Below, in pieces: positions 1 to 64,000 of a stretch of 64,000 bases of DNA. Each line of letters starts with the position of its first letter. The stretch's first letter is position 1. A program made the position numbers and the translations under genes. Under the pieces are notes generated by a model. It was given only the letters and a program-made list of their open reading frames with translations, did no database searches and was not told where the DNA came from. The stretch covers positions 186,001 to 250,000 of the forward strand of contig NZ_JAGGPH010000013.1 in the NCBI RefSeq assembly GCF_018613895.1, given 5' to 3'. The stretch comes from Curtobacterium sp. ISL-83 (GTDB lineage Bacteria > Actinomycetota > Actinomycetes > Actinomycetales > Microbacteriaceae).

Positions 1-426
1 GTCGGTGCCGACGGAGTACGGGTTGACGGGCAGCCGCACGGTGTCCGCGCCGAGGTCGTGGCGGAACTCCCGGATGATCCGGTCGGACTTGCGGTAGGTG
101 GTGGCGTAGCCGTCAGCGGTGGAGAGTCCCGACGGGATCACCGGCCCGTTGGCGTAGTTGTCGCGCGGGTCGGCCCAGTTCACGCCGTGGAACTGGGTGG
201 GGTCGAGCGCCGACGACGGGTGGTGCCGGTCCGCGGAGGCGGTGGTCGCGACGTGCGCGCTGGTCGCGGTGGTCGTTCCGGGTGCTGCTGTGGCCGTCGC
301 CGGTGCGGCCAGCGCCATCGCGGTGGCTCCGGCGCAGAGCACCGCCAGCAGGCCGGTCACCCGTGCGGTCTTCCCCCGTCGCGCGTGTCCCCTCGCGGTT
401 CCGGGCGTTCTGGATCGGTCGATCAT
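1..426 (-). CDS. Secreted GH5-type glycoside hydrolase, N-terminal part (cut by window edge)
   Basis: Only the first 142 codons are in the window; the gene runs off the left edge. The N-terminus has a basic stretch, then a hydrophobic signal peptide (about residues 22-50, ending in repeated Ala-Pro-Ala-Thr), so the product is exported. The mature part begins with FHGVNWADPRDNY and continues to ADTVRLPVNPYSVGTD, which resembles the first beta-strands of GH5 (cellulase-family) TIM-barrel hydrolases. The catalytic residues lie outside the window, so substrate cannot be read. A strong ribosome site (GGAGGAG) precedes the ATG. A LacI-type operator lies upstream at 512-529, matching the site of the GH35 operon repressor, so co-regulation with that operon is likely. 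GH30 or another barrel family is possible. Confidence 0.7.
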   Translation of the reverse strand, partial: MIDRSRTPGTARGHARRGKTARVTGLLAVLCAGATAMALAAPATATAAPGTTTATSAHVATTASADRHHPSSALDPTQFHGVNWADPRDNYANGPVIPSGLSTADGYATTYRKSDRIIREFRHDLGADTVRLPVNPYSVGTD

Positions 427-511
427 GGTCGTCCCTCTCTGCTCCTCCGTTGGAGCTCCTCGACGTCGTCGTCGAGTCGTGGTCGGCGCCCACCGGGCCC
501 TGTCCCCGGTG

Positions 512-529
512 ATGGCAACGTCAACATGC
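512..529. promoter_or_regulatory. LacI-family operator before GH5-type gene
   Basis: The 18 bases ATGGCAACGTCAACATGC are identical to 53912-53929 beside the LacI gene at 53985. On the minus strand a possible promoter (TTGACA at 562-557, 18-base spacer, GACCCT at 538-533) ends directly before this site, so a bound repressor would cover the transcription start of the GH5-type gene. It could also affect the divergent alpha-glucosidase. Confidence 0.75.
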
Positions 530-701
530 AGCAGGGTCGCACTGGTGAGGGCTCAGTGTCAACGACTTGCTCGGGGTCGGCCCCCACGTCCTCGCCGTGT
601 GGACCGTCCTCCCCCATCGACAGGACGAGCGCGATGCCCCACGATCGAGGATGCGTGGGATCACCACCACGACCGCCCCACCCGGAAGGACCACCACGAC
701 C

Positions 702-2384
702 ATGACCGACGTCGTCGAGACCCCCGCACCCGCACGCACCACCACCGACGAGACCTGGTGGCGCCAGGCGAGCGTCTACCAGATCTACCCGCGGTCCTTC
801 GCGGACGCCAACGGTGACGGCATCGGGGACCTGCGAGGCATCACCGACCGCGTCCCGTACCTGGCGTCGCTCGGGGTCGAGGCAGTGTGGCTCAGCCCGT
901 TCTACCCGTCCGCCCTCGCCGACGGGGGCTACGACGTGGACGACTACCGCGACGTCGACCCCCGGCTCGGGACCCTCGCCGACTTCGACGCGATGGTCGC
1001 GGCCCTGCACGGTGCCGGGATGCGGGTGATCGTGGACATCGTGCCGAACCACACGAGTGACCGGCACGCGTGGTTCCGTGAGGCGCTGGCGTCGCCCGCG
1101 GGCTCCGCGGCCCGCGACCGGTACGTCTTCCGCGACGGCACCGGACCGGACCGCGCGGAGCCGCCCGCGGACTGGGTGTCGATCTTCGGCGGCCCTGCCT
1201 GGACCGCCGTCGGCGACGGGCAGTGGTACCTGCACAACTTCGCCAAGGAACAGCCCGACCTGAACTGGGCGAACCGCGAGGTCCGGGACGACTTCCTCAC
1301 CACGCTCCGCTTCTGGTCCGACCGCGGCGTCGACGGGTTCCGCATCGACGTCGCCCACGGTCTCGCCAAGGACCTGCCCGCCGAGCTCCCCGCCTGGGCC
1401 GAGGTCCTCGCGGCGCCGAAGGACGGTTCGCACATCCTCTGGGACCGCGACGACGTCCACGAGATCTACGCCGAGTGGCGGACGGTGTTCGACGAGTACA
1501 CGCCCGCCCGAACCGCGGTCGCCGAGGCCTGGGTCGCCGCCGACCGTCGCGCCCGGTACGCGAGTGCCGAGGGGCTCGGGCAGGCGTTCAACTTCGACCT
1601 GCTCGAGTCGGACTTCGACGCGGCGTCGTTCAAGCAGATCATCGAGTTCAACCTCGGGCTCGCCGAGCAGTCCGGGTCGTCGACCACGTGGGTGTTCTCG
1701 AACCACGACGTCGTCCGGCACGCCACGCGGTACGCGCTCCCGCCGCGAAGCGGGGACGCGGACCACGCACCCACGACCGACAAGCAGGGCGCGGCGTGGC
1801 TGTTGGCGGGCGGCTCGCAGGACGCCCTCGACCGCCCGCTCGGCCTGCGTCGCGCTCGGGCGGCCACCCTGCTCGAGCTCGCGCTGCCCGGGTCCGCGTA
1901 CCTGTACCAGGGCGAGGAACTGGGTCTCCACGAGGTCGGCGACATCCCCGACGCCGACCGCCAGGACCCCGCGTTCTTCCGGAACCCGGGCGTCGACGTC
2001 GGCCGCGACGGCTGCCGTGTGCCGCTCCCGTGGACCCGGACGGGCGAGAGCTTCGGGTTCGGCTCCGGCGGATCGCACCTGCCGCAGCCGGCGTGGTTCG
2101 CGGAGTCGAGCGTCAAGGCCGAGGAGGCCGACCCCGACTCGACGCTGCACCTGTACCGGACGGCTCTGGGCCTCCGCGGGCAGCTGCAGTCCGAGGAGCG
2201 GCTCGAGTGGATCGAGACGGGCCGCGACGACGTGCTCGCGTTCCGGCGGCCGAGCGGCTGGACGAGCGTGACGGTCTTCGGCGACGAGCCCTACGCGCTG
2301 CCGGCCGGCGAACTGCTGCTCGCCTCGGCACCGGTGGTGGACGGCGCGCTGGCCGGGGTGGGGACCGCCTGGTTGCGGTCCTGA
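702..2384 (+). CDS. GH13 alpha-glucosidase / oligo-1,6-glucosidase-like
   Basis: 560-residue cytoplasmic enzyme predicted to release glucose from the non-reducing end of short alpha-glucans, maltose or isomaltose-type sugars. It opens with WWRQASVYQIYPRSFADANGDG, typical of GH13 subfamilies 17, 23, 30 and 31. The four GH13 regions are present: DIVPNHTSD, GFRIDVAH (nucleophile D216), EAWV (acid/base E275) and FSNHDVVRH (D336). Length fits the family (about 540-600). There is no signal peptide. The ATG at 702 is preferred over upstream starts because AAGGA lies about 12 bases before it and the homologous domain begins soon after. It is divergent from the GH5-type gene, and an operator lies between them. 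Exact linkage specificity cannot be read. Confidence 0.88.
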   Translation: MTDVVETPAPARTTTDETWWRQASVYQIYPRSFADANGDGIGDLRGITDRVPYLASLGVEAVWLSPFYPSALADGGYDVDDYRDVDPRLGTLADFDAMVAALHGAGMRVIVDIVPNHTSDRHAWFREALASPAGSAARDRYVFRDGTGPDRAEPPADWVSIFGGPAWTAVGDGQWYLHNFAKEQPDLNWANREVRDDFLTTLRFWSDRGVDGFRIDVAHGLAKDLPAELPAWAEVLAAPKDGSHILWDRDDVHEIYAEWRTVFDEYTPARTAVAEAWVAADRRARYASAEGLGQAFNFDLLESDFDAASFKQIIEFNLGLAEQSGSSTTWVFSNHDVVRHATRYALPPRSGDADHAPTTDKQGAAWLLAGGSQDALDRPLGLRRARAATLLELALPGSAYLYQGEELGLHEVGDIPDADRQDPAFFRNPGVDVGRDGCRVPLPWTRTGESFGFGSGGSHLPQPAWFAESSVKAEEADPDSTLHLYRTALGLRGQLQSEERLEWIETGRDDVLAFRRPSGWTSVTVFGDEPYALPAGELLLASAPVVDGALAGVGTAWLRS

Positions 2385-2507
2385 CGGACGCACGATGCGG
2401 ACGGGAGGCGCGGTGCCGGCTGGCACCGTCCTCTCTCGCAGGCTCGGTCGGCGCGCCCGGCGCAACGCTTCGCGTTGCCGCTGAGCCGGGCGCGCCCGTC
2501 CGTCAGC
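2381..2507. terminator. Nested inverted-repeat terminator after the alpha-glucosidase
   Basis: CTGACGGACG at 2381-2390 (including the stop codon) pairs with CGTCCGTCAG at 2498-2507 and encloses two further hairpins: CGGTGCC/GGCACCG near 2410-2428, and GGCGCGCCCGG/CCGGGCGCGCC at 2450-2494 with inner GCAACGC/GCGTTGC arms. There is no T-run, as is usual in GC-rich actinobacteria. It contains the GGAGGCGCGGTGCC element seen at other gene ends. Confidence 0.65.
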
Positions 2508-2516
2508 CGGTGACGG

Positions 2517-2522
2517 TAGGTT
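2517..2522 (+). promoter_or_regulatory. -10 box TAGGTT, leaderless start
   Basis: TAGGTT lies six bases before the ATG at 2529 with no ribosome-binding sequence, so the transcript probably begins at the start codon. Confidence 0.55.
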
Positions 2523-2528
2523 CGGCGC

Positions 2529-3494
2529 ATGGCCGGAGCGAGCATCAGCGTGCAGGACTTCGTGATGCGGTTCGGCGAGCGGACGGTGGTGGACGGGCTG
2601 TCGTTCGACATCGCCCCCGGTGAGACCTTCGGGCTGCTCGGCAGCAACGGCTCCGGCAAGACCACGACCATCCGCGCCCTGCTCGGCATCACCACCCCGA
2701 CGGCCGGCACCCTGACGATCGACGGCCACCCGTACCGTCCGGCCGCGGGCGGCATCGGGTACCTGCCCGAGGAACGCGGGCTGTACCGCAAGGAATCCGT
2801 GATCGACGTCATGACGTACTTCGGCGTCCTGCGCGGGCTGCCCCGGGCGGCCGCCACGGGCTGGAGCATGGACTACCTGGCGCGGGTCGGGCTCGCGGAC
2901 CGGGCGAAGCTCCGGATCGACAAGCTGTCCGGCGGCCAGCAGCAGAAGGTGCAGCTCGGCATCACGATCATGGACCGCCCGCGCCTGCTGATCCTCGACG
3001 AGCCGACGAAGGGCCTGGACCCGGTGAACCGTCGGCTCCTGCTCGACCTGGTCGACGAGCGCAAGGCGGACGGCGCCACGGTCGTCCTGGTCACCCACCA
3101 CATGGACGAGGTCGAACGGCTCTGCGACCGGATCCTGCTGCTGAAGGACGGCGGGGCCGCCGCGTACGGCACCGTCGCCGAGGTGCAGGACGCCTTCGGC
3201 GGGGCCGTCGCCAAGGTCTCGCTCTCCGGAGCGGTGCCGCCGTCCGACCGCTACCGTCTCGCCCGGCACGAGGGCCACGTCGCCTACCTGGTCCCCCGGC
3301 CCGACGCCGCAGCCGACGGCTCGGACATCCTCGCCGAACTCGTCACCGCGGGTGTGCACGTCACCGGGTTCGAGATGCGCCGGATCCCGCTGGACGAGAT
3401 CTTCGTGCAGCTCTACGGCCACGACGCCGGCACCGACGCCCCGGTGCCGGCCCGGATGATGTCCAGCATGACCGGATCCGGGGCAGCCGCGTGA
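2529..3494 (+). CDS. ABC-2 exporter ATP-binding protein (NatA-like)
   Basis: 321-residue ATPase of an exporter. Walker A is GSNGSGKTT (residues about 38-46), signature LSGGQQQKV, Walker B LLILDEP followed by TKGLDP, and the switch histidine is in LVTHHMDE. The C-terminal 90 residues are the extension typical of the NatA/YhaQ group, which is described as exporting sodium ions or drugs. The stop codon overlaps the next gene's start (GTGA), so the permease is translationally coupled. The transported substrate cannot be deduced. The TetR-type regulator converging from the other side could control the pair, but nothing here proves it. Confidence 0.85.
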   Translation: MAGASISVQDFVMRFGERTVVDGLSFDIAPGETFGLLGSNGSGKTTTIRALLGITTPTAGTLTIDGHPYRPAAGGIGYLPEERGLYRKESVIDVMTYFGVLRGLPRAAATGWSMDYLARVGLADRAKLRIDKLSGGQQQKVQLGITIMDRPRLLILDEPTKGLDPVNRRLLLDLVDERKADGATVVLVTHHMDEVERLCDRILLLKDGGAAAYGTVAEVQDAFGGAVAKVSLSGAVPPSDRYRLARHEGHVAYLVPRPDAAADGSDILAELVTAGVHVTGFEMRRIPLDEIFVQLYGHDAGTDAPVPARMMSSMTGSGAAA

Positions 3495-4711
3495 GCCGCC
3501 TCGGCACGGTGGTGCGCTTCGAGTTCGTCCGCGCCGTCAAGAAGCCCGCGTTCTGGATCGGCACCCTCGCGCTGCCCGTGGTCATCGTGGTCGTGTCGTT
3601 GCTCGTCGGGATCGGCCAGTCCGCGGGCACCGACTCCGTCGTCTCGAGCGCCTCGGCGACCCGGACGCCGTTCCACTACGTCGACCGCTCCGGGCTGGTG
3701 TCCGCGTCGGTCGCGGCCAAGTGGGGCGGGTCGCCGTCCACCGATCCCGGCGCCGACCGGGCCGCCGTGCGCGCCGGCAAGTTGGACGCCTTCATCGAGT
3801 TCCCGGCCTCGCCCTCGAGCGCGTCGATCCGTGTCGACGCACGTGACCGAGGGCTCTTCGAGAACAACGGGTACTCGTCGCTGGCGCAGCGGGTCCTCGA
3901 GCAGAGCGTCGCCGAGCACGTGGACGACCCCACCGCGGTGCACCTGTTGCGCAACCCGCCGAACGCCGACGTCACCACGTACGCCGACGGTGCCGTCGCG
4001 CCCGGGTGGCTGTCCGTCCTGCCACCGTTCGTGTTCGTCGCGGCGTTCTTCGGGCTCGTCATCCTGCTCGCGGCCCGCATGGTGACCGTCGTCGTCGAGG
4101 AGAAGGAGAACCGCATCTCCGAGATGATCCTCACCACGGTGACGGCGGGCGACCTCATCCGCGGCAAGGTCATCGCCATGCTGCTGGTCGGCTTCGTGCA
4201 GGTCGGCATCTTCGTCGTGCCGGGGCTCGCGGGGTTCCTGGTCGCCCTGCCGCTCATCGCGTCGAAGCTCGGCGGCCTGGGGGTCGACCCGTGGCGCATG
4301 GTCGTCGGGGCGCTGCTGCTGATCGGCGGGGTGCTCCTGGCCTCCGGGCTGTTCGTCTCGGTCGGCGCGGCCGTGCCGTCGATCAAGGACGCCTCCGCCC
4401 TGCAGTCCGCGTCGATCTTCGCGCTGATCATCCCGCTCTACGCAGCGTTCTTCGTCGTGACGACGCCGTCGTCGCCCGTGACCGCGTTCTTCACGTACTT
4501 CCCGACGTTCACGCCGATCACCGCGATGGTCCGGAACGCGGTGGGCTCGTTGAGCGTGACGCAGTCCGTGCTCTGCATCGTCGAGGTGTTCGTCGTCGCC
4601 GGCTTGCTGCTGTGGTTCGCGGAGTACCTCTTTCGGCACTCCGTCGCGCAGTACGGGTCGAAGGTCACGCTGCGCCAGATCGCCGGGTGGCGTCGCGGTC
4701 GCGTCCGCTGA
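3491..4711 (+). CDS. ABC-2 exporter permease (NatB-like)
   Basis: 406-residue integral membrane partner of the preceding ATPase. It has one N-terminal membrane helix (about residues 22-45), then a large extracytoplasmic loop of about 140 residues, then a cluster of five or six helices from about residue 175 to the end. This is the layout of COG1668/ABC-2 subunits such as NatB. VEEKENRISEMI after the first C-terminal helix is the conserved cytoplasmic motif that contacts the ATPase. GTG start overlaps the ATPase stop by four bases. It probably exports sodium or a toxic compound; substrate unknown. Confidence 0.85.
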   Translation: MSRLGTVVRFEFVRAVKKPAFWIGTLALPVVIVVVSLLVGIGQSAGTDSVVSSASATRTPFHYVDRSGLVSASVAAKWGGSPSTDPGADRAAVRAGKLDAFIEFPASPSSASIRVDARDRGLFENNGYSSLAQRVLEQSVAEHVDDPTAVHLLRNPPNADVTTYADGAVAPGWLSVLPPFVFVAAFFGLVILLAARMVTVVVEEKENRISEMILTTVTAGDLIRGKVIAMLLVGFVQVGIFVVPGLAGFLVALPLIASKLGGLGVDPWRMVVGALLLIGGVLLASGLFVSVGAAVPSIKDASALQSASIFALIIPLYAAFFVVTTPSSPVTAFFTYFPTFTPITAMVRNAVGSLSVTQSVLCIVEVFVVAGLLLWFAEYLFRHSVAQYGSKVTLRQIAGWRRGRVR

Positions 4712-4732
4712 CCCACGGCCGGGCGGTCGCCC

Positions 4733-5365
4733 CTAGCTCGTGAGGACGACCTCGTCGAGGTCCCAGGCGGTCACGTCGGTCTGCCGCCACCCCTGCCGGA
4801 GCGTCCGAGCGGCGCGGTCGTACTCGACGATCACGTCGAGGTGCGGGCGCACGAGCATCTGGATCTGCAGGCCCTGGTACATCGCCGCGAGCTGCGTCGC
4901 CGCCTGGTACGCGGGGATCGAGGACTGCTCGACGGCGGCGTCCAGGTCCCGCTGCAGCCCCACGGTGAGCTGCGCGACGTAGTCCTCGAAGCGCTTCCGG
5001 AACAGCTCGGCGAAGCCGCCGTCGGAGGCCGCGATCGTGATGACACCGGCGAGGACCCGCACCAGGCCCGGGTCGGCCAGGTCCTCGGCCAGGGTCATCC
5101 GGACCTGGTCGATCGTGCACGTCGGCGGGGTGTTGCGTCGCGAGCCGCGCAGCTGGGCCCACCGGTCGTAGGTCACGAGCAGCAGGGCGTCCCACGTCGG
5201 GAACAGGCGCACCACGGTCTCGACCGGGACGCTGGCGACCTCGGCGACGACCGCGGCGTCGACGGATTCGAACGGGTGCAGGCGGTAGGCACGGATCGCT
5301 CCGCGGACGATGCGCTCGGCGAGGGACTGCTCATCCTCGAAGCGCTCGTCGTGCACGTGGTTCAT
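4733..5365 (-). CDS. TetR-family transcriptional regulator
   Basis: 210-residue one-component regulator. Residues about 15-60 form the TetR DNA-binding domain (RIVRGAIRAYRLHPFESVDAAVVAEVASVPVET and the helix with RLFPTWDALL). The rest is an all-helical ligand and dimer domain. It converges on the NatAB-like exporter with only 21 bases between the stop codons and lies downstream of pnuC on the same strand. A 24-bp dyad (TGTCGG...CCGACA) at 5419-5442 just before the start could be its own operator. The recognition helix is atypical, so family placement is good but target and ligand are unknown. Confidence 0.8.
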   Translation of the reverse strand: MNHVHDERFEDEQSLAERIVRGAIRAYRLHPFESVDAAVVAEVASVPVETVVRLFPTWDALLLVTYDRWAQLRGSRRNTPPTCTIDQVRMTLAEDLADPGLVRVLAGVITIAASDGGFAELFRKRFEDYVAQLTVGLQRDLDAAVEQSSIPAYQAATQLAAMYQGLQIQMLVRPHLDVIVEYDRAARTLRQGWRQTDVTAWDLDEVVLTS

Positions 5366-5418
5366 TCAGCCATCCCACAGGACGAGGACCCCTCGCGTCT
5401 GCTCCCCGGACTGGGGGT

Positions 5419-5442
5419 TGTCGGCTCCGGCCGGAACCGACA
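5419..5442. promoter_or_regulatory. 24-bp dyad: TetR operator or pnuC terminator
   Basis: TGTCGG and CCGACA flank a central CCGGCCGG, with one mismatched pair on each side. It lies between the pnuC stop and the tetR-like start on the same strand. Repressor operator and terminator are both compatible. Confidence 0.45.
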
Positions 5443-5446
5443 GGGG

Positions 5447-6112
5447 TCAGCCGACGACGACGGGCGCGACGGACGGCCGCACGCGCTGGTGCATCCAGAC
5501 GAAGAAGCCGGTCAGGGTGAACACCCCGTAGAACACGTACATGAACCCGGAGGCGTAGTAGCCGGCCGAGAACAGCAGCGGCACGCCGACCAGGTCCACC
5601 GCGACCCAGATCAGCCAGAACTCCACCCAGCCCTTCGCCATGCCCCAGGTGGCGAGCAGGGAGCCGACGAAGATCCACGCGTCGCTCCAGACCGGCTCGT
5701 ACGAACCGAGTGCGCGGAAGACCGGCGTCAGGACCGCAGTACCGCCCACCAGGGCGAGCACCAGCAGTCCGCGGGTCCGCCAGGAGGCCCAGTGCGGCTC
5801 GACGACGGTCGTCGCGTCGTCCGCGCGGTGCGTCCAGCGGTACCAGCCGTAGACGCTCACGATGATGAACATCACCTGGCGTCCCGCCTGGCCGAGCAGG
5901 TTGACCGGGTTCGGCGTGTCGAACAGGGCACCCATGAAGACCGTGAAGAGCAGGGCGTTGCCCACGATCCCGACCGGCCACGCCCACGCCTTCCGGCGCA
6001 TGCCGCCGAGTGCGCTGAGCAGGCCGAACACGTTGCCGATCACCTCGCGCCACAGCACCGTCTGGTCGCCGATGACGAGCTGCGCGTCGAACAACCACCG
6101 CACGATGCCCAT
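5447..6112 (-). CDS. pnuC: Nicotinamide riboside transporter PnuC
   Basis: 221-residue membrane protein of the PnuC family, which moves nicotinamide riboside (older name: nicotinamide mononucleotide transporter) across the inner membrane for NAD salvage. Seven hydrophobic helices are visible. Family hallmarks include the WREVIGNVFGLLSALGGMRRKAWAWPVGIVGN stretch (split across helices one and two), the WAVDLVGVPLLF segment and FVWMHQR near the end. The ATG at 6112 is chosen because GAGGAGGG lies 5-8 bases before it; longer frames add non-conserved residues. It is divergent from the ubiA-like gene with a 79-bp shared promoter region. No conserved riboswitch could be made out there. Confidence 0.9.
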   Translation of the reverse strand: MGIVRWLFDAQLVIGDQTVLWREVIGNVFGLLSALGGMRRKAWAWPVGIVGNALLFTVFMGALFDTPNPVNLLGQAGRQVMFIIVSVYGWYRWTHRADDATTVVEPHWASWRTRGLLVLALVGGTAVLTPVFRALGSYEPVWSDAWIFVGSLLATWGMAKGWVEFWLIWVAVDLVGVPLLFSAGYYASGFMYVFYGVFTLTGFFVWMHQRVRPSVAPVVVG

Positions 6113-6179
6113 GGGGCCCTCCTCGTTTCCGGTCGATGCAACCGTATGGGTCTCTCGGGCATTCCGACGAGGTGGTCCG

Positions 6180-6185
6180 TAAGGT
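6180..6185 (+). promoter_or_regulatory. -10 box TAAGGT, leaderless start
   Basis: TAAGGT ends six bases before the ATG at 6192, and no ribosome site lies between. Confidence 0.55.
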
Positions 6186-6191
6186 GACGTC

Positions 6192-7070
6192 ATGACCGGA
6201 CGGGTGCGACTGCTCCTCGCGTCGTCCCACCCGGGGCCGACCGTCGTGGTCACCGTGCTCGCGACCGTGATCGCAGCGGCCGTGGGGCACCCGGTGTGGC
6301 TGGTCGTCCTGGTCGCGCTCACGGTGTTCGCCGGCCAGCTGTCGATCGGACTGGCGAACGACTGGATCGACGCCGACCGCGACCGAGTGGTCGGTCGCTC
6401 GGACAAACCCGTGGCGCAGGGCCTGATCCCGGTGACGACCGTGCGGGCGGCGGCCTACGGCACTGCCGGCGTCGCCGTGCTGCTCTCGATCACCCTCGGG
6501 CCGGTCGCGGCCGTCGCACACCTCGTGCTCGTCGCGGCCGGCTGGGCCTACGACGCCGGACTCAAGCGCACGGCGTGGTCGGTGGCGCCGTTCGTCGTCG
6601 CCTTCGGGTTGTTGCCCGTCGTCGCGGTCTCGGCCGGGCCCGACCCGCAGCTGCCCGCGTGGTGGGCCGTGGCGACCGGGGCGGTGTTCGGCGTTGCCAT
6701 CCACTGCACGAACGTCCTGCCGGACCTGGTCGACGATGCCGCGACCGGTGTGCGCGGCTTCCCGCACCGGCTCGGTCTGCACCGGGCCGGGGTGCTCGCG
6801 TTCGTGTCGCTCGTCGTCGCGGCGGGACTCGTCCTCGGCGGCCAGCTCGTCGGCACGGCGGTCCACCCGGGGTCAGCGGTCGTCGGCGGGGTGCCGGTCG
6901 GTGTGGTGCTCGCCGTCGTCGGGGCGGTCGTCGTGCTCGTGCTCGCCGGGGTCGGCATCCGCCTCGTCCTGACCGGGCCGCCGACACGGACGCTCTTCCG
7001 GCTCGTCATCGCGTCATCGCTCGTGCTCGTGGTCGAACTCGGGTTCGCCGGAGCGCGACTCGTCGCCTGA
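6192..7070 (+). CDS. UbiA-family prenyltransferase
   Basis: 292-residue membrane enzyme of the UbiA superfamily, which joins a prenyl diphosphate chain to an aromatic or other acceptor. Eight or nine hydrophobic helices are visible. The first Asp-rich motif is NDWIDADRD (about residues 56-64) and the second is DLVDDAATG (about residues 177-185), the two magnesium-diphosphate sites of the family. Length is normal. The acceptor (menaquinone, heme O, lipid or carotenoid-type) cannot be fixed because no partner genes lie nearby. Bases 6848-6921 of this gene recur, slightly diverged, at 9410-9483, and a shorter piece recurs at 11383-11415. Confidence 0.85.
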   Translation: MTGRVRLLLASSHPGPTVVVTVLATVIAAAVGHPVWLVVLVALTVFAGQLSIGLANDWIDADRDRVVGRSDKPVAQGLIPVTTVRAAAYGTAGVAVLLSITLGPVAAVAHLVLVAAGWAYDAGLKRTAWSVAPFVVAFGLLPVVAVSAGPDPQLPAWWAVATGAVFGVAIHCTNVLPDLVDDAATGVRGFPHRLGLHRAGVLAFVSLVVAAGLVLGGQLVGTAVHPGSAVVGGVPVGVVLAVVGAVVVLVLAGVGIRLVLTGPPTRTLFRLVIASSLVLVVELGFAGARLVA

Positions 7071-7140
7071 CCGCGGCCGTGCGGTACTCGGTCCGCGGCT
7101 GCTCGCGGACGATCTCCTCCAGCCCATCCCACCAGCTCCC

Positions 7141-7159
7141 TCCGGCCTCGGTGGCCGGA
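7141..7159. terminator. Hairpin between convergent ubiA-like and SDR genes
   Basis: TCCGGCC and GGCCGGA arms with a five-base loop lie in the 109-base gap between the two stop codons. It could serve both directions. Otherwise the gap holds no recognisable gene. Confidence 0.45.
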
Positions 7160-7179
7160 CCAGATGCGTGATCGCCCAG

Positions 7180-8088
7180 TTACCGGGCGGCGGTGAGACC
7201 GAAGAACTGGTCGCTCGCGGCCCGGAGGCGCCGCTGCACGGCGCGGTCGTTCGTCGTGGCTGGGGTGGGGGTTTCCTCGTGGCGGACGAAGTAGCGGCCG
7301 GTGACGTCGTCCAGGGCGGGGTCGGTCGCGAGCCGCAGCGAGGCGGAGGCGCCCTGTTCCGGGGTGAGCATGGTTCGGCGCACGAGTCCGCCGAAGGGGC
7401 GCAGAACAGCGGGGATGAGATCGTCGATGATGTCTGTTGCGACGATCCCCGGGTGGACGGCGTTCACCGTGACGTCGCCTGCCAGGGACCGGGCCAGGTC
7501 GTAGCCGGCGGTGACGGTCAGCAGCTTCGCCCGCGCGTACGCCTCGAAGGGCACGAAGCGATCGACCGGGTTCAAGCGGGTGAGGTCGTCGAGGTCCTCT
7601 GGGTCGACGGTGGCGGGCTTGGGGGGTCCGACGAGTTTGAGTCGTCGGGTGTCGCGCAGCGTGTCGGAGGCCACGTTCACGACCCGTGCGTGGCCGGCAC
7701 GGAGCTGCGGTTCGAGGAGGACCGTGAGCCCGAAACCAGCGAGGTAGTCGATGGCGATGTGCCTCTCGACACCGTCAGCGGTGAGCTCGTGGTCCGGGAA
7801 GTGCGCGCCCGCGTTGTTGATGAGGACACTCACCGCCTGATGGCGTTCCGCGATGGTGCTGGCGGCTGCGATGATGCCGCGCCTGGTGGAGAGTTCGCCG
7901 GTGATGACCTCGACCGTCCCACGCGGCGCGGTGCGGCCGACCTGGTCGCGGAGTGCGGCCGCGCCCTGGGGGTTCCGGGCGATCGTGACGACGTGCATTC
8001 CTCGTTGGGCGAGGCCGAGCGCGATGGCGCTCCCCATCCCGCGGGTTGCTCCGGTGACGACGGCAACCCGGCGGGCGGAGTCGTTCAT
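7180..8088 (-). CDS. Short-chain dehydrogenase/reductase
   Basis: 302-residue classical/extended SDR enzyme with a Rossmann fold. The nucleotide site is TGATRGMGSA (about residues 13-22), NNAG follows at about 90-93, the catalytic Ser is in NVASDT and the active-site pair is in YARAK. An Arg after the first strand region (IARNP) suggests NADPH preference. It resembles retinol-dehydrogenase-like SDRs. Its ATG overlaps the stop of the upstream reductase-like gene (ATGA), so the two are one operon under the divergent TetR-type regulator. Substrate unknown. Local base composition looks less GC-rich than the sugar operons. Confidence 0.85.
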   Translation of the reverse strand: MNDSARRVAVVTGATRGMGSAIALGLAQRGMHVVTIARNPQGAAALRDQVGRTAPRGTVEVITGELSTRRGIIAAASTIAERHQAVSVLINNAGAHFPDHELTADGVERHIAIDYLAGFGLTVLLEPQLRAGHARVVNVASDTLRDTRRLKLVGPPKPATVDPEDLDDLTRLNPVDRFVPFEAYARAKLLTVTAGYDLARSLAGDVTVNAVHPGIVATDIIDDLIPAVLRPFGGLVRRTMLTPEQGASASLRLATDPALDDVTGRYFVRHEETPTPATTNDRAVQRRLRAASDQFFGLTAAR

Positions 8089-8723
8089 CGGTGGATGCGA
8101 GGGTAGCGGTGCACGAACTGCGCCTGTTCGGCTTCCTGGACGAGGAACGCGGCGAGGTCGGCGCGGCCGATCGAGTGCCAGAGCCGGATCGGGATCTCCT
8201 CGCCCACGACGTACTTCCCCGTCGCGGGGGTGTCTCTCAGGGCTGGCGGACGGACGATCGTCCAGTCCAGGCCAGAGTCGACGATCAGGGGTTCCATCGT
8301 CTCTTTGTCCTGCATCTTCTCACCCACCCCGGACCACACGGCGCGGCAGTACAGCGACCCGTCGTGCGATTCCAGGACCCCGTGCGCACTGACCACGATC
8401 AGCCGGGCGATCCCGTCTGCGACCATCGCGGGCACAGCGGTTCGGATGGCGTCCGTGCACACGGTTGTCGGCCCGCTTCCAGCCCCTCCCAGCGCACTGA
8501 TCACGATGTCGGCGCCCGCAAGGGCTGGAGCGAGGGCGTCCCCATCGTGCACATCACTCCAGATGCGTTCCTGGAGCCCGGCAGTGGGCGTGAACGAGCC
8601 CGCGCGGCGGACGACGGCGACCACGTCATGTCCCGCCTCCAGGGCATTGGCGACGACCAGGCGGCCCGTCGCGCCGGACGCCCCGAGGACGGCCACGGTC
8701 GACTTCGATACAATTTGTCTCAT
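8085..8723 (-). CDS. NmrA/BLVRB-like NAD(P)-binding reductase
   Basis: 212-residue Rossmann protein of the NmrA-like/flavin-reductase-like atypical SDR group. The dinucleotide motif is VLGASGATGR (about residues 10-19), followed by ADIVISALGG and the segment WTIVRPPAL. These proteins bind NAD(P)H and act as reductases or redox sensors. The ATG at 8723 fits best: TTGACT (8762-8757), an 18-base spacer and GATGCT (8736-8731) place transcription start at that codon; an in-frame ATG at 8735 lies inside the -10 box. It heads a two-gene operon with the SDR and is divergent from a TetR gene, with a dyad operator between them. Confidence 0.78.
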   Translation of the reverse strand: MRQIVSKSTVAVLGASGATGRLVVANALEAGHDVVAVVRRAGSFTPTAGLQERIWSDVHDGDALAPALAGADIVISALGGAGSGPTTVCTDAIRTAVPAMVADGIARLIVVSAHGVLESHDGSLYCRAVWSGVGEKMQDKETMEPLIVDSGLDWTIVRPPALRDTPATGKYVVGEEIPIRLWHSIGRADLAAFLVQEAEQAQFVHRYPRIHR

Positions 8724-8750
8724 AGGACGGAGCATCGCATGTCCGCTACT

Positions 8751-8771
8751 TATGAGTCAAGCCATCTCATA
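8751..8771. promoter_or_regulatory. Dyad operator TATGAG-N9-CTCATA
   Basis: Perfect 6-bp arms separated by nine bases overlap the -35 box of the reductase operon (TTGACT on the minus strand) and the -10 box of the tetR-like gene (TAGAAT at 8770-8775). A third CTCATA copy sits at 8720-8725. This is a typical place for TetR autoregulation and repression of the divergent operon. Confidence 0.6.
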
Positions 8772-8775
8772 GAAT
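8770..8775 (+). promoter_or_regulatory. -10 box TAGAAT, leaderless start
   Basis: TAGAAT ends six bases before the GTG at 8782 and overlaps the right arm of the dyad operator. Confidence 0.55.
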
Positions 8776-8781
8776 GGCGAC

Positions 8782-9345
8782 GTGGAAACAACCGGCGACC
8801 CGAGGTTCCTCCGGAGCCAGGAGGCGATCATCACCGCTGCCCGTCAGCTCCTCCTCCGCGAGGGTCCCCCTGCGATCACCCACAATCGCGTCGCGGAGGA
8901 GGCGGGGATCGGGAGAGCTACCGTCTACCGGCACTGGCCGCGCACCGACCAGCTCCTGGCCGAAGCCATGGCGACCGTTCCCCTGCCGTTCTTCGACACT
9001 CCCTCGTCTCCGTACATCGCTTGGCTCCGCCGCGAACTCACCGCGATAGCACGGCAACTCGAACAGGATGACGTGCTGGCGGTCACCACGACCCTCGCCA
9101 GCACCTCGCTCTGGGACCCCGCCATGGACACGAGACGAGCTGGATTCGCTCAGATCGTCGCGGACAAACTGGCGGACGGCCTTCGTGAAGCGGAGCAGTG
9201 CGGGGAACTCGTGACGACATCTGCACTCTCTGACGCGGCAGCCCTCGCGGTGGGCCCCATCTACTACCGCGCCACGATCGAGCGAGCATCGATCGACGGC
9301 GAAACGATAGAACGATGCGTCCAGGCCGTCGGGCATTGGAAGTAG
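8782..9345 (+). CDS. TetR-family regulator of the divergent reductase operon
   Basis: 187-residue regulator. The N-terminal helix-turn-helix (about residues 10-57: SQEAIITAARQLLLREG, then RVAEEAGIGRATVYRHWPRTDQLLAEAM) is a clear TetR_N domain; the C-terminal part is helical and probably binds a ligand. The GTG at 8782 is chosen because a TAGAAT -10 box lies six bases upstream, giving a leaderless transcript. The dyad at 8751-8771 overlaps both promoters, so it probably represses itself and the NmrA-like/SDR operon, releasing on an electrophilic or aldehyde-like inducer. The inducer is conjecture. Confidence 0.85.
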   Translation: METTGDPRFLRSQEAIITAARQLLLREGPPAITHNRVAEEAGIGRATVYRHWPRTDQLLAEAMATVPLPFFDTPSSPYIAWLRRELTAIARQLEQDDVLAVTTTLASTSLWDPAMDTRRAGFAQIVADKLADGLREAEQCGELVTTSALSDAAALAVGPIYYRATIERASIDGETIERCVQAVGHWK

Positions 9346-9405
9346 CGTGACGCCGTGCCCGACCTCGAGGCGGCATTCCCCTCGATCGAACGCTTCGGCG
9401 TCACG
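9346..9405. terminator. Long-arm inverted repeat after tetR-like gene
   Basis: CGTGACGCCG at 9346-9355 and CGGCGTCACG at 9396-9405 are perfect 10-bp arms with a 40-base loop, starting within a base or two of the stop codon. A terminator is the likely role. Confidence 0.4.
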
Positions 9406-9409
9406 GCAA

Positions 9410-9483
9410 CGTCGGCACGACGGTCCGCCCGGTGTCAGCGGTCGTCAGCGGAGTGCCGGTCGGTGTGGTGCTCGCCGTCGTCG
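9410..9483 (+). pseudogene. Fragment of the ubiA-like gene
   Basis: These 74 bases match 6848-6921 of the UbiA-family gene at 69 of 74 positions without gaps, including an exact run of 31 bases. The fragment has the same orientation but lies in the gap between the tetR-like gene and the converging HTH regulator, with no reading frame of its own. It looks like a relic of a duplicated gene. Confidence 0.7.
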
Positions 9484-9493
9484 ACGGGAGGAG

Positions 9494-10363
9494 TCACGGA
9501 CCGAAGGGAACCGCGGTCGCTTCCGCTGCCGTCGGCGACTCGGGTGTGCCGAGGGTGCGGACGAGGTCGTACTTCGACGCGTCCTCGGACCCGGGCTCCG
9601 CGGTGTACGTGATGATGCGGAGGTCGGTCCCGACTGCCGTGTACACATCGCAGTCGACTGTGATCGGACCGACCACCGGGTGGTTGAAGGTCTTCGGTTC
9701 GGACCGTTGCTCGACGGATGAGCCCTCCAGCCAGATCTCCTCGAAACGGGGCAGGGCCCTGAGTCGAGCCAGCCGCTGCTGCACGGTGCTGTCGTTCGGG
9801 TAGCGCAGGCCCGCGTTGCGCATGTCGGTCACGAGCGCGCGTTCGAACCGTTCGATGTAGGCGCGACTCATGAGGACCTCGGGAGCGGTCCCGGCGAAGT
9901 GCGCCTCGATGAGGTTGTGGTCCCTCGGCGGCTGGCCGAGCAGTGCCTGCCACGACTGGTTCACCGACAGGAGTGTCCAGTCGACGGTGTAGACCCCGAT
10001 CGCCGTCTCGGGCGCCCGCAGCAGCAGTCGTTGCACGCTGGGCGGGATGTGCGTCGGCATCTCAGCCGGCAGCGGGATCGGCAGGTCTGCTGCCCGGAAC
10101 AGCTGATCGCGCTCGGTCGCCGAGAGCTGCAGCGCGCGGGCGAGCGCGCGCGCGACCTGGACGGACGGGTGCCGTGCGCGGCCTTGCTCGAGGCGGACGA
10201 GGTAGTCCACGGAGACCCCCGCGAGCATCGCGACCTCTTCCCGTCGGAGTCCCGGGATCCGGGAGGAAACGGCCGGCAGGCCGACCATCGCGGGGCGCAG
10301 TCGCGCTCGCCAGGTCGTGAGGAGCCTGCTCAGGTCGCCGCGATCATCCACGTACCCCATCAT
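9494..10363 (-). CDS. XRE-type regulator with MmyB-like ligand domain
   Basis: 289-residue transcription factor. The helix-turn-helix (about residues 12-70) contains SRIPGLRREEVAMLAGVSVDYLVRLEQ; after it comes the PAS-like MmyB domain (about residues 100-265), which in this family is thought to bind fatty acids or other small hydrophobic ligands. Such genes in actinobacteria commonly control a divergent oxidoreductase or small stress gene; here the divergent neighbour is the YciI-like gene 98 bp away. Start at the ATG pair near 10360-10363 is chosen because the conserved domain begins there; a GAGGAG motif lies about 16 bases upstream, which is long, so the start is uncertain. Confidence 0.85.
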   Translation of the reverse strand: MMGYVDDRGDLSRLLTTWRARLRPAMVGLPAVSSRIPGLRREEVAMLAGVSVDYLVRLEQGRARHPSVQVARALARALQLSATERDQLFRAADLPIPLPAEMPTHIPPSVQRLLLRAPETAIGVYTVDWTLLSVNQSWQALLGQPPRDHNLIEAHFAGTAPEVLMSRAYIERFERALVTDMRNAGLRYPNDSTVQQRLARLRALPRFEEIWLEGSSVEQRSEPKTFNHPVVGPITVDCDVYTAVGTDLRIITYTAEPGSEDASKYDLVRTLGTPESPTAAEATAVPFGP

Positions 10364-10461
10364 CCGCCCACCGGCGGCGCTCCTCGGTGGTATCCGGAGT
10401 CCTACCCGACCGGTGTCCGTCGGGGCGAAGGTTGGTCTCGGCAACCACGAAAGGAACCACC

Positions 10462-10764
10462 ATGAGCGAGATCTTCACCGTCGAGTACGCCTACCCTGAC
10501 GACACCACCCTGCAGGACGAGCACCGTCCGGCGCACCTGGCCTACCTCCGCGAGCGACTCGAGCAGGGCGAGCTCCTCCTCTCCGGTCCGTGGGGCGACG
10601 ACGAGGCACCCGGTGGGCTGCTCGTCTACCGGGTCGCCGACCGCGCCCGCATCGACGAGATCGTCGGGAACGATCCGTTCGTCGTCAACGAGGTCGTCGC
10701 CAGGAAGGTCGTGCACCGCTGGCGCCCCATCGTGGGCCCGGCGTCCGCGGCCTTCGCCGACTGA
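10462..10764 (+). CDS. YciI-like domain protein
   Basis: 100-residue protein of the YciI/dimeric alpha-beta barrel family. It shows the expected order: beta-strand FTVEYAYPDD, a helix with the conserved HRPAHLAYLRERLEQGELLLSGPW (His and Asp or Glu likely form the small active-site pocket), and the C-terminal strand VVHRWRPIVG. Members include chlorinated-muconolactone dehalogenases and many of unknown role. ATG at 10462 follows AAGGA at 10451-10455. It is probably controlled by the divergent MmyB-like regulator. Function in this strain is unknown. Confidence 0.75.
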   Translation: MSEIFTVEYAYPDDTTLQDEHRPAHLAYLRERLEQGELLLSGPWGDDEAPGGLLVYRVADRARIDEIVGNDPFVVNEVVARKVVHRWRPIVGPASAAFAD

Positions 10765-10825
10765 CCCCGCTTCGACGAGCACGACCATGACGATCCCGAC
10801 CCCCGGTGCGCGTGCACGACGCTGC

Positions 10826-10831
10826 TAGCGT
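10826..10831 (+). promoter_or_regulatory. -10 box TAGCGT, leaderless start
   Basis: TAGCGT ends six bases before the GTG at 10838, supporting that codon as the start. Confidence 0.5.
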
Positions 10832-10837
10832 CGTCGG

Positions 10838-11362
10838 GTGATCGGTGATGCTCCTCCCGGATCGGTGAGAGCGGTCGGCCGCGTGCAGGTTCGACCGTTC
10901 TCGGAAGCGGACGTCGCTGACTTCCTCGCCTACCAGGGGCTTCCGGCCGTCCGTCGGTACCAGCCCGGCGAAGCGATGACAGCGGAGCAGGCCTCGGCCT
11001 TCGTGGCCGAGCAAGCGCGGCAGGACGCCACCCGGCGCGGAGTGTGGCACGGCCGGGCCGTCGAGCTCGTCGCGGAGCGCCGGGTGATCGGAGACGTCGG
11101 CCTCTGGGTTCCTGCGAGTCGACGCCGTCCCGCCGTCGCTGACCTCGGGTTCCAGATCGATCCGCAGTACCAGGGCCGGGGATACGCCCTCGAGGCACTG
11201 GAGGCCTTCCTACCGGTCGCTGTTCGAGACTTCACACTCGACCGCATCACGGCGTCGTGCCACGACGACAACCGCTCCTCCTGGCGACTCATGGAGCGCT
11301 TGGGGATGCGTCTGTGTCGCCGGTCGAACGGAGAACGGGAGTACACCCTCGACCTCCATTGA
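10838..11362 (+). CDS. GNAT-family N-acetyltransferase (RimJ/RimL-like)
   Basis: 174-residue acetyltransferase. The acetyl-CoA pyrophosphate loop is visible as QIDPQYQGRGYALEAL (Q/R-x-x-G-x-G/A pattern, about residues 108-123), preceded by the strand ELVAERRVIGDVGLWV and followed by ITASCHDDNRSSWRLMERLGMRL, the typical end of RimJ/RimL-type GNATs. Such enzymes acetylate N-termini of ribosomal proteins, antibiotics or small amines; the acceptor is unknown here. GTG start with a leaderless -10 box. Confidence 0.82.
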   Translation: MIGDAPPGSVRAVGRVQVRPFSEADVADFLAYQGLPAVRRYQPGEAMTAEQASAFVAEQARQDATRRGVWHGRAVELVAERRVIGDVGLWVPASRRRPAVADLGFQIDPQYQGRGYALEALEAFLPVAVRDFTLDRITASCHDDNRSSWRLMERLGMRLCRRSNGEREYTLDLH

Positions 11363-11382
11363 CCCCGGATGGCTGACTCGTG

Positions 11383-11415
11383 CGGTCGGCGTGGTGCTCG
11401 CCATCGTCGGCGCGG
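11383..11415 (+). pseudogene. Short remnant similar to the ubiA-like gene
   Basis: 30 of 33 bases match 6895-6927 of the UbiA-family gene, in the same orientation, inside the 154-base gap between the acetyltransferase and the monooxygenase. On its own this could be chance in GC-rich DNA; with the 74-bp copy at 9410 it suggests a series of duplicated pieces. Confidence 0.35.
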
Positions 11416-11516
11416 ACGTCTGCGGTGCCGACAGCCTGGCGACCTCGTCTGTGCGCTCGTCGCGACCGTCGTCGATCACGCAAACGCCTCGGTTGCGCGG
11501 GCCACGGACGGGACGA

Positions 11517-12695
11517 TCAGGACCAGCGCATCGCGTAGAGCGAAGCCAGCCCACCGGCGGACGGGAGTGCCAGGGCGGACCGGAGCAGTGCCTCCCGGGC
11601 GGCCAACGCAACGCCCACTGCCGGGCGCCCGAGCGCCGTGTTCACCTCGGCCTGCGTTGCTGCGCGACGGGCCGCGCCCTGTCGCTGCCGGGCGTAGGCC
11701 GGCCACGGGCCGGACGCTCCGCTGCGGACCGCGTCGACGAGGATCGGGGCCAGCGCCGCGGCGTCGAGCCATCCCAGGTTCATGCCCTGCCCGCCGATCG
11801 GGCTGACCTCGTGCGCGGCGTCTCCGACCAGGACGACCCGACCGATGCCGACCCGCTCGGCGAACTGCCGCCGCGCACGGAACGCGCTGAGCATGGAGCA
11901 CGACCCGGGGTCGGGTTGCGCTCCGGTCCGGTCGCGCACGATCGCCGCGAGCTCGGATGCGTCAACGTGGTCGCCGTGCGCGCTGCGGTCGGGATGATCC
12001 GACATCCCGACCAGGGCGACGTACCGACGGCGTCCGCCCGGCAGCGGGAACGACTCCACCACGCCGGACGGCCCGACGTCGACCAGGGCCGACCCGCGGC
12101 GGGCGGCGTCCTCCGGGTCCGCGAAGTCGCCCATCGCGTAGCGCCCCGGGTACTCGCGACCGCCCCGGGCGATGCCGAGCAGGTCCCGCACGGTGCTTCG
12201 TGCCCCGTCCGCCCCGACGACGAACCGTGCGCGGAGGGCGATCGGAACGCCGGACGGGTCCGACCCGGCCGCGTCGACGCCGCCGTCCACGGCGGTGATG
12301 CCGGTGATGGTGACGCCGACGCGCAGCGCCGACGGGTTCAGGGCCCCGAGCCGAGCACGCAGCAGGGACTCGGTCCGGTGCTGGTCGAGCGTCGCCACGT
12401 AGGGGTGCGTCCGTGACGCGTGCGCGAACGACAGCGTGCCGAGGGTCCGGCCACGACTCGTCGCGACGCCCGTCCGCACGAGCGCTGCCTCGGCGAGCAC
12501 CGGCGCGAGCACGTCGATCGTCGCGAAGGCGTCGAGGGAGGGCGGGTGGATGCCGATCGCCCGAGACCCCTCGGGAGGGCCGCTCCGCCGCTCCCACACC
12601 AAGACGTCGACACCGGCCGACGCGAGGAGCGCGGCCAGGAACACCCCGACCGGGCCGCCGCCGACGACCAGCACGTCCGTGCGCTCTGAGGGCAT
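11517..12695 (-). CDS. FAD-dependent monooxygenase
   Basis: 392-residue class A flavoprotein hydroxylase (PHBH/UbiH fold). It starts with the ADP-binding motif VVGGGPVGVFLA (about residues 8-19) and the strand-ending acid in VWERR; the central DG motif is VVGADGARSTVR, and the second FAD motif is VVLVGDAAHEVSPIGGQGMNLGWLDA (about residues 275-300). Such enzymes hydroxylate aromatic or polyketide substrates, or inactivate antibiotics, using NAD(P)H and oxygen. No pathway genes adjoin it, so the substrate is unknown. The ATG at 12695 follows a TAGGCT -10 box by seven bases, giving a leaderless mRNA. Confidence 0.85.
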   Translation of the reverse strand: MPSERTDVLVVGGGPVGVFLAALLASAGVDVLVWERRSGPPEGSRAIGIHPPSLDAFATIDVLAPVLAEAALVRTGVATSRGRTLGTLSFAHASRTHPYVATLDQHRTESLLRARLGALNPSALRVGVTITGITAVDGGVDAAGSDPSGVPIALRARFVVGADGARSTVRDLLGIARGGREYPGRYAMGDFADPEDAARRGSALVDVGPSGVVESFPLPGGRRRYVALVGMSDHPDRSAHGDHVDASELAAIVRDRTGAQPDPGSCSMLSAFRARRQFAERVGIGRVVLVGDAAHEVSPIGGQGMNLGWLDAAALAPILVDAVRSGASGPWPAYARQRQGAARRAATQAEVNTALGRPAVGVALAAREALLRSALALPSAGGLASLYAMRWS

Positions 12696-12702
12696 GTCCT
12701 GG

Positions 12703-12708
12703 AGCCTA
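12703..12708 (-). promoter_or_regulatory. -10 box TAGGCT, leaderless start
   Basis: On the minus strand TAGGCT is seven bases before the ATG at 12695, which selects that start for the monooxygenase. Confidence 0.55.
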
Positions 12709-12725
12709 CGGAGGCGCTCCCGACG

Positions 12726-12842
12726 TGTCCGCAGGTCGGGGTACAACGGTGTCCGCACTTGGGTGGACTGAAAATGACCCCCGAAGTGGGTACATGCATA
12801 TGCATGTTTCAACTTGTCCGCCATTTGGGGGACAGCTATCGT
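12726..12842. promoter_or_regulatory. Control region of the SipW locus
   Basis: The 329-base gap before 13025 holds no gene. It contains a perfect 16-bp palindrome ACATGCATATGCATGT at 12792-12807 and three direct copies of TGTCCGC followed by a G-rich tail at 12726, 12750 and 12815; the last two match at most of 18 bases. A good promoter, TTGTCC (12814-12819), 17-base spacer, TATCGT (12837-12842), lies right after the palindrome and would give a leader of about 175 bases. An activator or repressor probably binds here; which one is unknown. Confidence 0.5.
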
Positions 12843-13024
12843 CGTCAGCAGAGCGAGTCCAGCCCGCACGAGCAGCTTTCCTGTTCCGGAGCCCGGCGAC
12901 CGTTCCCGGCAAAGGTCAGCCGCGACCTCCGGGAACCCGAGGTCGATGACACCGTCCCGTCGCACGCCAGCCCGAATCGTGTGCGCCGGCCACAGCGCTG
13001 CCACAGCGCAGAACGGACCCCCTC

Positions 13025-13579
13025 GTGCACAAGATCCTCACCGGAACCATCGCCGGAGCAGCCGGCGTCGCCCTCCTGCTCGGCGGAGCCGGCACCTTCG
13101 CGCTCTGGAACGCCAACGCCTCGAGCGCTGCGTCCTCGGTCGCCTCCGGCACCCTCACCCTCAGCGCGAACAACGACGGCGCATGGACCGACATCACGAA
13201 CGGTCACTCGACGCCCATCAACCCCTCGACGGCCCTCATGGTCCCGGGCAACACGTACCAGGTCACGCAGACGCTCACGATCGGCGCCACCGGGCAGGAC
13301 CTCAAGGCCAACCTGACCTACGCGAACCAGAGCATCACCGGCGATGCCGCGCTGCTCGCCGCGACGACGAAGACGCTCGCCGTGACGTCGACCAGCGCCT
13401 CGGTCGTGCAGTCCCCCTCGACCGCCAACACCTTCGTCGTGTCGCCGTCGTCGGCGACCTCGACGGTCAAGGTCGTCTTCACGATCGCCCTGCCGTCCTC
13501 CGCCACCACGGGCCAGGGCGGATCGATCAACGTCGGCGCCCTCGCGTTCACGCTGACGCAGACCGCGATCGGTTCCTGA
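13025..13579 (+). CDS. Exported protein with alternate (SipW-type) signal peptide, TasA-like
   Basis: 184-residue secreted protein. Residues 5-22 form a hydrophobic core, followed by GTFALWNANASSAASSVASG (about residues 23-42), the alternate signal-peptide pattern cleaved by SipW-type signal peptidases. The mature part is Thr/Ser/Ala-rich, predicted beta-strands, without Cys, and ends with GALAFTLTQTAIGS. In Bacillus, proteins processed this way (TasA, camelysin) form biofilm fibres; the similarity here is in signal and overall layout only. It is first of a four-gene operon ending in the peptidase. The GTG start lacks a strong ribosome site, and the AT-richer leader holds a palindrome. Confidence 0.78.
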   Translation: MHKILTGTIAGAAGVALLLGGAGTFALWNANASSAASSVASGTLTLSANNDGAWTDITNGHSTPINPSTALMVPGNTYQVTQTLTIGATGQDLKANLTYANQSITGDAALLAATTKTLAVTSTSASVVQSPSTANTFVVSPSSATSTVKVVFTIALPSSATTGQGGSINVGALAFTLTQTAIGS

Positions 13580-13686
13580 TCGCGCGCCGGGCCGCGGAGG
13601 GTCCCTGATCCACCGTCCGCGACCCGGCAGCAGCAGAACCAGCAGCGGAACCAGCACGAGCACGTCGATCGACCGAGGGGACGGAC

Positions 13687-14262
13687 ATGCGGACACCACG
13701 CAGCACGGCGCGACACCGCGCCGTGCGCCGGGTCCGCTGGTTCTGGCCCACCGTCCTGACCCTGGTCGTCGCCGTGGCCACCACACTCCTCGGCACCAGC
13801 GGCACGTACGCGCTGTGGAACGGTTCCGCGAGCACGAGCGGGTCGACCGTCCGGTCCGGCACCGCGGCGATCGCCGTCGGACCACTGTCCGCGATGAACA
13901 CGTCGGCGCTCGGGCCGGGGACCTCGGCCACCGGGACCTTCACGGTCCGGAACACGGGCACCATCCCCCTGACGATGCGCGTCACGACGACCGCCACGAC
14001 GGCGTCCAACCCGGCCGTGCTCGGTGAGCTGACCCTCCGCCTGTCGGTCGTGGCGTCCGCGGCCGACTGCACCGCGAGCAGCGGTGGCGCGAGCGGTCGA
14101 CTCGCGAGCTTCGACACCGGGAGCAGCTCGTACACCCTCCCCGCCGGCGCGGGCGGGACGGGCTGCGCCGTGCTCACGCTCGACACCGACGCCCCGCAGT
14201 CCGTCGCGGGTGCCGTGGCGAACTTCACGCTCACCGTGACCGGGACGCAGGTGACCCCGTGA
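13687..14262 (+). CDS. Exported protein with SipW-type signal peptide (second of locus)
   Basis: 191-residue secreted protein. A basic N-terminus (RTPRSTARHRAVRRVRW) leads into a membrane segment and then GTYALWNGSASTSG (about residues 39-52), the alternate cleavage pattern. The mature region has an FTVRNTGTIPLTMRVTTTA segment, like the CARDB/Ig-like beta-sandwich found in TasA-type proteins, and two Cys. ATG at 13687 follows GAGGGGAC. The 107-base gap after the first gene contains no clear terminator, so co-transcription is likely; its stop overlaps the next start (GTGA). Possible subunit or cap of a surface fibre; unproven. Confidence 0.75.
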   Translation: MRTPRSTARHRAVRRVRWFWPTVLTLVVAVATTLLGTSGTYALWNGSASTSGSTVRSGTAAIAVGPLSAMNTSALGPGTSATGTFTVRNTGTIPLTMRVTTTATTASNPAVLGELTLRLSVVASAADCTASSGGASGRLASFDTGSSSYTLPAGAGGTGCAVLTLDTDAPQSVAGAVANFTLTVTGTQVTP

Positions 14263-15140
14263 CCCGCCGACTGCGCGTGCTGCTCGCCGTCCTCCTCACG
14301 GTCGTCTTCGTGGGTGCGGGCTCGTCGGCCGCCTGGGCGCTCTGGAGCACGACCGGGACCGTCGCCTCCAGCGTGTCCGTCGGCACGGTGTCCGCGTCGA
14401 TCGGCAACACGACCGCCGCGACCACGACGTTCTCGTCCTCGGTCCCGACCGTGACCGCCCCGCTGACCCTGTCGAACCCGGGCACGCTCGGCGGGACGAC
14501 CTCGACGAGCGTCGCCGTCACCGGCGGGAGCTCCGCGCTGGCCGCCGCGATCACCGTCGTCGCATGGCCGGTTGCGAGCGCCACGGCGTGCACGACCACG
14601 ACGACCACCGGCGCGGGAGCGGTCTCCGGCACCTGGGCCTCCCTGCCGAGCCTGCGCTCCACACTCTCCCCCGGCGCCGCCGCCGTGTGGTGCGTCCGCA
14701 GCACACCGACGTCATCGGCACCTGCCTCGAGCACCACCACCATCACGCTGTCGCTCGCGGTCACGACCGGGTCGTGGACGAGCACCACGGTCCGGAGCAC
14801 CTTCTCGATGGCGACCGCGGCGGCGGCACCGGCAGCGACCTGCACCGACCACAGCGGCAACTACGTCGACATCGCCTGGCCCACGTCGTCCCGCCCCGCC
14901 GACACCTGGTACGCCGCGTACGTCAACGGCACGATGGTCGGTGACCGGCAACAGTCCTACTACGGCCGCGTCACCCTCGCACCGAGCCAGATCCCGGCCA
15001 CGGTCGCGTCGAGCGGGACCATCACCGTCGTCGTGAAGGTGCTCGACAGCGCGGGCAACCCGACCAGCACCGTCGCGGGCACGACGCCCGTCACCCTCTT
15101 CACCCAGAACAACGGGCCCGCCATCCGGTGCGGCGCATGA
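14259..15140 (+). CDS. Exported protein with SipW-type signal peptide (third, larger)
   Basis: 293-residue secreted protein. Signal peptide at residues 5-27 ends in SSAAWALWSTTGTVASS, again the ALW alternate cleavage pattern. Two regions follow: a Ser/Thr/Ala-rich beta-sandwich-like part (about 35-185) and a C-terminal domain from about 190 with CTDHSGNYVDIAWP, WYAAYVNGT and a final C in IRCGA, which could close a disulfide. The C-terminal domain is absent from the two upstream proteins and might face the outside or bind a partner. It overlaps both neighbours (GTGA before, ATGA after), indicating coupled translation with the peptidase. Confidence 0.75.
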   Translation: MTRRLRVLLAVLLTVVFVGAGSSAAWALWSTTGTVASSVSVGTVSASIGNTTAATTTFSSSVPTVTAPLTLSNPGTLGGTTSTSVAVTGGSSALAAAITVVAWPVASATACTTTTTTGAGAVSGTWASLPSLRSTLSPGAAAVWCVRSTPTSSAPASSTTTITLSLAVTTGSWTSTTVRSTFSMATAAAAPAATCTDHSGNYVDIAWPTSSRPADTWYAAYVNGTMVGDRQQSYYGRVTLAPSQIPATVASSGTITVVVKVLDSAGNPTSTVAGTTPVTLFTQNNGPAIRCGA

Positions 15141-15802
15141 CCCGGGCACACCGAGCGGAGACCGCCACGAACCCGACCCGCACCACGCGGCGGCCACGCC
15201 CCGAACGCACCGGGTGGCGGGCGGTCGTGTCCGCGATCACGCTCGGGATCAGCACCGGATTGCTCCTGCTGGTCAGCGCACTCGCGGTCGTGCTCATCGT
15301 CATCCCGAAGGCGACCGGGTCGATGCCGCTCACCGTCCTGACGCAGTCCATGGAGCCGTCGCTGCCCCCGGGGACCCTGGTGGTCGTCCGACCGACGCCG
15401 GTGGACCAGATCCGGGTCGGGGACGTCGTCACCTACCAGATCGTGTCCGGCCAGCCGGCCGTCATCAGCCACCGGGTCGTCTCGATCGCGTCGTCCACGA
15501 CGGGAGCGCGGACCTTCGTGCTCAAGGGTGACAACAACGCCCACGCCGACCCCGCGCCGGTCACCGCCGCGCAGATCCGAGGGGTCGTCTGGTACAGCCT
15601 GCCGGACCTCGGGTACGTCAACCAGCTGGTGAACGGCTCCCGGAGCTGGCTCATCCCGACGGTGGCCGGTGTGCTGCTGACGTACGGCGGGGTGATGATC
15701 ACGGTCGGGCTCGTCGGGGCGGCGCGGAAGCGGAAGCGGGACCGCCGGGGCGGCGGTCGGCGTGGAGGCGCGCACATCGCCGACGACGCACGGTCGGCCT
15801 GA
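15137..15802 (+). CDS. sipW: SipW-type (archaeal/ER-type) signal peptidase I
   Basis: 221-residue membrane peptidase that removes the alternate signal peptides of the three upstream proteins. One N-terminal helix (about residues 31-55) anchors it and a second lies near residues 170-192. The catalytic boxes are QSMEPSLPPG (nucleophile S71), SHRVV (H112) and KGDNNAHADP (D132, D138): Ser/His with Asp instead of the Ser/Lys dyad of ordinary bacterial LepB, as known for SipW and the eukaryotic ER type. The ATG at 15137 overlaps the preceding stop (ATGA) and is preferred to one at 15128. The C-terminal tail is Arg/Lys-rich and cytoplasmic. Confidence 0.88.
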   Translation: MTRAHRAETATNPTRTTRRPRPERTGWRAVVSAITLGISTGLLLLVSALAVVLIVIPKATGSMPLTVLTQSMEPSLPPGTLVVVRPTPVDQIRVGDVVTYQIVSGQPAVISHRVVSIASSTTGARTFVLKGDNNAHADPAPVTAAQIRGVVWYSLPDLGYVNQLVNGSRSWLIPTVAGVLLTYGGVMITVGLVGAARKRKRDRRGGGRRGGAHIADDARSA

Positions 15803-15850
15803 GGGGTCCAGACGTCGCGCGTCGGGGCGCGGCCGCGGTGTCGGGGGATC

Positions 15851-15918
15851 CTGTCTCGGCGGGTCCCGTCTCGGCGGGTCCCGTCTCGGCGGGTCCCGTC
15901 TCGGCGGGTCCCGTCTAG
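15851..15918. repeat. 15-bp tandem repeat, about 4.5 copies
   Basis: CCGTCTCGGCGGGTC is repeated at 15851, 15866, 15881 and 15896 (first copy starts CTG), and a fifth partial copy at 15911 has changed to CCGTCTAGGCT, creating the -10 box of the next gene. Copy number could vary by slippage and alter spacing of upstream promoter elements. Confidence 0.85.
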
Positions 15919-15921
15919 GCT
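15916..15921 (+). promoter_or_regulatory. -10 box TAGGCT, leaderless start
   Basis: TAGGCT arises in the last degenerate copy of the 15-bp repeat and lies eight bases before the GTG at 15930. Confidence 0.5.
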
Positions 15922-15929
15922 CTGGGGAC

Positions 15930-16457
15930 GTGATGGACGGTGTGCAGCGAGCGCGCGAGCTGCTCGACGACGCAGCAGGACGCCTCCGTGCCGCCGGCGT
16001 CCGTGACGAGGCCCTCGCCGAGTACGTCGAACCACGATCGGTGCTCGGCATCCGCCGCGAGCCGACCATGCGGTCACTCGGCCGGGTCTGGCGGATCGGA
16101 GCCCTGCTCGTCGGCGCGTCCGACGACAGCGTCGGCTGCGTCTGGGCGACGGGCTCGATCACGCGTGTCACCGACCCCGGGCGATCGCAGTTCCAGTCCG
16201 TCTCCGCCGAGGTCCGCCGCGCGTACCGTGCGGCCGCCGCGAAGGGACACTTCGCGGACGGCGACACCGTCAACCACGGCGCGACGCCGATCCCGCTCGA
16301 CGACACGCTCGTCGGCTCCCCCGGCGCGCTCTTCGTCGAGGACGGCGTCCCCCTCGTCCGGTGGTCCGCGACCGCCGGTGCCGCCGTGCCGCTCGCCGAC
16401 TACCTCCGCGACCGGGTCGGGCTCCTCGTCAACCCGCCGCGCGGCGCGACCGACTGA
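15930..16457 (+). CDS. Conserved hypothetical protein
   Basis: 175-residue soluble protein that I do not recognise. It has no signal peptide or membrane helix. The N-terminal half is helical (VQRARELLDDAAGRLRAAGVRDEALAEYV) and the middle has an RIGALLVGASDDSVGCVWATGSITRV strand pair, then a charged helix and PLADYLRDRVGLLVNPP at the end. Adjacent GTG (15930) and ATG (15933) could both start it; the -10 spacing favours GTG. Its final codons lie in a 24-bp direct repeat that continues past the stop. It stands alone between the SipW locus and the photolyase. Confidence 0.65.
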   Translation: MMDGVQRARELLDDAAGRLRAAGVRDEALAEYVEPRSVLGIRREPTMRSLGRVWRIGALLVGASDDSVGCVWATGSITRVTDPGRSQFQSVSAEVRRAYRAAAAKGHFADGDTVNHGATPIPLDDTLVGSPGALFVEDGVPLVRWSATAGAAVPLADYLRDRVGLLVNPPRGATD

Positions 16458-16484
16458 TCGCCGCGCGGCGCGACCGGCTGATCG
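16437..16484. repeat. 24-bp direct repeat over the gene end
   Basis: CCGCGCGGCGCGACCGACTG (first 20 of 24 bases) at 16437-16460 is followed at 16461-16484 by a copy with one change, then a truncated third piece. The first copy encodes the last residues of the hypothetical protein. The remaining bases to 16647 hold no gene; they contain one GCGCCTCCAGGCC element at 16598-16617. Confidence 0.8.
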
Positions 16485-16634
16485 CGGCGCGACGGCACGC
16501 CGGAGCAGGGCCGGTGCGCTGCTGCGGGTCCGCTGCGCTGCCGCGGGCCGGCTGTCCGACCGATGGTCCGCCGGACGCGACCCGGGGTACGCGAGGCGAG
16601 CCGCGCCTCCAGGCCGGTGCCCCGTCCCGCCGGG

Positions 16635-16640
16635 TACCGT
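16635..16640 (+). promoter_or_regulatory. -10 box TACCGT, leaderless start
   Basis: TACCGT ends seven bases before the ATG at 16648 and decides this start against much longer open frames upstream. Confidence 0.5.
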
Positions 16641-16647
16641 CCCCGGC

Positions 16648-18123
16648 ATGACCGAGCAGCGGCGACGCCTGATCCTGCCCGGGCAGTACGGACCGCAGTT
16701 CGACGACGGCGGGCCCACCGTCGTGGTCGAGGCCCTCGAGTTCCTCACCACCCGTCCCGTGCACCGGGCGAAGGCCCACCTGTGGCTCAGCGCGCTGCGA
16801 CACCGCGTCCGGGAACTCGGCGAGCGGGCGGAACACGTCCGCGTCGACACGGTCCGACAGGCGCTCGTCGGGCGGGACGACCTGGAGGTCATCGACCCGC
16901 CGTCCCGCGTCCTCCGCGCCCAGGTCCGCCACTGGGGTCACGGCACCCGGGTCCTGCCGAGCCGCGGGTTCGTCACCGACGAGGCCGAGTTCGCGGAGTG
17001 GGCGGCCGAGGGCACCGGCCGCTTCCTGATGGAGGCGCACTACGAGCGGGTCCGGCGGCGCGAGGGGTGGCTCATGCACGGCGACCAGCCCGTCGGTGGG
17101 ACCTTCAGCACGGACGAGCAGAACCGCGAACCACCACCGCGCGGTGCGACGACCCTGGGGCTGCCGGAGCCGTGGTGGCCCGTCGAGGACGACGTCGACG
17201 AGCAGGTCCGTCACGACCTCGACCGGCTCGAACGGGACGGCACGGTGCGGTTCGTCGGACGCGACGACCGGCGGCGGTTCGCCGTCACCGCGGACGAGGC
17301 CGAGCAGGCACTCGAGGACTTCGTGGCCGTGCGGCTCGGGGACTTCGGGCCGTTCGAGGACGCCGTGCTCACGAACGACTGGACGATGGCGCACTCGCTG
17401 CTCAGCGTGCCGATGAACCTCGGCGTGCTCGATCCGCGGCGGGCGATCACCGCGGCGCTCGACGCCCATGCCTCCGGAGGCGCGCCGCTGTCCAGCGTGG
17501 AGGGGTTCGTCCGGCAGGTCGCCGGCTGGCGCGACTATGTGTGGCACCTCTACTGGTGGCTCGGTGACGACTACGGTACGTCCGAGAACGCCCTCGGTGC
17601 CACGCAGCCGTTGCCCCGGTGGTGGCAGGAGCTCGATCCCACCGAGGTCGACGCGGTCTGCATCAGCACCGCGGTGGAGGGGCTCCGCGACCACGGGTGG
17701 CTGCATCACATCCAGCGACTCATGGTCCTCGGCAACTGGGCGCTGCAGCGCGGGTACGACCCGCTGGCGCTCACCGAGTGGTTCACGGACGTGTTCGTCG
17801 ACGGCACGGACTGGGTGATGCCGGCGAACATCATCGGGATGTCGCAGCACGCTGACGGCGGGGTCGTCGCCACGAAGCCGTACGCGTCCGGCGGGCGGTA
17901 CATCGACCGGATGTCGGACCACTGCGGTGGGTGCCGGTACGACCCGACGAAGCGGCTCGGGGAGGACGCCTGCCCGTTCACCGCCGGGTACTGGGCCTTC
18001 CTGGAGCGGGCCGAACCGGCGTTGCGGGGGAACCGGCGGATGGTCCGGCCGTTGCAGCAGATGCGGGGACTGGCGGACCTGGAGGCCGTGGTGGCGCAGG
18101 AGGCCCGGCGCAGCATGCCGTGA
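16648..18123 (+). CDS. Iron-sulfur bacterial cryptochrome/(6-4) photolyase (PhrB-type)
   Basis: 491-residue flavoprotein of the FeS-BCP class, which repairs (6-4) pyrimidine photoproducts with light or acts as a photoreceptor. The four Cys ligands expected for a 4Fe-4S cluster are C338, C426, C429 and C442 (in AVCIS, HCGGC and DACPF); their spacing is the same as C350, C438, C441 and C454 of Agrobacterium PhrB, shifted by 12. The FAD-binding helical domain (about residues 230-470) includes MNLGVLDP and the NWALQRGYDP region, and the HHIQRLMVLGNW segment corresponds to the active-site histidine region. There is no signal peptide and it is transcribed alone. Confidence 0.9.
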   Translation: MTEQRRRLILPGQYGPQFDDGGPTVVVEALEFLTTRPVHRAKAHLWLSALRHRVRELGERAEHVRVDTVRQALVGRDDLEVIDPPSRVLRAQVRHWGHGTRVLPSRGFVTDEAEFAEWAAEGTGRFLMEAHYERVRRREGWLMHGDQPVGGTFSTDEQNREPPPRGATTLGLPEPWWPVEDDVDEQVRHDLDRLERDGTVRFVGRDDRRRFAVTADEAEQALEDFVAVRLGDFGPFEDAVLTNDWTMAHSLLSVPMNLGVLDPRRAITAALDAHASGGAPLSSVEGFVRQVAGWRDYVWHLYWWLGDDYGTSENALGATQPLPRWWQELDPTEVDAVCISTAVEGLRDHGWLHHIQRLMVLGNWALQRGYDPLALTEWFTDVFVDGTDWVMPANIIGMSQHADGGVVATKPYASGGRYIDRMSDHCGGCRYDPTKRLGEDACPFTAGYWAFLERAEPALRGNRRMVRPLQQMRGLADLEAVVAQEARRSMP

Positions 18124-18151
18124 CCCCTGTCACGTCCAACCCCGGCACCGA

Positions 18152-18157
18152 TAGTGT
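18152..18157 (+). promoter_or_regulatory. -10 box TAGTGT, leaderless start
   Basis: TAGTGT ends six bases before the GTG at 18164. Confidence 0.5.
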
Positions 18158-18163
18158 CGAACC

Positions 18164-19489
18164 GTGAGCAACGAGGCATTCGACGACCGCTACGAGCTGC
18201 GCGAGTTCGCGCCCGGGACGGACGACCAGGGGGCACCGAACGCCGAGACCGAGGGCTGGATGCAGGCCGTCGGCCTCGGGTTCCACGAGCCACACCCCGG
18301 CGACGAGCACGCCGCGCGCATGGTCGGGCACTTCGTCGAGGACGACAACACCTGGCTCGGCGCCTACGTCCGGCACCCGCAGCCCGGTTCCGTGGACGAG
18401 ACCTGGCCCGCCGGCACCTTCGCCTGGTTCCACAAGGCACTCAGCTGGGGCGACGGCTCGTCCATCGACACGCAGGCGATCTCCGCCGTGACGGTCCGGC
18501 CCACCGAGCGCCGACGCGGGATCCTCCGTCGCATGATGACGCACGCGCTCGAGCGCGGTGTGGCCGACGGGTACGCGATGGCCTCCCTCACCGCGTCAGA
18601 GGGCACGATCTACCGCCGCTTCGGCTTCGGCAGCGCGATCCGCGAGCGGGCCGTCCGCGTCCGGCGCGACCGCGCCCTGCCGTTCCTCGCGCCGACGAGC
18701 GGCACCGTCGCCGTGGTCACCCCCGAGTGGCTCGCGGGCGGCGTCGGCCGCTCGGTGTTCGACCGGTTCAACGCCCGCACGCCCGGCTCGATGGTCCGGA
18801 ACGCCGGCACGTGGCCGGTCGCCCTCGGTCTGCTCGGCCTGGACGGCGAACCCGCGAAGGGCGTCCGCGCCGCCGTGCACCGTCCCGACGGGTCCGACGA
18901 GGTCGACGGCTACGTCACCTGGCGCGTCGCCGAGGGAGCGACCCGGGACAGCGACACGGTCCTCACCATCGTCGACCTGGTCTACGCGACCGACGAGGCG
19001 TACCTGTCGCTGTGGGAGTTCCTGCTCTCGATCGACCTGAACGACGTCGTCAAGTACAGCCGCTCGCGGCTCGACGACCCGATCGTCGCCGCGCTCGGGG
19101 ACAACCGTGCGTACGACGTCGAGCACGAGGAGGACCACGTCTGGCTCCGAGTCCTCGACGTGCCGCGGGTGCTCGCGTCGCGTCCGTACGCGGTCGACGG
19201 GTCGCTGACGCTCGCCGTGACCGACGCGCTCGGCTTCACGACGGGGACGTACCGTCTCGACGTCCTGGAGGGCCGGGGCAGCGTCACACGGGTCACGAAC
19301 GACGTCGACGCGGCCGGGTCTGACCTCCAGCTCGACGTCGCCGACCTCGGTGCGCTGCTGATCGGCTCGGTCTCGCCGCGGACCCTCGCGTCCGCGGGGC
19401 TCCTCCGCGCGGTGGACCCGGCCGCACCGGCACTCCTCGCGGCGATGTTGACGCCGCTCCGGACCCCGCACGGCATCACGTACTTCTGA
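18164..19489 (+). CDS. Eis-like GNAT acetyltransferase
   Basis: 441-residue protein with the three-part layout of the mycobacterial Eis family: an N-terminal GNAT domain (about residues 1-150), a second degenerate GNAT domain (about 165-300) and a C-terminal SCP2-like sterol-carrier fold. The acetyl-CoA loop is AVTVRPTERRRGILRRMM (about residues 108-125), and TIYRRFGFG gives the conserved Tyr region; the free C-terminal carboxylate (ITYF) matches the Eis feature in which the terminal Phe acts as the catalytic base. Eis proteins acetylate aminoglycosides and other amines; the natural substrate here is unknown. Transcribed alone as a leaderless mRNA. Confidence 0.85.
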   Translation: MSNEAFDDRYELREFAPGTDDQGAPNAETEGWMQAVGLGFHEPHPGDEHAARMVGHFVEDDNTWLGAYVRHPQPGSVDETWPAGTFAWFHKALSWGDGSSIDTQAISAVTVRPTERRRGILRRMMTHALERGVADGYAMASLTASEGTIYRRFGFGSAIRERAVRVRRDRALPFLAPTSGTVAVVTPEWLAGGVGRSVFDRFNARTPGSMVRNAGTWPVALGLLGLDGEPAKGVRAAVHRPDGSDEVDGYVTWRVAEGATRDSDTVLTIVDLVYATDEAYLSLWEFLLSIDLNDVVKYSRSRLDDPIVAALGDNRAYDVEHEEDHVWLRVLDVPRVLASRPYAVDGSLTLAVTDALGFTTGTYRLDVLEGRGSVTRVTNDVDAAGSDLQLDVADLGALLIGSVSPRTLASAGLLRAVDPAAPALLAAMLTPLRTPHGITYF

Positions 19490-19580
19490 CGTGGGGTCGA
19501 CCGTCCCGGCGTCTGACACCGGGACGGCCGAACCGCCCGATGGGCTCCTCCTGCCCGCCACGCGTCGCGCGGTGACGGCG

Positions 19581-19586
19581 TAGCCT
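19581..19586 (+). promoter_or_regulatory. -10 box TAGCCT, leaderless start
   Basis: TAGCCT ends eight bases before the ATG at 19595. Confidence 0.5.
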
Positions 19587-19594
19587 GACTCGCC

Positions 19595-20572
19595 ATGGAC
19601 GACACGGTGGTCGACTGGCTCCTCGACGCGGACCCGGCGCTCCGGTGGCAGACCGAACGGGACCTGCTCGACGCCCCCGCCACCACGTGGCAGGCCACGC
19701 GGGCACGGGTCGCGACCGAGGGGTTCGGTGCGGCGCTCCTCGCCCGTCAGGACCCGGACGGCCAGTGGGCGGGCGGGGCCTACTTCCCCGGCGACTTCGC
19801 GTTCGACGGCCCTGAAGCACGGCAACCCGGCCAGCCCTACACGGCGACGACCTGGTCGCTCAACGCGCTGCGCGACTGGGGGCTCGATGCCGCCGTGCTC
19901 GGGGACACCGCGGCGCGGCTCGCGGCGAACAGTCGGTGGGAGTACGACCAGCTGCCCTACTGGGGTGGCGAGGTCGACTGCTGCATCAACGCCTTCACCC
20001 TGGCGAACGGTGCGTGGCTCGGCGCCGACGTCGACGGGATCGCCGACTGGCTGCTCGAGCACCAGCAGGCCGACGGCGGCTGGAACTGCGAGTGGGTGGA
20101 GGGCTCGACGGTGTCGTCCTTCCACTCGACCCTGAATGTGCTGGACGGGCTGCTCGACCACGAGCGGCGGACGGGCGGCCGGCACCCGCGCGCTGCTGAG
20201 CTCCGCGCAGCGCGACACCGTGGCGCCGAGTACCTGCTCGAACGGCGACTGCTGTACCGGAAGTCGGACGGCACGGTCGTAGGTCCCTGGGTGCACGAGT
20301 TCGCGTACCCGTTCCGGTGGATCTACACGGCGCTCCGCGTCACCGACCACCTGCGGGCTGCGGCGCTCCAGGACGGGACCGCTCCCGATCCGCGCGCGGC
20401 GGACGCCGTCGACGTCGTGCGACGGGCCCGCACCGACGACGGTCGCTGGCTCCAGGGCGAGCGGCCACCGGGACGGCAGTGGTTCGAGGTCGACGTGCCC
20501 ACGGGCGAGCCGTCCCGGTGGTTGACGCTCTCCGGCACCCGCGTGTTGCGGTGGTGGGAAGCGACGACGTGA
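19595..20572 (+). CDS. Squalene-cyclase-like alpha/alpha-barrel protein
   Basis: 325-residue soluble protein made of repeats resembling one half of a terpene cyclase/prenyltransferase alpha-alpha barrel. QW-like turns are visible as RQDPDGQWAGG (about residue 48), a degenerate one at YTATTWSLNALRDWG, and QQADGGWNCEWVEGSTVSSFHST (about residues 155-177). It lacks the DxDD motif of true squalene-hopene cyclases and is half their length, so a cyclase reaction is not supported. Similar short proteins are widespread in actinobacteria with unknown function. It faces the oligopeptide-type operon tail to tail. Confidence 0.72.
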   Translation: MDDTVVDWLLDADPALRWQTERDLLDAPATTWQATRARVATEGFGAALLARQDPDGQWAGGAYFPGDFAFDGPEARQPGQPYTATTWSLNALRDWGLDAAVLGDTAARLAANSRWEYDQLPYWGGEVDCCINAFTLANGAWLGADVDGIADWLLEHQQADGGWNCEWVEGSTVSSFHSTLNVLDGLLDHERRTGGRHPRAAELRAARHRGAEYLLERRLLYRKSDGTVVGPWVHEFAYPFRWIYTALRVTDHLRAAALQDGTAPDPRAADAVDVVRRARTDDGRWLQGERPPGRQWFEVDVPTGEPSRWLTLSGTRVLRWWEATT

Positions 20573-20580
20573 GGTGCGCG

Positions 20581-20614
20581 CCCGGGTGAGCCGCGCCTCC
20601 AGGCCGGACCCGGG
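20581..20614. terminator. Bidirectional hairpin between convergent genes
   Basis: CCCGGGT at 20581-20587 and ACCCGGG at 20608-20614 enclose a copy of the dispersed GAGCCGCGCCTCCAGGCCGG element. It fills the 45-base gap between two stop codons. Confidence 0.55.
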
Positions 20615-20617
20615 GAC

Positions 20618-21616
20618 CTACGCGCGCCGGCGCACCCGCGGGTCGACGAATGCGTAGACCACGTCGACGATCACGTTCGCGGTGACGATCAGCAGCGCCG
20701 AGAACAGCGTGAAGCCGACGACCACCTGCAGGTCGAGCGTGTGCACGGCGTCGATGAGGAGCGCGCCGAGCCCCTGCATCGAGAACACCTTCTCGGTGAT
20801 GACGGCACCGCCGAGCAGCGACCCGAGGTCGAGCCCGAACAGGGTCACCACGGGCAGGATCGCGGTCCGCAGCCCGTGCCGCACGACGACCTGCCGCTCA
20901 CGGAGGCCCTTCGCGCGGGCGGTGCGGACGAAGTCCTGCGACATCGACTCGAGCATCTCGCCGCGCGTCAAGCGTGCGTAGATCGCCGCGCTGATGAACG
21001 CGAGCACGCACCACGGCAGGATCAGGTGCGTGAACCACCCGACGGGGTCGTCCCCGAACGCGACGTACCCGCTCGTGGGCAGGATCCCGAGGACGAACCC
21101 GAACAGCAGGATCGCGAGCAGGCCGACCAGGTACGACGGCGAGGACACCCCGGCGACCGCGACGGTCATCACCGCACGGTCGACGAACGTCCCCCGCCGG
21201 AGCGCGGACAGTGCGCCCCCGGCGACCCCGGCCACGAGCCAGAGCACCGCGGCACCGATCGCGATGGAGGCGGTGACGGGCAGACGAGACAGGATCAGGT
21301 CGGTGACGCTCTGGTGCAGCTGGAACGAGTACCCGAAGCACGGGGCCGCGCAGTGGATGACGGATGCGCCGCTGCCGAACGTGCGTCCGGTGAAGATGCC
21401 CGCCAGGTAGGCGCCGAACTGCGCCAGCCAGGGCTTGTTCGTGCCGAGGAACGCCTGCACCTCGCGCAACCGGTCGGGCGTGCAGGGCTTGTCGCAGATC
21501 GCACGGGCGGGGTTCGTCGGCAGGAGCATGAACAGGGCGTAGGTGATCGCCGCGACCACGAGCAGGACGACGACGGCCCCGAGCACCCGGATCCCGATGA
21601 ACTTCAGGGCGTTCAC
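20618..21616 (-). CDS. Oligopeptide/dipeptide-type ABC permease (DppB-like)
   Basis: 332-residue inner-membrane permease. The N-terminal helix (about residues 9-28) is followed by the periplasmic loop MLLPTNPARAICDKPCTPDR and the core of five helices; the ATPase-contact EAA loop is LVRTARAKGLRERQVVVRHGLRTAILPVV. This is the DppB/OppB pattern. GTG start overlaps the preceding gene by four bases (GTGA). The operon order on the minus strand is binding protein, fused ATPases, DppC-like, DppB-like, with every junction a four-base overlap. PepT-family importers also carry oligosaccharides and metals, so peptide transport is only the default. Confidence 0.88.
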   Translation of the reverse strand: MNALKFIGIRVLGAVVVLLVVAAITYALFMLLPTNPARAICDKPCTPDRLREVQAFLGTNKPWLAQFGAYLAGIFTGRTFGSGASVIHCAAPCFGYSFQLHQSVTDLILSRLPVTASIAIGAAVLWLVAGVAGGALSALRRGTFVDRAVMTVAVAGVSSPSYLVGLLAILLFGFVLGILPTSGYVAFGDDPVGWFTHLILPWCVLAFISAAIYARLTRGEMLESMSQDFVRTARAKGLRERQVVVRHGLRTAILPVVTLFGLDLGSLLGGAVITEKVFSMQGLGALLIDAVHTLDLQVVVGFTLFSALLIVTANVIVDVVYAFVDPRVRRRA

Positions 21617-22551
21617 CGGGTGCCTCCGCGGGGGTCGAGGGCGTCGCGCAGGGCGTCGCCGAGCACGTTGAACGCCAGGGTGACGAGGAACAGTGCCACG
21701 CCGGGGAACACCAGGTACATCGGGTCGGTCTGCACCCAGCCGATGGCGTCGCCGATGCTGCGCCCCCACGACGGCGTCGGCGGGTTCACGCCGACGGCCA
21801 GGAAGGACAGCGCGGCCTCGGCACCGATCATCGACGGGATCGAGATGGTGGCGTAGACCGTGATGGTCGCCGCCAGGTTCGGGAGCAGCTGCGTGCGGAT
21901 GACGTGCCACCGTCCGGCGCCCATCGCCGTCGAGGCGACGACGTAGTTGCGGCTGACCAGCGACAGCGTCTGCCCGCGGACGACGCGGGCGACCGACGGC
22001 CAGCCGAAGAAGCCGATCACCAGCACGACCAGGACGGGCTTCGGGAACGACGTCGGCACGATCGCGGTCAGCGCGATCATGAACACCAGCGACGGGAACC
22101 CGAAGATGACGTCGACGATCCGCGACAGCACCCGGTCGTACCAGCCGCCGAAGAACCCGGTGGTGACGCCGACCAGCACGCCGATGACGATCGACACCAG
22201 GGTCGCGGCCAGGCCGATGCCGAGCGAGGTCCGCGCGCCGTAGGTCACGATCGCGAACAGGTCCCGGCCGGTGAGGGGCTCGACGCCGAACCAGTGTTGT
22301 GCGCTGATCCCGCCGGCCGGGCCGCTCGGCGCCCCGAACGAGTTGAGGGCGTCGATGTTGTAGCCGTACGGGTCGTGCCCGGTGATCGCGGCGATGAGCG
22401 GAGCGGCGACCGCGACCACGATGAACACGGCGATGACGATCGCGGAGGCGACGGCCCAGCGGTCCTGCCGCACCCGACGGACAACCGAGCGGAACCCGGT
22501 GCTCCGTCCCGCGGCCGCGGCGACCGGCCGGTCGACGACGTTGACGGTCAC
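21613..22551 (-). CDS. Oligopeptide/dipeptide-type ABC permease (DppC-like)
   Basis: 312-residue permease partner of the DppB-like subunit. Helices begin at about residue 34 (AVASAIVIAVFIVVAVAAPLI). The DppC hallmark HWFGVEPLTGRDLFAIVTYGARTSL lies at about residues 85-110, and the EAA loop is YVVASTAMGAGRWHVIRTQLLPN. The GTG start at 22551 overlaps the stop of the fused ATPase gene (GTGA), which fixes the start better than longer frames. It forms the membrane channel with the DppB-like protein. Confidence 0.88.
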   Translation of the reverse strand: MTVNVVDRPVAAAAGRSTGFRSVVRRVRQDRWAVASAIVIAVFIVVAVAAPLIAAITGHDPYGYNIDALNSFGAPSGPAGGISAQHWFGVEPLTGRDLFAIVTYGARTSLGIGLAATLVSIVIGVLVGVTTGFFGGWYDRVLSRIVDVIFGFPSLVFMIALTAIVPTSFPKPVLVVLVIGFFGWPSVARVVRGQTLSLVSRNYVVASTAMGAGRWHVIRTQLLPNLAATITVYATISIPSMIGAEAALSFLAVGVNPPTPSWGRSIGDAIGWVQTDPMYLVFPGVALFLVTLAFNVLGDALRDALDPRGGTR

Positions 22552-24308
22552 GAGGCCATCCCTTCCCACTCGCGCCACGCTTCGCGCCGCGCCGCCTGTC
22601 GCACGGGGTCGGCCACGGGTGCGGCGGCGAGGAGCATGCGCGTGTAGTCCTGTTGCGGTTCGTCGAGCACCGCGTCGGTGGTGCCACGCTCGACGACTCG
22701 ACCGTCGCGGAGCACGACGACCTCGTCGGCGAGCTGGCGGACGACCGCGAGGTCGTGGCTGATGAGCAGCATGCCGAACCCGAACTCGACCTGGAGCACG
22801 GACAGCAGGTCGAGCACCGCCGCCTGCACGGTGACGTCGAGGGCCGACGTGGGTTCGTCGGCGATCACCAGGGCGGGCCGGAGCGCGAGGGCCCGGGCGA
22901 CCGCGACGCGCTGCCGCTGTCCGCCGGAGAGCTGGTGCGGGAACCGCTCGGCCCAGGTCGGGTCGAGCTGCACGGCGATGAGCAACTCGCGGACCCGGGC
23001 GCGTCGTTCGTCCGCGGACTCGGTGCCGTGCACGAGCAGGGGTTCGGCGATGCTCCACCCGATGGTCTGGCGGGGGTTCAGCGACGAGGCCGGGTCCTGG
23101 AACACGATGCCGACGCGGCTGCGGAGCTCGCGGAGCCGCTTGCCGCGCGCCGTCCGCAGGTCGCTGCCGTCCACCTCGACGGAACCGGCGACGACCGGCA
23201 CGAGGCCGGCCAGCGCGCGCCCGATCGTGGACTTGCCGGAGCCCGACTCCCCGACGAGGCCGAGGGTCTCGCCAGCGCGGAGTTCGAAGCTGATCCCGGA
23301 CACCGTGGGCTCGCCGCGGCGGGTGTAGCGGACGGCCACGTCGCGCAGCTGCGCGACCACCGGCCGGGAGGCGCGGCTCGCGCCCGGCGCGCCGCTCGCG
23401 CCCGGCGTCGCGTCCGGTGCCGTGTCCGGTGCCCCGGGACTCGGGCTGGGCGACACCGCTCGCGCTGCCGAGCCCGAGAACGGTCGCTCAGGCCGAGACT
23501 CGGCGTCCGCAGTGCGACCGGGCCGCGCCTCCAGGCCGGGGACGGCGGCGAGGAGCTCGCGGGTGTAGTCGGCAGTCGGGTGGGCGAAGACGTCGGCGAC
23601 GCTGCCGTGCTCGACGGGGTCGCCGCGGCGCATCACGAGCACCTCGTCGGCGACGTCCGCGACCACGCCCATGTCGTGTGTGATGAGCAGCACGGCCAGG
23701 GAGCGCTCGCGTCCCAGGGTGCGGAGCAGGTCGAGGATCCCGGCCTGCACGGTGACGTCCAGCGCGGTGGTCGGCTCGTCCGCGATGAGCGCCACCGGGT
23801 CACCGGCGAGGGCCATCGCGATCATGGCGCGCTGCAACTGCCCGCCGGACAGCTCGTGCGGGTACGCCTTCCGGATGCGTTCGGGGTCACGGAGTCCGGC
23901 GGACCGCAGCAGCTCGTCCACGCGGGCCGACACCGCCGCACGGTCCAGGTCGGTCGGGTGCGCCCGGACGGCCTCGGTGATCTGGGTCCCGATCGACAGG
24001 ACCGGGGTGAACGAGTTCATCGGCTCCTGGAACACGACGCCGATGCCGGCACCGCGCACCGCACGGAGGGCGTCGTCGGACGCCCCGACGAGCTCGGTGC
24101 CGCGGAACCGGATGCTGCCGGAGACGCGGGCCTCGGGCGGCAGCAGTCCGAGGATGCTCATCGCGCTGACCGACTTGCCCGAGCCGGACTCCCCGACCAG
24201 GGCGAGGACCCGGCCGGGGGTCAGCGTGAAGGAGACGTCACGGACGACGGGCTCCGCGTCGCCGAACGCGACGCGGAGCCCCTCGACCTCGAGCAGCGGT
24301 GCACTCAC
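22548..24308 (-). CDS. Fused double ATP-binding protein (DppD-DppF type)
   Basis: 586-residue protein with two complete ABC ATPase domains, equivalent to OppD/DppD and OppF/DppF joined. Domain 1 (about 5-255): Walker A GESGSGKSVS, signature LSGGQLQRA, Walker B ALIADEPTT. Domain 2 (about 315-560): GESGSGKSTIG, LSGGQRQRV, LVIADEPTS. Each is followed by the DPxx-type C-terminal extension (HPTADYTRELLAAVP; EPQQDYTRMLLAAAP). The linker (about residues 262-315) is rich in Ala, Pro, Gly and Ser and has probably grown by repeats; a copy of the GCCGCGCCTCCAGGCCGG element lies in its coding sequence at 23522-23539. Fusions like this are common in actinobacteria. Confidence 0.9.
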   Translation of the reverse strand: MSAPLLEVEGLRVAFGDAEPVVRDVSFTLTPGRVLALVGESGSGKSVSAMSILGLLPPEARVSGSIRFRGTELVGASDDALRAVRGAGIGVVFQEPMNSFTPVLSIGTQITEAVRAHPTDLDRAAVSARVDELLRSAGLRDPERIRKAYPHELSGGQLQRAMIAMALAGDPVALIADEPTTALDVTVQAGILDLLRTLGRERSLAVLLITHDMGVVADVADEVLVMRRGDPVEHGSVADVFAHPTADYTRELLAAVPGLEARPGRTADAESRPERPFSGSAARAVSPSPSPGAPDTAPDATPGASGAPGASRASRPVVAQLRDVAVRYTRRGEPTVSGISFELRAGETLGLVGESGSGKSTIGRALAGLVPVVAGSVEVDGSDLRTARGKRLRELRSRVGIVFQDPASSLNPRQTIGWSIAEPLLVHGTESADERRARVRELLIAVQLDPTWAERFPHQLSGGQRQRVAVARALALRPALVIADEPTSALDVTVQAAVLDLLSVLQVEFGFGMLLISHDLAVVRQLADEVVVLRDGRVVERGTTDAVLDEPQQDYTRMLLAAAPVADPVRQAARREAWREWEGMAS

Positions 24309-25972
24309 TTGGCGAGCGTCACCTTGAGGTAGTTCGGGTAGGCCGGGAAGTCCGCGACGTGGAAGTCCTGGACGTTCGAGCCGGCGAGGAACGACTGCTT
24401 CGCGTAGATCAGCGGCACGACCGGGGCGTCCGCCATGATCTTCTTGTCGGCCTCGGCCCAGAGCTTCTCGGCGGCCGAGCGGTCGGCGGTGCCCGTGGCC
24501 TTGGCGATCAACGCGTCGACGGCGGGATTGCTGTAGTGCGAGACGTTGTAGCCACCCGAACCGATCTGCGACGACGCGTAGAGCGGCTGGATGTTGGCGT
24601 TCGCGCTCGGGAAGTCGGGCTGCCAGCTGAACAGGACCAGGTCGTAGTCGCTGCCGTTCGTCGCATCGGTGTAGAACGAGTCGCTGTCCGCCTGCTTCAG
24701 CGTGACCGTGACACCGGCGCGCTTGAGGCCGGCCTGCAGGGCCTGCGACTCGGCGAGCGACGACGGGTCGTTCGGCGTGAGCAGGGTGAGCTTGAGGTTC
24801 CCGGCGCCCGCGTCCTTCAGGAGCGACTTCGCCTTCGCGACGTCACCGGTGTCGCTCGCCTTGTACAGGTCGTAGTCCTTGCGGCCCTCGATGCCCGGCG
24901 TGATGAGCGTCGACGCGTAGGTGCCGGCGAGGGCGCCACCGGCAGCGATCCGGTACGACTTCCGGTCCACCGCGTACTGCAGCGCCTGGCGGACCTTGAG
25001 GTCCTTCAACTGACCCTTCTGGGTGTTGATCGCCATGTACTGGATCGGGCCGGCCTTCGACGTCGCCAGGCGACCCTGCGCGGACGGGTTGCTCCGCACC
25101 TGGTTCAGCTCGGCGGCACCGAGGTACGTGGCACCGAAGGAGTTCTTCGCGTCACCGTTGTCCGCGATGAGCGTCTGCGTCACGGTCGACGGGTCCTGGC
25201 TCTCTTTGAAGACCACCTTCGACGGACCGGCGGTGCGGACGTCGTCGGTCTTCGCGGACCAGTTCTTGTTCCGCACGAGCGTGATCTGCGTGCCCTGCGT
25301 GTTCGACTGCACCTGGTACGGGCCCGAGGCGACGGGCTTGGCGTCGTAGGCACCGGTGTCGGTGCCCTGCCCTTGTGGAACCGGAGCGAACGCGGGCATC
25401 GACGCGAGCCACGGCCAGTCGCCGTACGCCGCGTTGAGCTTGAAGACGATCGTCGAGGCGTCGGGCGTCTCGATGCTGTTCAGCGTCTTGCCGTCGAACG
25501 GCCCCTTGTACGCGTCACCGCCGACGAGCAACGACTTGTGGTAGCTCAGCCCGCCGGTCAGGGTCGGGGCGAACGAGCGCTCGATCCCCCACTTGATGTC
25601 CTTCGTGGTGATCGCGGAGCCGTCCTGGAACTTCAGCCCCTTCTTCAGGTGGTACGTCCAGGTCTTGCCGCCGTCGCTCGAGTCGCCGGTCGTCGTGGCG
25701 AGGTCCGGCACGACCTTCGCGGTCTTGCCGGGCTCGACATCCCACGCGGTCAGGCGGCGGAGCACCAGACCGAGCGTCGTGATGTTGAGGTTCTGGCTCG
25801 TCGCCGGGTCGAGGTGCACCGCGGTCGACGTCGTGAGGATGTTGAGCGTGCCGCCCTTGGACGTGCCGCCCGACGCGGTGCCGGAAGCGCCCCCGCCCGA
25901 GCAGCCGGCGAGTGCCAGGGCTGCTGCAGCGGCCACCGCCGCGGTGATGGTCAGGCGCTTCGGTCGTCTCAT
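24305..25972 (-). CDS. Family 5 solute-binding lipoprotein of the Dpp/Opp-type importer
   Basis: 555-residue lipoprotein that captures the substrate outside the cell. The signal peptide ends in the lipobox LALAGC (about residues 18-23), then a Gly/Ser/Thr linker. SBP_bac_5 features include HLDPATSQNLNITTLG near the start, the YHLKKGLKFQDGSAITTKDIKWGIERS segment and the C-terminal AEKLWAEADKKIMADAPVVPLIY. The ATG at 25972 follows GAGGAG. It heads the operon. The 221-base region upstream to 26194 holds its promoter; no sharp operator was found. Substrate (peptide, oligosaccharide or other) is unresolved; the setting among arabinose genes makes oligosaccharide uptake worth considering. Confidence 0.87.
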   Translation of the reverse strand: MRRPKRLTITAAVAAAAALALAGCSGGGASGTASGGTSKGGTLNILTTSTAVHLDPATSQNLNITTLGLVLRRLTAWDVEPGKTAKVVPDLATTTGDSSDGGKTWTYHLKKGLKFQDGSAITTKDIKWGIERSFAPTLTGGLSYHKSLLVGGDAYKGPFDGKTLNSIETPDASTIVFKLNAAYGDWPWLASMPAFAPVPQGQGTDTGAYDAKPVASGPYQVQSNTQGTQITLVRNKNWSAKTDDVRTAGPSKVVFKESQDPSTVTQTLIADNGDAKNSFGATYLGAAELNQVRSNPSAQGRLATSKAGPIQYMAINTQKGQLKDLKVRQALQYAVDRKSYRIAAGGALAGTYASTLITPGIEGRKDYDLYKASDTGDVAKAKSLLKDAGAGNLKLTLLTPNDPSSLAESQALQAGLKRAGVTVTLKQADSDSFYTDATNGSDYDLVLFSWQPDFPSANANIQPLYASSQIGSGGYNVSHYSNPAVDALIAKATGTADRSAAEKLWAEADKKIMADAPVVPLIYAKQSFLAGSNVQDFHVADFPAYPNYLKVTLAK

Positions 25973-26193
25973 GACGATGACTCCTCGTGGGGTGTGGTGG
26001 CGCGGGCGGGGCCGCGGCGGGAGGCTCGGCATCGGGTTCCCGGGCGGCGTCCATCCTGACACCGCCGGTCGAGCCCGACCGAATCCCGCGTGCGACGGAC
26101 GTCGCACGACGTAACGGTCCAAGTGCCGACGCCCTGCCCGCTATTCCCGATGCGTTCGCAACGAGTTCCCCCCGCGCGAAGCGGCCCAGGGCG

Positions 26194-27462
26194 TCAGGAG
26201 AGGGCGCGGGCCAGGAACGGGTTGCGGAAGCGCCCGGTCGGGTCGAGGTCACGCGCGAGTGCCGCGAAGTCGGACAACCGCGGGTACGCCGCCTGCAGCC
26301 GCTCGACGCTGACCGCCGACACCTTCCCCCAGTGCGGCCGCGGGTCGAACGGCGCGAGCACCTCCTCGATCCGGAGCACGGCGGCCTCGACGGCTGCCGG
26401 GTGCCGCCGGAACGTGAAGTGGATGCCCACCGATGCCCGCTCGGACGACGGCGCGAGCCACGCGGTGTCCGCGGCGATCGTCCGGACCTCCGCGGCGATG
26501 AGTAGCGGCGCGAACAGCCCGGCGAGGGGACGGAGCGCCCGCAGCGCGTCGACCGCCAGCGCCGCGGGGACGAGGTACTCCGCCTGGATCTCGGCACCGG
26601 TCGACGGGGTGAACTCCGACCGGAAGTGCGGCAGCCGCTCGGACCACGGTCCGGGGACGCCGCCCTGCTCCGTGACGCCGGCCGGGTCGTTGTCACCCGG
26701 GTGGATCGGCCCGGTCGCCGGCACGGCCCCGAGCGCGACCAGGTCGACGCTGGGTTCCGGCTGGTCGAGACGGCGCTTGACCCACACCTGGCGAGCGCCC
26801 CGGTCGTCGAACGACGTGAAGAGCGAGACCGAGTAGGCGTCGGACACGATCTCGGTGAAGTGGGACTCGACGGCCTCCCACGGCAGGTCCAGGTGCACGG
26901 TCGTGGCGACCTGGAACGACGGCTCGATCGCGAGCTCCACCGCGGTCACGACGCCGAGGGCACCCAGCGCGACCCGGTGCGCGTCGAGTGCGCCGTCCGG
27001 CGAACCGGCGTCGACGTGGTCGAGTTCGCCGGAGGCCCGGACGACCTCCAGCCCGACGACCGCCTGCGCGAGCGAGGGGTTGCGCACCCCCGATCCGTGC
27101 GTACCGGTGGCAACCGCCCCGGCGACGGAGATGTGCGGCAGGGACGCGAGGTTCGCGAGGGCCCAGCCACGTGCCTCCAGGCCGGCCGCGACCTGCGCGT
27201 GCGTCATGCCGGCGGCGACCCGCACGACCTGGCGGGACGCGTCGATGTCGAGGACGGGTGGCAACCCGGCCAGCGCCAGCTGGGCGCCGTCGGTGTCGGC
27301 GATCCGGTTGAAGGAGTGCCGTGAGCCGAGCGCCGTCAGGCGCGGCGTGGTCGCGACGAGCTGCTGGACCTCGGCGACCGAGGTCGGCTCCAGCAGGATC
27401 GGAGCGGTGTAGGCGATGTTCCCCGCCCAGTTCGTTCGCGTCGTCGCGACCACGTCGGTCAT
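26194..27462 (-). CDS. FAD-linked alditol oxidase (AldO-like), fourth gene of the ara operon
   Basis: 422-residue flavoprotein of the VAO family. The FAD domain contains GSRHSFN with H49, equivalent to the histidine that binds FAD covalently in Streptomyces AldO, and LASLPHISVAGAVATGTHGSG. The C-terminal ALO domain has FRPHWGK-like RPHWGKVS near residue 375 and ends DPTGRFRNPFL. AldO-type enzymes oxidise the terminal carbon of xylitol, sorbitol and other alditols with oxygen, making hydrogen peroxide. It lies 11 bases after araA on the same strand, so it belongs to the araBDA operon; L-arabinitol is a plausible substrate by context. A sugar-lactone oxidase is the alternative. Confidence 0.85.
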   Translation of the reverse strand: MTDVVATTRTNWAGNIAYTAPILLEPTSVAEVQQLVATTPRLTALGSRHSFNRIADTDGAQLALAGLPPVLDIDASRQVVRVAAGMTHAQVAAGLEARGWALANLASLPHISVAGAVATGTHGSGVRNPSLAQAVVGLEVVRASGELDHVDAGSPDGALDAHRVALGALGVVTAVELAIEPSFQVATTVHLDLPWEAVESHFTEIVSDAYSVSLFTSFDDRGARQVWVKRRLDQPEPSVDLVALGAVPATGPIHPGDNDPAGVTEQGGVPGPWSERLPHFRSEFTPSTGAEIQAEYLVPAALAVDALRALRPLAGLFAPLLIAAEVRTIAADTAWLAPSSERASVGIHFTFRRHPAAVEAAVLRIEEVLAPFDPRPHWGKVSAVSVERLQAAYPRLSDFAALARDLDPTGRFRNPFLARALS

Positions 27463-27473
27463 GGCAGCAGTCC

Positions 27474-28991
27474 TCAGAACCCGCGGTCCAGGCGGTGCCA
27501 GGTCTGCTGCAGCCGCAGCTCGTCGCGGAAGCCGCGCGCCGTGGTGTGCTCGTCGATGACCAGGAACTCGGTGCCGACCATCGTCGCGAAGTCCTCGACG
27601 ACCTGCAGGCCGACGGCGGTGGTCATCACGGTGTGGTGGGCGGCCCCGGCGGTGAGCCAGGCCTCGGCGGCGACGGGGAACGACGGTCGCGGTTCCCAGA
27701 CGGCACGACCGACCGGCAGGTTCGGCAGGGCCTCGGTCGGGGGCACCACGTCGACGACGTTCGCGGTCAGGCGGAACCCGTCGCGGGTGTCGGAGAGCGC
27801 GACCACGACCGCTTCGCCGGCGTCGGCGGTGAAGACCAGGCGCACCGGGTCGTCCTTGCCACCGATGCCGAGCGGGTGGATCTCGAGCGTCGGGGTGGTC
27901 GACGTCAGGGTCGGCGAGACCTCGAGCATGTGCGCACCGAGGATCTTCTCGGCACCCGGGGTGAGGTCGTAGGTGTAGTCCTCCATGAGCGACGCACCAC
28001 CGGACAGCCCGGCACCGGCGACGTTCATCGCTCGGACCAGGACCGCGGTCTTCCAGTCGCCCTCTGCGCCGAAGCCGTACCCGTCGGCCATCAGCCGCTG
28101 CACCGCGAGGCCGGGCAGCTGCTTGAGCGTGCCGAGGTCCTCGAAGTTGGTGGTGAAGGCCGCGGAGTCGTTCTGCGCGAGCAGGGCGCGGAGCCCGATC
28201 TCGATCGCGGCACCGTCGCGGAGGGCCTGGCGGCGCTCCCCGTCGGCGCGCAGCGCGGGGACGAGGTCGTACGACTCGTCGTAGACGGCCACGAGCGCGT
28301 CGACCTGTTCGTCGGTCGCGGCGTCCACCGCCGCCGCGAGCTCGTTCACGGCCCAGGTGTTGACCTGCACGCCGAGCTCGATCTCGGCCTCGGTCTTGTC
28401 ACCCTCGGTGACCGCGACGTACCGCATGTTGTCGCCGAAGCGCGTCAGCTTGAGCTCCCGAACCGCAGCAGCGGCGGCGGCGGCACGGGTCCAGTTCGCG
28501 ACGCGCTGCTGCACGCGCTCGTCGGACACGTGTCCGATGGCGGTGGCGTGCCGGACACCGAGCCGCGCCAGCATGTACCCGAACTCGCGGTCGCCGTGCG
28601 CCGCCTGGTTCAGGTTCATGAAGTCGAAGTCGATGTCCGCCCACGGCAGGGTGACGTTCGCCTGGGTGTGCAGGTGCAGGAGCGGCTTCGTGAGGGCCTG
28701 CAGGCCGCCGATCCACATCTTGGCGGGGCTGAAGGTGTGCATCCACGTGGTGACGCCGATGACCTTGTCGTCCGCGCTCGCCTCGATGAGCGCGCGGCGG
28801 ATGCCGTCGGCGTCCTTCAGGACGGGCTTCCAGACGAGCTTCACGGGCAGGGCAGCCGCGAGCACTTCGTGCACGGCGCGGGACTGCTGCTCGACCTGGC
28901 GGAGGGTCTCCTCGCCGTAGAGGCCCTGGCTGCCGGTGAGGAACCAGACCTCGTAGCCGTCCAGTGTTGCTTGCGGGTCGACCTGCGTCAT
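27474..28991 (-). CDS. araA: L-arabinose isomerase
   Basis: 505-residue cytoplasmic enzyme converting L-arabinose to L-ribulose. It begins [20 protein letters not shown], the standard AraA opening, and includes the metal and substrate motifs [15 protein letters not shown] (about residues 83-97), [28 protein letters not shown] and [11 protein letters not shown] with the conserved Glu. Length is normal (about 500). Its ATG overlaps the araD stop (ATGA). The order araB-araD-araA-alditol oxidase sits under a double GTGAGCGCTCAC operator. Identification is secure. Confidence 0.97.
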
Positions 28992-29707
28992 CGCATGGCT
29001 CCTTCGGGGTTCTGTCCGTAGACGTTCTGGTAGCGATCGAAGAGTCGATCGATGTCCTCGGGGGCGATCGGCACGAGGTCGCCGCCCTGCTTCGCGATGT
29101 GCACGGTGCGTGCGACGTCCTCGCACATCACCGCGGCCTTCACGGCGTCCTTCGCGTCCTTGCCGATCGTGAACACGCCGTGGTTCTGCATGAGGACGGC
29201 TCGGGAGCGGTGGCCGCTCAGCGTCTCGACGATGCCGTGGCCGATCGAGTCGTCGCCGATGATCGCGAAGGGGCCGACCGGGATCGGTCCGCCGAACTCG
29301 TCCGCCATCGCCGTGATCACGCAGGGGATCTCCTCGGCGCGGGCGGCCCAGGCGGTGGCGTAGGTGGAGTGCGTGTGCACGACGCCACCGACCTCGGGCA
29401 TGTTCCGGTAGACGTAGGCGTGCGCGGCGGTGTCCGAGCTCGGCCCGTGCGCGTTGCCCCAGCCCTCGGCCGGAACGCCGTCGAGCGTGCAGACCACCTG
29501 GTTCTCGGGCGTCAGGTCGTCGCTCGAGACGCCGGACGGCTTGATGACGAACAGGTCGGTGCCGGGGACGCGCTCGGAGACGTTGCCGCCGGTCCAGATC
29601 ACCAGGCCGTAGCGGACCAGTTCGCCGTGCAGGCGGGCGACGCGCTCGCGGGTGCGGGCGACGGCCTCCTGGGTGGTCGCGTCGTGCTGGTCCGGTGCGT
29701 CGGTCAT
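28988..29707 (-). CDS. araD: L-ribulose-5-phosphate 4-epimerase
   Basis: 239-residue class II aldolase-fold enzyme converting L-ribulose 5-phosphate to D-xylulose 5-phosphate, the last step of the arabinose route. Motifs: [12 protein letters not shown] (phosphate binding), [10 protein letters not shown], the zinc-binding [11 protein letters not shown] (His pair near residues 103-105), and [12 protein letters not shown] with the third zinc His. The ATG at 29707 overlaps the araB stop (ATGA) and the araA start overlaps its stop, so the three are tightly coupled. Length is normal (about 230). Confidence 0.95.
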
Positions 29708-31386
29708 CGGGTCGTTCCTTCGTTCTGGAGGGCCGGCTCGGCCCCGTCGTGCGCGTCGCCGCCGTCGGTGGTCGCGCTCGCGCCGGTCGTGGCGGCCGCG
29801 GTGGCCTGGACGGGCAGGGCCCTGCGGTACCGCTCGAGGTACGACGTGAACCCTTCCACGTCGCGCGGCTGCGGCTCGGCGACCTGTCCGGCCGTCCCGC
29901 CGAACACGGTGTCGGCCAGGAAGTCGGCGAGCGCGTGCTCGGTGTGCTCGAGGTACGCCGCGAGGACGGCGATGCCCCACGCACCGCCCTCCCCCGCGGT
30001 CTCCTCGAGCGCGACCGGCACCCGCAGGGCCGCGGCGAGCAGCTGCTGCGGCGCGCCGGGGGTGCGGAAGAGCCCGCCGTGCGCCGTCATCCGGTCGACC
30101 GTGACGCCCTCGGCGTGCAGGACCTCCATGCCGATCGCGAGCGTGGCGAACGCGCCGTGCACCTCTGAGCGGATCAGGTTGCCCAGGGTGAAGCGGCTGT
30201 CCGGGGTGCGGAGCAGCAGGGGTCGGCCGTGTTCGACGTGCGTGACGGGTTCGCCGGCCAGGTAGTTGAACGACAGGAGACCGCCGGCGTCGGGGTCGGC
30301 GTGCTCGGCCTCGTCGAGGAGCGTCCGGTACACCGCATCGGCGTCGAGCGGGGTACCGGCAGCCTCGGCGAAGCGTCCGAAGACCCGTGCCCAGCTCGCG
30401 ATCTCGCTCGCGCCGTTGTTGCAGTGCACCATGGCGACGGCATCACCGGACGGCGTCGTGACAATGTCGAGTTCCTCGTGCGCGGTACCGAGGGGCTGCT
30501 CGAGCACGACCATCGCGAAGATGCTGGTGCCGACGCTGACGTTACCGGTGCGGGGTGCGACCGCGTTCGTCGCGACCATGCCCGTGCCGGCGTCGCCCTC
30601 GGGCGGGCAGAGCGGCACCCCGGGCTGGAGCGCCCCGGTCGGGTCCAGCCACGCCGCACCCTCGGGTGTCAACGCTCCGGCGTCCATGCCCGCCACGAGC
30701 ACCTCGGGCAGGAGCGCGCGGAGGTCCGGCACACCGATCAGGTCCTGCGCGGTCGTGAGCATCGCCGCGTCGTAGTCGCGGGTGCCCGGGTCACCGGGGC
30801 CGCTGTCGGCGGGCGTCGAGTCGATCGGGAACAGCCCGGACGCGTCACCGACCCCGAGGACGTCGCGACCCGTCAGGCGGCGGTGGACGTACCCGGCGAG
30901 CGTGGTGATGCCGGCGATCCGGGCGACGTGTGCTTCGTCGTCGAGGACGGCCTGGTACAGGTGCGCGATCGACCAGCGGAGCGGGATGTTGAACCCGAGC
31001 GCGGCGCTGAGGCGTTCCGCGGCGGGGCCCGTCGAGGTGTTGCGCCAGGTGCGGAACGGCACCAGGAGCACCCCGTCGGCGTCGAACGCCAGGTAGCCGT
31101 GCATCATCGCGGAGACGCCGGCGGCGCGGAAGGTCGTGGGTCGGACGTCGTACTGCGCCTCGACGTCGGCGACGAGGGCGGCGTACGCGGCACGGAGGCC
31201 GGTCTCGACCGCCTCGAGCGAGTACGTCCAGCGGCCGTCGACGAACTCGTTCTCCCACTCGTGGAAACCGGCGGCGATCGGGACGAGGTCCTCGTCCACC
31301 AGGCACGCCTTGATGCGGGTCGAACCGAGTTCGATGCCGAGCGTCGTGCGGCCGTCCAGGACCTGTTGCCTGCGGTCGTGGCTCAT
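29704..31386 (-). CDS. araB: L-ribulokinase / FGGY carbohydrate kinase
   Basis: 560-residue FGGY kinase, first gene of the ara operon, phosphorylating L-ribulose. It starts with the ATP/acetokinase fold motif [19 protein letters not shown], has [16 protein letters not shown], and the nucleotide-binding region [17 protein letters not shown]; the C-terminal FGGY signature region is [26 protein letters not shown]. Sequence style is close to xylulokinase-like kinases, which serve as ribulokinase in many actinobacteria; the position with araD and araA supports that. ATG at 31386 follows GGGAGGAC. The last 40 residues are a low-complexity Ala/Thr tail. Two GTGAGCGCTCAC operators lie 29-62 bases upstream. 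Confidence 0.9.
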
Positions 31387-31414
31387 GCAGTCCTCCCAGA
31401 CCTCGTCGTCCCTC

Positions 31415-31426
31415 GTGAGCGCTCAC
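31415..31426. promoter_or_regulatory. araB operator 1, GTGAGCGCTCAC
   Basis: Perfect 12-bp palindrome equal to the symmetric lac operator core. On the minus strand it follows directly after a -10-like CAGGAT, so it covers the transcription start of araBDA. Confidence 0.85.
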
Positions 31427-31436
31427 ATCCTGGCAC

Positions 31437-31448
31437 GTGAGCGCTCAC
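31437..31448. promoter_or_regulatory. araB operator 2, GTGAGCGCTCAC
   Basis: Second perfect copy, 22 bp (two helix turns) from operator 1, between -35 TTGCGA (31456-31451) and -10 CAGGAT. Side-by-side binding of two repressor dimers is possible. Confidence 0.85.
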
Positions 31449-31488
31449 TCTCGCAACGCCGCCGCGCCGCCCGGCCCTCGCAGTTGTT

Positions 31489-31912
31489 GCGCAGGGGATA
31501 CCGCGCCAGTCCCGTGCCACCCCGACCTCGAGCGGGCCGTTTTCGTCACCCCCGAGCCGCCCCCGCGACGACTTCCGCCCGCCCGGCGAACACGAGCGGC
31601 ACGTCCAGCCCACTCACGGCGCACTCGTGGCGCCGGTGTGGCGCAGGAGGGGCCGCGCGAGTCTCGCGTCGCCCCGCCCCCGAGCGGGCCTTTTTCGTCA
31701 CCGTCGGGCCGCCCCCGCGACGACTTCCGCCCGCTCGACGAACGCCGGCGGCACGTCCTACCCACTCGTGGCGCGCTCGTGGCGCAGGGGATACCGCGCC
31801 AGTCCCGTGCCGCCCCGACGCCGAGCGGGCACTCTTCGTCACCCTCGGCCCGTCCCCGCGACGACTTCCGCCCGGTCGACGAACGCGAGCGGCGCGTCCT
31901 GCCCGCTCGACA
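31489..31912. repeat. Threefold tandem repeat of about 141-152 bp
   Basis: The nearly 500-base gap between the LacI gene end (31946) and the araB operators holds no gene but three degenerate direct copies starting at 31489, 31641 and 31782. All share CCGCGACGACTTCCGCCCG exactly, GAGCGGGC followed by a C/T-rich run and TTCGTCACC, and copies 1 and 3 share GCGCAGGGGATACCGCGCCA. Each copy can form a GGCGC/GCGCC hairpin. The repeats are downstream of lacI, so they might terminate it or encode a small RNA; role unknown. Confidence 0.85.
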
Positions 31913-31945
31913 GCTCCGACCTCGGAGGCAGCGGCAGCGGACCGC

Positions 31946-32944
31946 CTACGCGCCGACGGTGGACTCGCGGATGACCAGGGACGGGGTGACCGTCGCCGAC
32001 GCTGGCGCCCCACCCTCGATCAGGTCGAGCAACGCCCGCCCCGCCACCCGACCGAGCTCCTCGAGCCGCAGGTCGACCGTGGTGAGCGGCGGCCGGCTCG
32101 CGAGCGCCATGACGTCCCAGTCGTCGAACCCGGTGACCGCGACGTCCTCCGGCACCCGCTTCCCGAGCTCCCGCAGCCGGTCGCAGACCCCGCGCGCGAC
32201 CTGGTCGCTCCCGCAGACGATCGCGTCGACGTCCGGCGTCGTCCGCGCGAGCACGTCGACCGCCTGGCGCCCCCAGCGCTCCGACCACTCGCCGTACAGC
32301 GGCGGTGCGACGAGCCGGTCACCGAGCACCCCGGACGCACCCGCGACGCGGCGGACGGCCGACCGGTGTCGTTCGGGGCCGGTGACCAGGGCGACCCGGC
32401 TCCGCCCGAGCGACACCACGTGCTGCGCGACGAGCGCCGCACCAGCAGCGTCGTCGAGCGTGACCGACACGTCCGCGTCCGAGGTCGACGGAGTGAACGC
32501 GTACACGACGGGGATGGACACGTCGATCGGCGGGCGGGCATCGGCGGACCGCCCGGTGACGATGATCCCGTCGACCCCGCGGGCGACGAGGGACCGGAGG
32601 TAGTGGGCCTCGCGCACGTGGTCGTCGCGGGTGTCGCAGAGCAGCACCGCCATCTGCCCGGCGGACAGGGCGTCCTCGGCGCCGAGGAGCACCGGGATCG
32701 AGAACCGCCCGAACGAGTCCGTGGTGATCATCCCGACCGTGTAGGTCCGGCCGGAGGACAGCGCACGAGCCCGGGCGTCGCCGACGAACCCGAGCTTCTC
32801 GGCGGCTTCCTTGACCCGGAGCCGGGTGGAGTCGCGGAGCTGCCCCGTGCCGTTCAGTGCCTTCGACGCGGTCCCGATCGACACCCCGGCGAGCGCCGCC
32901 ACGTCGGTGATCCGGACGGGCTGTCGCGTGCGCTCGAGGGTCAC
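31946..32944 (-). CDS. LacI-family repressor of the GH127 gene cluster
   Basis: 332-residue repressor. The headpiece VRITDVAALAGVSIGTASKALNGTGQLRDSTRLRVKEAAEKLGF is at residues about 8-52, with recognition-helix residues Ile-Gly and Lys that differ from the other two LacI proteins of the window. The periplasmic-binding-like effector domain follows (YTVGMITTDSFGRFSIPVLLGAEDAL to about residue 325). The GTG at 32944 has AAAGGAG eight bases upstream. It is divergent from the GH127 beta-L-arabinofuranosidase gene; the sequence GAAACCGTTTTC at 33043-33054 between them is its probable operator. An arabinose-derived inducer is likely. Confidence 0.88.
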   Translation of the reverse strand: MTLERTRQPVRITDVAALAGVSIGTASKALNGTGQLRDSTRLRVKEAAEKLGFVGDARARALSSGRTYTVGMITTDSFGRFSIPVLLGAEDALSAGQMAVLLCDTRDDHVREAHYLRSLVARGVDGIIVTGRSADARPPIDVSIPVVYAFTPSTSDADVSVTLDDAAGAALVAQHVVSLGRSRVALVTGPERHRSAVRRVAGASGVLGDRLVAPPLYGEWSERWGRQAVDVLARTTPDVDAIVCGSDQVARGVCDRLRELGKRVPEDVAVTGFDDWDVMALASRPPLTTVDLRLEELGRVAGRALLDLIEGGAPASATVTPSLVIRESTVGA

Positions 32945-33042
32945 GGCAACTCCTTTCCGGGTCAGGATGTGGAGGAGATCATACGTGACTCCGAGCAATC
33001 AGCCCTTGCGCGCCTCCCGATCGTGTCGTAACGTCCCCCGCA

Positions 33043-33054
33043 GAAACCGTTTTC
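33043..33054. promoter_or_regulatory. LacI-type operator GAAACCGTTTTC
   Basis: Near-palindrome with one mismatched pair, in the 174-base divergent region between the LacI gene and the GH127 gene. The sequence type differs from the GTGAGCGCTCAC sites, in line with the different recognition helix of the adjacent repressor. A TATGAT box for the repressor gene lies at 32983-32978. Confidence 0.6.
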
Positions 33055-33118
33055 CGAAGCTTGGTCCTCCACCGACGGAGGCTTCGGCAAGGGGACAGTC
33101 ACATCGCAAGGAGGCGAC

Positions 33119-35101
33119 ATGACCACCACGCTCGCGACGGACAGCCGCGCACAGACCGCGACCCCGGTCCTCCCGACCGCCGACGCGCACCTCACGCTCC
33201 GTCCCCTGCCCACCGGGGATGCCCGCATCACCGGCGGCTTCTGGGCGCTCCGACAGGAGCGCAACGGCCGCGACGCGATCCGCGGCGCCCACGAGCTGCT
33301 CGAGACGGCGGGCAACTTCCGGAACCTCCGGATCGCCGCGGGGCTCGAAACGGGCGAGGCCACCGGCCCGATCTTCATGGACTCCGACGTGACCAAGTGG
33401 CTCGAGGCGGTGGCGTGGGAGTACGGACGCGCTCCGTCCGAGGACCTGCTCGAGCTCCAGCGCGAGGTCACCGCCCTGTACGCCCAGGCGCAGGCAGACG
33501 ACGGCTACCTCGACTCCGTGCAGCAGGTCCGCGGGAAGGGCGAGCGGTACACGGACCTGAAGTGGAGCCACGAGCTGTACTGCGCCGGGCACCTGTACCA
33601 GGCCGCCGTGGCGCAGCACCGTGCGACCGGCGACACCGGACTGCTCGACGTCGCGATCAAGAACGCGGACCACCTGGTGCGGACGTTCGGCGACGGCGAC
33701 GGCAAGAAGACCGACATCGACGGCCACCCCGTCGTCGAGATGGGGCTCGTGGAGCTCTACCGCGAGACCGGCAACCGCGACTACCTCGACCTGGCGCACT
33801 GGTTCGTCGACGCCCGCGGGCACGGCATCATCGAGCGGGCCGGCGGCGAACCGACGTACTTCTCCGACCGGGTGCCGAGCCGCGAGGCCACGACCGTCGA
33901 AGGCCACGCCGTCCGTGCCGTGTACCTGGCGTCGGGAGCGGTGGACGTCGCGATCGAGACAGGCGACACCGAGCTCCTGGCAGCCAGCGAGCGGCAGTTC
34001 GCCGACATGATGGCGACGAAGGCGTTCATCACCGGTGGCCTCGGGGCCCGCTGGGACTGGGAGGCCTTCGGCGACCCGTACGAGCTCCCGACGGACCGCG
34101 GCTACGCCGAGACCTGCGCCGCGATCGGTGGGATCCAGTGGGCATGGCGTCTGCTGCTCGCCACCGGGAAGCCCGTGTACGCGGACGCCATCGAGCGGCT
34201 GCTGTACAACGCGTTCCTCGCGGGCGTCAGCCTGGGCGGCACCGAGTACTTCTACGTGAACCCCCTGCAGCAGCGCGACCACGCCCACCAGGACGAGAAC
34301 CGCTCCCCCGCCCACGGGCGCCGCGGGTGGTTCGACTGCGCCTGCTGCCCGCCGAACATCATGCGGACCTTCGCCAGCCTGGACGGCTACCTGGCGACCG
34401 CGACCGACGGCGGCCTGCAGGTCCACCAGTACGCGACGGCATCGCTCGGAGCGGTCGACGTCCAGACCGGGTACCCGCACGACGGCCGCGTGGTCGTCAC
34501 GGTCACCGAGGACGGCCCGCTCGCCCTGGGCCTGCGGATCCCGGCGTGGTCGGACGTCACGACCGTGGACGGTCCGGACGGGCAGGAGCACCCCGCTGCC
34601 GGCACGGTGCACGTCATCGACCGGGAGTGGTCGGCGGGCGACACCGTCGAGCTCACCTTCGACACGACGCCGCACCGCTTCGTCGCGGACAGCAGGATCG
34701 ACGCTGCGCGCGGCCAGGTCGCGATCGAGCGCGGTCCGTTGGTCTACGCGGTCGAGCAGGCGGACCAGCAGGGCTTCACGGTCGACGACCTGGTGGTCGA
34801 CGTGGACGCGCCGATCACCGAGGAGCGTCGCGACGACCTGCTCGACGGCATCGTCACGCTGCGGATCCAGGGCCGCGCCCCCGCCGAGCACGAGCAGCCA
34901 GCATGGCCGTACCGCCGGATCGACGGTGGGCGGCCGGGAGGCACGACCAACGCTGGTACCGCGACCAGCGTCGACGACGCGGCCGGCCCCGGCGACGCAA
35001 GTACGGGCCTCCAGACCGTCACCGCGACCGCGGTGCCGTACTACGCCTGGGCGAACCGCGGAGCCGCGCCGATGCGCGTCTGGCTCCCGCTGGCGCGGTG
35101 A
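33119..35101 (+). CDS. GH127 beta-L-arabinofuranosidase
   Basis: 660-residue alpha-alpha-barrel glycosidase releasing L-arabinose from beta-1,2-linked arabinofuranosides such as those on hydroxyproline-rich plant proteins. By comparison with Bifidobacterium HypBA1 (E322, E338, C340, C417, C418), the zinc ligands are E331, C333, C409 and C410 and the acid/base is E315; C409 is the unusual cysteine nucleophile, in FDCACCPPN. No signal peptide, so it acts on imported sugars in the cytoplasm. ATG follows AAGGAGGCGAC. It heads an operon with a binding protein and two permeases four bases downstream. Confidence 0.92.
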   Translation: MTTTLATDSRAQTATPVLPTADAHLTLRPLPTGDARITGGFWALRQERNGRDAIRGAHELLETAGNFRNLRIAAGLETGEATGPIFMDSDVTKWLEAVAWEYGRAPSEDLLELQREVTALYAQAQADDGYLDSVQQVRGKGERYTDLKWSHELYCAGHLYQAAVAQHRATGDTGLLDVAIKNADHLVRTFGDGDGKKTDIDGHPVVEMGLVELYRETGNRDYLDLAHWFVDARGHGIIERAGGEPTYFSDRVPSREATTVEGHAVRAVYLASGAVDVAIETGDTELLAASERQFADMMATKAFITGGLGARWDWEAFGDPYELPTDRGYAETCAAIGGIQWAWRLLLATGKPVYADAIERLLYNAFLAGVSLGGTEYFYVNPLQQRDHAHQDENRSPAHGRRGWFDCACCPPNIMRTFASLDGYLATATDGGLQVHQYATASLGAVDVQTGYPHDGRVVVTVTEDGPLALGLRIPAWSDVTTVDGPDGQEHPAAGTVHVIDREWSAGDTVELTFDTTPHRFVADSRIDAARGQVAIERGPLVYAVEQADQQGFTVDDLVVDVDAPITEERRDDLLDGIVTLRIQGRAPAEHEQPAWPYRRIDGGRPGGTTNAGTATSVDDAAGPGDASTGLQTVTATAVPYYAWANRGAAPMRVWLPLAR

Positions 35102-35105
35102 CGTC

Positions 35106-36413
35106 ATGGACCGCAGAGCGTTCCTCGCCGGCGGGCTCGCCGGCGGTGCGGCCCTCGCCCTGGCGGGGTGCGCCGGCACCCTGCCCAAGGTCGACGCGAA
35201 GGCGGCGAGCTTCGGCCGCAGTGCGACCGGCACCGTGCACGTCTGGTGCCGCGCGGCGACGCAGGCCGGACTCACCGCCGCGGTCGCCGGGTTCAACAAG
35301 GCGAACCCGAAGCTGCAGGTCGAACTGACGCCGGTGCCCGACGGCCAGTACGTCACGAAGCTCGCGACCGCGATCCGCGGTGGGGAGCCGCCGGACGTGG
35401 TGGACATCGACGACATCAACTCGCAGCTGTTCATCTTCCGCGAGGCGTTCGCCGACCTGACCGACGTCGTGAAGGGGCTGGACTACTTCGACCAGATCTC
35501 CTCTGGCCACCTCCGGCTGCTCGAGTACCGGAACCGGTACTACGGGTTGCCGTACCTGGCGGACAACTCGCAGCTCTTCGTCAACACCGAGTTGTTCGAG
35601 CGGGCGGGCCTGGACGTCGACGAGTCCACGAAGGACCTGTCGACCCTGCTGCACGCGGCGAAGGCGATCCGGAAGACCGGCGACGACGTCTACGGCTGGT
35701 CACTCCCCGGCAACTCGGCGGGGATCATCGGGTTCGTCACCCAGCCGCACGTCTGGGCCACGGGGACGGACATGATGAGCGGCGGGGTCGGCTCGCAGCA
35801 CGCGAACATCACCGGGAACGACGCCCTCGAACGGATGCTCGAGTTCTACCGGCAGCTGTGGAAGGACGGGGTCCTCGCGAAGGGGTCCTTCGCGGACGCC
35901 GGCACGACGTGGGGCGCCGACTTCCGGGCCGGCAAGGTCGGCATCTTCCCGACGTCATACGGTGCGACCGTGCCCGCGGCGACGAAGGCGATGCGGGCGA
36001 GGATGCGGACGGTGCTCATCCCGTCGTGGGACGGCAAGCGGTCGTTCTTCGACGGCGGCGACAACATGTGCATCCCGAACGGGGCGGCGAACCCGTCCGG
36101 CGGCTGGGCGTTCATGCAGTACGCGAACGGGCTCCAGCAGCAGCAGGCGCTGCCGGACGGGGGCTACTTCCCCACCCGGTCCGACGCGGCCACGCCGGCA
36201 TACCGGAAGAAGTACCCGCTCGCGTTCGGTCCCCTCGACGCGCTCGACAAGGGCTACGCGCCGCAGACCCTGGCGTACAACCTGCTCGTCAACCAGCCCT
36301 CGTCGCCGTACTTCGCGATGTTCCGCGAGGCCGTGTACGGCTCGGGCACGAAGGCCGCGATGCAGACCGCCCAGGCGGACTACGCGCGCATCCTCGACCA
36401 GGTCCAGGCCTGA
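35106..36413 (+). CDS. Family 1 sugar-binding lipoprotein (Tat-type signal)
   Basis: 435-residue extracellular solute-binding protein of a CUT1 carbohydrate importer. The N-terminus MDRRAFLAGGLAGGAALALAGC combines a twin-arginine motif with a lipobox, so it is probably exported folded and lipid-anchored. SBP_bac_1 features include the WCRAATQAGLTAAVAGFNKANPKLQVEL opening and PPDVVDIDDINSQLF. It starts four bases after the GH127 gene, so the cargo is likely a beta-L-arabinofuranosyl di- or oligosaccharide. Confidence 0.88.
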   Translation: MDRRAFLAGGLAGGAALALAGCAGTLPKVDAKAASFGRSATGTVHVWCRAATQAGLTAAVAGFNKANPKLQVELTPVPDGQYVTKLATAIRGGEPPDVVDIDDINSQLFIFREAFADLTDVVKGLDYFDQISSGHLRLLEYRNRYYGLPYLADNSQLFVNTELFERAGLDVDESTKDLSTLLHAAKAIRKTGDDVYGWSLPGNSAGIIGFVTQPHVWATGTDMMSGGVGSQHANITGNDALERMLEFYRQLWKDGVLAKGSFADAGTTWGADFRAGKVGIFPTSYGATVPAATKAMRARMRTVLIPSWDGKRSFFDGGDNMCIPNGAANPSGGWAFMQYANGLQQQQALPDGGYFPTRSDAATPAYRKKYPLAFGPLDALDKGYAPQTLAYNLLVNQPSSPYFAMFREAVYGSGTKAAMQTAQADYARILDQVQA

Positions 36414-36465
36414 TCCTCCCGCTCCACCGTCGTCCGTCCGCAGCGCCGTCGCGACGCAGACCATC

Positions 36466-36561
36466 GCCCGGCTCGTCGCCAGGCTCGTCGCCCAGCCCGT
36501 TGCCCGGCTCGTTGCCCGGCTCGTCTCCCAACCCGTTGCCCAACTCGTTGCCCAGCTCGTT
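36466..36561. repeat. 12-bp tandem repeat, eight copies
   Basis: Eight units of the form GCCCrrCTCGTT run without gaps from 36466 to 36561, in the 166-base gap before the permease gene. Read in the frame of that permease they encode repeated (Leu/Pro)-Val-Ala-(Arg/Gln) and are open through to its ATG, so slippage would keep the frame. On the other strand they read Gln-Arg-Ala/Val-Gly. Confidence 0.9.
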
Positions 36562-36579
36562 GCACAGAGAGGTGCACGC

Positions 36580-37533
36580 ATGTCGACCATCTCCACCCGG
36601 CGCCCGGCCCCCAGCCGGACCGGCGCAGGACGGCGGCCCCTCGGCCGCTCGGCCCCGCCCCGCAACTCGCTCACGCACCCACCCCGCACGGGCGCGCTGC
36701 TCGTCACCCCGGCGATCCTGTTCGTCGCGGTGTTCGTCCTGGCCCCGCTGGTGTTCGCGCTCTACATCTCGTTCACGAACTGGCCCCTGATCGGCCCGTA
36801 CCGGTTCATCGGGCTGCAGAACTACCTGACCCTGTTCCAGGACCCGACGTTCGTGCACGCCATCGGGTACACGCTGCTGTACACGGCGATCGTGACGCTG
36901 CCGATCCTGGTGCTCGGGTACTTCCTGGCGGTGCTCGTCCGGGCCCGTCGGCGTGGGAGCACCCTGCTGCGGACGGTGTTCTTCCTGCCGTACGTCGTCG
37001 GGCTGACGACGCTGTCGTTCATGCTGGTGCTCGAAGCGCAGCCGAACTCCGGCGCCGTGAACATCCTCCTCAAGGGGCTCGGCATCACCGACGGCAGCAC
37101 GGCGTGGCTCGTCAACGGGCCGCTCGCGACGTTGCTGATCTGCGTCCTGGTGGTCTGGGCCGTGTCCGGTCTGACGATGGTGCTGCTCATGTCCGCGATG
37201 CAGGGCGTGCCGGACGAGGTCTACGAGTCCGCGCAGCTCGAGGGTGCCTCGTGGTGGCAGACGGAGCGGATGATCACGTTCCCGATGATCCGGTCGACGG
37301 TGGCGCTGAGCGTGATCATCTCGGTGATCGGGTCCCTGCTGGCGTTCAACCAGTTCTACATCCTGACCCAGGGTGGCCCGGGTACCGAGACCACCACCAT
37401 CGTCAACGCCATCTACAACCGCGGGTTCGTGAACCTGCAGCTCGGCGCCGCCACCGCGGAGTCGATCGCCCTCGTCATCGTCATCGCCGCCGTCACGGTG
37501 TTCCAGTTCTGGGCACTGCGAGAGAAGGACTGA
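36580..37533 (+). CDS. CUT1 sugar ABC permease (MalF/UgpA-like)
   Basis: 317-residue permease with six membrane helices from about residue 43 (LLVTPAILFVAVFVLAPLVFALYISF). The ATPase-contact EAA loop is VYESAQLEGASWWQTERMITFPMIR near residue 215. It is the first permease of the GH127-linked importer, 47 bases after its own upstream tandem repeat. The ATG at 36580 follows AGAGAGG; an in-frame extension through the repeat region is open but has no better start. No ATPase gene belongs to this operon. Confidence 0.88.
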   Translation: MSTISTRRPAPSRTGAGRRPLGRSAPPRNSLTHPPRTGALLVTPAILFVAVFVLAPLVFALYISFTNWPLIGPYRFIGLQNYLTLFQDPTFVHAIGYTLLYTAIVTLPILVLGYFLAVLVRARRRGSTLLRTVFFLPYVVGLTTLSFMLVLEAQPNSGAVNILLKGLGITDGSTAWLVNGPLATLLICVLVVWAVSGLTMVLLMSAMQGVPDEVYESAQLEGASWWQTERMITFPMIRSTVALSVIISVIGSLLAFNQFYILTQGGPGTETTTIVNAIYNRGFVNLQLGAATAESIALVIVIAAVTVFQFWALREKD

Positions 37534-37535
37534 GC

Positions 37536-38480
37536 ATGAGCACCACGACGACCCGCGCGGGCCTCGCGCCGGACCTGACCACCCGCGCCGTGACGACCGG
37601 CGGCGGGAAGCGCCGCCACCACCAGGGCAGCGTCCGGCATCCGCGCGACACCGCCGTCAAGCGCACCCTGTACGTGGTCGCCGGCGTCGGCGGGGTGGTC
37701 GTGTTCGCGGTCCCGCTGATCTGGTCGATCCTGCGGGCGTTCCAGTCCGAGGCCGTGATCACCGCGGCGCCCGACCCCGCGACGTTCTTCCAGCTCGGGT
37801 GGCAGAACTTCGCCGCGGTGTTCAGCCAGTCGTCGCACCTGCTCACCGGTCTGTTCAACTCGATCATCGTGTCGGTGTCCACCGCCGTCCTCACCGCGGT
37901 GATCGCCACGATGGCCGGCTACGGGTTCGCCCGGTTCCGGTTCCGTGGTTCCGGGCTGGTGTTCGGCTTGGTGCTGCTGACGATGATGGTGCCGTTCCAG
38001 GCGATCCTGACGCCGCTGTACCTCGAGATGAACGCCATGAAGCTCACGAACTCGCTCGTCGGGCTCGTGCTGTTCTACACGACGGTCAACCTGCCGTTCG
38101 GGGTGTTCGTGATGCGGAACGCGTTCGAGTCGATCCCCACCGAGCTCGAGGACTCCGCGTTCGTCGACGGCGCCTCGCGCTTCCGGGTCGTCGTGTCGGT
38201 GCTCCGCCCGCTGCTCCTGCCGGGGGTCGCGACCGCGGCGCTCTACGCGTTCCTGGCGTCGTGGACGGAGTTCCTCGGGGCGCTGACGTTCCTCACGAAG
38301 GACTCGCTGTACACGCTGCCGGTGGCACTGCTCAACCTGCAGACCGGTGCGTACGGGCAGGTGTCGTACGGCAACCTCGTCGCGGGGTCCGTCGTGGCGA
38401 TGATCCCGTGCATCGCGCTCTACGTCGGGCTGCAGCGGTTCTACGTGGCCGGGCTCTCGTCGGGCGCGCTGAAGGGCTGA
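37536..38480 (+). CDS. CUT1 sugar ABC permease (MalG/AraQ-like)
   Basis: 314-residue second permease of the GH127-linked importer. After a basic N-terminal tail with RRHHQGSVRHPRD it has six helices from about residue 46; the EAA loop is ELEDSAFVDGASRFRVVVSVLRPLLLPG near residue 210 and the protein ends FYVAGLSSGALKG, the usual end of MalG-type subunits. The ATG lies two bases after the stop of the first permease, with GAGAAGGA as ribosome site inside that gene's end. Energy must come from an ATPase encoded elsewhere. Confidence 0.88.
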   Translation: MSTTTTRAGLAPDLTTRAVTTGGGKRRHHQGSVRHPRDTAVKRTLYVVAGVGGVVVFAVPLIWSILRAFQSEAVITAAPDPATFFQLGWQNFAAVFSQSSHLLTGLFNSIIVSVSTAVLTAVIATMAGYGFARFRFRGSGLVFGLVLLTMMVPFQAILTPLYLEMNAMKLTNSLVGLVLFYTTVNLPFGVFVMRNAFESIPTELEDSAFVDGASRFRVVVSVLRPLLLPGVATAALYAFLASWTEFLGALTFLTKDSLYTLPVALLNLQTGAYGQVSYGNLVAGSVVAMIPCIALYVGLQRFYVAGLSSGALKG

Positions 38481-38525
38481 CCCGCCGCGGCGCACGCGAC
38501 GCACGGTGCGGGGTCCTCCAGCCCG

Positions 38526-38583
38526 TGCGGGGTTGATCGCTCGGTGCGCGGTCACGGACCCGCACCAGCCGATCAACCTCGCA
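38526..38583. terminator. Terminator between convergent permease and LacI genes
   Basis: GGTTGATCG and CGATCAACC arms, extended by GGTGCG/CGCACC inside and TGCG/CGCA outside, form a long interrupted stem in the 174-base gap. The remaining bases are GC-rich without a gene. Confidence 0.6.
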
Positions 38584-38654
38584 CCAGGCACCCGCGGCCG
38601 ACAGGCCGCAGCGCGGCGGGCGCCGCGCGGCCGGGGCGCGCGGCGCAGCGCGGC

Positions 38655-39695
38655 TCACGCGGAGCGGCGGACCACCAGCTCGGGCTGCAGGAGCGAGTCG
38701 TCGAGCGGAGCACCCTCGACCAACGCCCGCGCCGACGCGAGCACCCGCTCCCCCATCGCCATGAAGTCCTGCCGCACGGTGGTGAGCGGCGGCGTGAAGT
38801 GCGCGGCCTCCGGGATGTCGTCGAAGCCCACGACCGCGATGTCGTCCGGTACCCGGAGCCCTTCGTCGGTGAACGCGTGCAGCACCCCGAGCGCCATCTG
38901 GTCGTTCCCGGCGAACACGGCGTCCACCACCGAGACGTCGATGGAGCGCGCCGCCGCGAACCCGCTCGACGGGGTCCAGTCGCCCTCGAGCACGACCGGT
39001 TCGAGACCGGCCTCGTGCATGAGTCGCACGTAGGTGGCACGGCGCACCTCGGACTCCTGCGACACGTGCGGTCCGGCGATGTGCACGATCCGTCGGTGCC
39101 CGCGGTCGAACAGGTGCCGCATCGCCAGCGTGGCACCGGCGGCCTGGTCGATCGCGACGGCCGCGACCTTCGGCGCGACGGGCGCCCGCGCGGCGTCGCG
39201 CTGCACGGCGTTCGACACGACCACGGGCACGGTGACGGGGACGGTCAAGGACGCGAGGGCGTCGAGGACCCGGTTGTCGGCAGCCACCAGGACGACCGCG
39301 GCGACGTCCTGCGCGAGCAGCGACGTGAGGCCGCTCGACAGGTCAGCCGGGCTCGGGTCGTCGGGAAGCGTCGACAGCAGCACGTGGTAGCCGGCGGTCC
39401 GGGCGGCGCGTTCGAACCCGATCGCAGTGCTCGACGGGCCGTACAGCGCATCGCCGGTGGTGACCAGGCCGAGGGCCTTGCTGCGGCCACCAGCGAGTGC
39501 CCGGGCGGCGGCGCGCGGCCGGTACCCGAGCGCCGCGACGGCGTCGGTCACCTGCGCGCGGTACTGCTCCCGCACCGTCGGGTCGCCGTTGATCACCCGC
39601 GACACGGTCTGGTGCGAGACCCCCGCGCGTTCGGCCACGTCGAAGATCGTGGGTGCCTTGCGGCCCTTGCCCCCGCGGGCCGTCGTGGTCGTCAC
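38655..39695 (-). CDS. LacI-family repressor, candidate L-arabinose regulator
   Basis: 346-residue repressor. The headpiece has APTIFDVAERAGVSHQTVSRVINGDPTVRE; His-Gln and Arg at the specificity positions mirror Tyr-Gln and Arg of E. coli LacI, which binds GTGAGC half-sites. The symmetric site GTGAGCGCTCAC lies 90 bases upstream in the divergent region and also before araB, abfA and the importer at 58264, so this protein is the best candidate for the arabinose repressor. The effector domain (about residues 75-340) is normal. The GTG at 39695 follows a TACGGT -10 box by six bases (leaderless). Confidence 0.88.
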   Translation of the reverse strand: MTTTTARGGKGRKAPTIFDVAERAGVSHQTVSRVINGDPTVREQYRAQVTDAVAALGYRPRAAARALAGGRSKALGLVTTGDALYGPSSTAIGFERAARTAGYHVLLSTLPDDPSPADLSSGLTSLLAQDVAAVVLVAADNRVLDALASLTVPVTVPVVVSNAVQRDAARAPVAPKVAAVAIDQAAGATLAMRHLFDRGHRRIVHIAGPHVSQESEVRRATYVRLMHEAGLEPVVLEGDWTPSSGFAAARSIDVSVVDAVFAGNDQMALGVLHAFTDEGLRVPDDIAVVGFDDIPEAAHFTPPLTTVRQDFMAMGERVLASARALVEGAPLDDSLLQPELVVRRSA

Positions 39696-39701
39696 GTCGC
39701 A

Positions 39702-39707
39702 ACCGTA
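39702..39707 (-). promoter_or_regulatory. -10 box TACGGT, leaderless start
   Basis: On the minus strand TACGGT ends six bases before the GTG at 39695, fixing the repressor start. Confidence 0.5.
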
Positions 39708-39755
39708 CCTCCCACGCGCGATCCCGCAGCAACATCCCGATTCGGTCACGACGAG

Positions 39756-39796
39756 TTGACACGCCGTCATGGAACCCACAAGATGTGAGCGCTCAC
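39756..39796 (+). promoter_or_regulatory. Promoter and GTGAGCGCTCAC operator of the ChvE-like importer
   Basis: TTGACA at 39756-39761, a 17-base spacer and CAAGAT at 39779-39784 form a good promoter. The perfect palindrome GTGAGCGCTCAC follows at once at 39785-39796, the same -10/operator arrangement as before araB. Confidence 0.8.
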
Positions 39797-39878
39797 TTGA
39801 GCACCATCCCCCCGGGGCACAGCAGCCCCAGCACCCCAGCGCGTCGGTGTCGACGCGCGAGGAACAAGAGGAACTTCG

Positions 39879-41009
39879 ATGATGAAGCGCAAGATCGTCG
39901 TGGGCGTCGCCGCCCTCGGCCTCGCCATCTCCCTCGCCGCCTGCTCCGGCGGTGGCCGCGCCTCCACCAGCGGTGGCGGCAGCAGCACGGACAACAAGGG
40001 CGCCCTGATCGGCGTCGCGATGCCGACCAAGGTCTCCGAGCGGTGGATCAAGGACGGCAACGCCGTCAAGAGCGACCTGGAGGCCAAGGGCTACAAGGTC
40101 GACCTCGAGTACGCCGACAACAAGATCCCGCAGCAGGTCCAGCAGGTCAGCAACATGATCACGAAGGGCGCGAAGGTCCTCATCGTCGCGTCCATCGACG
40201 GTGGTTCGCTGTCCGACCAGCTCGACTCCGCCGCGAAGGCCGGCATCAAGGTCATCTCGTACGACCGTCTGCTCACGGGCAACAAGAACGTCGACTACTA
40301 CGTGTCGTTCGACAACTACAAGGTGGGCGTCGACCAGGCGAACTCCCTGCTGACCGGCCTCGGCATCCTCGACGCGAACGGCAAGAAGACCGGCAAGAAG
40401 GGTCCGTTCAACATCGAGGTGTTCGCCGGCTCGCCCGACGACAACAACGCCACGTTCTTCTTCAACGGCGCGATGGACACCCTGAAGCCGTACCTGGCCG
40501 ACGGCACCATCAAGATCGGCTCCGGCCAGAACGGCTTCACGCAGGCCGCCACGCTGCAGTGGGACCCGGCGACCGCCAAGGCCCGCATGCAGAACCTCGT
40601 CGCGAAGTCGTACTCCGGTGGCACCACGCTGAACGGCGTGCTCTCCCCGTACGACGGCATGTCGATCGGCATCATCTCGGCCCTGCAGGGCGCCGGCTAC
40701 GGCACCTCGTCGCGTCCGCTCCCGACCGTGACCGGTCAGGACGCCGAGGCCGCGTCGGTCAAGTCGATCATCGCGGGCCAGCAGTACTCGACCATCTACA
40801 AGGACACGCGCCAGCTCGCGACCGAGTCCGTCACGATGGCCGATGACCTGCTGACGGGCAAGAAGCCGTCGGTCAACGACACGAAGAGCTACAACAACAA
40901 GGTCAAGGTCGTCCCGACCTACCTGTTCCAGCCGACGGTCGTGACGAAGGACAACTACAAGAAGGTCCTCGTCGACTCCGGCTACTACAAGGAGTCCGAC
41001 CTCAAGTAG
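39879..41009 (+). CDS. ChvE/XylF-like monosaccharide-binding lipoprotein
   Basis: 376-residue periplasmic-binding-protein type lipoprotein. Signal peptide with lipobox SLAACS (about residues 17-22) and a Gly/Ser linker. The mature part has the Peripla_BP_4 pattern: [52 protein letters not shown], and [17 protein letters not shown]. Closest in style to ChvE/multiple sugar-binding proteins that take arabinose, xylose, glucose and galactose. An ATG pair starts it after AAGAGGAA. It is first of a three-gene CUT2 importer under the arabinose-type operator; L-arabinose is the likely cargo. Confidence 0.9.
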
Positions 41010-41020
41010 GTCGCAACCCC

Positions 41021-41072
41021 CTGACGGACTGGAGGCGCGGTGCCACCCCGCACCGCGCCTCCAGTCCGTCAG
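41021..41072 (+). terminator. Perfect 23-bp hairpin between binding-protein and ATPase genes
   Basis: The arms 41021-41043 and 41050-41072 pair perfectly over 23 bp with a six-base loop; the stem contains GGAGGCGCGGTGC. It follows the binding-protein stop by 11 bases. A stable intercistronic stem here would protect or partly terminate the message so that the binding protein exceeds the ATPase and permease. Confidence 0.8.
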
Positions 41073-41156
41073 TCCCCTGATCACCCATTCGCTGGCGACG
41101 CTCTCGCGTCGCCCGCCATCAGCGCGCCGTTCCGGCGCCCAACGGAAGGCGGTCCC

Positions 41157-42693
<1,537 letters not shown>

Positions 42694-42707
<14 letters not shown>

Positions 42708-43875
42708 GTCCGCCGCCAGCTACCTCACCGGGCAGCTCCGACAGATCGGCCTGTTTATCGCGCTGATCGTCATCGTGATCTTCTTCCAGGCCACGACCGG
42801 CGGGATCACCCTCGCGCCGATCAACGTCTCGAACCTGATCGTCCAGAACAGCTACATCCTGATCCTCGCCATCGGCATGGTCATGGTCATCATCGCCGGC
42901 CACATCGACCTGTCCGTCGGGTCGGTCGTCGCCTTCACCGGCGCCATGGCCGGCGTGATGATCACCCAGTGGCACGTGCCGTGGCCGATCGCCGTGCTGC
43001 TCTGCCTGGTCATCGGCGCCCTCGTCGGTGCGTGGCAGGGCTTCTGGATCGCGTACTTCGGGATCCCGGCGTTCATCGTCACCCTGGCGGGCATGCTCGC
43101 CTTCCGTGGTGCAGCCCAGATCGCCCTGCAGAACCAGCAGATCTCGCCGTTCCCGGACGGGTTCCGCTCGCTCGGTTCGGGCTTCCTGCCGACCTTCGGG
43201 TCCTCGGGCTACGAGCCGCTGACGATGATCCTCGGGTTCGCCGCGGCCGCCGTGATGGCCGTCGTCGCGTTCCGTGGTCGTGCCACGCGTCGCAAGTACC
43301 AGCTCGAGAGCGAGCCCTTCGCCTGGTTCATCGTGAAGCTGGCGTTCGGCGTCGCGCTCGTGATCTACGTCGCGCTGCTGCTGGCGAGCTACAACGGCAC
43401 GCCGATCGTCCTCGTGATCCTCGGTCTGCTCGTCGTCGTCTACTCGGTGATCATGCGGAGCGCCGTGTTCGGTCGGCACATCTACGCCATCGGTGGCAAC
43501 GCCCTCGCGGCGCAGCTCTCCGGCGTCAAGACGAAGCGCGTCACGTTCCTGCTCTTCGTCAACATGGGCGTCATCTCCGCCCTCGCCGGCGTGGTGTTCA
43601 CCGGCCAGCTCAACCTCGCCTCGCCGAGCGCGGGCAACGGCTTCGAGCTCGACGCCATCGCGGCCGTGTTCATCGGTGGCGCTGCCGTCACCGGCGGCAT
43701 CGGGACGGTCCCCGGCGCCATCGTCGGTGGTCTCATCATCGGTCTGCTGAACAACGGCATGTCGATCCTCGGTGTCGGCACCGAGTTCCAGTCCCTGATC
43801 AAGGGCCTGGTGCTGCTCGCCGCCGTCGCGTTCGACGTGTTCAACAAGCGCCGAGCGGCTTCCGCCCGCAAGTAG
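42694..43875 (+). CDS. CUT2 sugar ABC permease (GguB-like)
   Basis: 393-residue permease of the BPD_transp_2 family with about ten to twelve hydrophobic helices. The family signature [20 protein letters not shown] is at about residues 69-88, and the ATPase-contact segment is [22 protein letters not shown]. The long central loop ([19 protein letters not shown]) is typical of GguB/MmsB as opposed to RbsC. The gene overlaps the ATPase by 14 bases, showing strong coupling. With the two genes before it, it makes a complete importer. Confidence 0.92.
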
Positions 43876-43913
43876 CCGGCCCGGCCGGCCCCGCCCGGCT
43901 CGCCCCCGAAGCC

Positions 43914-43981
43914 CGAGACTCGGGCTGAGCGACGTACCACGTGCCTCCAGGCCCGAGGGCAGTCGCCCAGCCCGAGTCTCG
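43914..43981. terminator. Long-stem terminator after the GguB-like gene
   Basis: CGAGACTCGGGCTGAGCGAC (43914-43933) pairs with 43962-43981, one mismatch in 20 bp. The loop contains CACGTGCCTCCAGGCC, another copy of the dispersed GCCTCCAGGCC element. It separates two convergent genes. Confidence 0.7.
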
Positions 43982-43999
43982 TTGCGTTCGGCGCGGGTC

Positions 44000-45352
44000 T
44001 CAGGCCGTCAGGACGGCCCACCCGCCGGCCGGGAGGCGCAGGGTCCCGTCCCGCAGGTCGGCTCCGCCCGCCTCCACCCGCGTCGCGTCGGCCGCGGGCA
44101 GGTCGACCGGATCCGGTCCGAGGTTCAGGGCGGTCACCACGGCGGCGGAGTCCGTCGCCGTCCGCAGGACGATCGCGGTGTTCTCCAGGTGCACGACGTC
44201 GGTGTGGGCCCGGTGCAGCCAGGGGTGCCGGCGGCGCAGGGCGACGAGCGCCTCGTGCGCGTGGAACAGGTCGTCATCGGCGCCAGCACGCGCAGACGCC
44301 GGGTCCTCCGGGAACTCCGGACGGACCGCGTCGTCGCCGCCCTCCCGCGCCTCCTTCACACCCAGCCACCCGAACTCGTCGCCCGCCCACACCGACGGAG
44401 TGCCGGCGACCGTGAACAGGACGGCGGCGGCGTGACCGACGAACTCCGTGCCGACCGCACTGGCGATCCGGGTGACGTCGTGGTTGCCGATGAAGGTGCT
44501 CGGCACGAAGGTGGCGAGCAACTCGTCGTGGCGCTCGATCGCGTGGGCCAGCTCGTGGCAGTTCCGGTCGGCGATCCCGTGCCAGATGCCCTGCCAGAGC
44601 TCGTACTGCGTCAGCGAGTCCATCGTCGAGGCGCGCACGATCGCCGCGCCGTCACCGTGGATGACCTCGCCGCTGAACCACGCGTCCGGGAACCGTTCCC
44701 GCACCCGCGGGAGCACCCGCGCCCAGAACGCCGGGGGCACCGCGTAGGCGGCGTCGAGTCGCCACCCGTCCACTCCCCTGCCGAGCCAGTACGTCATCAC
44801 CTCGACGACCAGGTCCTCCACCGCGGGACGGGTGTGGTCGAGGGCGACCAGGATGTCGTGCCCCTCGAACAGCTCGGACCGCACTCGCTCGCCCGGGTGC
44901 CAGCCGTCCCAGTCGACCCGGAACAGTTCCGCCGTCGGTGCATCGGGGCCCTCGGCGCCGAGCGCGCGGAACGCCGGGTGCTCCCGCCCGACGTGGTTGA
45001 ACACCCCGTCGAGCAGGACCTGGACGCCCCGGTCGTGCGCGGCGGAGACCAGCCGGTCGAAGTCCGCTTCGTCGCCGAGTCGCGGGTCGATCCGGAAGTG
45101 GTCGGTGGTGTCGTACCCGTGCGACGACGACTCGAACACCGGACCGAGCATGAGTCCGTTCAGCCCGAGGGCCACGACGTGGTCGAGCCATCCGGCGATG
45201 CGGTCGAGGCGGTGTTCGACGGGTCGCTCCCCCACGGGAGTGCTCGGACGGACCTCGGCGCCGACGAAGCCGAGCGGGTAGACGTGCCACCACATGACGT
45301 GGGTGACCCACTCGGGCTCGTTCGGACGGGAGACAGCGGCTTCAGGAGTCAC
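44000..45352 (-). CDS. GH13 alpha-amylase-family hydrolase
   Basis: 450-residue cytoplasmic glycosidase of the alpha-amylase family. It opens MWWHVYPLGFVGA and has region I DGVFNHVG, region II GWRLDAAY (nucleophile D200), region III SGEVIH (acid/base E229) and region IV FIGNHDVTR (D292). It is shorter than most GH13 enzymes and lacks an extra N-terminal domain, like several actinobacterial proteins called alpha-amylase or neopullulanase-like. The exact substrate (maltodextrin, trehalose-type or other alpha-glucan) cannot be read. It is not in the arabinose regulon: no palindromic operator is visible. The GTG at 45352 sits about seven bases after a CACGAT box. Confidence 0.85.
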   Translation of the reverse strand: MTPEAAVSRPNEPEWVTHVMWWHVYPLGFVGAEVRPSTPVGERPVEHRLDRIAGWLDHVVALGLNGLMLGPVFESSSHGYDTTDHFRIDPRLGDEADFDRLVSAAHDRGVQVLLDGVFNHVGREHPAFRALGAEGPDAPTAELFRVDWDGWHPGERVRSELFEGHDILVALDHTRPAVEDLVVEVMTYWLGRGVDGWRLDAAYAVPPAFWARVLPRVRERFPDAWFSGEVIHGDGAAIVRASTMDSLTQYELWQGIWHGIADRNCHELAHAIERHDELLATFVPSTFIGNHDVTRIASAVGTEFVGHAAAVLFTVAGTPSVWAGDEFGWLGVKEAREGGDDAVRPEFPEDPASARAGADDDLFHAHEALVALRRRHPWLHRAHTDVVHLENTAIVLRTATDSAAVVTALNLGPDPVDLPAADATRVEAGGADLRDGTLRLPAGGWAVLTA

Positions 45353-45419
45353 CGGTCCGATCGTGCCACCTGCACCTCCGCTGTGCGTGCACGTCCACGG
45401 TCGGCGGAGGATGGATGAC

Positions 45420-45818
45420 ATGGGACGAGCCATCCGCACCGAGGACGACGCCCGCCGACTCGAGGCGGAGCAGGCCGAGCGCACGTGCGCGTCGTGCGGT
45501 CGACGGATGCCGGACGCCGCCGGCCCGGACACCAAGTGGTGCTCGGCTGCGTGCCGCCGCCATGGTCTCGACGACACCGACCGCGCGCTCGAGCAGCGGA
45601 TCGACGAGCTCCTGGACGCGCGCGCCCGCACGTCGAGCATCTGCCCGTCCGAGGTCGCGCGGTCGCTCGAGCCCGACGACTGGCGGCCGCTGATGGAGCC
45701 TGCTCGTCGCGCTGCCCGCCGGATGATGGCGCGCGGTGAGGTCGAGATCACGCAGGGCGGCAGTGTCGTCGACCCCTCGACCGCCAAGGGCCCCATCCGG
45801 ATCCGTCGACCGCGCTGA
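45420..45818 (+). CDS. DUF2256/DUF3253 domain protein
   Basis: 132-residue soluble protein. Residues about 21-47 hold a four-Cys pattern, TCASCGRRMP followed by KWCSAACRRHG, like the DUF2256 zinc-ribbon-type motif; the C-terminal part (about 52-132), EQRIDELLDARARTSSICPSEVARSLEP to IRIRRP, is a DUF3253 winged-helix-like domain. Function is unknown; proteins with this pairing sometimes lie near photolyase-like genes, but no such partner adjoins here. ATG at 45420 is preferred because GGAGG lies nine bases before it; an ATG at 45411 directly abuts that site. Confidence 0.7.
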   Translation: MGRAIRTEDDARRLEAEQAERTCASCGRRMPDAAGPDTKWCSAACRRHGLDDTDRALEQRIDELLDARARTSSICPSEVARSLEPDDWRPLMEPARRAARRMMARGEVEITQGGSVVDPSTAKGPIRIRRPR

Positions 45819-45838
45819 CCGACGACGGCCCCCGCGGG

Positions 45839-46237
45839 TCACAGCAGTTCGTCGAGCGTTCCGAGCAATCGCTCCAGAGCCCTCACGAGTCGGCGGGCCT
45901 GCTCCTGGGTGACGCGTGACGACGAGTACTGGAAGTTGGTCTTCTCGTCAGTCAGTCGCTTGAGGTGCAAGCCAGGTCGCCGGTCCGGCGCGCACGCCGT
46001 GTCGAGGAGCCTCCGTGCAGCAGCATGGTCCTCACCGACGTGGTGGTGGCCCAACACTGCTCCGCAGATCGCGTCCGAGGCCGCGATGCCACCCAGGACC
46101 GCGTTCGCCCCGGCCGCCTTCCACTCGGCGTGTTCGGTGGAATCCGTGCACATCTTCGCGAGTTCGAGGTACGACCGTGCCTCCTCGCCGCGCCGACGAA
46201 CAGCGACGGAGTCCATGGCGCGGACTCGCGCTGGCAT
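45839..46237 (-). CDS. HEPN-like protein, putative partner of the nucleotidyltransferase
   Basis: 132-residue, mostly helical protein. The region EHAEWKAAGANAVLGGIAASDAICGAVLGHHHVGEDHAAARRLLDTA resembles HEPN-fold proteins encoded next to minimal nucleotidyltransferases. The RxxxxH RNase motif of active HEPN toxins is not evident, so catalytic activity is uncertain. Its ATG shares one base with the stop of the nucleotidyltransferase gene (TGATG), so the two are translated together. Role as toxin or antitoxin is inference from the MNT-HEPN pattern. Confidence 0.6.
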   Translation of the reverse strand: MPARVRAMDSVAVRRRGEEARSYLELAKMCTDSTEHAEWKAAGANAVLGGIAASDAICGAVLGHHHVGEDHAAARRLLDTACAPDRRPGLHLKRLTDEKTNFQYSSSRVTQEQARRLVRALERLLGTLDELL

Positions 46238-46830
46238 CAGAGCAGGGTCCTGATGTCCGAACCGTAGACAGTGCGCGCTTCCTCGCGCCAGGAACCCACG
46301 AGCGGATCGCCTTCACGGACGAACCGCAGGAGGTCCGCTCGCGTCACGTCGAACACCTGACACTCATTGCCGGTCCACCGTTCGACGAGCTCGCCGAGTT
46401 GCGTCACCGCATCGACGTCGACCGCTTCAGCGAACACGACCAGCAGATCGACGTCGGACGTCTCGGTGGCGTCGCCTCGGGCAACGGACCCGAAGAGCGA
46501 TGCGGACAGGACGTCGAGGTCCTCGCGCTGTACGAACTCGGCGATCCTGCGCTCGAGTTCGTTGCCGGCGCCGAGTCCGAGCTCGACGGCCGGCCACAGG
46601 ACATGCTCGCGATTTGCCCGGTAGGAGGAGTGCTGGAGTCCGCGTTCGACGCAGACGAGGCCGACCTGCTCCAACTTGTCGAGCGCACGCTTGATGCCCG
46701 TGTGCTGGTTGGCGCCCGCCACCCGGGCGACCTGTCGGCCGGTCATCCCGGTGTCCGTCCGCGCGAGCACGCGGAGCGCGTCGGCTTGGGTGGACCCCAG
46801 CAGGGTCGCAAGTGGTTGAGCGAGTTGCAC
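46237..46830 (-). CDS. Winged-helix/minimal nucleotidyltransferase (MNT-like)
   Basis: 197-residue two-domain protein. The N-terminal part (about residues 8-75) is a MarR/ArsR-like winged helix (ADALRVLARTDTGMTGRQVARVAGANQHTGIKRALDKLEQVGLVCVER). The C-terminal part has the nucleotidyltransferase signature SASLFGSVARGDATETSDVDLLVVF (about residues 108-132), with the GS and DxD metal residues. MNT proteins in MNT-HEPN modules neutralise the HEPN toxin by AMP transfer. The GTG at 46830 is chosen for GGAGG five bases upstream and because the palindromic operator then lies outside the gene. The winged helix probably binds that operator for autoregulation. Confidence 0.72.
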   Translation of the reverse strand: MQLAQPLATLLGSTQADALRVLARTDTGMTGRQVARVAGANQHTGIKRALDKLEQVGLVCVERGLQHSSYRANREHVLWPAVELGLGAGNELERRIAEFVQREDLDVLSASLFGSVARGDATETSDVDLLVVFAEAVDVDAVTQLGELVERWTGNECQVFDVTRADLLRFVREGDPLVGSWREEARTVYGSDIRTLL

Positions 46831-46847
46831 GAGTACCTCCGCAAGGA

Positions 46848-46874
46848 GTGTACCGATTTCCGGTACACGTGTAC
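46848..46874. promoter_or_regulatory. Overlapping palindromes before the MNT-HEPN pair
   Basis: GTGTACCG (46848-46855) and CGGTACAC (46861-46868) are perfect arms with a five-base spacer, and GTACACGTGTAC (46863-46874) is a second perfect palindrome overlapping it. A related GTGCACAC lies at 46882-46889. They sit just upstream of the GTG at 46830 and are AT-richer than the surroundings, as expected of an autoregulated operator. Confidence 0.7.
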
Positions 46875-46949
46875 TGCTTTTGTGCACACCGGTTACTCGT
46901 CGAGGCAAGACAGCGCGGGCCAGCCGACACGACCTGGCAGACTCGCACC

Positions 46950-47261
46950 ATGCCTGCTGGGGAACCCGACGACCACTTCTTCGTGGTCGACGGCCGGCGT
47001 TGGCGCCGCACGGACCCGGCGCTGCCCGAGGACCTCGCGGCGGCGCTCCGGTCGCACCTCGGACGCGGTCGGAACGGGGTGAAGCAGGCGAAGCGGAACG
47101 GCGACGACACGGCCCTCGCGGCTGCCCGACACCGGAACGGTCTCGCGAAGCACGGTCTGGGTGAGCGCGGGCCGGAGTGGTGGACCCGCCCCGAGGCCGA
47201 CCGCATCGCCGATGCACGACAGGCCTTGTCCGACCTCGACGCGCTCGACACCGCGCCGTGA
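46950..47261 (+). CDS. Conserved small basic hypothetical protein
   Basis: 103-residue soluble protein, not recognised functionally. The opening DDHFFVVDGRRWRRTDPALPEDLAAALRSHLGRGRNGVK and the later AARHRNGLAKHGLGERGPEWW are highly conserved-looking (Arg/Trp-rich); I recall similar small actinobacterial proteins with an uninformative or misleading transporter-type name. No signal peptide or membrane helix. ATG at 46950; its stop overlaps the next gene's start (GTGA), so they form an operon divergent from the MNT-HEPN pair. Confidence 0.7.
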   Translation: MPAGEPDDHFFVVDGRRWRRTDPALPEDLAAALRSHLGRGRNGVKQAKRNGDDTALAAARHRNGLAKHGLGERGPEWWTRPEADRIADARQALSDLDALDTAP

Positions 47262-47707
47262 GGACGATCCGTGCGCCCCGTTGGCAGCGCCGTCTCGAGC
47301 TGGGGGTCTCCGCGCTGCTCACCGTCATGGGGATCGGCCTCGGGCTCGCTGGTCGCTCGGAGGACGGGGGCGCAGGGGCCGTCATGGTGACGGTGGGTGC
47401 CCTCGTCGGCCTGCCGGGGATCGCCATGGTCCTCCGGTGGCGCGGAGTCGCCGTGCGGTTGTCGGACACGACGCTCCGGTACGACGGCTACTTGCTGTCG
47501 TGGCAGGCGCCCCGCGACGGCATCACGGTCGTCCTCGACGACGCGACCGTCGAGTGGCGGGACGGGTCCGGCGTGGAGCACCGTCGACAGCTGTGGCTGC
47601 TGACGCAGGCGTGGGAGGACGACGGCACCAGGTTCGCCCCGATCTGGCGCTGGCGACGGGAGGCGCTGCTCGCAGTGCGCGAGTGGGCGGGCGCACGCGC
47701 GGTCTGA
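47258..47707 (+). CDS. Small membrane protein, hypothetical
   Basis: 149-residue protein with two adjacent membrane helices (about residues 12-30 and 38-58: LGVSALLTVMGIGLGLAG and AVMVTVGALVGLPGIAMVL), then a cytoplasmic or external domain with VRLSDTTLRYDGYLLSWQ, ITVVLDDATVEW and WLLTQAWEDDG, reminiscent of small PH-like domains. Overlaps the previous gene by four bases. Function unknown. Confidence 0.65.
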   Translation: MRTIRAPRWQRRLELGVSALLTVMGIGLGLAGRSEDGGAGAVMVTVGALVGLPGIAMVLRWRGVAVRLSDTTLRYDGYLLSWQAPRDGITVVLDDATVEWRDGSGVEHRRQLWLLTQAWEDDGTRFAPIWRWRREALLAVREWAGARAV

Positions 47708-47783
47708 CCGCGGTACGCCTCGGCGGCGGCGGGCTGACGAGGACGCCCGCGTCCGCGCTCGACGCCCTGTCCGCCCGCGTGCC

Positions 47784-47789
47784 TACGAT
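47784..47789 (+). promoter_or_regulatory. -10 box TACGAT, leaderless start
   Basis: TACGAT ends six bases before the GTG at 47796. Confidence 0.5.
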
Positions 47790-47795
47790 GGACGG

Positions 47796-48563
47796 GTGAC
47801 CATCCCCGAGGACGCCCCGATCCGCTACGTCGCCCTGGGCGACAGCTTCTCCGAGGGCGTCGGCGACGAGGGGCCGGCGGCGCTGCTCGGGTGGACCGGG
47901 CGACTCGCCTCGGCACTGGCCGCGACCTCGGGGCGCCCGGTCTCGTTCGCGAACCTCGCCATCCGCGGACGGTTGCTCGACGGGGTGCTCGGCGAGCAGG
48001 TGGACCAGGCACTCGCCCTCGATCCGGAGCCCACGCTCGCCACCTTCTGCGCGGGCGGCAACGACCTGCTCCGGCCGTCCTTCGACATCCCGACCCTCAT
48101 CGGGCGCCTCGGCGCCGCCGCGGATCGGTTCCGGGACCGCGGGATCCGCCTCGCGCTGGTGAGCCCCGCCGACCCGAGTGCACGACTCCCCCTGGGTCGC
48201 CTGATCAACCGTCGCGGGGACGCCTGGGCGACCGCGCTGGCCGAGCTCGCCACGGACCGGGGTCTGCCCTTCGTGGACGTCTCGCGCGACACGCAGCTCG
48301 GGCAGGCCGAGTTCTGGTCCACCGACCGCCTGCACATGAACGCGCTCGGACACCGACGGGTCGCGGCCCTGGCGCTCCGCGCGATCGCGGACGGTCCCGG
48401 CCCGGACGAGGCAGCGGCGCCCGGTGCCGCGCGCACGCGGCTCGCGGACGAGCTCCGGTACTACCGGGAGTACGTCGTGCCGTGGCTCGGGCGACGGATC
48501 ACCCGCCGGTCCTCCGGCGACGGACGGACTGCCCCGTACCCGACGTGGACGCCCGTGTCCTGA
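47796..48563 (+). CDS. SGNH/GDSL hydrolase
   Basis: 255-residue cytoplasmic esterase/lipase-fold protein. The four SGNH blocks are visible: GDSFSEGVGDE (nucleophile Ser at about residue 17), G in NLAIRGRLLDG, GGNDLLRP with the Asn, and STDRLHMNALGH with the catalytic Asp and His. No signal peptide. The C-terminal 45 residues (RYYREYVVPWLGRRITRRSSG) are an Arg-rich tail common in the actinobacterial subgroup. Natural substrate unknown. Leaderless GTG start. Confidence 0.85.
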   Translation: MTIPEDAPIRYVALGDSFSEGVGDEGPAALLGWTGRLASALAATSGRPVSFANLAIRGRLLDGVLGEQVDQALALDPEPTLATFCAGGNDLLRPSFDIPTLIGRLGAAADRFRDRGIRLALVSPADPSARLPLGRLINRRGDAWATALAELATDRGLPFVDVSRDTQLGQAEFWSTDRLHMNALGHRRVAALALRAIADGPGPDEAAAPGAARTRLADELRYYREYVVPWLGRRITRRSSGDGRTAPYPTWTPVS

Positions 48564-48587
48564 GGCCCACCGAGCCGGGAGCCCCGG

Positions 48588-50417
48588 TCAGCCCTCGGTG
48601 TGCCCGAGGTCCGGCCGGGTGCGCAGGCACGCCGTGCGCGATGCCGACGCGTGCAGCTCGAACACGACGAGTTCGTTCTGCCCGACGCGCAGCACGGGGC
48701 CGGGGATCGCCAGGGTCTCCTGCGGCCCCCGGGACCAGTACCGGCCGAGGCAGAACCCGTTCACCCACGCGACGCCCTTCCGGAAGCCGTCCAGCGACAG
48801 GAAGCGGTCGTCGGTCGAGGTCAGCCCGAACGTCCCGGCCGCGAAGGCGGGGCCGGCCAGGGTGTCACCCGGCACGGGCTCGATCGCGCCGAGCACCTCG
48901 AGCGCACCGGTCGACACCGGGTCGAGGGCGAGCGGCGAGGCGCTCCAACGGCCCAGGGGCACACCGTCGATGGACACGCCGCCGATCAGCCCCTTCGGCT
49001 CGCCGATGCGTGGCCCGTAGTCGACCCGTCCCTGGTCTTCGACGAGCAGCTCGAGCGCGCCGGAGCCGGCCGGGAGAGTGATGGCGCGGTCGTGGTGTTC
49101 CCGTTCGAGCACCCCGACGACGACGCCGTCGAACGACACGACCGCACGGTCCCGGACCTCGGTGCCGATCGTGAGCACGCCGCCCGACGGCAACGCGACC
49201 TCGGTGCGGTAGAGCACGAAGCCCGAGGCCGCCCCGAGGGCGTCGAAGGTCGGAGGCTCGTGGTGCGTGGTCCAGTCCGTCACCGCTGGTAACAGGGCGG
49301 CCAGCGACGCGACGCGGTCGAGACGGACCGGGAGGTCCGTGGCGGGCGCCAGGGGCGCCTCCAGGCCGTCACCGAAATAGGCATACCCTTCAAGCGTTCC
49401 CGACCCACCCGGCTCCATGGGTGCCGGCAGCGGCGGCACGGCCGCGTAGCGGGCGATGACCGACCGGAAGGCGTGGAACTTCGCGGTGGGCCGCCCCGCC
49501 TCGTCCAGCGGTGCGTCGTAGTCGTACGACGTCGCGATCGGCCGGTACACGCCCTTGTCGTTCGCGCCGTTCGTGAAGCCGAAGTTCGTGCCGCCGTGGA
49601 ACATGTAGACGTTCACGGAGCCACCAGCTGCGAGCAGGTCGTCGAGGTCCGACGCGCTGTCCGCTGCGGACGTCGTGTGGTGGTGCTCACCCCAGCTGTC
49701 GAACCAGCCGTCCCAGAACTCCGAGCACATCAGTGGCCCGGTCGGCTGCGCCTCGCGCAGGCGGGCCAGCCGTGCGACCGACCGGGATCCGAACGAGCCG
49801 GTCTTGTGCAGGGACGGCAGCGAACCGTCCTCGAGCATGGTGCCCATCGGCTGGTCGACGCTCGTGAAGGGCACCGTGAGACCGATGTCCCGGTGCATCT
49901 GCTCGAGCGCACGCAGGTACTCCGGGTCCGAGCCGTACGCGCCGTACTCGTTCTCGACCTGGACGAGCACGATCGGGCCGCCGTGGTCGATCTGCCGCGG
50001 CACGAGCACGGGCGCGAGCTGGTCGAGGTACCGCGACACCGCGCCCAGGAACTGGGGCTCGTTCCGCCGGACCCCCACGGCGCCGTCGGCGAAGAGCCAG
50101 TACGGCAGGCCGCCGTTGCTCCACTCGGCACAGATGTAGGGGCCGGGGCGGACGATGGCGTGCATGCCCTCCGCGGCGACGAGGTCGAGGAACCGTCCGA
50201 GGTCCAGGCCCCCGGTCAGGTCGAAGACGTCGGGAGCCGGCGCGTGCGCGTTCCAGGCGACGTAGGTCTCGATCGTGTTCAGGCCCATGAGCTTGGCCTT
50301 GCGGATGCGGTCCGCCCACAGGTCGGGGTGCACACGGAAGTAGTGGATCGCACCGGACAGGATCCGGTGCGGCTCGCCGTCGAGCAGGAAGTCGGTGTCG
50401 CCGATCGCGAAGCGCAT
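48588..50417 (-). CDS. GH35 beta-galactosidase
   Basis: 609-residue cytoplasmic beta-galactosidase. It has the GH35 opening GEPHRILSGAIHYFRVHPDLWADRIRKAK, GLNTIETYVAWNAHAP, the acid/base in VQVENEYGAYG (E157), the nucleophile in CSEFWDGWFDSWG (E233) and the YMFHGGTNFGFTNGA segment. The C-terminal half holds two beta-sandwich domains. There is no signal peptide, so it hydrolyses galactosides brought in by the importer encoded just upstream on the same strand. A 13-bp hairpin lies in the 75-base gap to the binding-protein gene. Probably controlled by the LacI protein at 53985. Confidence 0.93.
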   Translation of the reverse strand: MRFAIGDTDFLLDGEPHRILSGAIHYFRVHPDLWADRIRKAKLMGLNTIETYVAWNAHAPAPDVFDLTGGLDLGRFLDLVAAEGMHAIVRPGPYICAEWSNGGLPYWLFADGAVGVRRNEPQFLGAVSRYLDQLAPVLVPRQIDHGGPIVLVQVENEYGAYGSDPEYLRALEQMHRDIGLTVPFTSVDQPMGTMLEDGSLPSLHKTGSFGSRSVARLARLREAQPTGPLMCSEFWDGWFDSWGEHHHTTSAADSASDLDDLLAAGGSVNVYMFHGGTNFGFTNGANDKGVYRPIATSYDYDAPLDEAGRPTAKFHAFRSVIARYAAVPPLPAPMEPGGSGTLEGYAYFGDGLEAPLAPATDLPVRLDRVASLAALLPAVTDWTTHHEPPTFDALGAASGFVLYRTEVALPSGGVLTIGTEVRDRAVVSFDGVVVGVLEREHHDRAITLPAGSGALELLVEDQGRVDYGPRIGEPKGLIGGVSIDGVPLGRWSASPLALDPVSTGALEVLGAIEPVPGDTLAGPAFAAGTFGLTSTDDRFLSLDGFRKGVAWVNGFCLGRYWSRGPQETLAIPGPVLRVGQNELVVFELHASASRTACLRTRPDLGHTEG

Positions 50418-50438
50418 GGGGTGACTCTTTCAGGGAGC

Positions 50439-50469
50439 GGGGCCGTGCGGAGGGTGTCCGCACGGCCCC
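50439..50469 (-). terminator. Intercistronic hairpin before GH35 gene
   Basis: GGGGCCGTGCGGA and TCCGCACGGCCCC form a perfect 13-bp stem with a five-base loop between the binding-protein stop (50493) and the GH35 start. Partial termination or mRNA protection of the upstream genes is likely, since the GH35 gene has no other clear promoter. Confidence 0.65.
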
Positions 50470-50492
50470 GGGTTCAGGCAGGAGGCAGGGAA

Positions 50493-51827
50493 CTACTTGG
50501 TCGAGACCGTGAAGCCCTGCTGCTTGCCGTACTTGACCAGGGCGTCCTGCCAGGCCTTGAGACCGGACTCGAGCGACGTGCCCTTCTCGTAGGACTGCCC
50601 GACGGTGTCCGCGTAGACGCTGTTCGCGTAGACCTGGTACGGCAGGTACGTGAAGCCGTTGTCCGAGGACTTCGACGCGTCGACCAGGACCTTGTTGATC
50701 TGCTGGCCGCCGAAGTAGGCCGGCTTCTGCTCCTGGAACGCCGAGGAGTTCAGGTCAGCGGTGGCCGACGGGAACCCGCCGGACTGCATGAAGACCTTCG
50801 TGGACTCCTTCGACGAGTTGAGCCACTTCAGGAAGCCCGCGGCGAGTGCCTGGTTCTTCGACTGCTTCATGACGACCTCGGAGCTGCCCCCGTTGTTCGC
50901 GGTCTGCGCGGTGCTGCCGTCGTACGTCGGCATCGGCGCGACGCGCCAGTCGCCCTCGGCGGCGGCGACGCTCGCCTCGAGGTTCCCGGGCATCCAGGCG
51001 CCGGTGATCAGCGTGGCGATCTGGCCGTTGCCGAGCTGCTTGTACCAGTCGTCGGTCCACCCGACGGTCTTCGACAGCAGGCCCTGCTCGACGAGCTGGT
51101 TCCAGGTGCTCGTCCACTTCTTGGTGCCGGCGTCGGCGAGGTTGACCGTCACCTTGTCGCCCTTGGTGGTGAACGGCGTGCCACCGGCCTGGGCGATCAT
51201 GCTCGTGGTGAAGCCGGCGTCGCCGGAGTCCGCCGCGATGTAGCTGTTCGGGTCGGCCTGGTGCAGCTTCTTGGCGGCGGCGACGTACTCGTCCCACGTC
51301 TTCGGCACCGCGATGCCGTCCTTGTCGAACACCTTCTTGTTGTAGAACAGCGCCATGGGGCCGGAGTCCTGCGGCAGACCGTAGATCTTGCCGTTCATCG
51401 CGACCGAGTTCCACGTGCTGGCGGCGAACTTGCTCTTCAGGTCACCGAAGCCGTACGACGACAGGTCGAGCAGGGAGTCGGACAGGGCGAACTGCGGCAG
51501 CGCGTAGTACTCGACCTGGGCGACGTCGGGAGCCCCCGAGCCGGCCTTCACGGTGTTCTGCAGCTTCGTGTACTGGTCCGACCCGGTGCCGGCGTTGACC
51601 AGCTTGACGGTGACCTTCGGGTACTGCTTCTCGAACGCGGCGACCTGGTCCTTCGCGGACGGCGTCCACGACCAGTACGTGAGCGTGCCGCCCTTGGCGA
51701 GGGCCTTGTCGATGTCGGACGACGACCCGCCCGAGGACGATCCGCCGGACGCGCAGGCGGCGAGGGCGATGGTGGCGGTGACGCCGATGGCCAGGGCGCT
51801 GAGGCCCCGCCGGAGACGCTGGTGCAT
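50493..51827 (-). CDS. Family 1 sugar-binding lipoprotein of the GH35-linked importer
   Basis: 444-residue lipoprotein. Signal peptide at residues 7-25 with lipobox IALAAC, then a Ser/Gly linker. SBP_bac_1 features: GGTLTYWSWTPSAKDQVAAFEKQYPKVTVKLV near the start, APDVAQVEYYALPQF, and YGLPQDSGPMALFYNKKVF. The ATG at 51827 follows AAAGG at a normal distance, while an upstream GTG at 51842 does not. It is third in the minus-strand operon after two permeases and before the GH35 enzyme, so it should bind a beta-galactoside or galacto-oligosaccharide. Confidence 0.9.
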   Translation of the reverse strand: MHQRLRRGLSALAIGVTATIALAACASGGSSSGGSSSDIDKALAKGGTLTYWSWTPSAKDQVAAFEKQYPKVTVKLVNAGTGSDQYTKLQNTVKAGSGAPDVAQVEYYALPQFALSDSLLDLSSYGFGDLKSKFAASTWNSVAMNGKIYGLPQDSGPMALFYNKKVFDKDGIAVPKTWDEYVAAAKKLHQADPNSYIAADSGDAGFTTSMIAQAGGTPFTTKGDKVTVNLADAGTKKWTSTWNQLVEQGLLSKTVGWTDDWYKQLGNGQIATLITGAWMPGNLEASVAAAEGDWRVAPMPTYDGSTAQTANNGGSSEVVMKQSKNQALAAGFLKWLNSSKESTKVFMQSGGFPSATADLNSSAFQEQKPAYFGGQQINKVLVDASKSSDNGFTYLPYQVYANSVYADTVGQSYEKGTSLESGLKAWQDALVKYGKQQGFTVSTK

Positions 51828-51875
51828 GGGTGTGCCTTTCACTTCTTCGTGTTGGGTTCGTGCTGCTGCGGGTGG

Positions 51876-52847
51876 TCAGGCCTTGACGGACCCGGCCGCG
51901 AGGCCGGACTGCCAGAAGCGCTGGAGGAAGAGGAACGCGACCACGATCGGGATGATCGTGAGGAGCGATCCGGTGACGACGAGGTTGTAGATCGGCTGCG
52001 CCCCGGAACCGGTGGCCTGCGCGTTCCACTGGTTGAGCCCGACGGTGAGCGGGTACCACTTCGGGTCGCTCAGCATGATGAGCGGCAGGAAGTAGTTGTT
52101 CCAGGTGGCGACGACGGCGAACAGCAGGACCGTGACGACACCGGGGGCGAGCAGGCGGAGCGCGATGGTGAAGAAGATCCGGAACTCCCCCGCGCCGTCC
52201 ATGCGGGCGGCCTCGAGGAGCTCCGCCGGGATCGCGTCCACCGCGTAGGTCCAGATCAGGTACATCCCGAACGGGCTGATGAGCGACGGCAGGATGATCG
52301 CCCACGGGGTGTTCGTCAGCCCGACCTGCGAGAAGAGCAGGAACGTCGGGACGGCGAGGGCGGTCCCGGGTACCGCGATCGCACCGAGCACGACGGCGAA
52401 GACGGCGCGACGGCCGGGGAACTGGAACTTCGCCATGCCGTACCCCGCGACCGTGGCGAGCAGGGTCGCACCGCCCGCGCCGACCACGACGTAGAGCAGC
52501 GTGTTCCCGAACCACTGCAGGAAGATGCCGTCGTTGTAGGTCAGCGTGTCGACGATGTTCTGCCACAGGTTGAAGTGGCCGCCGAACCACAGACCGAAGG
52601 TCGACAGCAACGACGACTGCGTCTTCGTGCTGTTCACGAGCAGGTAGAACAGCGGTGCGAACGAGTACACGACGAACACGACCATGACCGCCGTCAGCAG
52701 TCCGGACCGCTTGATCCGGCGTCCGCCCTCGGCGTTGCGGACGCGTCGGGTCGGCCGGGAGGCGCGGCCCGAGCGGGTGCGCGCGTCGCCGAACGTCGTG
52801 GTCGCCTCCGTCACGGTGGCGCGTGCGGGGGTCTGCAGGGCGCTCAT
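51876..52847 (-). CDS. CUT1 sugar ABC permease (MalG-like), GH35-linked
   Basis: 323-residue permease with a basic N-terminal tail of about 45 residues and six helices (first at about 50-72). The EAA loop is ELLEAARMDGAGEFRIFFTIALRLLAPG near residue 220, and the protein ends RFWQSGLAAGSVKA as usual in this family. Its ATG overlaps the stop of the first permease gene (ATGA). Confidence 0.9.
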   Translation of the reverse strand: MSALQTPARATVTEATTTFGDARTRSGRASRPTRRVRNAEGGRRIKRSGLLTAVMVVFVVYSFAPLFYLLVNSTKTQSSLLSTFGLWFGGHFNLWQNIVDTLTYNDGIFLQWFGNTLLYVVVGAGGATLLATVAGYGMAKFQFPGRRAVFAVVLGAIAVPGTALAVPTFLLFSQVGLTNTPWAIILPSLISPFGMYLIWTYAVDAIPAELLEAARMDGAGEFRIFFTIALRLLAPGVVTVLLFAVVATWNNYFLPLIMLSDPKWYPLTVGLNQWNAQATGSGAQPIYNLVVTGSLLTIIPIVVAFLFLQRFWQSGLAAGSVKA

Positions 52848-53782
52848 CGGTTCTCCTGGCGGGTTCCGCGGACCTGGACGACGTAGGCGATCACGGCGGT
52901 GATGACACCCATGACGATCGCGACCGTGGCGGAGTAGTTGAACTGCTGCCCGCTGAAGGACAGCGAGTAGGCGTACATGTTCGGGGTGAAGGCGCTGCCG
53001 ATGACGTTCGGGGCGAGGGTCTTCAGCAGGTTCGGCTCGTTGAAGAGCTGGAAGCTGCCGATGATCGAGAAGATCGTCGCGATCACCATCGGGCCGCGGA
53101 GGGCGGGGAGCTTGATCGAGAAGACGGTGCGCATCGGGCCGGCGCCGTCGAGCTCGGCGGCCTCGTACAGGTCACCGGGCACGGTGCGGAGTGCGGCGTA
53201 GAAGATCAGCATGTTGTAGCCGAGGAACTCCCACGTGACCACGTTCCCGATCGAGGTCAGGACCCACGTCGGGCTGAACGGCTGCAGCAGGTCGATGCCG
53301 AGCGCGTGGTTCGCCGCCCCGGTCAGGCCGAACTGGTTGCCGTAGATGAAGCCCCAGATCAGCGCGGCCACGACACCGGGGACCGCGTACGGCAGGAACA
53401 CCGCGATGCGGAAGAAGCTCGTTCCCCACAGCCGAGCGCTGTCCAGCGCGAGGGCGGCCACCAGGGCGAGGCCGAGCATGATCGGCACCTGGATGAGCAG
53501 GAACACCGCCACCCGGCCGAACCCGGCCCAGAACTTGGTGTCCTGGAAGAGCTGCACGTAGTTGGCGAACCAGACGAACTGGTTGCCGCCGATGAGCTGG
53601 TCGCGGAACAGGCTGAGCCACAGGGCGTAGCCGATCGGCACGATGAGCATCGCGACGAGGACGACGACGAACGGGCCGACGAAGAGCCAGCCGGTCCAGC
53701 GCCCCCGCGCTCTCAGGCGTCGGCGGGCGGGGCTCGGGGCGGGGGTGGCCGCCTCGGCCGGGCGCGCTGCGAGCGTGCTCAT
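52844..53782 (-). CDS. CUT1 sugar ABC permease (MalF-like), GH35-linked
   Basis: 312-residue permease, first gene of the operon. Six helices start at about residue 33 (LFVGPFVVVLVAMLIVPIGYALWLSLF). The EAA loop is DLYEAAELDGAGPMRTVFSIKLPALRGP near residue 205. ATG follows AAGGAGTCAC. The promoter lies in the operator-containing divergent region shared with the LacI gene. As with the other two CUT1 systems here, no ATPase gene is present. Confidence 0.9.
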   Translation of the reverse strand: MSTLAARPAEAATPAPSPARRRLRARGRWTGWLFVGPFVVVLVAMLIVPIGYALWLSLFRDQLIGGNQFVWFANYVQLFQDTKFWAGFGRVAVFLLIQVPIMLGLALVAALALDSARLWGTSFFRIAVFLPYAVPGVVAALIWGFIYGNQFGLTGAANHALGIDLLQPFSPTWVLTSIGNVVTWEFLGYNMLIFYAALRTVPGDLYEAAELDGAGPMRTVFSIKLPALRGPMVIATIFSIIGSFQLFNEPNLLKTLAPNVIGSAFTPNMYAYSLSFSGQQFNYSATVAIVMGVITAVIAYVVQVRGTRQENR

Positions 53783-53875
53783 GTGACTCCTTCGTCGGGC
53801 TGCGTGCTGCTGCTTCGGGTCGTGCTGGGTTCGAGTCGTCCGCGTCAGCGGTGTTGCGGCCTGGAGAGGCATCGA

Positions 53876-53893
53876 GATGTTGACGTCAACATC
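53876..53893. promoter_or_regulatory. LacI operator O1, perfect 18-bp palindrome
   Basis: GATGTTGACGTCAACATC reads the same on both strands. It contains the -35 TTGACG (53880-53885) for the rightward LacI gene and lies at the start site of the leftward importer operon. Confidence 0.88.
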
Positions 53894-53909
53894 GAACGTC
53901 GCGACGATA

Positions 53910-53929
53910 GCATGGCAACGTCAACATGC
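53910..53929. promoter_or_regulatory. LacI operator O2
   Basis: An imperfect palindrome, GCATG arms around GCAACGTCAA. It contains the -35 TTGACG on the minus strand (53924-53919; -10 GACGTT at 53900-53895) and lies just after the rightward -10 GACGAT (53903-53908). Bases 53912-53929 are identical to 512-529. Confidence 0.85.
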
Positions 53930-53984
53930 GCTAGCGTTCGGGCGGTGGGGGCGTTCCTGCTCCGCTGGACCCGAAGGAGCCGTC

Positions 53985-55019
53985 GTGACGACCGAGCTGT
54001 CGCCCGCCGCACGTCGGGCCCCCTCGATGGCCGCCGTGGCCGAAGCCGCCGGCGTCTCGATGCAGACGGTCTCCCGCGTGGCGCGGGGCTTCGACAACGT
54101 CAGCCCCGACACCCGCGACCGCGTGCAGCGTGCGATGGACGCCCTCGGGTACCGCCCGAACCGGGCGGCCAGGGCCCTGCGCTCCGGACGGTTCCGGACC
54201 ATCGGCGTGATCATGTTCACGCTCGCGTCGTTCGGCAACATGCGGACGCTCGAGGCCATCGCCGAGGCCGCCGGAGCCGCGGACTTCACGATCACGCTGC
54301 TGCCGATGGCGTCCCGCACCGAAGAGGGCGTGCGCTCCGCCTTCTCGCGACTGAACGAACAGGCCGTCGACGGCGTGGTCATCATCATCGAGTCACACAT
54401 CATCGACACGGCCGAGGTCGTGCTGCCGGACGGCGTCCCGATGATCATCGTCGACTCGACGGGCACCACCGACCACCCGGCGATCGACACCGACCAGGCC
54501 GACGGCGCCCGTCAGGCCACGCAGCACCTGCTCGACCTCGGGCACGAGACGGTGTGGCACGTCGCCGGCCCCGCGTCGTCGTACTCGGCGGCTCGGCGCC
54601 TGGCGGCCTGGCAGGCGACGCTCGAACGCGCCGGCCGCCCGGTGCCGCCGGTGTTCCACGGCGAGTGGAGCAGCGAGTCGGGCTACCAGGCGGGGCTCGA
54701 GATCGCCGGCCGCCCGGACATCACCGCGGTGTTCGCCGCGAACGACCAGACGGCGCTCGGTGTCCTGCGTGCGGCGCACGAACTCGGCCGGCCGGTCCCC
54801 GAGACACTGAGCGTGGTGGGGTTCGACGACTCCCCCGAGTCCGACTCGTTCTGGCCGCCGCTGACGACCGTGCACCAGTCCTTCGACGAGGTCGGACGGC
54901 TGGCGGTGGCGAACCTGCTCGCGCAGATCGACGGCGAGACGCCGCCGTCCGCGCCGGACCTGGTGCCGGTGCGCCTGGTCGTGCGTGCGAGCACGGGGCC
55001 CGCGCCGACGCGGGGCTGA
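53985..55019 (+). CDS. LacI-family repressor of the GH35/galactoside operon
   Basis: 344-residue repressor. The headpiece has APSMAAVAEAAGVSMQTVSRVARGFDNVSPDTRDRVQRAMDALGYRPNRAARAL (in segments, residues about 12-65), with Met-Gln and Arg at the specificity positions. The effector domain starts FRTIGVIMFTLASFG and ends PLTTVHQSFDEVGRLAVANLLAQI. GTG at 53985 follows AAGGAG. Divergent from the GH35 importer operon with two operators between, and a third identical site before the GH5-type gene at the far left. It therefore probably senses a galactoside or a related oligosaccharide. Confidence 0.9.
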   Translation: MTTELSPAARRAPSMAAVAEAAGVSMQTVSRVARGFDNVSPDTRDRVQRAMDALGYRPNRAARALRSGRFRTIGVIMFTLASFGNMRTLEAIAEAAGAADFTITLLPMASRTEEGVRSAFSRLNEQAVDGVVIIIESHIIDTAEVVLPDGVPMIIVDSTGTTDHPAIDTDQADGARQATQHLLDLGHETVWHVAGPASSYSAARRLAAWQATLERAGRPVPPVFHGEWSSESGYQAGLEIAGRPDITAVFAANDQTALGVLRAAHELGRPVPETLSVVGFDDSPESDSFWPPLTTVHQSFDEVGRLAVANLLAQIDGETPPSAPDLVPVRLVVRASTGPAPTRG

Positions 55020-55072
55020 CCCGCGAGCAGGCCCAGCCCAGTCCGGACGACCTCAGCGCAGCCCGAACAGGC

Positions 55073-56176
55073 TCAGTGCAGCCGCATCGACGTGACCATC
55101 GGGCAGGCGAACGGGTCCCGCGCGGCGAGGCCGACCTTGTTGAGGTGCGCGACCACGATCCCGTACGACCGCAGCAGCGTCGTCTCGGTGTAGGGCACTC
55201 CGAGCGTCTCGCAGTGCGCCTTCACGAGGGGCTTCACGAGACGCAGGTTCGGCCGCGCCATGCTCGGGAACAGGTGGTGCTCGGCCTGGTGGTTCAGCCC
55301 ACCGAGCAGGTGGTCGACCCACTTGCCGCCGACGATGTTCCGCGACGTGCGGACCTGCCGCGAGAAGAAATCGATGCGGGCGTTCTCGGCGATGACCGGC
55401 ATGCCCTTGTGGTTCGGCGCGAACGAGGCGCCCATCATCACACCGAAGACCGCGAGCTGCACGCCGACGAACGCGAACCCGATGCCGACGGGCAGGAACG
55501 TGAACACGGCCCAGAAGTAGAGCGCGAACCGGGCGACGAACAGCACGGCCTCGACCGCACGGTCGCGTGAGGTCCCCTTCACGTGCTCGCCCGTCACGAC
55601 GGCGCGGATCGACAGCCAGTGCAGGTTGAAGCCCTCCATCGTCAGCAGCGGGAAGAACGCCCACCCCTGCACCCGGGTCAGGAGCCGCAGCAGGCCGGTG
55701 CGGCGCGCGGCGTCCTCTTCCAGGAACGACACCGTGTCCTGCGCGATGTCCGGGTCCTTGCCGATGGTGTTCGGGTTGCCGTGGTGCCGGGTGTGCTTGT
55801 TCATCCACCACGAGTACGACATGCCGACGAGGAAGACCCCGACGAAGCGGCCCGCGTGGTCGTTCCAGCGGTGCGAGGCGAAGATCTGCCGGTGCGCGGC
55901 CTCGTGCGACAGGAACGCGAACTGGGTGAAGACGACGCCGAGGACAGCGGCCGGGATGAGCGCGAACCAGCTGTGCCCGAGGAACGCTGTCGCCGTGAAG
56001 GCGAGGGCGCCGACGGCGATCAGCACCGCGAAGACGGTCCAGTAGAAGCCCGTCCGGCGCTGGAGCAGGCCGGCGTCCTTGACCTGCTGCAACAGGTCCT
56101 TGTAGGTCGAGGTGCCGGAGCGGACACCCGGCTGGCGGGCGACCGTCGGGCGGTACAGGGTGGACGAATTCGCCAT
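55073..56176 (-). CDS. Fatty acid desaturase (acyl-lipid/acyl-CoA type)
   Basis: 367-residue membrane di-iron enzyme that inserts a double bond into acyl chains, adjusting membrane fluidity. The three histidine boxes are HEAAH (residues 91-95), HTRHH (128-132) and HQAEHH (296-301); Gln as first residue of the third box is typical of front-end desaturases. Four membrane helices in two pairs (about 47-85 and 195-250). The ATG at 56176 is chosen because the conserved part starts soon after; longer frames add basic low-complexity sequence. It stands alone between the LacI gene and abfA. Confidence 0.88.
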   Translation of the reverse strand: MANSSTLYRPTVARQPGVRSGTSTYKDLLQQVKDAGLLQRRTGFYWTVFAVLIAVGALAFTATAFLGHSWFALIPAAVLGVVFTQFAFLSHEAAHRQIFASHRWNDHAGRFVGVFLVGMSYSWWMNKHTRHHGNPNTIGKDPDIAQDTVSFLEEDAARRTGLLRLLTRVQGWAFFPLLTMEGFNLHWLSIRAVVTGEHVKGTSRDRAVEAVLFVARFALYFWAVFTFLPVGIGFAFVGVQLAVFGVMMGASFAPNHKGMPVIAENARIDFFSRQVRTSRNIVGGKWVDHLLGGLNHQAEHHLFPSMARPNLRLVKPLVKAHCETLGVPYTETTLLRSYGIVVAHLNKVGLAARDPFACPMVTSMRLH

Positions 56177-56388
56177 GCGGCTGCTTCCGTGCGGAACAGC
56201 CCTTCGGCCGAACGTCGAGTTCCCGCATTCGCGATTGTGGCGAGCGTACGCGAGGGCGTCCCGCGCGACGAACGGCCCGGCGAGCGCACGGCTGACTGTG
56301 GGCGGGTTGGCAGATCCGGCCGCGCGGAGCGCGGATCTCGGCATCCCGAACACGTGGCCGGGGGACAACACCCGGTCCACCGTCCACC

Positions 56389-56510
56389 GGACGGGAGGCG
56401 CGGGACGGGTCCGCACCGTGCCTCCCGTCCGACCGCTGGTCGCGTCGGCTGCTGGTGCGGTCTGGCGGGACGGCAGAGGACGCCGGGGCGCGAGCGCCCC
56501 GACGTCCTCT
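56389..56510. terminator. Two hairpins in the gap between abfA and the desaturase
   Basis: 56475-56510 forms a 16-bp stem with one mismatch (AGAGGACG...CGTCCTCT outer arms), starting about 50 bases after the abfA stop and serving as its terminator. 56389-56430 has GGACGGGAGGC and GCCTCCCGTCC arms, another member of the GGAGGCGCGG family. The rest of the 385-base gap (56177-56561) contains the desaturase promoter region but no gene. Confidence 0.65.
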
Positions 56511-56561
56511 GTGCTCACTCGACACCCACCGGAGTGTGCGCCGAGGCGTCTCATCTTCCCA

Positions 56562-58064
56562 TCAGCCGATCGAGACCGCGGTCCAGGAGACCGGCGGGAG
56601 CTCGATGGTGATGGTGTCACCCTCGCGGCGGACCGTGTCGTTGACCCGCAGGCCGACGCGCTCGGTGCCGGACAGGTCGTTCACCAGGTGGATGTCGTCC
56701 TCCCACACGCCCTCGGCACGGACGTCCCCGTCGACGGTCAGGCCGGCGAGGTCGATCGTGACGGTGGTGCTCTCGGTGGTGTGGCGGTTCACCAGGAACA
56801 CGGCTGCACCGTCGTCGGAGACCGTGGCCGCCGAGTCCACGACCGGGACCTCGCCGTACTTGCCGCCGTCGACGGTGTCACCGCTCGACTTGACCTGCAG
56901 CGACGTGCCGTGCGCGAGCTTCGACGTGAGCGAGAAGGGGAAGAAGGTGGTCTGGCGCCAGGCCGGCCCACCGGGCTCGGTCATGATCGGGCCGATCACG
57001 TTGACGAGCTGCGCGAGCGACGCCGAGGCGACCCGGTCCGCGTGGCGGAGCAGCGAGATGAGGAGTCCCCCGACGACGACCGCGTCGGCGACTGTGTAGA
57101 CGTCCTCGAGCAGGCGCGGGGCGACCGGCCACTCGTCGAGCGTGAAGGTCTTCGCCTGGGCCTCCCACTTCGTGATGGACCAGACGTTCCACTCGTCGAA
57201 CGAGATGTCGATCCGCTTGTCCGACCCCTTGTGCGCCTGCACGTGGTCGGCCGCGGTGGTGACGGTCTTGATGAAGTGGTCCATGTTCACGCCGGCCGCG
57301 AGGAAGGAGGCGAGGTCGTCGCCCTCCTCGTAGTAGGCGTGGGCCGAGATGTAGTCCACGTCCTCGTAGGCGTGCTCGAGGACGGTGCGCTCCCACTCGC
57401 CGAACGTCGGCATCGACGCCCCCGAGGAGCCGCAGGCCACGAGCTCGAGGTCGGGCTGGATCTGCCGCATGGCCTTGGCGGTCATCGCGGCGAGCTTGCC
57501 GTAGTCCTCGGCGTTCTTGTGGCCGAGCTGCCACGGGCCGTCCATCTCGTTGCCGAGGCACCACATCGTGACGCCGAAGGGCTCGTCTCGACCGTTCGTC
57601 TTGCGCGCATCGGACAGGGCGGTGCCGCCGCTGATGTTCGCGTACTCGAGCAGTTCGATGGCCTCGGCGGTGCCGCGGGTGCCGAGGTTCACGGCGAGCA
57701 TGAGCTCGGAGCCGACCTGGTCGAGCCACTGCTGGAACTCGTGCAGGCCGACCTCGTTCGTCTCGGTGGAGTGCCACGCGAGGTCGAGCCGACGCGGGCG
57801 CTCCTCGACCGGGCCGACACCGTCTTCCCACTTGTACCCGGAGACGAAGTTGCCGCCGGGGTAGCGGATGGTGGTGACGCCGAGCTCCTTGACGAGGTCG
57901 ATGACGTCCTTGCGGAAACCGTTCTCGTCGGCGGTCTCGTGGGCGGGCTCGTGGATGCCGTCGTAGACGTGGCGTCCGAGGTGCTCGACGAACCCGCCGA
58001 ACAGGCGACGTCGCACCGGCCCCACGGTGAACGCGGCGTCGAGGACCAGGTGTGTGCGGGGCAT
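56562..58064 (-). CDS. abfA: GH51 alpha-L-arabinofuranosidase
   Basis: 500-residue cytoplasmic enzyme cutting terminal alpha-L-arabinofuranose from arabinan, arabinoxylan or arabinogalactan oligosaccharides. It starts with RRLFGGFVEHLGRHVYDGIHEP and has TIRYPGGNFVSGYKWEDG, the acid/base in CLGNEMDGPW (E173) and the nucleophile in SFDEWNVW (E291), matching the usual GH51 positions of about 175 and 294. The C-terminal beta-sandwich runs from about residue 385. ATG follows GAAGGAGATCC. Divergent from an importer operon, with a GTGAGCGCTCAC operator on each side of the shared region. Confidence 0.95.
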   Translation of the reverse strand: MPRTHLVLDAAFTVGPVRRRLFGGFVEHLGRHVYDGIHEPAHETADENGFRKDVIDLVKELGVTTIRYPGGNFVSGYKWEDGVGPVEERPRRLDLAWHSTETNEVGLHEFQQWLDQVGSELMLAVNLGTRGTAEAIELLEYANISGGTALSDARKTNGRDEPFGVTMWCLGNEMDGPWQLGHKNAEDYGKLAAMTAKAMRQIQPDLELVACGSSGASMPTFGEWERTVLEHAYEDVDYISAHAYYEEGDDLASFLAAGVNMDHFIKTVTTAADHVQAHKGSDKRIDISFDEWNVWSITKWEAQAKTFTLDEWPVAPRLLEDVYTVADAVVVGGLLISLLRHADRVASASLAQLVNVIGPIMTEPGGPAWRQTTFFPFSLTSKLAHGTSLQVKSSGDTVDGGKYGEVPVVDSAATVSDDGAAVFLVNRHTTESTTVTIDLAGLTVDGDVRAEGVWEDDIHLVNDLSGTERVGLRVNDTVRREGDTITIELPPVSWTAVSIG

Positions 58065-58121
58065 GGATCTCCTTCGATCGTGCTTGGGCAGGTGCCGCGG
58101 GCGAGTGTCGCGTCACGCAAA

Positions 58122-58133
58122 GTGAGCGCTCAC
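58122..58133. promoter_or_regulatory. abfA operator, GTGAGCGCTCAC
   Basis: Perfect palindrome 58 bases before the abfA start, a few bases after a TAGCGT -10 candidate at 58148-58143 on the minus strand. Confidence 0.85.
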
Positions 58134-58202
58134 CCATCAGAAACGCTACCGGCTTTCGAACCGGCGCGGAAGGGGTGGCGGATGATGGGGGCGAGCGCTA
58201 AT

Positions 58203-58214
58203 GTGAGCGCTCAC
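58203..58214. promoter_or_regulatory. Importer operator, GTGAGCGCTCAC
   Basis: Perfect palindrome directly after a -10-like GCTAAT (58197-58202), 50 bases before the binding-protein start at 58264. The arrangement is the same as at 31415 and 39785. Confidence 0.85.
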
Positions 58215-58263
58215 GGAGCACCGACCCTGCCCCGAAACTCGGCCGTCCCGATGGAGTGATGCC

Positions 58264-59634
58264 ATGCCGATCCGATCAGCCCTACCCGCTTCGACCCCCC
58301 GAGGCGGTGCCTTCACCCGGCGGAGTCTGCTCGCCGCCGGAGCCGCGGCCGCCACGGTCCTGCCCCTCGCAGCCTGCTCGAGTCCGGTTGCCGCCGGGCT
58401 CGCCGGGGCCGCCCTCAACCCGGAGACCCTGGTCTTCTGGAACCTGTTCGGCGGTGGTGACGGTGCCCGCATGCAGGCGATGGAGGCCGGCTACGCGAAG
58501 CAGCACGGCGGCTCCAGTTCCCTGCAGGCCACCACGTTCGCGTGGGGCAACCCGTACTACTCGAAGCTGACACTGGCCACCGTCGGGAACAAGCCGCCGG
58601 ACGTCGCCATCGCACACCTGACCCGGGCGAAGCCGCTCTGGGACGGCGACCTGCTCGACCCGATCACGTCCGAAGACCTGGCGAGCGTCGGGTTGAGCGC
58701 GGCGGACTTCAACCAGAAGGCCTGGGCGGCGCAGAAGACGAGCGGGAAGAACATCGCGATCCCGCTCGACACCCACCCCTTCGTCCTCTTCTACAACGTT
58801 GACGTCTGCCAGAAGGCGGGCTTGCTCGACAGCGACGGCCAGCTCAAGGACCTGTCCGGCATGGACAACTTCGAACGGGCCCTCGCCGCGGTGTCGAAGG
58901 TCACCGGCGGGAACGCCATCAACGTCGCGAACGTCGTGCCGGAGACCGCGACCCCCTGGCGCTTCTTCTGGACGCTGTACAACCAGATCAACGGTGCGAC
59001 GCCGTTCATCAGTGGCGGCGGCGGCAAGCTCACCGTCAACGAGGACGCCTACAACGAGGTCACGAACCGCACGCAGAAGTGGGTGAAGCAGGGCTGGCTC
59101 AACAAGGCCCTCGACTACGCCACGGCGGAGTCGCTGATGTTCACCGGCAAGGTCGGCTTCTTCATGCAGGGCGAGTGGGAGATCAGCACGGCGCAGTCGA
59201 TCAAGGGGCTGAAGTTCGGCATGGCGCCGATCCCGCAGCTCTACGACAAGCCCGCCACCCAGGCCGACTCGCACACGTTCGTGCTCCCCCGCAAGGACCG
59301 GACGCCGGCGCAGCGCAAGCAGGCGATGCTCTTCATCAAGCAGATGCTCGAGCAGAGCATGACGTGGGCGGAGGGCGGCCACGTGCCGGCCTACATGCCG
59401 ACGTTCCACAGCACCGCGTACAAGAACCTCAAGCCGCAGTCGAACTACGCGGCCGCTGCCGAGACGGCGGTGTTCGACGACGCGGCCTGGTACGGCGGTT
59501 CCGGCTCGACCTTCGAGGGCATCGTGGGCGCGCAACTCGCCCTCGTGCAGCAGGGCAGTTCCACCCCCGCCCAGGCGCTCAACTCGATGAAGAGTCAATT
59601 GGCGACCTACCTCAACACCCCGAGCCCACTGTGA
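58264..59634 (+). CDS. Sugar-binding lipoprotein of the abfA-linked importer (Tat-type signal)
   Basis: 456-residue solute-binding protein. FTRRSLLAAGAAAATVLPLAAC (residues about 17-38, shown for the signal only in outline) combines a twin-arginine motif and a lipobox. The mature part has LVFWNLFGGGDGARMQAMEAGY, PPDVAIAHLTRAKPLW and FVLFYNVDVCQKAGLL, the SBP_bac_1 layout. It is divergent from abfA and under the same operator type, so arabino-oligosaccharides are the probable cargo, as for the Bacillus AraN system. Confidence 0.9.
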   Translation: MPIRSALPASTPRGGAFTRRSLLAAGAAAATVLPLAACSSPVAAGLAGAALNPETLVFWNLFGGGDGARMQAMEAGYAKQHGGSSSLQATTFAWGNPYYSKLTLATVGNKPPDVAIAHLTRAKPLWDGDLLDPITSEDLASVGLSAADFNQKAWAAQKTSGKNIAIPLDTHPFVLFYNVDVCQKAGLLDSDGQLKDLSGMDNFERALAAVSKVTGGNAINVANVVPETATPWRFFWTLYNQINGATPFISGGGGKLTVNEDAYNEVTNRTQKWVKQGWLNKALDYATAESLMFTGKVGFFMQGEWEISTAQSIKGLKFGMAPIPQLYDKPATQADSHTFVLPRKDRTPAQRKQAMLFIKQMLEQSMTWAEGGHVPAYMPTFHSTAYKNLKPQSNYAAAAETAVFDDAAWYGGSGSTFEGIVGAQLALVQQGSSTPAQALNSMKSQLATYLNTPSPL

Positions 59635-59673
59635 GCGGGCTGAACGTGAACACCGCGCGAAAGGCACGATGAC

Positions 59674-60639
59674 GTGACCGCTTCACCAGTCCTGACCCGT
59701 CCGACGGACGCCACCCTGGCGCCGCGTCGGCTCCGCTCCTCCTCGGGTGCACTCGGCCGCAGCCAGGGCCGCAGCGGCTGGCTGTTCCTCGCCCCGTTCG
59801 GCCTGTTCTACGTGGCCTTCCTGCTCGGCCCGACCATCTGGATGCTGGTCACGAGCTTCTTCAACACCTCGACCGTCCGCACCGGGCTCGGCAGCTTCGC
59901 CGGGTTCGCGAACTACGCGGAGATGCTGGGGCGGCCCGACTTCTGGTCGTCGCTCTGGCACACCCTGCAGTTCACGCTGTACACGACGCCGCCGCTCGTC
60001 ATCCTGGCGTTCTTCTTCGCCGTGCTGACGAACCGGATGAACAAGGGCCAGTGGTTCTTCCGTCTGGCGTTCTTCCTGCCGTTCATCCTGCCGTCGGCGA
60101 CGATCTCGCTGATCTGGGTGTTCATCTTCACCCCGGCGACGGGGCTCTGGGCCAGCCTGCAGTCCCTGCTCGGCATGACCCCGGGTTCCGGCATGCTGTC
60201 GAGCCCGAACACCGCGATGATCGGTGTCGCGATCGCCACCGTGTGGTGGACGCTCGGCTTCAACTTCGTGCTCTACCTGGCCGGCCTGCAGGAGATCCCG
60301 CGCGAACTGTACGAAGCAGCCGCCGTCGACGGGGCGTCGAGCTGGCAGCAGATCAAGTCGATCACGCTCCCGCTGCTCGGCCGGACCACCACCCTGGTGA
60401 TCCTGCTGCAGATCATCGCGAGCCTGAAGATCTTCGACCAGGTCTACCTGATGACGAACGGCGGCCCGGGCATCTCCACCCAGGTCTCGCTGCAGCTCAT
60501 CACGGGCGTCGGCTTCACCGACAACCGACTCGGCGCCGCATCGGCCGCGTCGGTGCTCCTGTTCATCGTGATCGTCGCGATCGCAGTCATCCGGCAGCTC
60601 GTCGAGCGCGCTGCCGCCAAGCGAGAGATCGGTGCCTGA
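59674..60639 (+). CDS. CUT1 sugar ABC permease (AraP-like), abfA-linked
   Basis: 321-residue permease, six helices from about residue 37 (WLFLAPFGLFYVAFLLGPTIWMLVTSF). EAA loop: ELYEAAAVDGASSWQQIKSITLPLLG near residue 215. GTG start at 59674, after the AAAGGCAC ribosome site. It follows the binding-protein gene by 39 bases and precedes the second permease by one base. Confidence 0.88.
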   Translation: MTASPVLTRPTDATLAPRRLRSSSGALGRSQGRSGWLFLAPFGLFYVAFLLGPTIWMLVTSFFNTSTVRTGLGSFAGFANYAEMLGRPDFWSSLWHTLQFTLYTTPPLVILAFFFAVLTNRMNKGQWFFRLAFFLPFILPSATISLIWVFIFTPATGLWASLQSLLGMTPGSGMLSSPNTAMIGVAIATVWWTLGFNFVLYLAGLQEIPRELYEAAAVDGASSWQQIKSITLPLLGRTTTLVILLQIIASLKIFDQVYLMTNGGPGISTQVSLQLITGVGFTDNRLGAASAASVLLFIVIVAIAVIRQLVERAAAKREIGA

Positions 60640-60640
60640 C

Positions 60641-61555
60641 ATGACCGCCACCGAGAGCATCACCACCGGCCGCGGCAAGCTCCGCACCGGCGTCTCGTCG
60701 GCCGCCCCCACGAGCGCTGCGAAGATCGGCGTCTCCGGCAGGGGCTTCAACACGGTCGCCGCGATCATCCTGACGGTGTTCGCGATCATCTGGCTCATCC
60801 CGAGCCTGTTCGCCCTGAAGACCTCGCTGTCCGACAACGGCGTCGCGGCCCTGGGCGCGAACGCCATCCTGTCGAACTGGAACCCGACGCTGCACTCCTA
60901 CGCGTCCCTGTTCCAGTCCGGCGACATCTGGAACTGGTACCTCGCGAGCGGCATCACCAGCGTGGTCACGGCCATCCTGACGGTGTTCTTCGCGTCGATG
61001 GCGGCGTTCGCGCTGTCCCGGCTGGTGTTCCGCGGCCGGAACATCGCGTTCCTGCTCATCATCCTGGGCATCATGATCCCGACGCAGGTCCTGATCATCC
61101 CGATCTTCCAGGAGCTCAACTCCGTCAACCTGCTGAACACCTACTGGTCGGTGATCTTCCCGCAGGTCCCCGCGGTGATCGCGGTGTTCATCTTCAAGCA
61201 GTTCTTCGACGGCATCCCGAAGGAACTCGAGGAGGCCGCGCGCATCGACGGCGCCGGCATCTGGCGGGTGTACTGGTCGGTCATCCTTCCGCTGTCGCGT
61301 CCCGTGATCGCGGCAGTGACGATCCTGACGTTCGTCGGGGTGTGGAACAACCTGCTGCTGCCGCTGTTCGTGCTGTCGAACCCGGACCTCATGACGATCC
61401 CGGTCGGGCTCGCCACGGTCCAGGGCAGCTTCGGCCAGCGCTACGCGGACATCCAGGCCGGGGCGATCCTGGCGGCGCTGCCGCTGATCATCCTGTACCT
61501 GATCTTCCAGCGGCAGATCGTCGAGGGTGTGACCGGCTCCGGCCTCAAGGGCTGA
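60641..61555 (+). CDS. CUT1 sugar ABC permease (AraQ-like), abfA-linked
   Basis: 304-residue permease with six helices from about residue 38. EAA loop: ELEEAARIDGAGIWRVYWSVILPLSRP near residue 205; it ends GVTGSGLKG. The ATG at 60641 lies one base after the stop of the preceding gene; an in-frame GTG at 60632 would overlap it but adds only three residues. This completes a third importer without its own ATPase. Confidence 0.88.
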   Translation: MTATESITTGRGKLRTGVSSAAPTSAAKIGVSGRGFNTVAAIILTVFAIIWLIPSLFALKTSLSDNGVAALGANAILSNWNPTLHSYASLFQSGDIWNWYLASGITSVVTAILTVFFASMAAFALSRLVFRGRNIAFLLIILGIMIPTQVLIIPIFQELNSVNLLNTYWSVIFPQVPAVIAVFIFKQFFDGIPKELEEAARIDGAGIWRVYWSVILPLSRPVIAAVTILTFVGVWNNLLLPLFVLSNPDLMTIPVGLATVQGSFGQRYADIQAGAILAALPLIILYLIFQRQIVEGVTGSGLKG

Positions 61556-61571
61556 TGCCACCACACCCCGG

Positions 61572-61609
61572 ACGGGAGGCGCGGTGCCAGCGGGCTCCGC
61601 GCCTCCCGT
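61572..61609 (+). terminator. Terminator of the abfA-linked importer operon
   Basis: ACGGGAGGCGCGG and CCGCGCCTCCCGT form a perfect 13-bp stem 16 bases after the stop codon. It belongs to the GGAGGCGCGG hairpin family and runs straight into a TG dinucleotide repeat. Confidence 0.75.
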
Positions 61610-61626
61610 GTGTGTGTGTGTGTGTG
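61609..61626. repeat. TG dinucleotide repeat, nine units
   Basis: Nine TG units follow the terminator stem. In RNA the U/G run could replace the usual U-tract. Prone to length variation. Confidence 0.85.
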
Positions 61627-61674
61627 GCGGGGCGGCGGGCGGGGCGGCCGGCTGCGGGCGGCCGCGGGACGGCG

Positions 61675-61960
61675 AATCCGCGCGTACTCACCCAATTCGC
61701 GCGTACCGCTCGAAACCACCGCACCAGCTACGCGCGAAAATGCTTTGCATCGCACCGGCCATGGGATGAAACGCGCACGGGAGGCGCCCCGCGCGTTGGC
61801 AGCGCGCCGTCCGTCCGTTGCCGCCCGACCCCGCGGACCGGGATCGCGCGTACCTGACGGGATCGCGCGTAGCCGACGGGTCTGGCAGGGCAAGCACGCG
61901 CGGAAACGCTTTGCCTCGCACCCGTTATGGGAAGAAACGCGCACTGGAGGCTCGGTGCGC
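61675..61960. repeat. Duplicated intergenic segment of about 120 bp
   Basis: Within the 669-base gap 61556-62224, 61734-61795 and 61897-61958 match closely (shared blocks GCTTTGC, TCGCACC, ATGGGA, GAAACGCGCAC, GGAGGC). The stretches before them also correspond, each with two CGCGCGTA blocks about 20 bases apart. No convincing gene lies in the gap. From 62143 to 62186 there are also three CCCGTCGTCGA units just before the next promoter. Confidence 0.75.
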
Positions 61961-62210
61961 GTTTCAGCGCACCTCCTGTCCGGCACCCGGTCGCCTCCGC
62001 ATCGTCGTCCCGAAGGGATCCGGCGTGGCGCTCCGACCATCCACCACGGAGCGGTCCGGCCGGGCGAAGTGGGACAGCATGAGCGTCCGCCCCGGTTGGA
62101 AGGTCGGCACGGTCGACTGACGGACCACCAGCAGCCCGACACCCGTCGTCGAACGCCCGTCGTCGACCACCCGTCGTCGACCACCCCTGGTGAGTGACAG
62201 GTCGTCCGAT

Positions 62211-62216
62211 TAGCCT
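62211..62216 (+). promoter_or_regulatory. -10 box TAGCCT, leaderless start
   Basis: TAGCCT ends eight bases before the GTG at 62225. Confidence 0.5.
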
Positions 62217-62224
62217 CTCCCGAC

Positions 62225-63244
62225 GTGCCCCCTCCCCGCCCCGGCTCCCTGCGCGCCGCCATCGTGACGACCATCGCCGCCTCGGCACTGCTGCTCACCG
62301 GCTGCTCGGGCGGCGGAACGACCGACGACAAGGCCGCCACGGGGACGACCGCGACCAACGGCCCGTGGTCGTACCAGGACGCCACCGGCACGACCGTCCG
62401 GGTCGACCACACCCCGAAGCGCGTCGTCGTCCTGAACGACATCGCGATCTCGTTCATCGAGTACGGCCTCAAGCCGGTCGGCACGTTCGGCCAGCTGCCG
62501 ATGGCCAAGGACGCGCGCTTCCGGGGCCTCGACACGAACGGCATCACCCAGTTGGGGCAGTCCTACGGCGAGATCGACCTCGAGCGCCTCGCCGCCCTGC
62601 GCCCCGACCTCGTCGTGACGTCGATCTACCCGAAGGACGCCCAGGGAACCCTCGACACGAAGCAGCCGGGCTACGGCTTCAAGGACCTCGAGCAGGAGCG
62701 GCAGATCGAGGCGATCGCCCCCGTCGCCCAGGTCAAGTGGGGCGGCAAGGGCGAGGACGTCATCGAGCACATCGCGGACCTCGCCGAGTCGCTCGGCGCG
62801 AAGGAGTCGACGGTCGAGGCCGCCGAGCACCGCTTCGACACCGCGCACGCCACCCTGACGAAGGCCGCGAAGCGGAACGACCTGTCCGTGGTGTCGATGT
62901 ACGCCGACGGCGACGGCGTGTACGTCACGCGACCGAGCGACGAGCCCACGCTGCAGATGTACTCGTCCTTCGGGGTCGACTTCGTGGACCCGAAGCCGAA
63001 GGGCTTCTACTGGGGCATCTCCTCGTGGGAGAACGCCGGCCAGGTCACCGGTGACGTGATCCTGCTCTCGCAGCAGGGGTACCAGGTCGCCGACCTCGAG
63101 CAGCAGCCGACCTTCGCGGACAACCCGGCCCTCACGGCCGGGCAGGTGCACAGCTGGACGTTCCCCGCGCTCGACTACGCGTCACAGGCCGCGTACATGA
63201 CGAAGCTGGCGGGCTGGCTCGACGACAGCAAGAAGCTGTCCTAG
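62225..63244 (+). CDS. Iron-siderophore-type binding lipoprotein (FecB/FepB-like)
   Basis: 339-residue lipoprotein with signal peptide and lipobox LLLTGC (about residues 21-27). The mature part has the two-lobed TroA/Peripla_BP_2 pattern with a rigid helix: RVDHTPKRVVVLNDIAISFIEYGLKPVG, LERLAALRPDLVVTSIYPKD, DVIEHIADLAESLGAKE and VVSMYADGDGVYVTRPSDEP. Such proteins deliver ferric siderophores or heme to ABC importers. No permease or ATPase follows; a strong terminator ends it, so the partners are encoded elsewhere. No iron box recognisable to me precedes it. GTG start with leaderless -10. Confidence 0.85.
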   Translation: MPPPRPGSLRAAIVTTIAASALLLTGCSGGGTTDDKAATGTTATNGPWSYQDATGTTVRVDHTPKRVVVLNDIAISFIEYGLKPVGTFGQLPMAKDARFRGLDTNGITQLGQSYGEIDLERLAALRPDLVVTSIYPKDAQGTLDTKQPGYGFKDLEQERQIEAIAPVAQVKWGGKGEDVIEHIADLAESLGAKESTVEAAEHRFDTAHATLTKAAKRNDLSVVSMYADGDGVYVTRPSDEPTLQMYSSFGVDFVDPKPKGFYWGISSWENAGQVTGDVILLSQQGYQVADLEQQPTFADNPALTAGQVHSWTFPALDYASQAAYMTKLAGWLDDSKKLS

Positions 63245-63256
63245 GACGGACCGGAC

Positions 63257-63304
63257 GTCGGACGGGAGGCGCGTGGCGGGTCCGCCACGCGCCTCCCGTC
63301 CGAC
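63257..63304 (+). terminator. Perfect 23-bp hairpin after the siderophore-binding gene
   Basis: Arms 63257-63279 and 63282-63304 pair without mismatch around a two-base centre; the stem contains GGGAGGCGCG. It starts 12 bases after the stop codon and belongs to the dispersed hairpin family. Confidence 0.8.
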
Positions 63305-63349
63305 ACCGGGTCGCGACGCACGCGAGCGCCGCCGGACAGGCGCGACGGA

Positions 63350-63355
63350 TACGCT
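63350..63355 (+). promoter_or_regulatory. -10 box TACGCT, leaderless start
   Basis: TACGCT ends six bases before the ATG at 63362. Confidence 0.5.
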
Positions 63356-63361
63356 CGGGTG

Positions 63362-64000
63362 ATGGCGGACGCGGGGTGGCGTGAGGACGTGCTCGGGGCA
63401 CCCTTCGAGCAGCTGACCCTGCCACTCGGGTCGGATGCCGAGGGACCGATCGTCGCGACACTGGTCCGCCGACGGCACACGCCGACCGACCTGCTCCTGC
63501 AGGGCCGGGGACCGTTGCACAACGTCGACGTCCTGTACGTGCACGGGTGGTCCGACTACTTCTTCCAGGTGGAACTCGCCGAGCGCATCGAGCGGTTGGG
63601 CGCCCGGTTCCACGCCCTCGACCTCCGGAAGTACGGGCGGAGCCTGCTCCCCCACCAGACGCCGGGCAACATCGACGACCTCGCGACCTACGACGAGGAC
63701 ATCGCCGCCGCACTCGACGCGATGTCGACCGAGCACCACGCCGGCGGCCGCCTGCTCGTGCCGATGGGGCACTCCACGGGCGGGCTGACCCTGTCCCTCT
63801 GGGCAGCGCGCCACCCCGAGCTGGTGCACGGCCTCATCCTGAACAGCCCCTGGCTGGAGTTCCAGGCGAGCGCTGTCGGCCGCGCGCTCGTCGCGCCGGT
63901 GATCAAGCTCGGTGCACGGCGGAACCCGCTGGCCCCGATGCCCGCCGTCGACCCCGGCTTCTACACGCGGACCGTCTCGGCCGCGGGCGAGGGGTCGTGG
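63362..64000 (+). CDS. Alpha/beta hydrolase (lysophospholipase-like), cut by window edge
   Basis: The first 213 codons are present; the gene continues past the window. The strand LYVHGWSDYFFQ (oxyanion region, about residues 59-70), helix LAERIERLGARFHALDLRKYGRS, and the nucleophile elbow MGHSTGGLTLSLWAARHPELV (Ser about residue 142) place it in the serine-aminopeptidase/monoacylglycerol-lipase-like group. The catalytic Asp and His are beyond the edge. No signal peptide. Likely hydrolyses a lipid ester; substrate unknown. Confidence 0.8.
   Translation, partial: MADAGWREDVLGAPFEQLTLPLGSDAEGPIVATLVRRRHTPTDLLLQGRGPLHNVDVLYVHGWSDYFFQVELAERIERLGARFHALDLRKYGRSLLPHQTPGNIDDLATYDEDIAAALDAMSTEHHAGGRLLVPMGHSTGGLTLSLWAARHPELVHGLILNSPWLEFQASAVGRALVAPVIKLGARRNPLAPMPAVDPGFYTRTVSAAGEGSW

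What the first reader, a model, noticed from the sequence alone, without database searches (positions are those of the whole stretch)
13025..15802. SipW locus with three different exported proteins
Three successive proteins carry the ALW alternate signal pattern and are followed by a Ser/His-type SipW peptidase, three of four genes joined by 4-base overlaps. The third exported protein has an extra Cys-containing C-terminal domain. This resembles TasA-TapA-SipW fibre systems of Bacillus, but the proteins themselves show no clear homology and nothing is described for them here. It may be a plant-surface or biofilm fibre system.
Basis: partly seen in the sequence, partly recalled or inferred. Interest (0 to 1): 0.72.

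Follow-up and report, generated by a model that had tools for sequence, protein, structure and literature searches.

The report
Fibre operon with swappable adhesive end
A plant- and soil-associated bacterium carries a small operon that probably builds a protein thread on its surface, with one abundant building block, one helper subunit and one end-piece whose sticking domain is swapped between relatives, all trimmed by a dedicated enzyme.

Summary
In detail: three proteins with SipW-type (ALW) signal peptides precede a Ser/His S26B peptidase in a Curtobacterium-like genome; the last three genes are joined by 4-base overlaps. "No clear homology" is wrong. Protein 1 is NCBIfam TIGR04089. Protein 2 is a distant TasA relative: TasA is the top PDB hit of its profile (E 0.0014). 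Protein 3's N-domain is homologous to protein 2 and shares its Cys pair. TIGR04089 occurs in 84 of 199 sampled genomes of the family and 5 of 296 across the phylum.

New here: (i) the protein 3 C-terminus is swapped between relatives (ricin-B lectin, fn3, LamG or a Cys-bridged Ig-like domain), as expected of a terminal adhesin; (ii) a covarying hairpin between genes 1 and 2, where pilus operons set subunit ratio; (iii) a membrane-tailed TasA-like protein in 25 of 80 relatives, absent here. Best reading: a TasA-like donor-strand fibre with protein 1 as major subunit, 2 as minor subunit, 3 as adhesive end. Fold evidence for protein 1 is supportive, not decisive (TasA fibre Z 4.8). Fibre formation, polarity and plant role are untested.

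The parts
13025..13579 (+). Gene 1 (p1): proposed major fibre subunit, 184 aa; signal region 13025-13105, mature part from 13106 (cleavage before Trp28, inferred)
   Evidence: TIGR04089 133.6 bits (cut-off 60), TIGR04088 19.7 bits (cut-off 19); AF2 pLDDT 92.7 beta-sandwich, mature residues 1-15 without regular structure; the most conserved of the four genes in Curtobacterium
13586..13628 (+). Intercistronic RNA hairpin after gene 1, loop region GGUCCCUGAUCC; proposed to set the ratio of p1 to p2-p3-SipW
   Evidence: 14-bp stem, 91.4% of cells paired, 10 of 14 pairs with changes on both sides in 15 sequences; an uninterrupted stem of 10 or more at this place in 42 of 58 loci against 147 of 580 control windows (the window's own stem is interrupted, longest run 8). 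The window's own folding energy is not remarkable (z -0.81 for the whole gap; z -2.0 for the first 90 nt)
13687..14262 (+). Gene 2 (p2): proposed minor subunit or adaptor, 191 aa; mature part from 13816 (inferred); Cys pair invariant in 64 relatives
   Evidence: PF12389 26.4 bits (gathering 22.5) on the precursor; profile of 64 mature p2: top PDB hits TasA 5of1 E 0.0014 and 8aur E 0.0018; Cys pair
14259..15140 (+). Gene 3 (p3): proposed terminal adhesin, 293 aa; mature N-domain about 14343-14822, C-terminal Ig/fn3-like domain with a Cys pair about 14823-15137
   Evidence: N-domain homologous to p2 (hhalign 98.6%, E 1.2e-15); two beta domains, AF2 pLDDT 91.4; C-domain swapped among relatives
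15137..15802 (+). Gene 4 (p4): SipW-like S26B signal peptidase, 221 aa from ATG 15137 (GTG 15128 also possible)
   Evidence: TIGR02228 77.5 bits (cut-off 51.85); SipW equivalog NF046067 62.8, below its 190; Ser71/His112 invariant in 18 of 18 aligned

Best explanation
The locus encodes a TasA-like extracellular fibre and its own maturation peptidase. Sec exports p1, p2 and p3 with alternate signal peptides. The SipW-like enzyme p4 cuts before the conserved Trp and so frees a short N-terminal strand. As in TasA, that strand would complete the beta-sandwich of the next subunit. p1 is the major subunit; a hairpin after its gene keeps its dose above that of the coupled p2-p3-p4 genes. p2 is a minor subunit. 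p3 uses a p2-like domain to join the fibre end and carries an exchangeable binding domain (here Ig/fn3-like, in relatives often a ricin-type lectin) that touches the target. Shown: genes, families, homologies, predicted folds, domain swapping, covarying hairpin. Inferred: cleavage site, polymerisation, subunit order, stoichiometry, adhesion and its target.
For: p1 is TIGR04089. The mature p2 profile finds TasA (E 0.0014, 0.0018) then AbpX (0.035, 0.046) first in the PDB, aligned over TasA's SGTLDLSA, PG and NNG segments. p2 and the p3 N-domain are homologous and share a Cys pair. p1 and p2 align weakly (66.6%, E 5.4e-5). p1's AF2 model is good, with a free N-terminal segment; the TasA fibre chain has the highest TMq (0.44) of the 50 listed Foldseek rows, and VIA aligns 136 of 157 residues, model 1-156 to chain 29-235. 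The TasA donor strand is residues 28-38 (PMC9674648, passages). p1 has ASG at residues 40-42, where TasA has it too if the F before it is the paper's F39. p3 C-termini: Ricin_B_lectin in 22, fn3 in 23, LamG in 1 of 66. Hairpin covariation. Gene 1 is set apart (median 91 nt, 62 loci) while p2 and p3 lie at most 4 nt apart or overlap in 48 of 57. p1 has the lowest and p3 the highest pN/pS. By models TIGR04088 and TIGR04089 the alternate signal is found nowhere else in this genome above cut-off; p3 itself escapes these models, so a p3-like substrate elsewhere would be missed.
Against: The p1 fold match to TasA is weak by the tools' own standards (Foldseek E 0.21, no row with E <= 0.001; Z 4.8, tied with many Ig-like rows), and the p1 profile finds no TasA in the PDB. 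p1 and p3 profiles do not align beyond 22 columns. Mature window p2 alone does not match PF12389, and only 7 of 64 mature p2 do, so part of the 26-bit precursor hit comes from the signal region. p3 against TasA was seen only through p2; TasA is not among the 50 listed rows of either p3 fold search. No multimer could be modelled. In 16 of 58 loci, the window among them, no uninterrupted stem of 10 was found; seven of these have a short gap of 41-49 nt, five of them Curtobacterium (L073, L075, L077, L087, L095). Within Curtobacterium the p3 C-domain does not evolve faster than its N-domain. No anchor protein is seen in the window.
Confidence: 0.6

Rival explanations
1. The three proteins are separate secreted Ig-like matrix or cell-wall proteins that share a signal peptide type and a peptidase but do not co-polymerise; p3 is a soluble or wall-bound lectin-like adhesin.
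For: The fold matches of p1 and p3 are generic Ig-like folds; the p1 link to TasA is weak and p1 and p3 profiles do not align.
Against: Gene order kept in 52 of 80 loci; p2-p3 N-domain homology; TasA as top p2 hit; free mature N-terminus in both models; the p1-p2 hairpin fits unequal dosing of one assembly.
Confidence: 0.22
2. p3 is the TapA-like initiator or basal unit rather than the distal tip: a complete Ig domain that only donates its N-terminal strand and starts the fibre at the cell, its C-terminal domain holding wall glycans instead of a foreign surface.
For: TapA has a complete Ig fold and an unstructured donating N-terminus (PMC10151520, passages); the p3 model has an Ig-like domain after a free N-terminus; the window has no other anchor, while 25 of 80 relatives have a membrane-tailed TasA-like protein.
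Against: Swapping among unrelated lectin, fn3 and LamG domains fits varied external targets better than one cell wall. Seven loci have both the membrane-tailed gene and a long p3 of 361-402 mature residues (L115, L116, L117, L119, L125, L134, L143), so p3 need not be the anchor there.
Confidence: 0.2
3. The hairpin is an ordinary end-of-gene terminator or mRNA-stability stem with no role specific to fibre stoichiometry.
For: GC-rich stems are common here (147 of 580 random windows); the loop 12-mer occurs elsewhere too (27 of 39 copies in 40 genus genomes), and 17 of the 29 genomes with a TIGR04089 gene over the cut-off have no exact loop copy within 100 bases after it.
Against: 10 of 14 pairs change on both sides; no terminator-like site found by the consensus scan; 12 of 39 loop copies lie within 100 bases after a TIGR04089 gene, all on its strand.
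Confidence: 0.35

Closest known systems
tapA-sipW-tasA of Bacillus subtilis (TasA donor-strand fibre)
   Same: SipW-type peptidase beside its substrates; alternate signal peptide; beta-sandwich major subunit with a short segment free at the mature N-terminus; p2 family hits TasA; an accessory gene overlaps sipW (tapA-sipW overlap in PMC10151520, passages)
   Different: Three exported proteins instead of two, gene order 1-2-3-sipW, p3 with a swapped C-terminal domain, a hairpin after the major subunit gene, an Actinomycetota host
Bacillus cereus sipW-tasA, calY and capP region (PMC13082335, passages)
   Same: Several SipW-processed proteins, more than one TasA homologue, an accessory polymerisation protein with a variable C-terminal region
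   Different: CapP is described with a DUF4047 N-domain and QKKV/AEE repeats; p3 has a p2-like Ig N-domain and globular C-terminal domains
Archaeal bundling pili, AbpX
   Same: Weak sequence match of the p2 profile to AbpX chains 9rhp and 9sj2 (E 0.035 and 0.046)
   Different: Only a partial, weak match; no comparison of locus or fibre was made here
NCBIfam TIGR04089 'alternate-type signal peptide domain-containing protein' (exp_by_SipW_III)
   Same: p1 is a full-length member, 133.6 bits
   Different: The tool output names the signal type only; no fold, partners or function are given
Chaperone-usher pili with a two-domain tip adhesin (analogy only)
   Same: Pilin-like domain plus binding domain at the fibre end (recalled); donor-strand pilins appear among p1 fold rows
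   Different: No usher or chaperone gene among the four; different peptidase-driven maturation; no sequence link seen

Membership tests
TIGR04089 exp_by_SipW_III | Whole-protein score over the curated 60 bits | tested here: met
   p1 133.6 bits over 1-179 of 179; p2 12 bits and p3 no match, so only p1 is a member
TasA/camelysin (Pfam PF12389 Peptidase_M73) | Score over the gathering threshold of 22.5 bits | tested here: inconclusive
   p2 precursor 26.4 bits, p1 16.6, p3 none; mature window p2 no match, 7 of 64 mature p2 match at E <= 0.01; 0 of 83 mature p1 match
TasA/camelysin (Pfam PF12389 Peptidase_M73) | Detectable homology of the mature domain to TasA | tested here: met
   For p2 only: TasA chains are the top two PDB hits of the A4 profile, E 0.0014 and 0.0018, modest. 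For p1: no hit. For p3: only through p2
TasA/camelysin (Pfam PF12389 Peptidase_M73) | TasA-like jelly-roll fold | tested here: inconclusive
   p1 model against 8aur_A: TMq 0.44, E 0.21; Z 4.8, rmsd 4.4, 136 aligned. p3 model: not listed. p2 not modelled
Donor-strand fibre system | N-terminal strand of one subunit completes the next | not testable with these tools
   Only single chains could be modelled; mature residues 1-15 of p1 have no regular structure in the model
SipW / S26B signal peptidase | Ser/His dyad of the ER/archaeal/SipW type (class definition recalled) | tested here: met
   S71 and H112 invariant in 18 of 18 aligned; TIGR02228 77.5 over 51.85
SipW equivalog of Bacillus (NF046067) | Score over the curated 190 bits | tested here: not met
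   62.8 bits: SipW-like, not the Bacillus equivalog
TapA | Sequence homology to TapA | not tested
   No direct comparison with TapA was run; functional analogy only

The most novel reading that the evidence does not exclude
An actinobacterial donor-strand fibre, matured by SipW rather than by sortase or an usher, that ends in a modular adhesin whose lectin-like domain is swapped as on chaperone-usher tips. Its major-to-minor subunit ratio is set by a covarying RNA hairpin with a conserved loop between the first two genes.
Probability: 0.4. Interest if true: 0.78.

Novelty: new variant of a known kind. Interest (0 to 1): 0.6.

Why it matters
TasA-type fibres are known as matrix scaffolds. An exchangeable adhesive end-piece, a dosing hairpin and an optional membrane-tailed anchor would make this a complete fibre system in a family of plant, soil, ice and marine Actinomycetota whose SipW fibres I did not find described. 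It makes testable whether SipW systems, like chaperone-usher pili, evolve new surface targets by swapping one domain. It also gives widely annotated 'alternate-type signal peptide' proteins and their neighbours concrete candidate roles.

Tried and rejected
Direct PDB sequence search with p1 alone gave only chance-level rows, and the p1 family profile likewise. Family scans of window p3 gave nothing; it was placed only through p2 and through relatives. NCBIfam scans of the 64 mature p2 gave 5 choice_anch_D and 1 TIGR04089 match, not informative. The promoter and terminator consensus scan of 12600-16100 found nothing; Rfam at gathering scores and the tRNA scan of the window found nothing. A possible extra SipW substrate at G000:C22:231983 (17.4 bits, below cut-off) reads as a c-type cytochrome with two CxxCH motifs and was dropped. 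The second own-genome copy of the hairpin loop (C8:87330) was not pursued beyond reading 600 bases of its locus. Folding energy of the window hairpin alone is unremarkable, so the claim rests on covariation. The 15 hairpin sequences were chosen because they hold the loop with at most 2 substitutions (16 of 62 gaps), so loop conservation is partly by selection; L092 was dropped as a spurious loop match before the count. The stem was drawn by me on members of the set. One measure, further pair types, does not exceed the shuffles (17 against 17.6). TasA was not among the 50 rows listed for the p3 model; that absence is not read as a different fold. Ten literature searches (one library of open papers only) listed no paper that I recognised as describing an actinobacterial SipW/TasA locus; for these I saw listings only. 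Three papers were seen as passages.
Full report
What is there. The window is bases 186001-250000 of contig 5 of a 3.6-Mb genome. By p4, its nearest named relatives are Curtobacterium species. Genes p1 (13025-13579), p2 (13687-14262), p3 (14259-15140) and p4 (15137-15802) lie on one strand. p2/p3 and p3/p4 overlap by 4 bases; p1 and p2 are 107 bases apart. No other place in the genome passes the TIGR04089 or PF12389 cut-off. Three further S26-like places exist in it.

Families. p1 is TIGR04089, 133.6 bits against 60. p2 reaches PF12389 (camelysin/TasA) at 26.4 against 22.5 on the precursor. With the signal region removed, the window protein no longer matches and only 7 of 64 do, so that hit alone would be unsafe. 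The profile of 64 mature p2 proteins nevertheless finds TasA as its first two PDB hits (E 0.0014 and 0.0018), then archaeal AbpX (0.035 and 0.046). p3 matches nothing by itself, but its N-domain is homologous to p2 (98.6%, E 1.2e-15). Two Cys are invariant in each family and are aligned with each other. p1 and p2 align weakly (66.6%, E 5.4e-5) and p1 and p3 do not beyond 22 columns. p4 is an S26B peptidase of the SipW class with an invariant Ser and His in 18 of 18 aligned sequences, the window and 17 of the 20 relatives' loci, but not the Bacillus SipW equivalog (62.8 of 190 bits).

Distribution. TIGR04089 is in 84 of 199 sampled genomes of the family, in 30 of 40 of the genus (29 over the cut-off) and in 5 of 296 across the phylum; only 2 of these 5 pass the cut-off, the window's own genome and one of its family. 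p3, by a single-sequence search, is in 49 of 199. In these 80 loci the strict order p1-p2-p3-p4 holds in 52. The other 28 lack a strict profile match for a gene, or were missed by my signal-peptide rule, or have another order, or are cut by a contig end. Hosts include Curtobacterium, Clavibacter, Frigoribacterium, Cryobacterium, Salinibacterium, Herbiconiux and Leifsonia, with outliers in Arthrobacter and Aeromicrobium. That most of these belong to Microbacteriaceae is recalled.

Structure. p1 from 83 mature sequences gives a model with pLDDT 92.7 and pTM 0.85: a beta-sandwich preceded by 15 residues without regular structure. In TasA fibres the strand passed to the next subunit is residues 28-38, near the start of the mature protein (PMC9674648, passages). 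The mature p1 start is Trp28 (inferred), and p1 residues 40-48 (ASGTLTLSA) resemble the TasA segment ASGTLDLSA seen; this is by eye. Foldseek gives no significant match; among the 50 listed rows the TasA fibre chain has the highest TMq, 0.44 (E 0.21). VIA gives it Z 4.8 over 136 residues, model 1-156 to chain 29-235, tied with many Ig-like folds. I call this supportive, not decisive. The p3 model (pLDDT 91.4, pTM 0.68, 52 sequences) has two beta domains after a free N-terminus. Foldseek's best rows for it are generic multi-Ig proteins, FimC-type chaperones and others (51 rows with E <= 0.001, best 2.2e-5); its N-domain resembles Ig-like domains of integrins and Caf1M-type chaperones (Z up to 9.5), a common fold.

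The end-piece. p3 keeps its N-domain and changes its C-terminus. Of 18 p3 proteins extracted from unnamed relatives I scanned the ten longest. Eight carry a ricin-type lectin above the gathering score, and three carry fn3 above it, two of these together with ricin; one has neither. Of 66 p3 proteins from the named loci and the window, 22 match Ricin_B_lectin, 23 fn3, 1 LamG and 1 PKD at E <= 0.001. The window's own C-domain matches no Pfam family; in the family profile, which includes fn3-bearing members, its columns match fn3 chains. A few p3 are short, such as L085 and L113. A conserved joining domain with exchanged binding domains is what a fibre-end adhesin would look like; this is inference.

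An optional fourth exported protein. In 25 of 80 loci a gene between p3 and p4 encodes an ordinary-looking signal peptide, a domain with a loosely defined proline-box motif (in 24 of the 25) and a C-terminal hydrophobic stretch with a basic tail, in several with a TG motif before it. It may anchor the fibre. It is absent in the window, so how a fibre would be held here is open.

The hairpin. The p1-p2 gap (median 91 nt, 62 loci) contrasts with p2-p3 (median -4; 48 of 57 at most 4 nt); start codons were picked by a ribosome-site score in the script. Of the 62 gaps, 58 were long enough to fold. In the first 90 nt after p1, 42 of 58 hold an uninterrupted stem of 10 or more, against 147 of 580 same-length random windows from the same loci (Fisher p 1.7e-12, treating related loci as independent). 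The window is not among the 42: its stem is interrupted, longest run 8. By dinucleotide shuffling, 32 of 58 reach z <= -2. In 15 related sequences chosen for the loop, a 14-bp stem is paired in 91.4% of cells. Ten pairs change on both sides and the covariation score is 0.535 against 0.206 shuffled and 0.03-0.14 slid; further pair types do not exceed the shuffles. Relatedness inflates such counts, but the slid controls keep relatedness. Of 39 exact loop copies in 40 genus genomes, 12 lie within 100 bases after a TIGR04089 gene, on its strand, in 12 of the 29 genomes that have such a gene over the cut-off; the other 27 copies lie elsewhere (my count from both tables). Pilus operons often have such a stem after the major subunit gene (recalled), which suggests a dosing role.

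Evolution. Among 19 Curtobacterium sequences p1 is most conserved (median identity 0.83, pN/pS 0.32); p2 and p3 have the same identity (0.64) but p3 the higher pN/pS (0.58 against 0.47). This fits a buried structural subunit and an exposed end-piece. The p3 N- and C-domains do not differ from each other (0.593 and 0.590), which is against faster change of the binding domain within the genus. Downstream neighbours are shared with Curtobacterium loci (21 and 19 of 80 for two genes), the two upstream genes tested with none of the 80.

Verdict. This is a new, more elaborate variant of the SipW/TasA kind. Membership of p1 in the TasA family is not proven and that of p2 is distant.

Noticed in passing
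L087 and L140 (same assembly, Curtobacterium flaccumfaciens LMG 3645): Two different SipW loci in one genome, one with the short window-type p3 and one with a longer p3 (391 mature residues); several genus genomes have two or three TIGR04089 matches.
   Followed up: no
L085:5411-5905, L113:4297-4761, L045 (p3 ORFs): p3 ORFs that end after or near the N-domain, without the full C-terminal domain; a stop inside the match was also reported in the G071 copy.
   Followed up: no
Gap between p3 and p4 in 25 loci among L093-L149: Secreted, membrane-tailed protein with a TasA-like proline-box motif and sometimes a TG motif before the tail; looks like a fibre anchor.
   Followed up: partly
L150 (Aeromicrobium ginsengisoli), about 1700-8500: Repeated units of exported protein plus peptidase, five peptidase-profile hits in one locus, in a different arrangement from the window.
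   Followed up: no
window 15860-15919: Four tandem copies of a 15-base unit (three exact, one near copy) just downstream of the operon, seen by eye.
   Followed up: no
L124:2239-5058: A p3 homologue of 940 mature residues (MAG Naasia); the single LamG match and the single PKD match are taken to be this one, from its length only.
   Followed up: no
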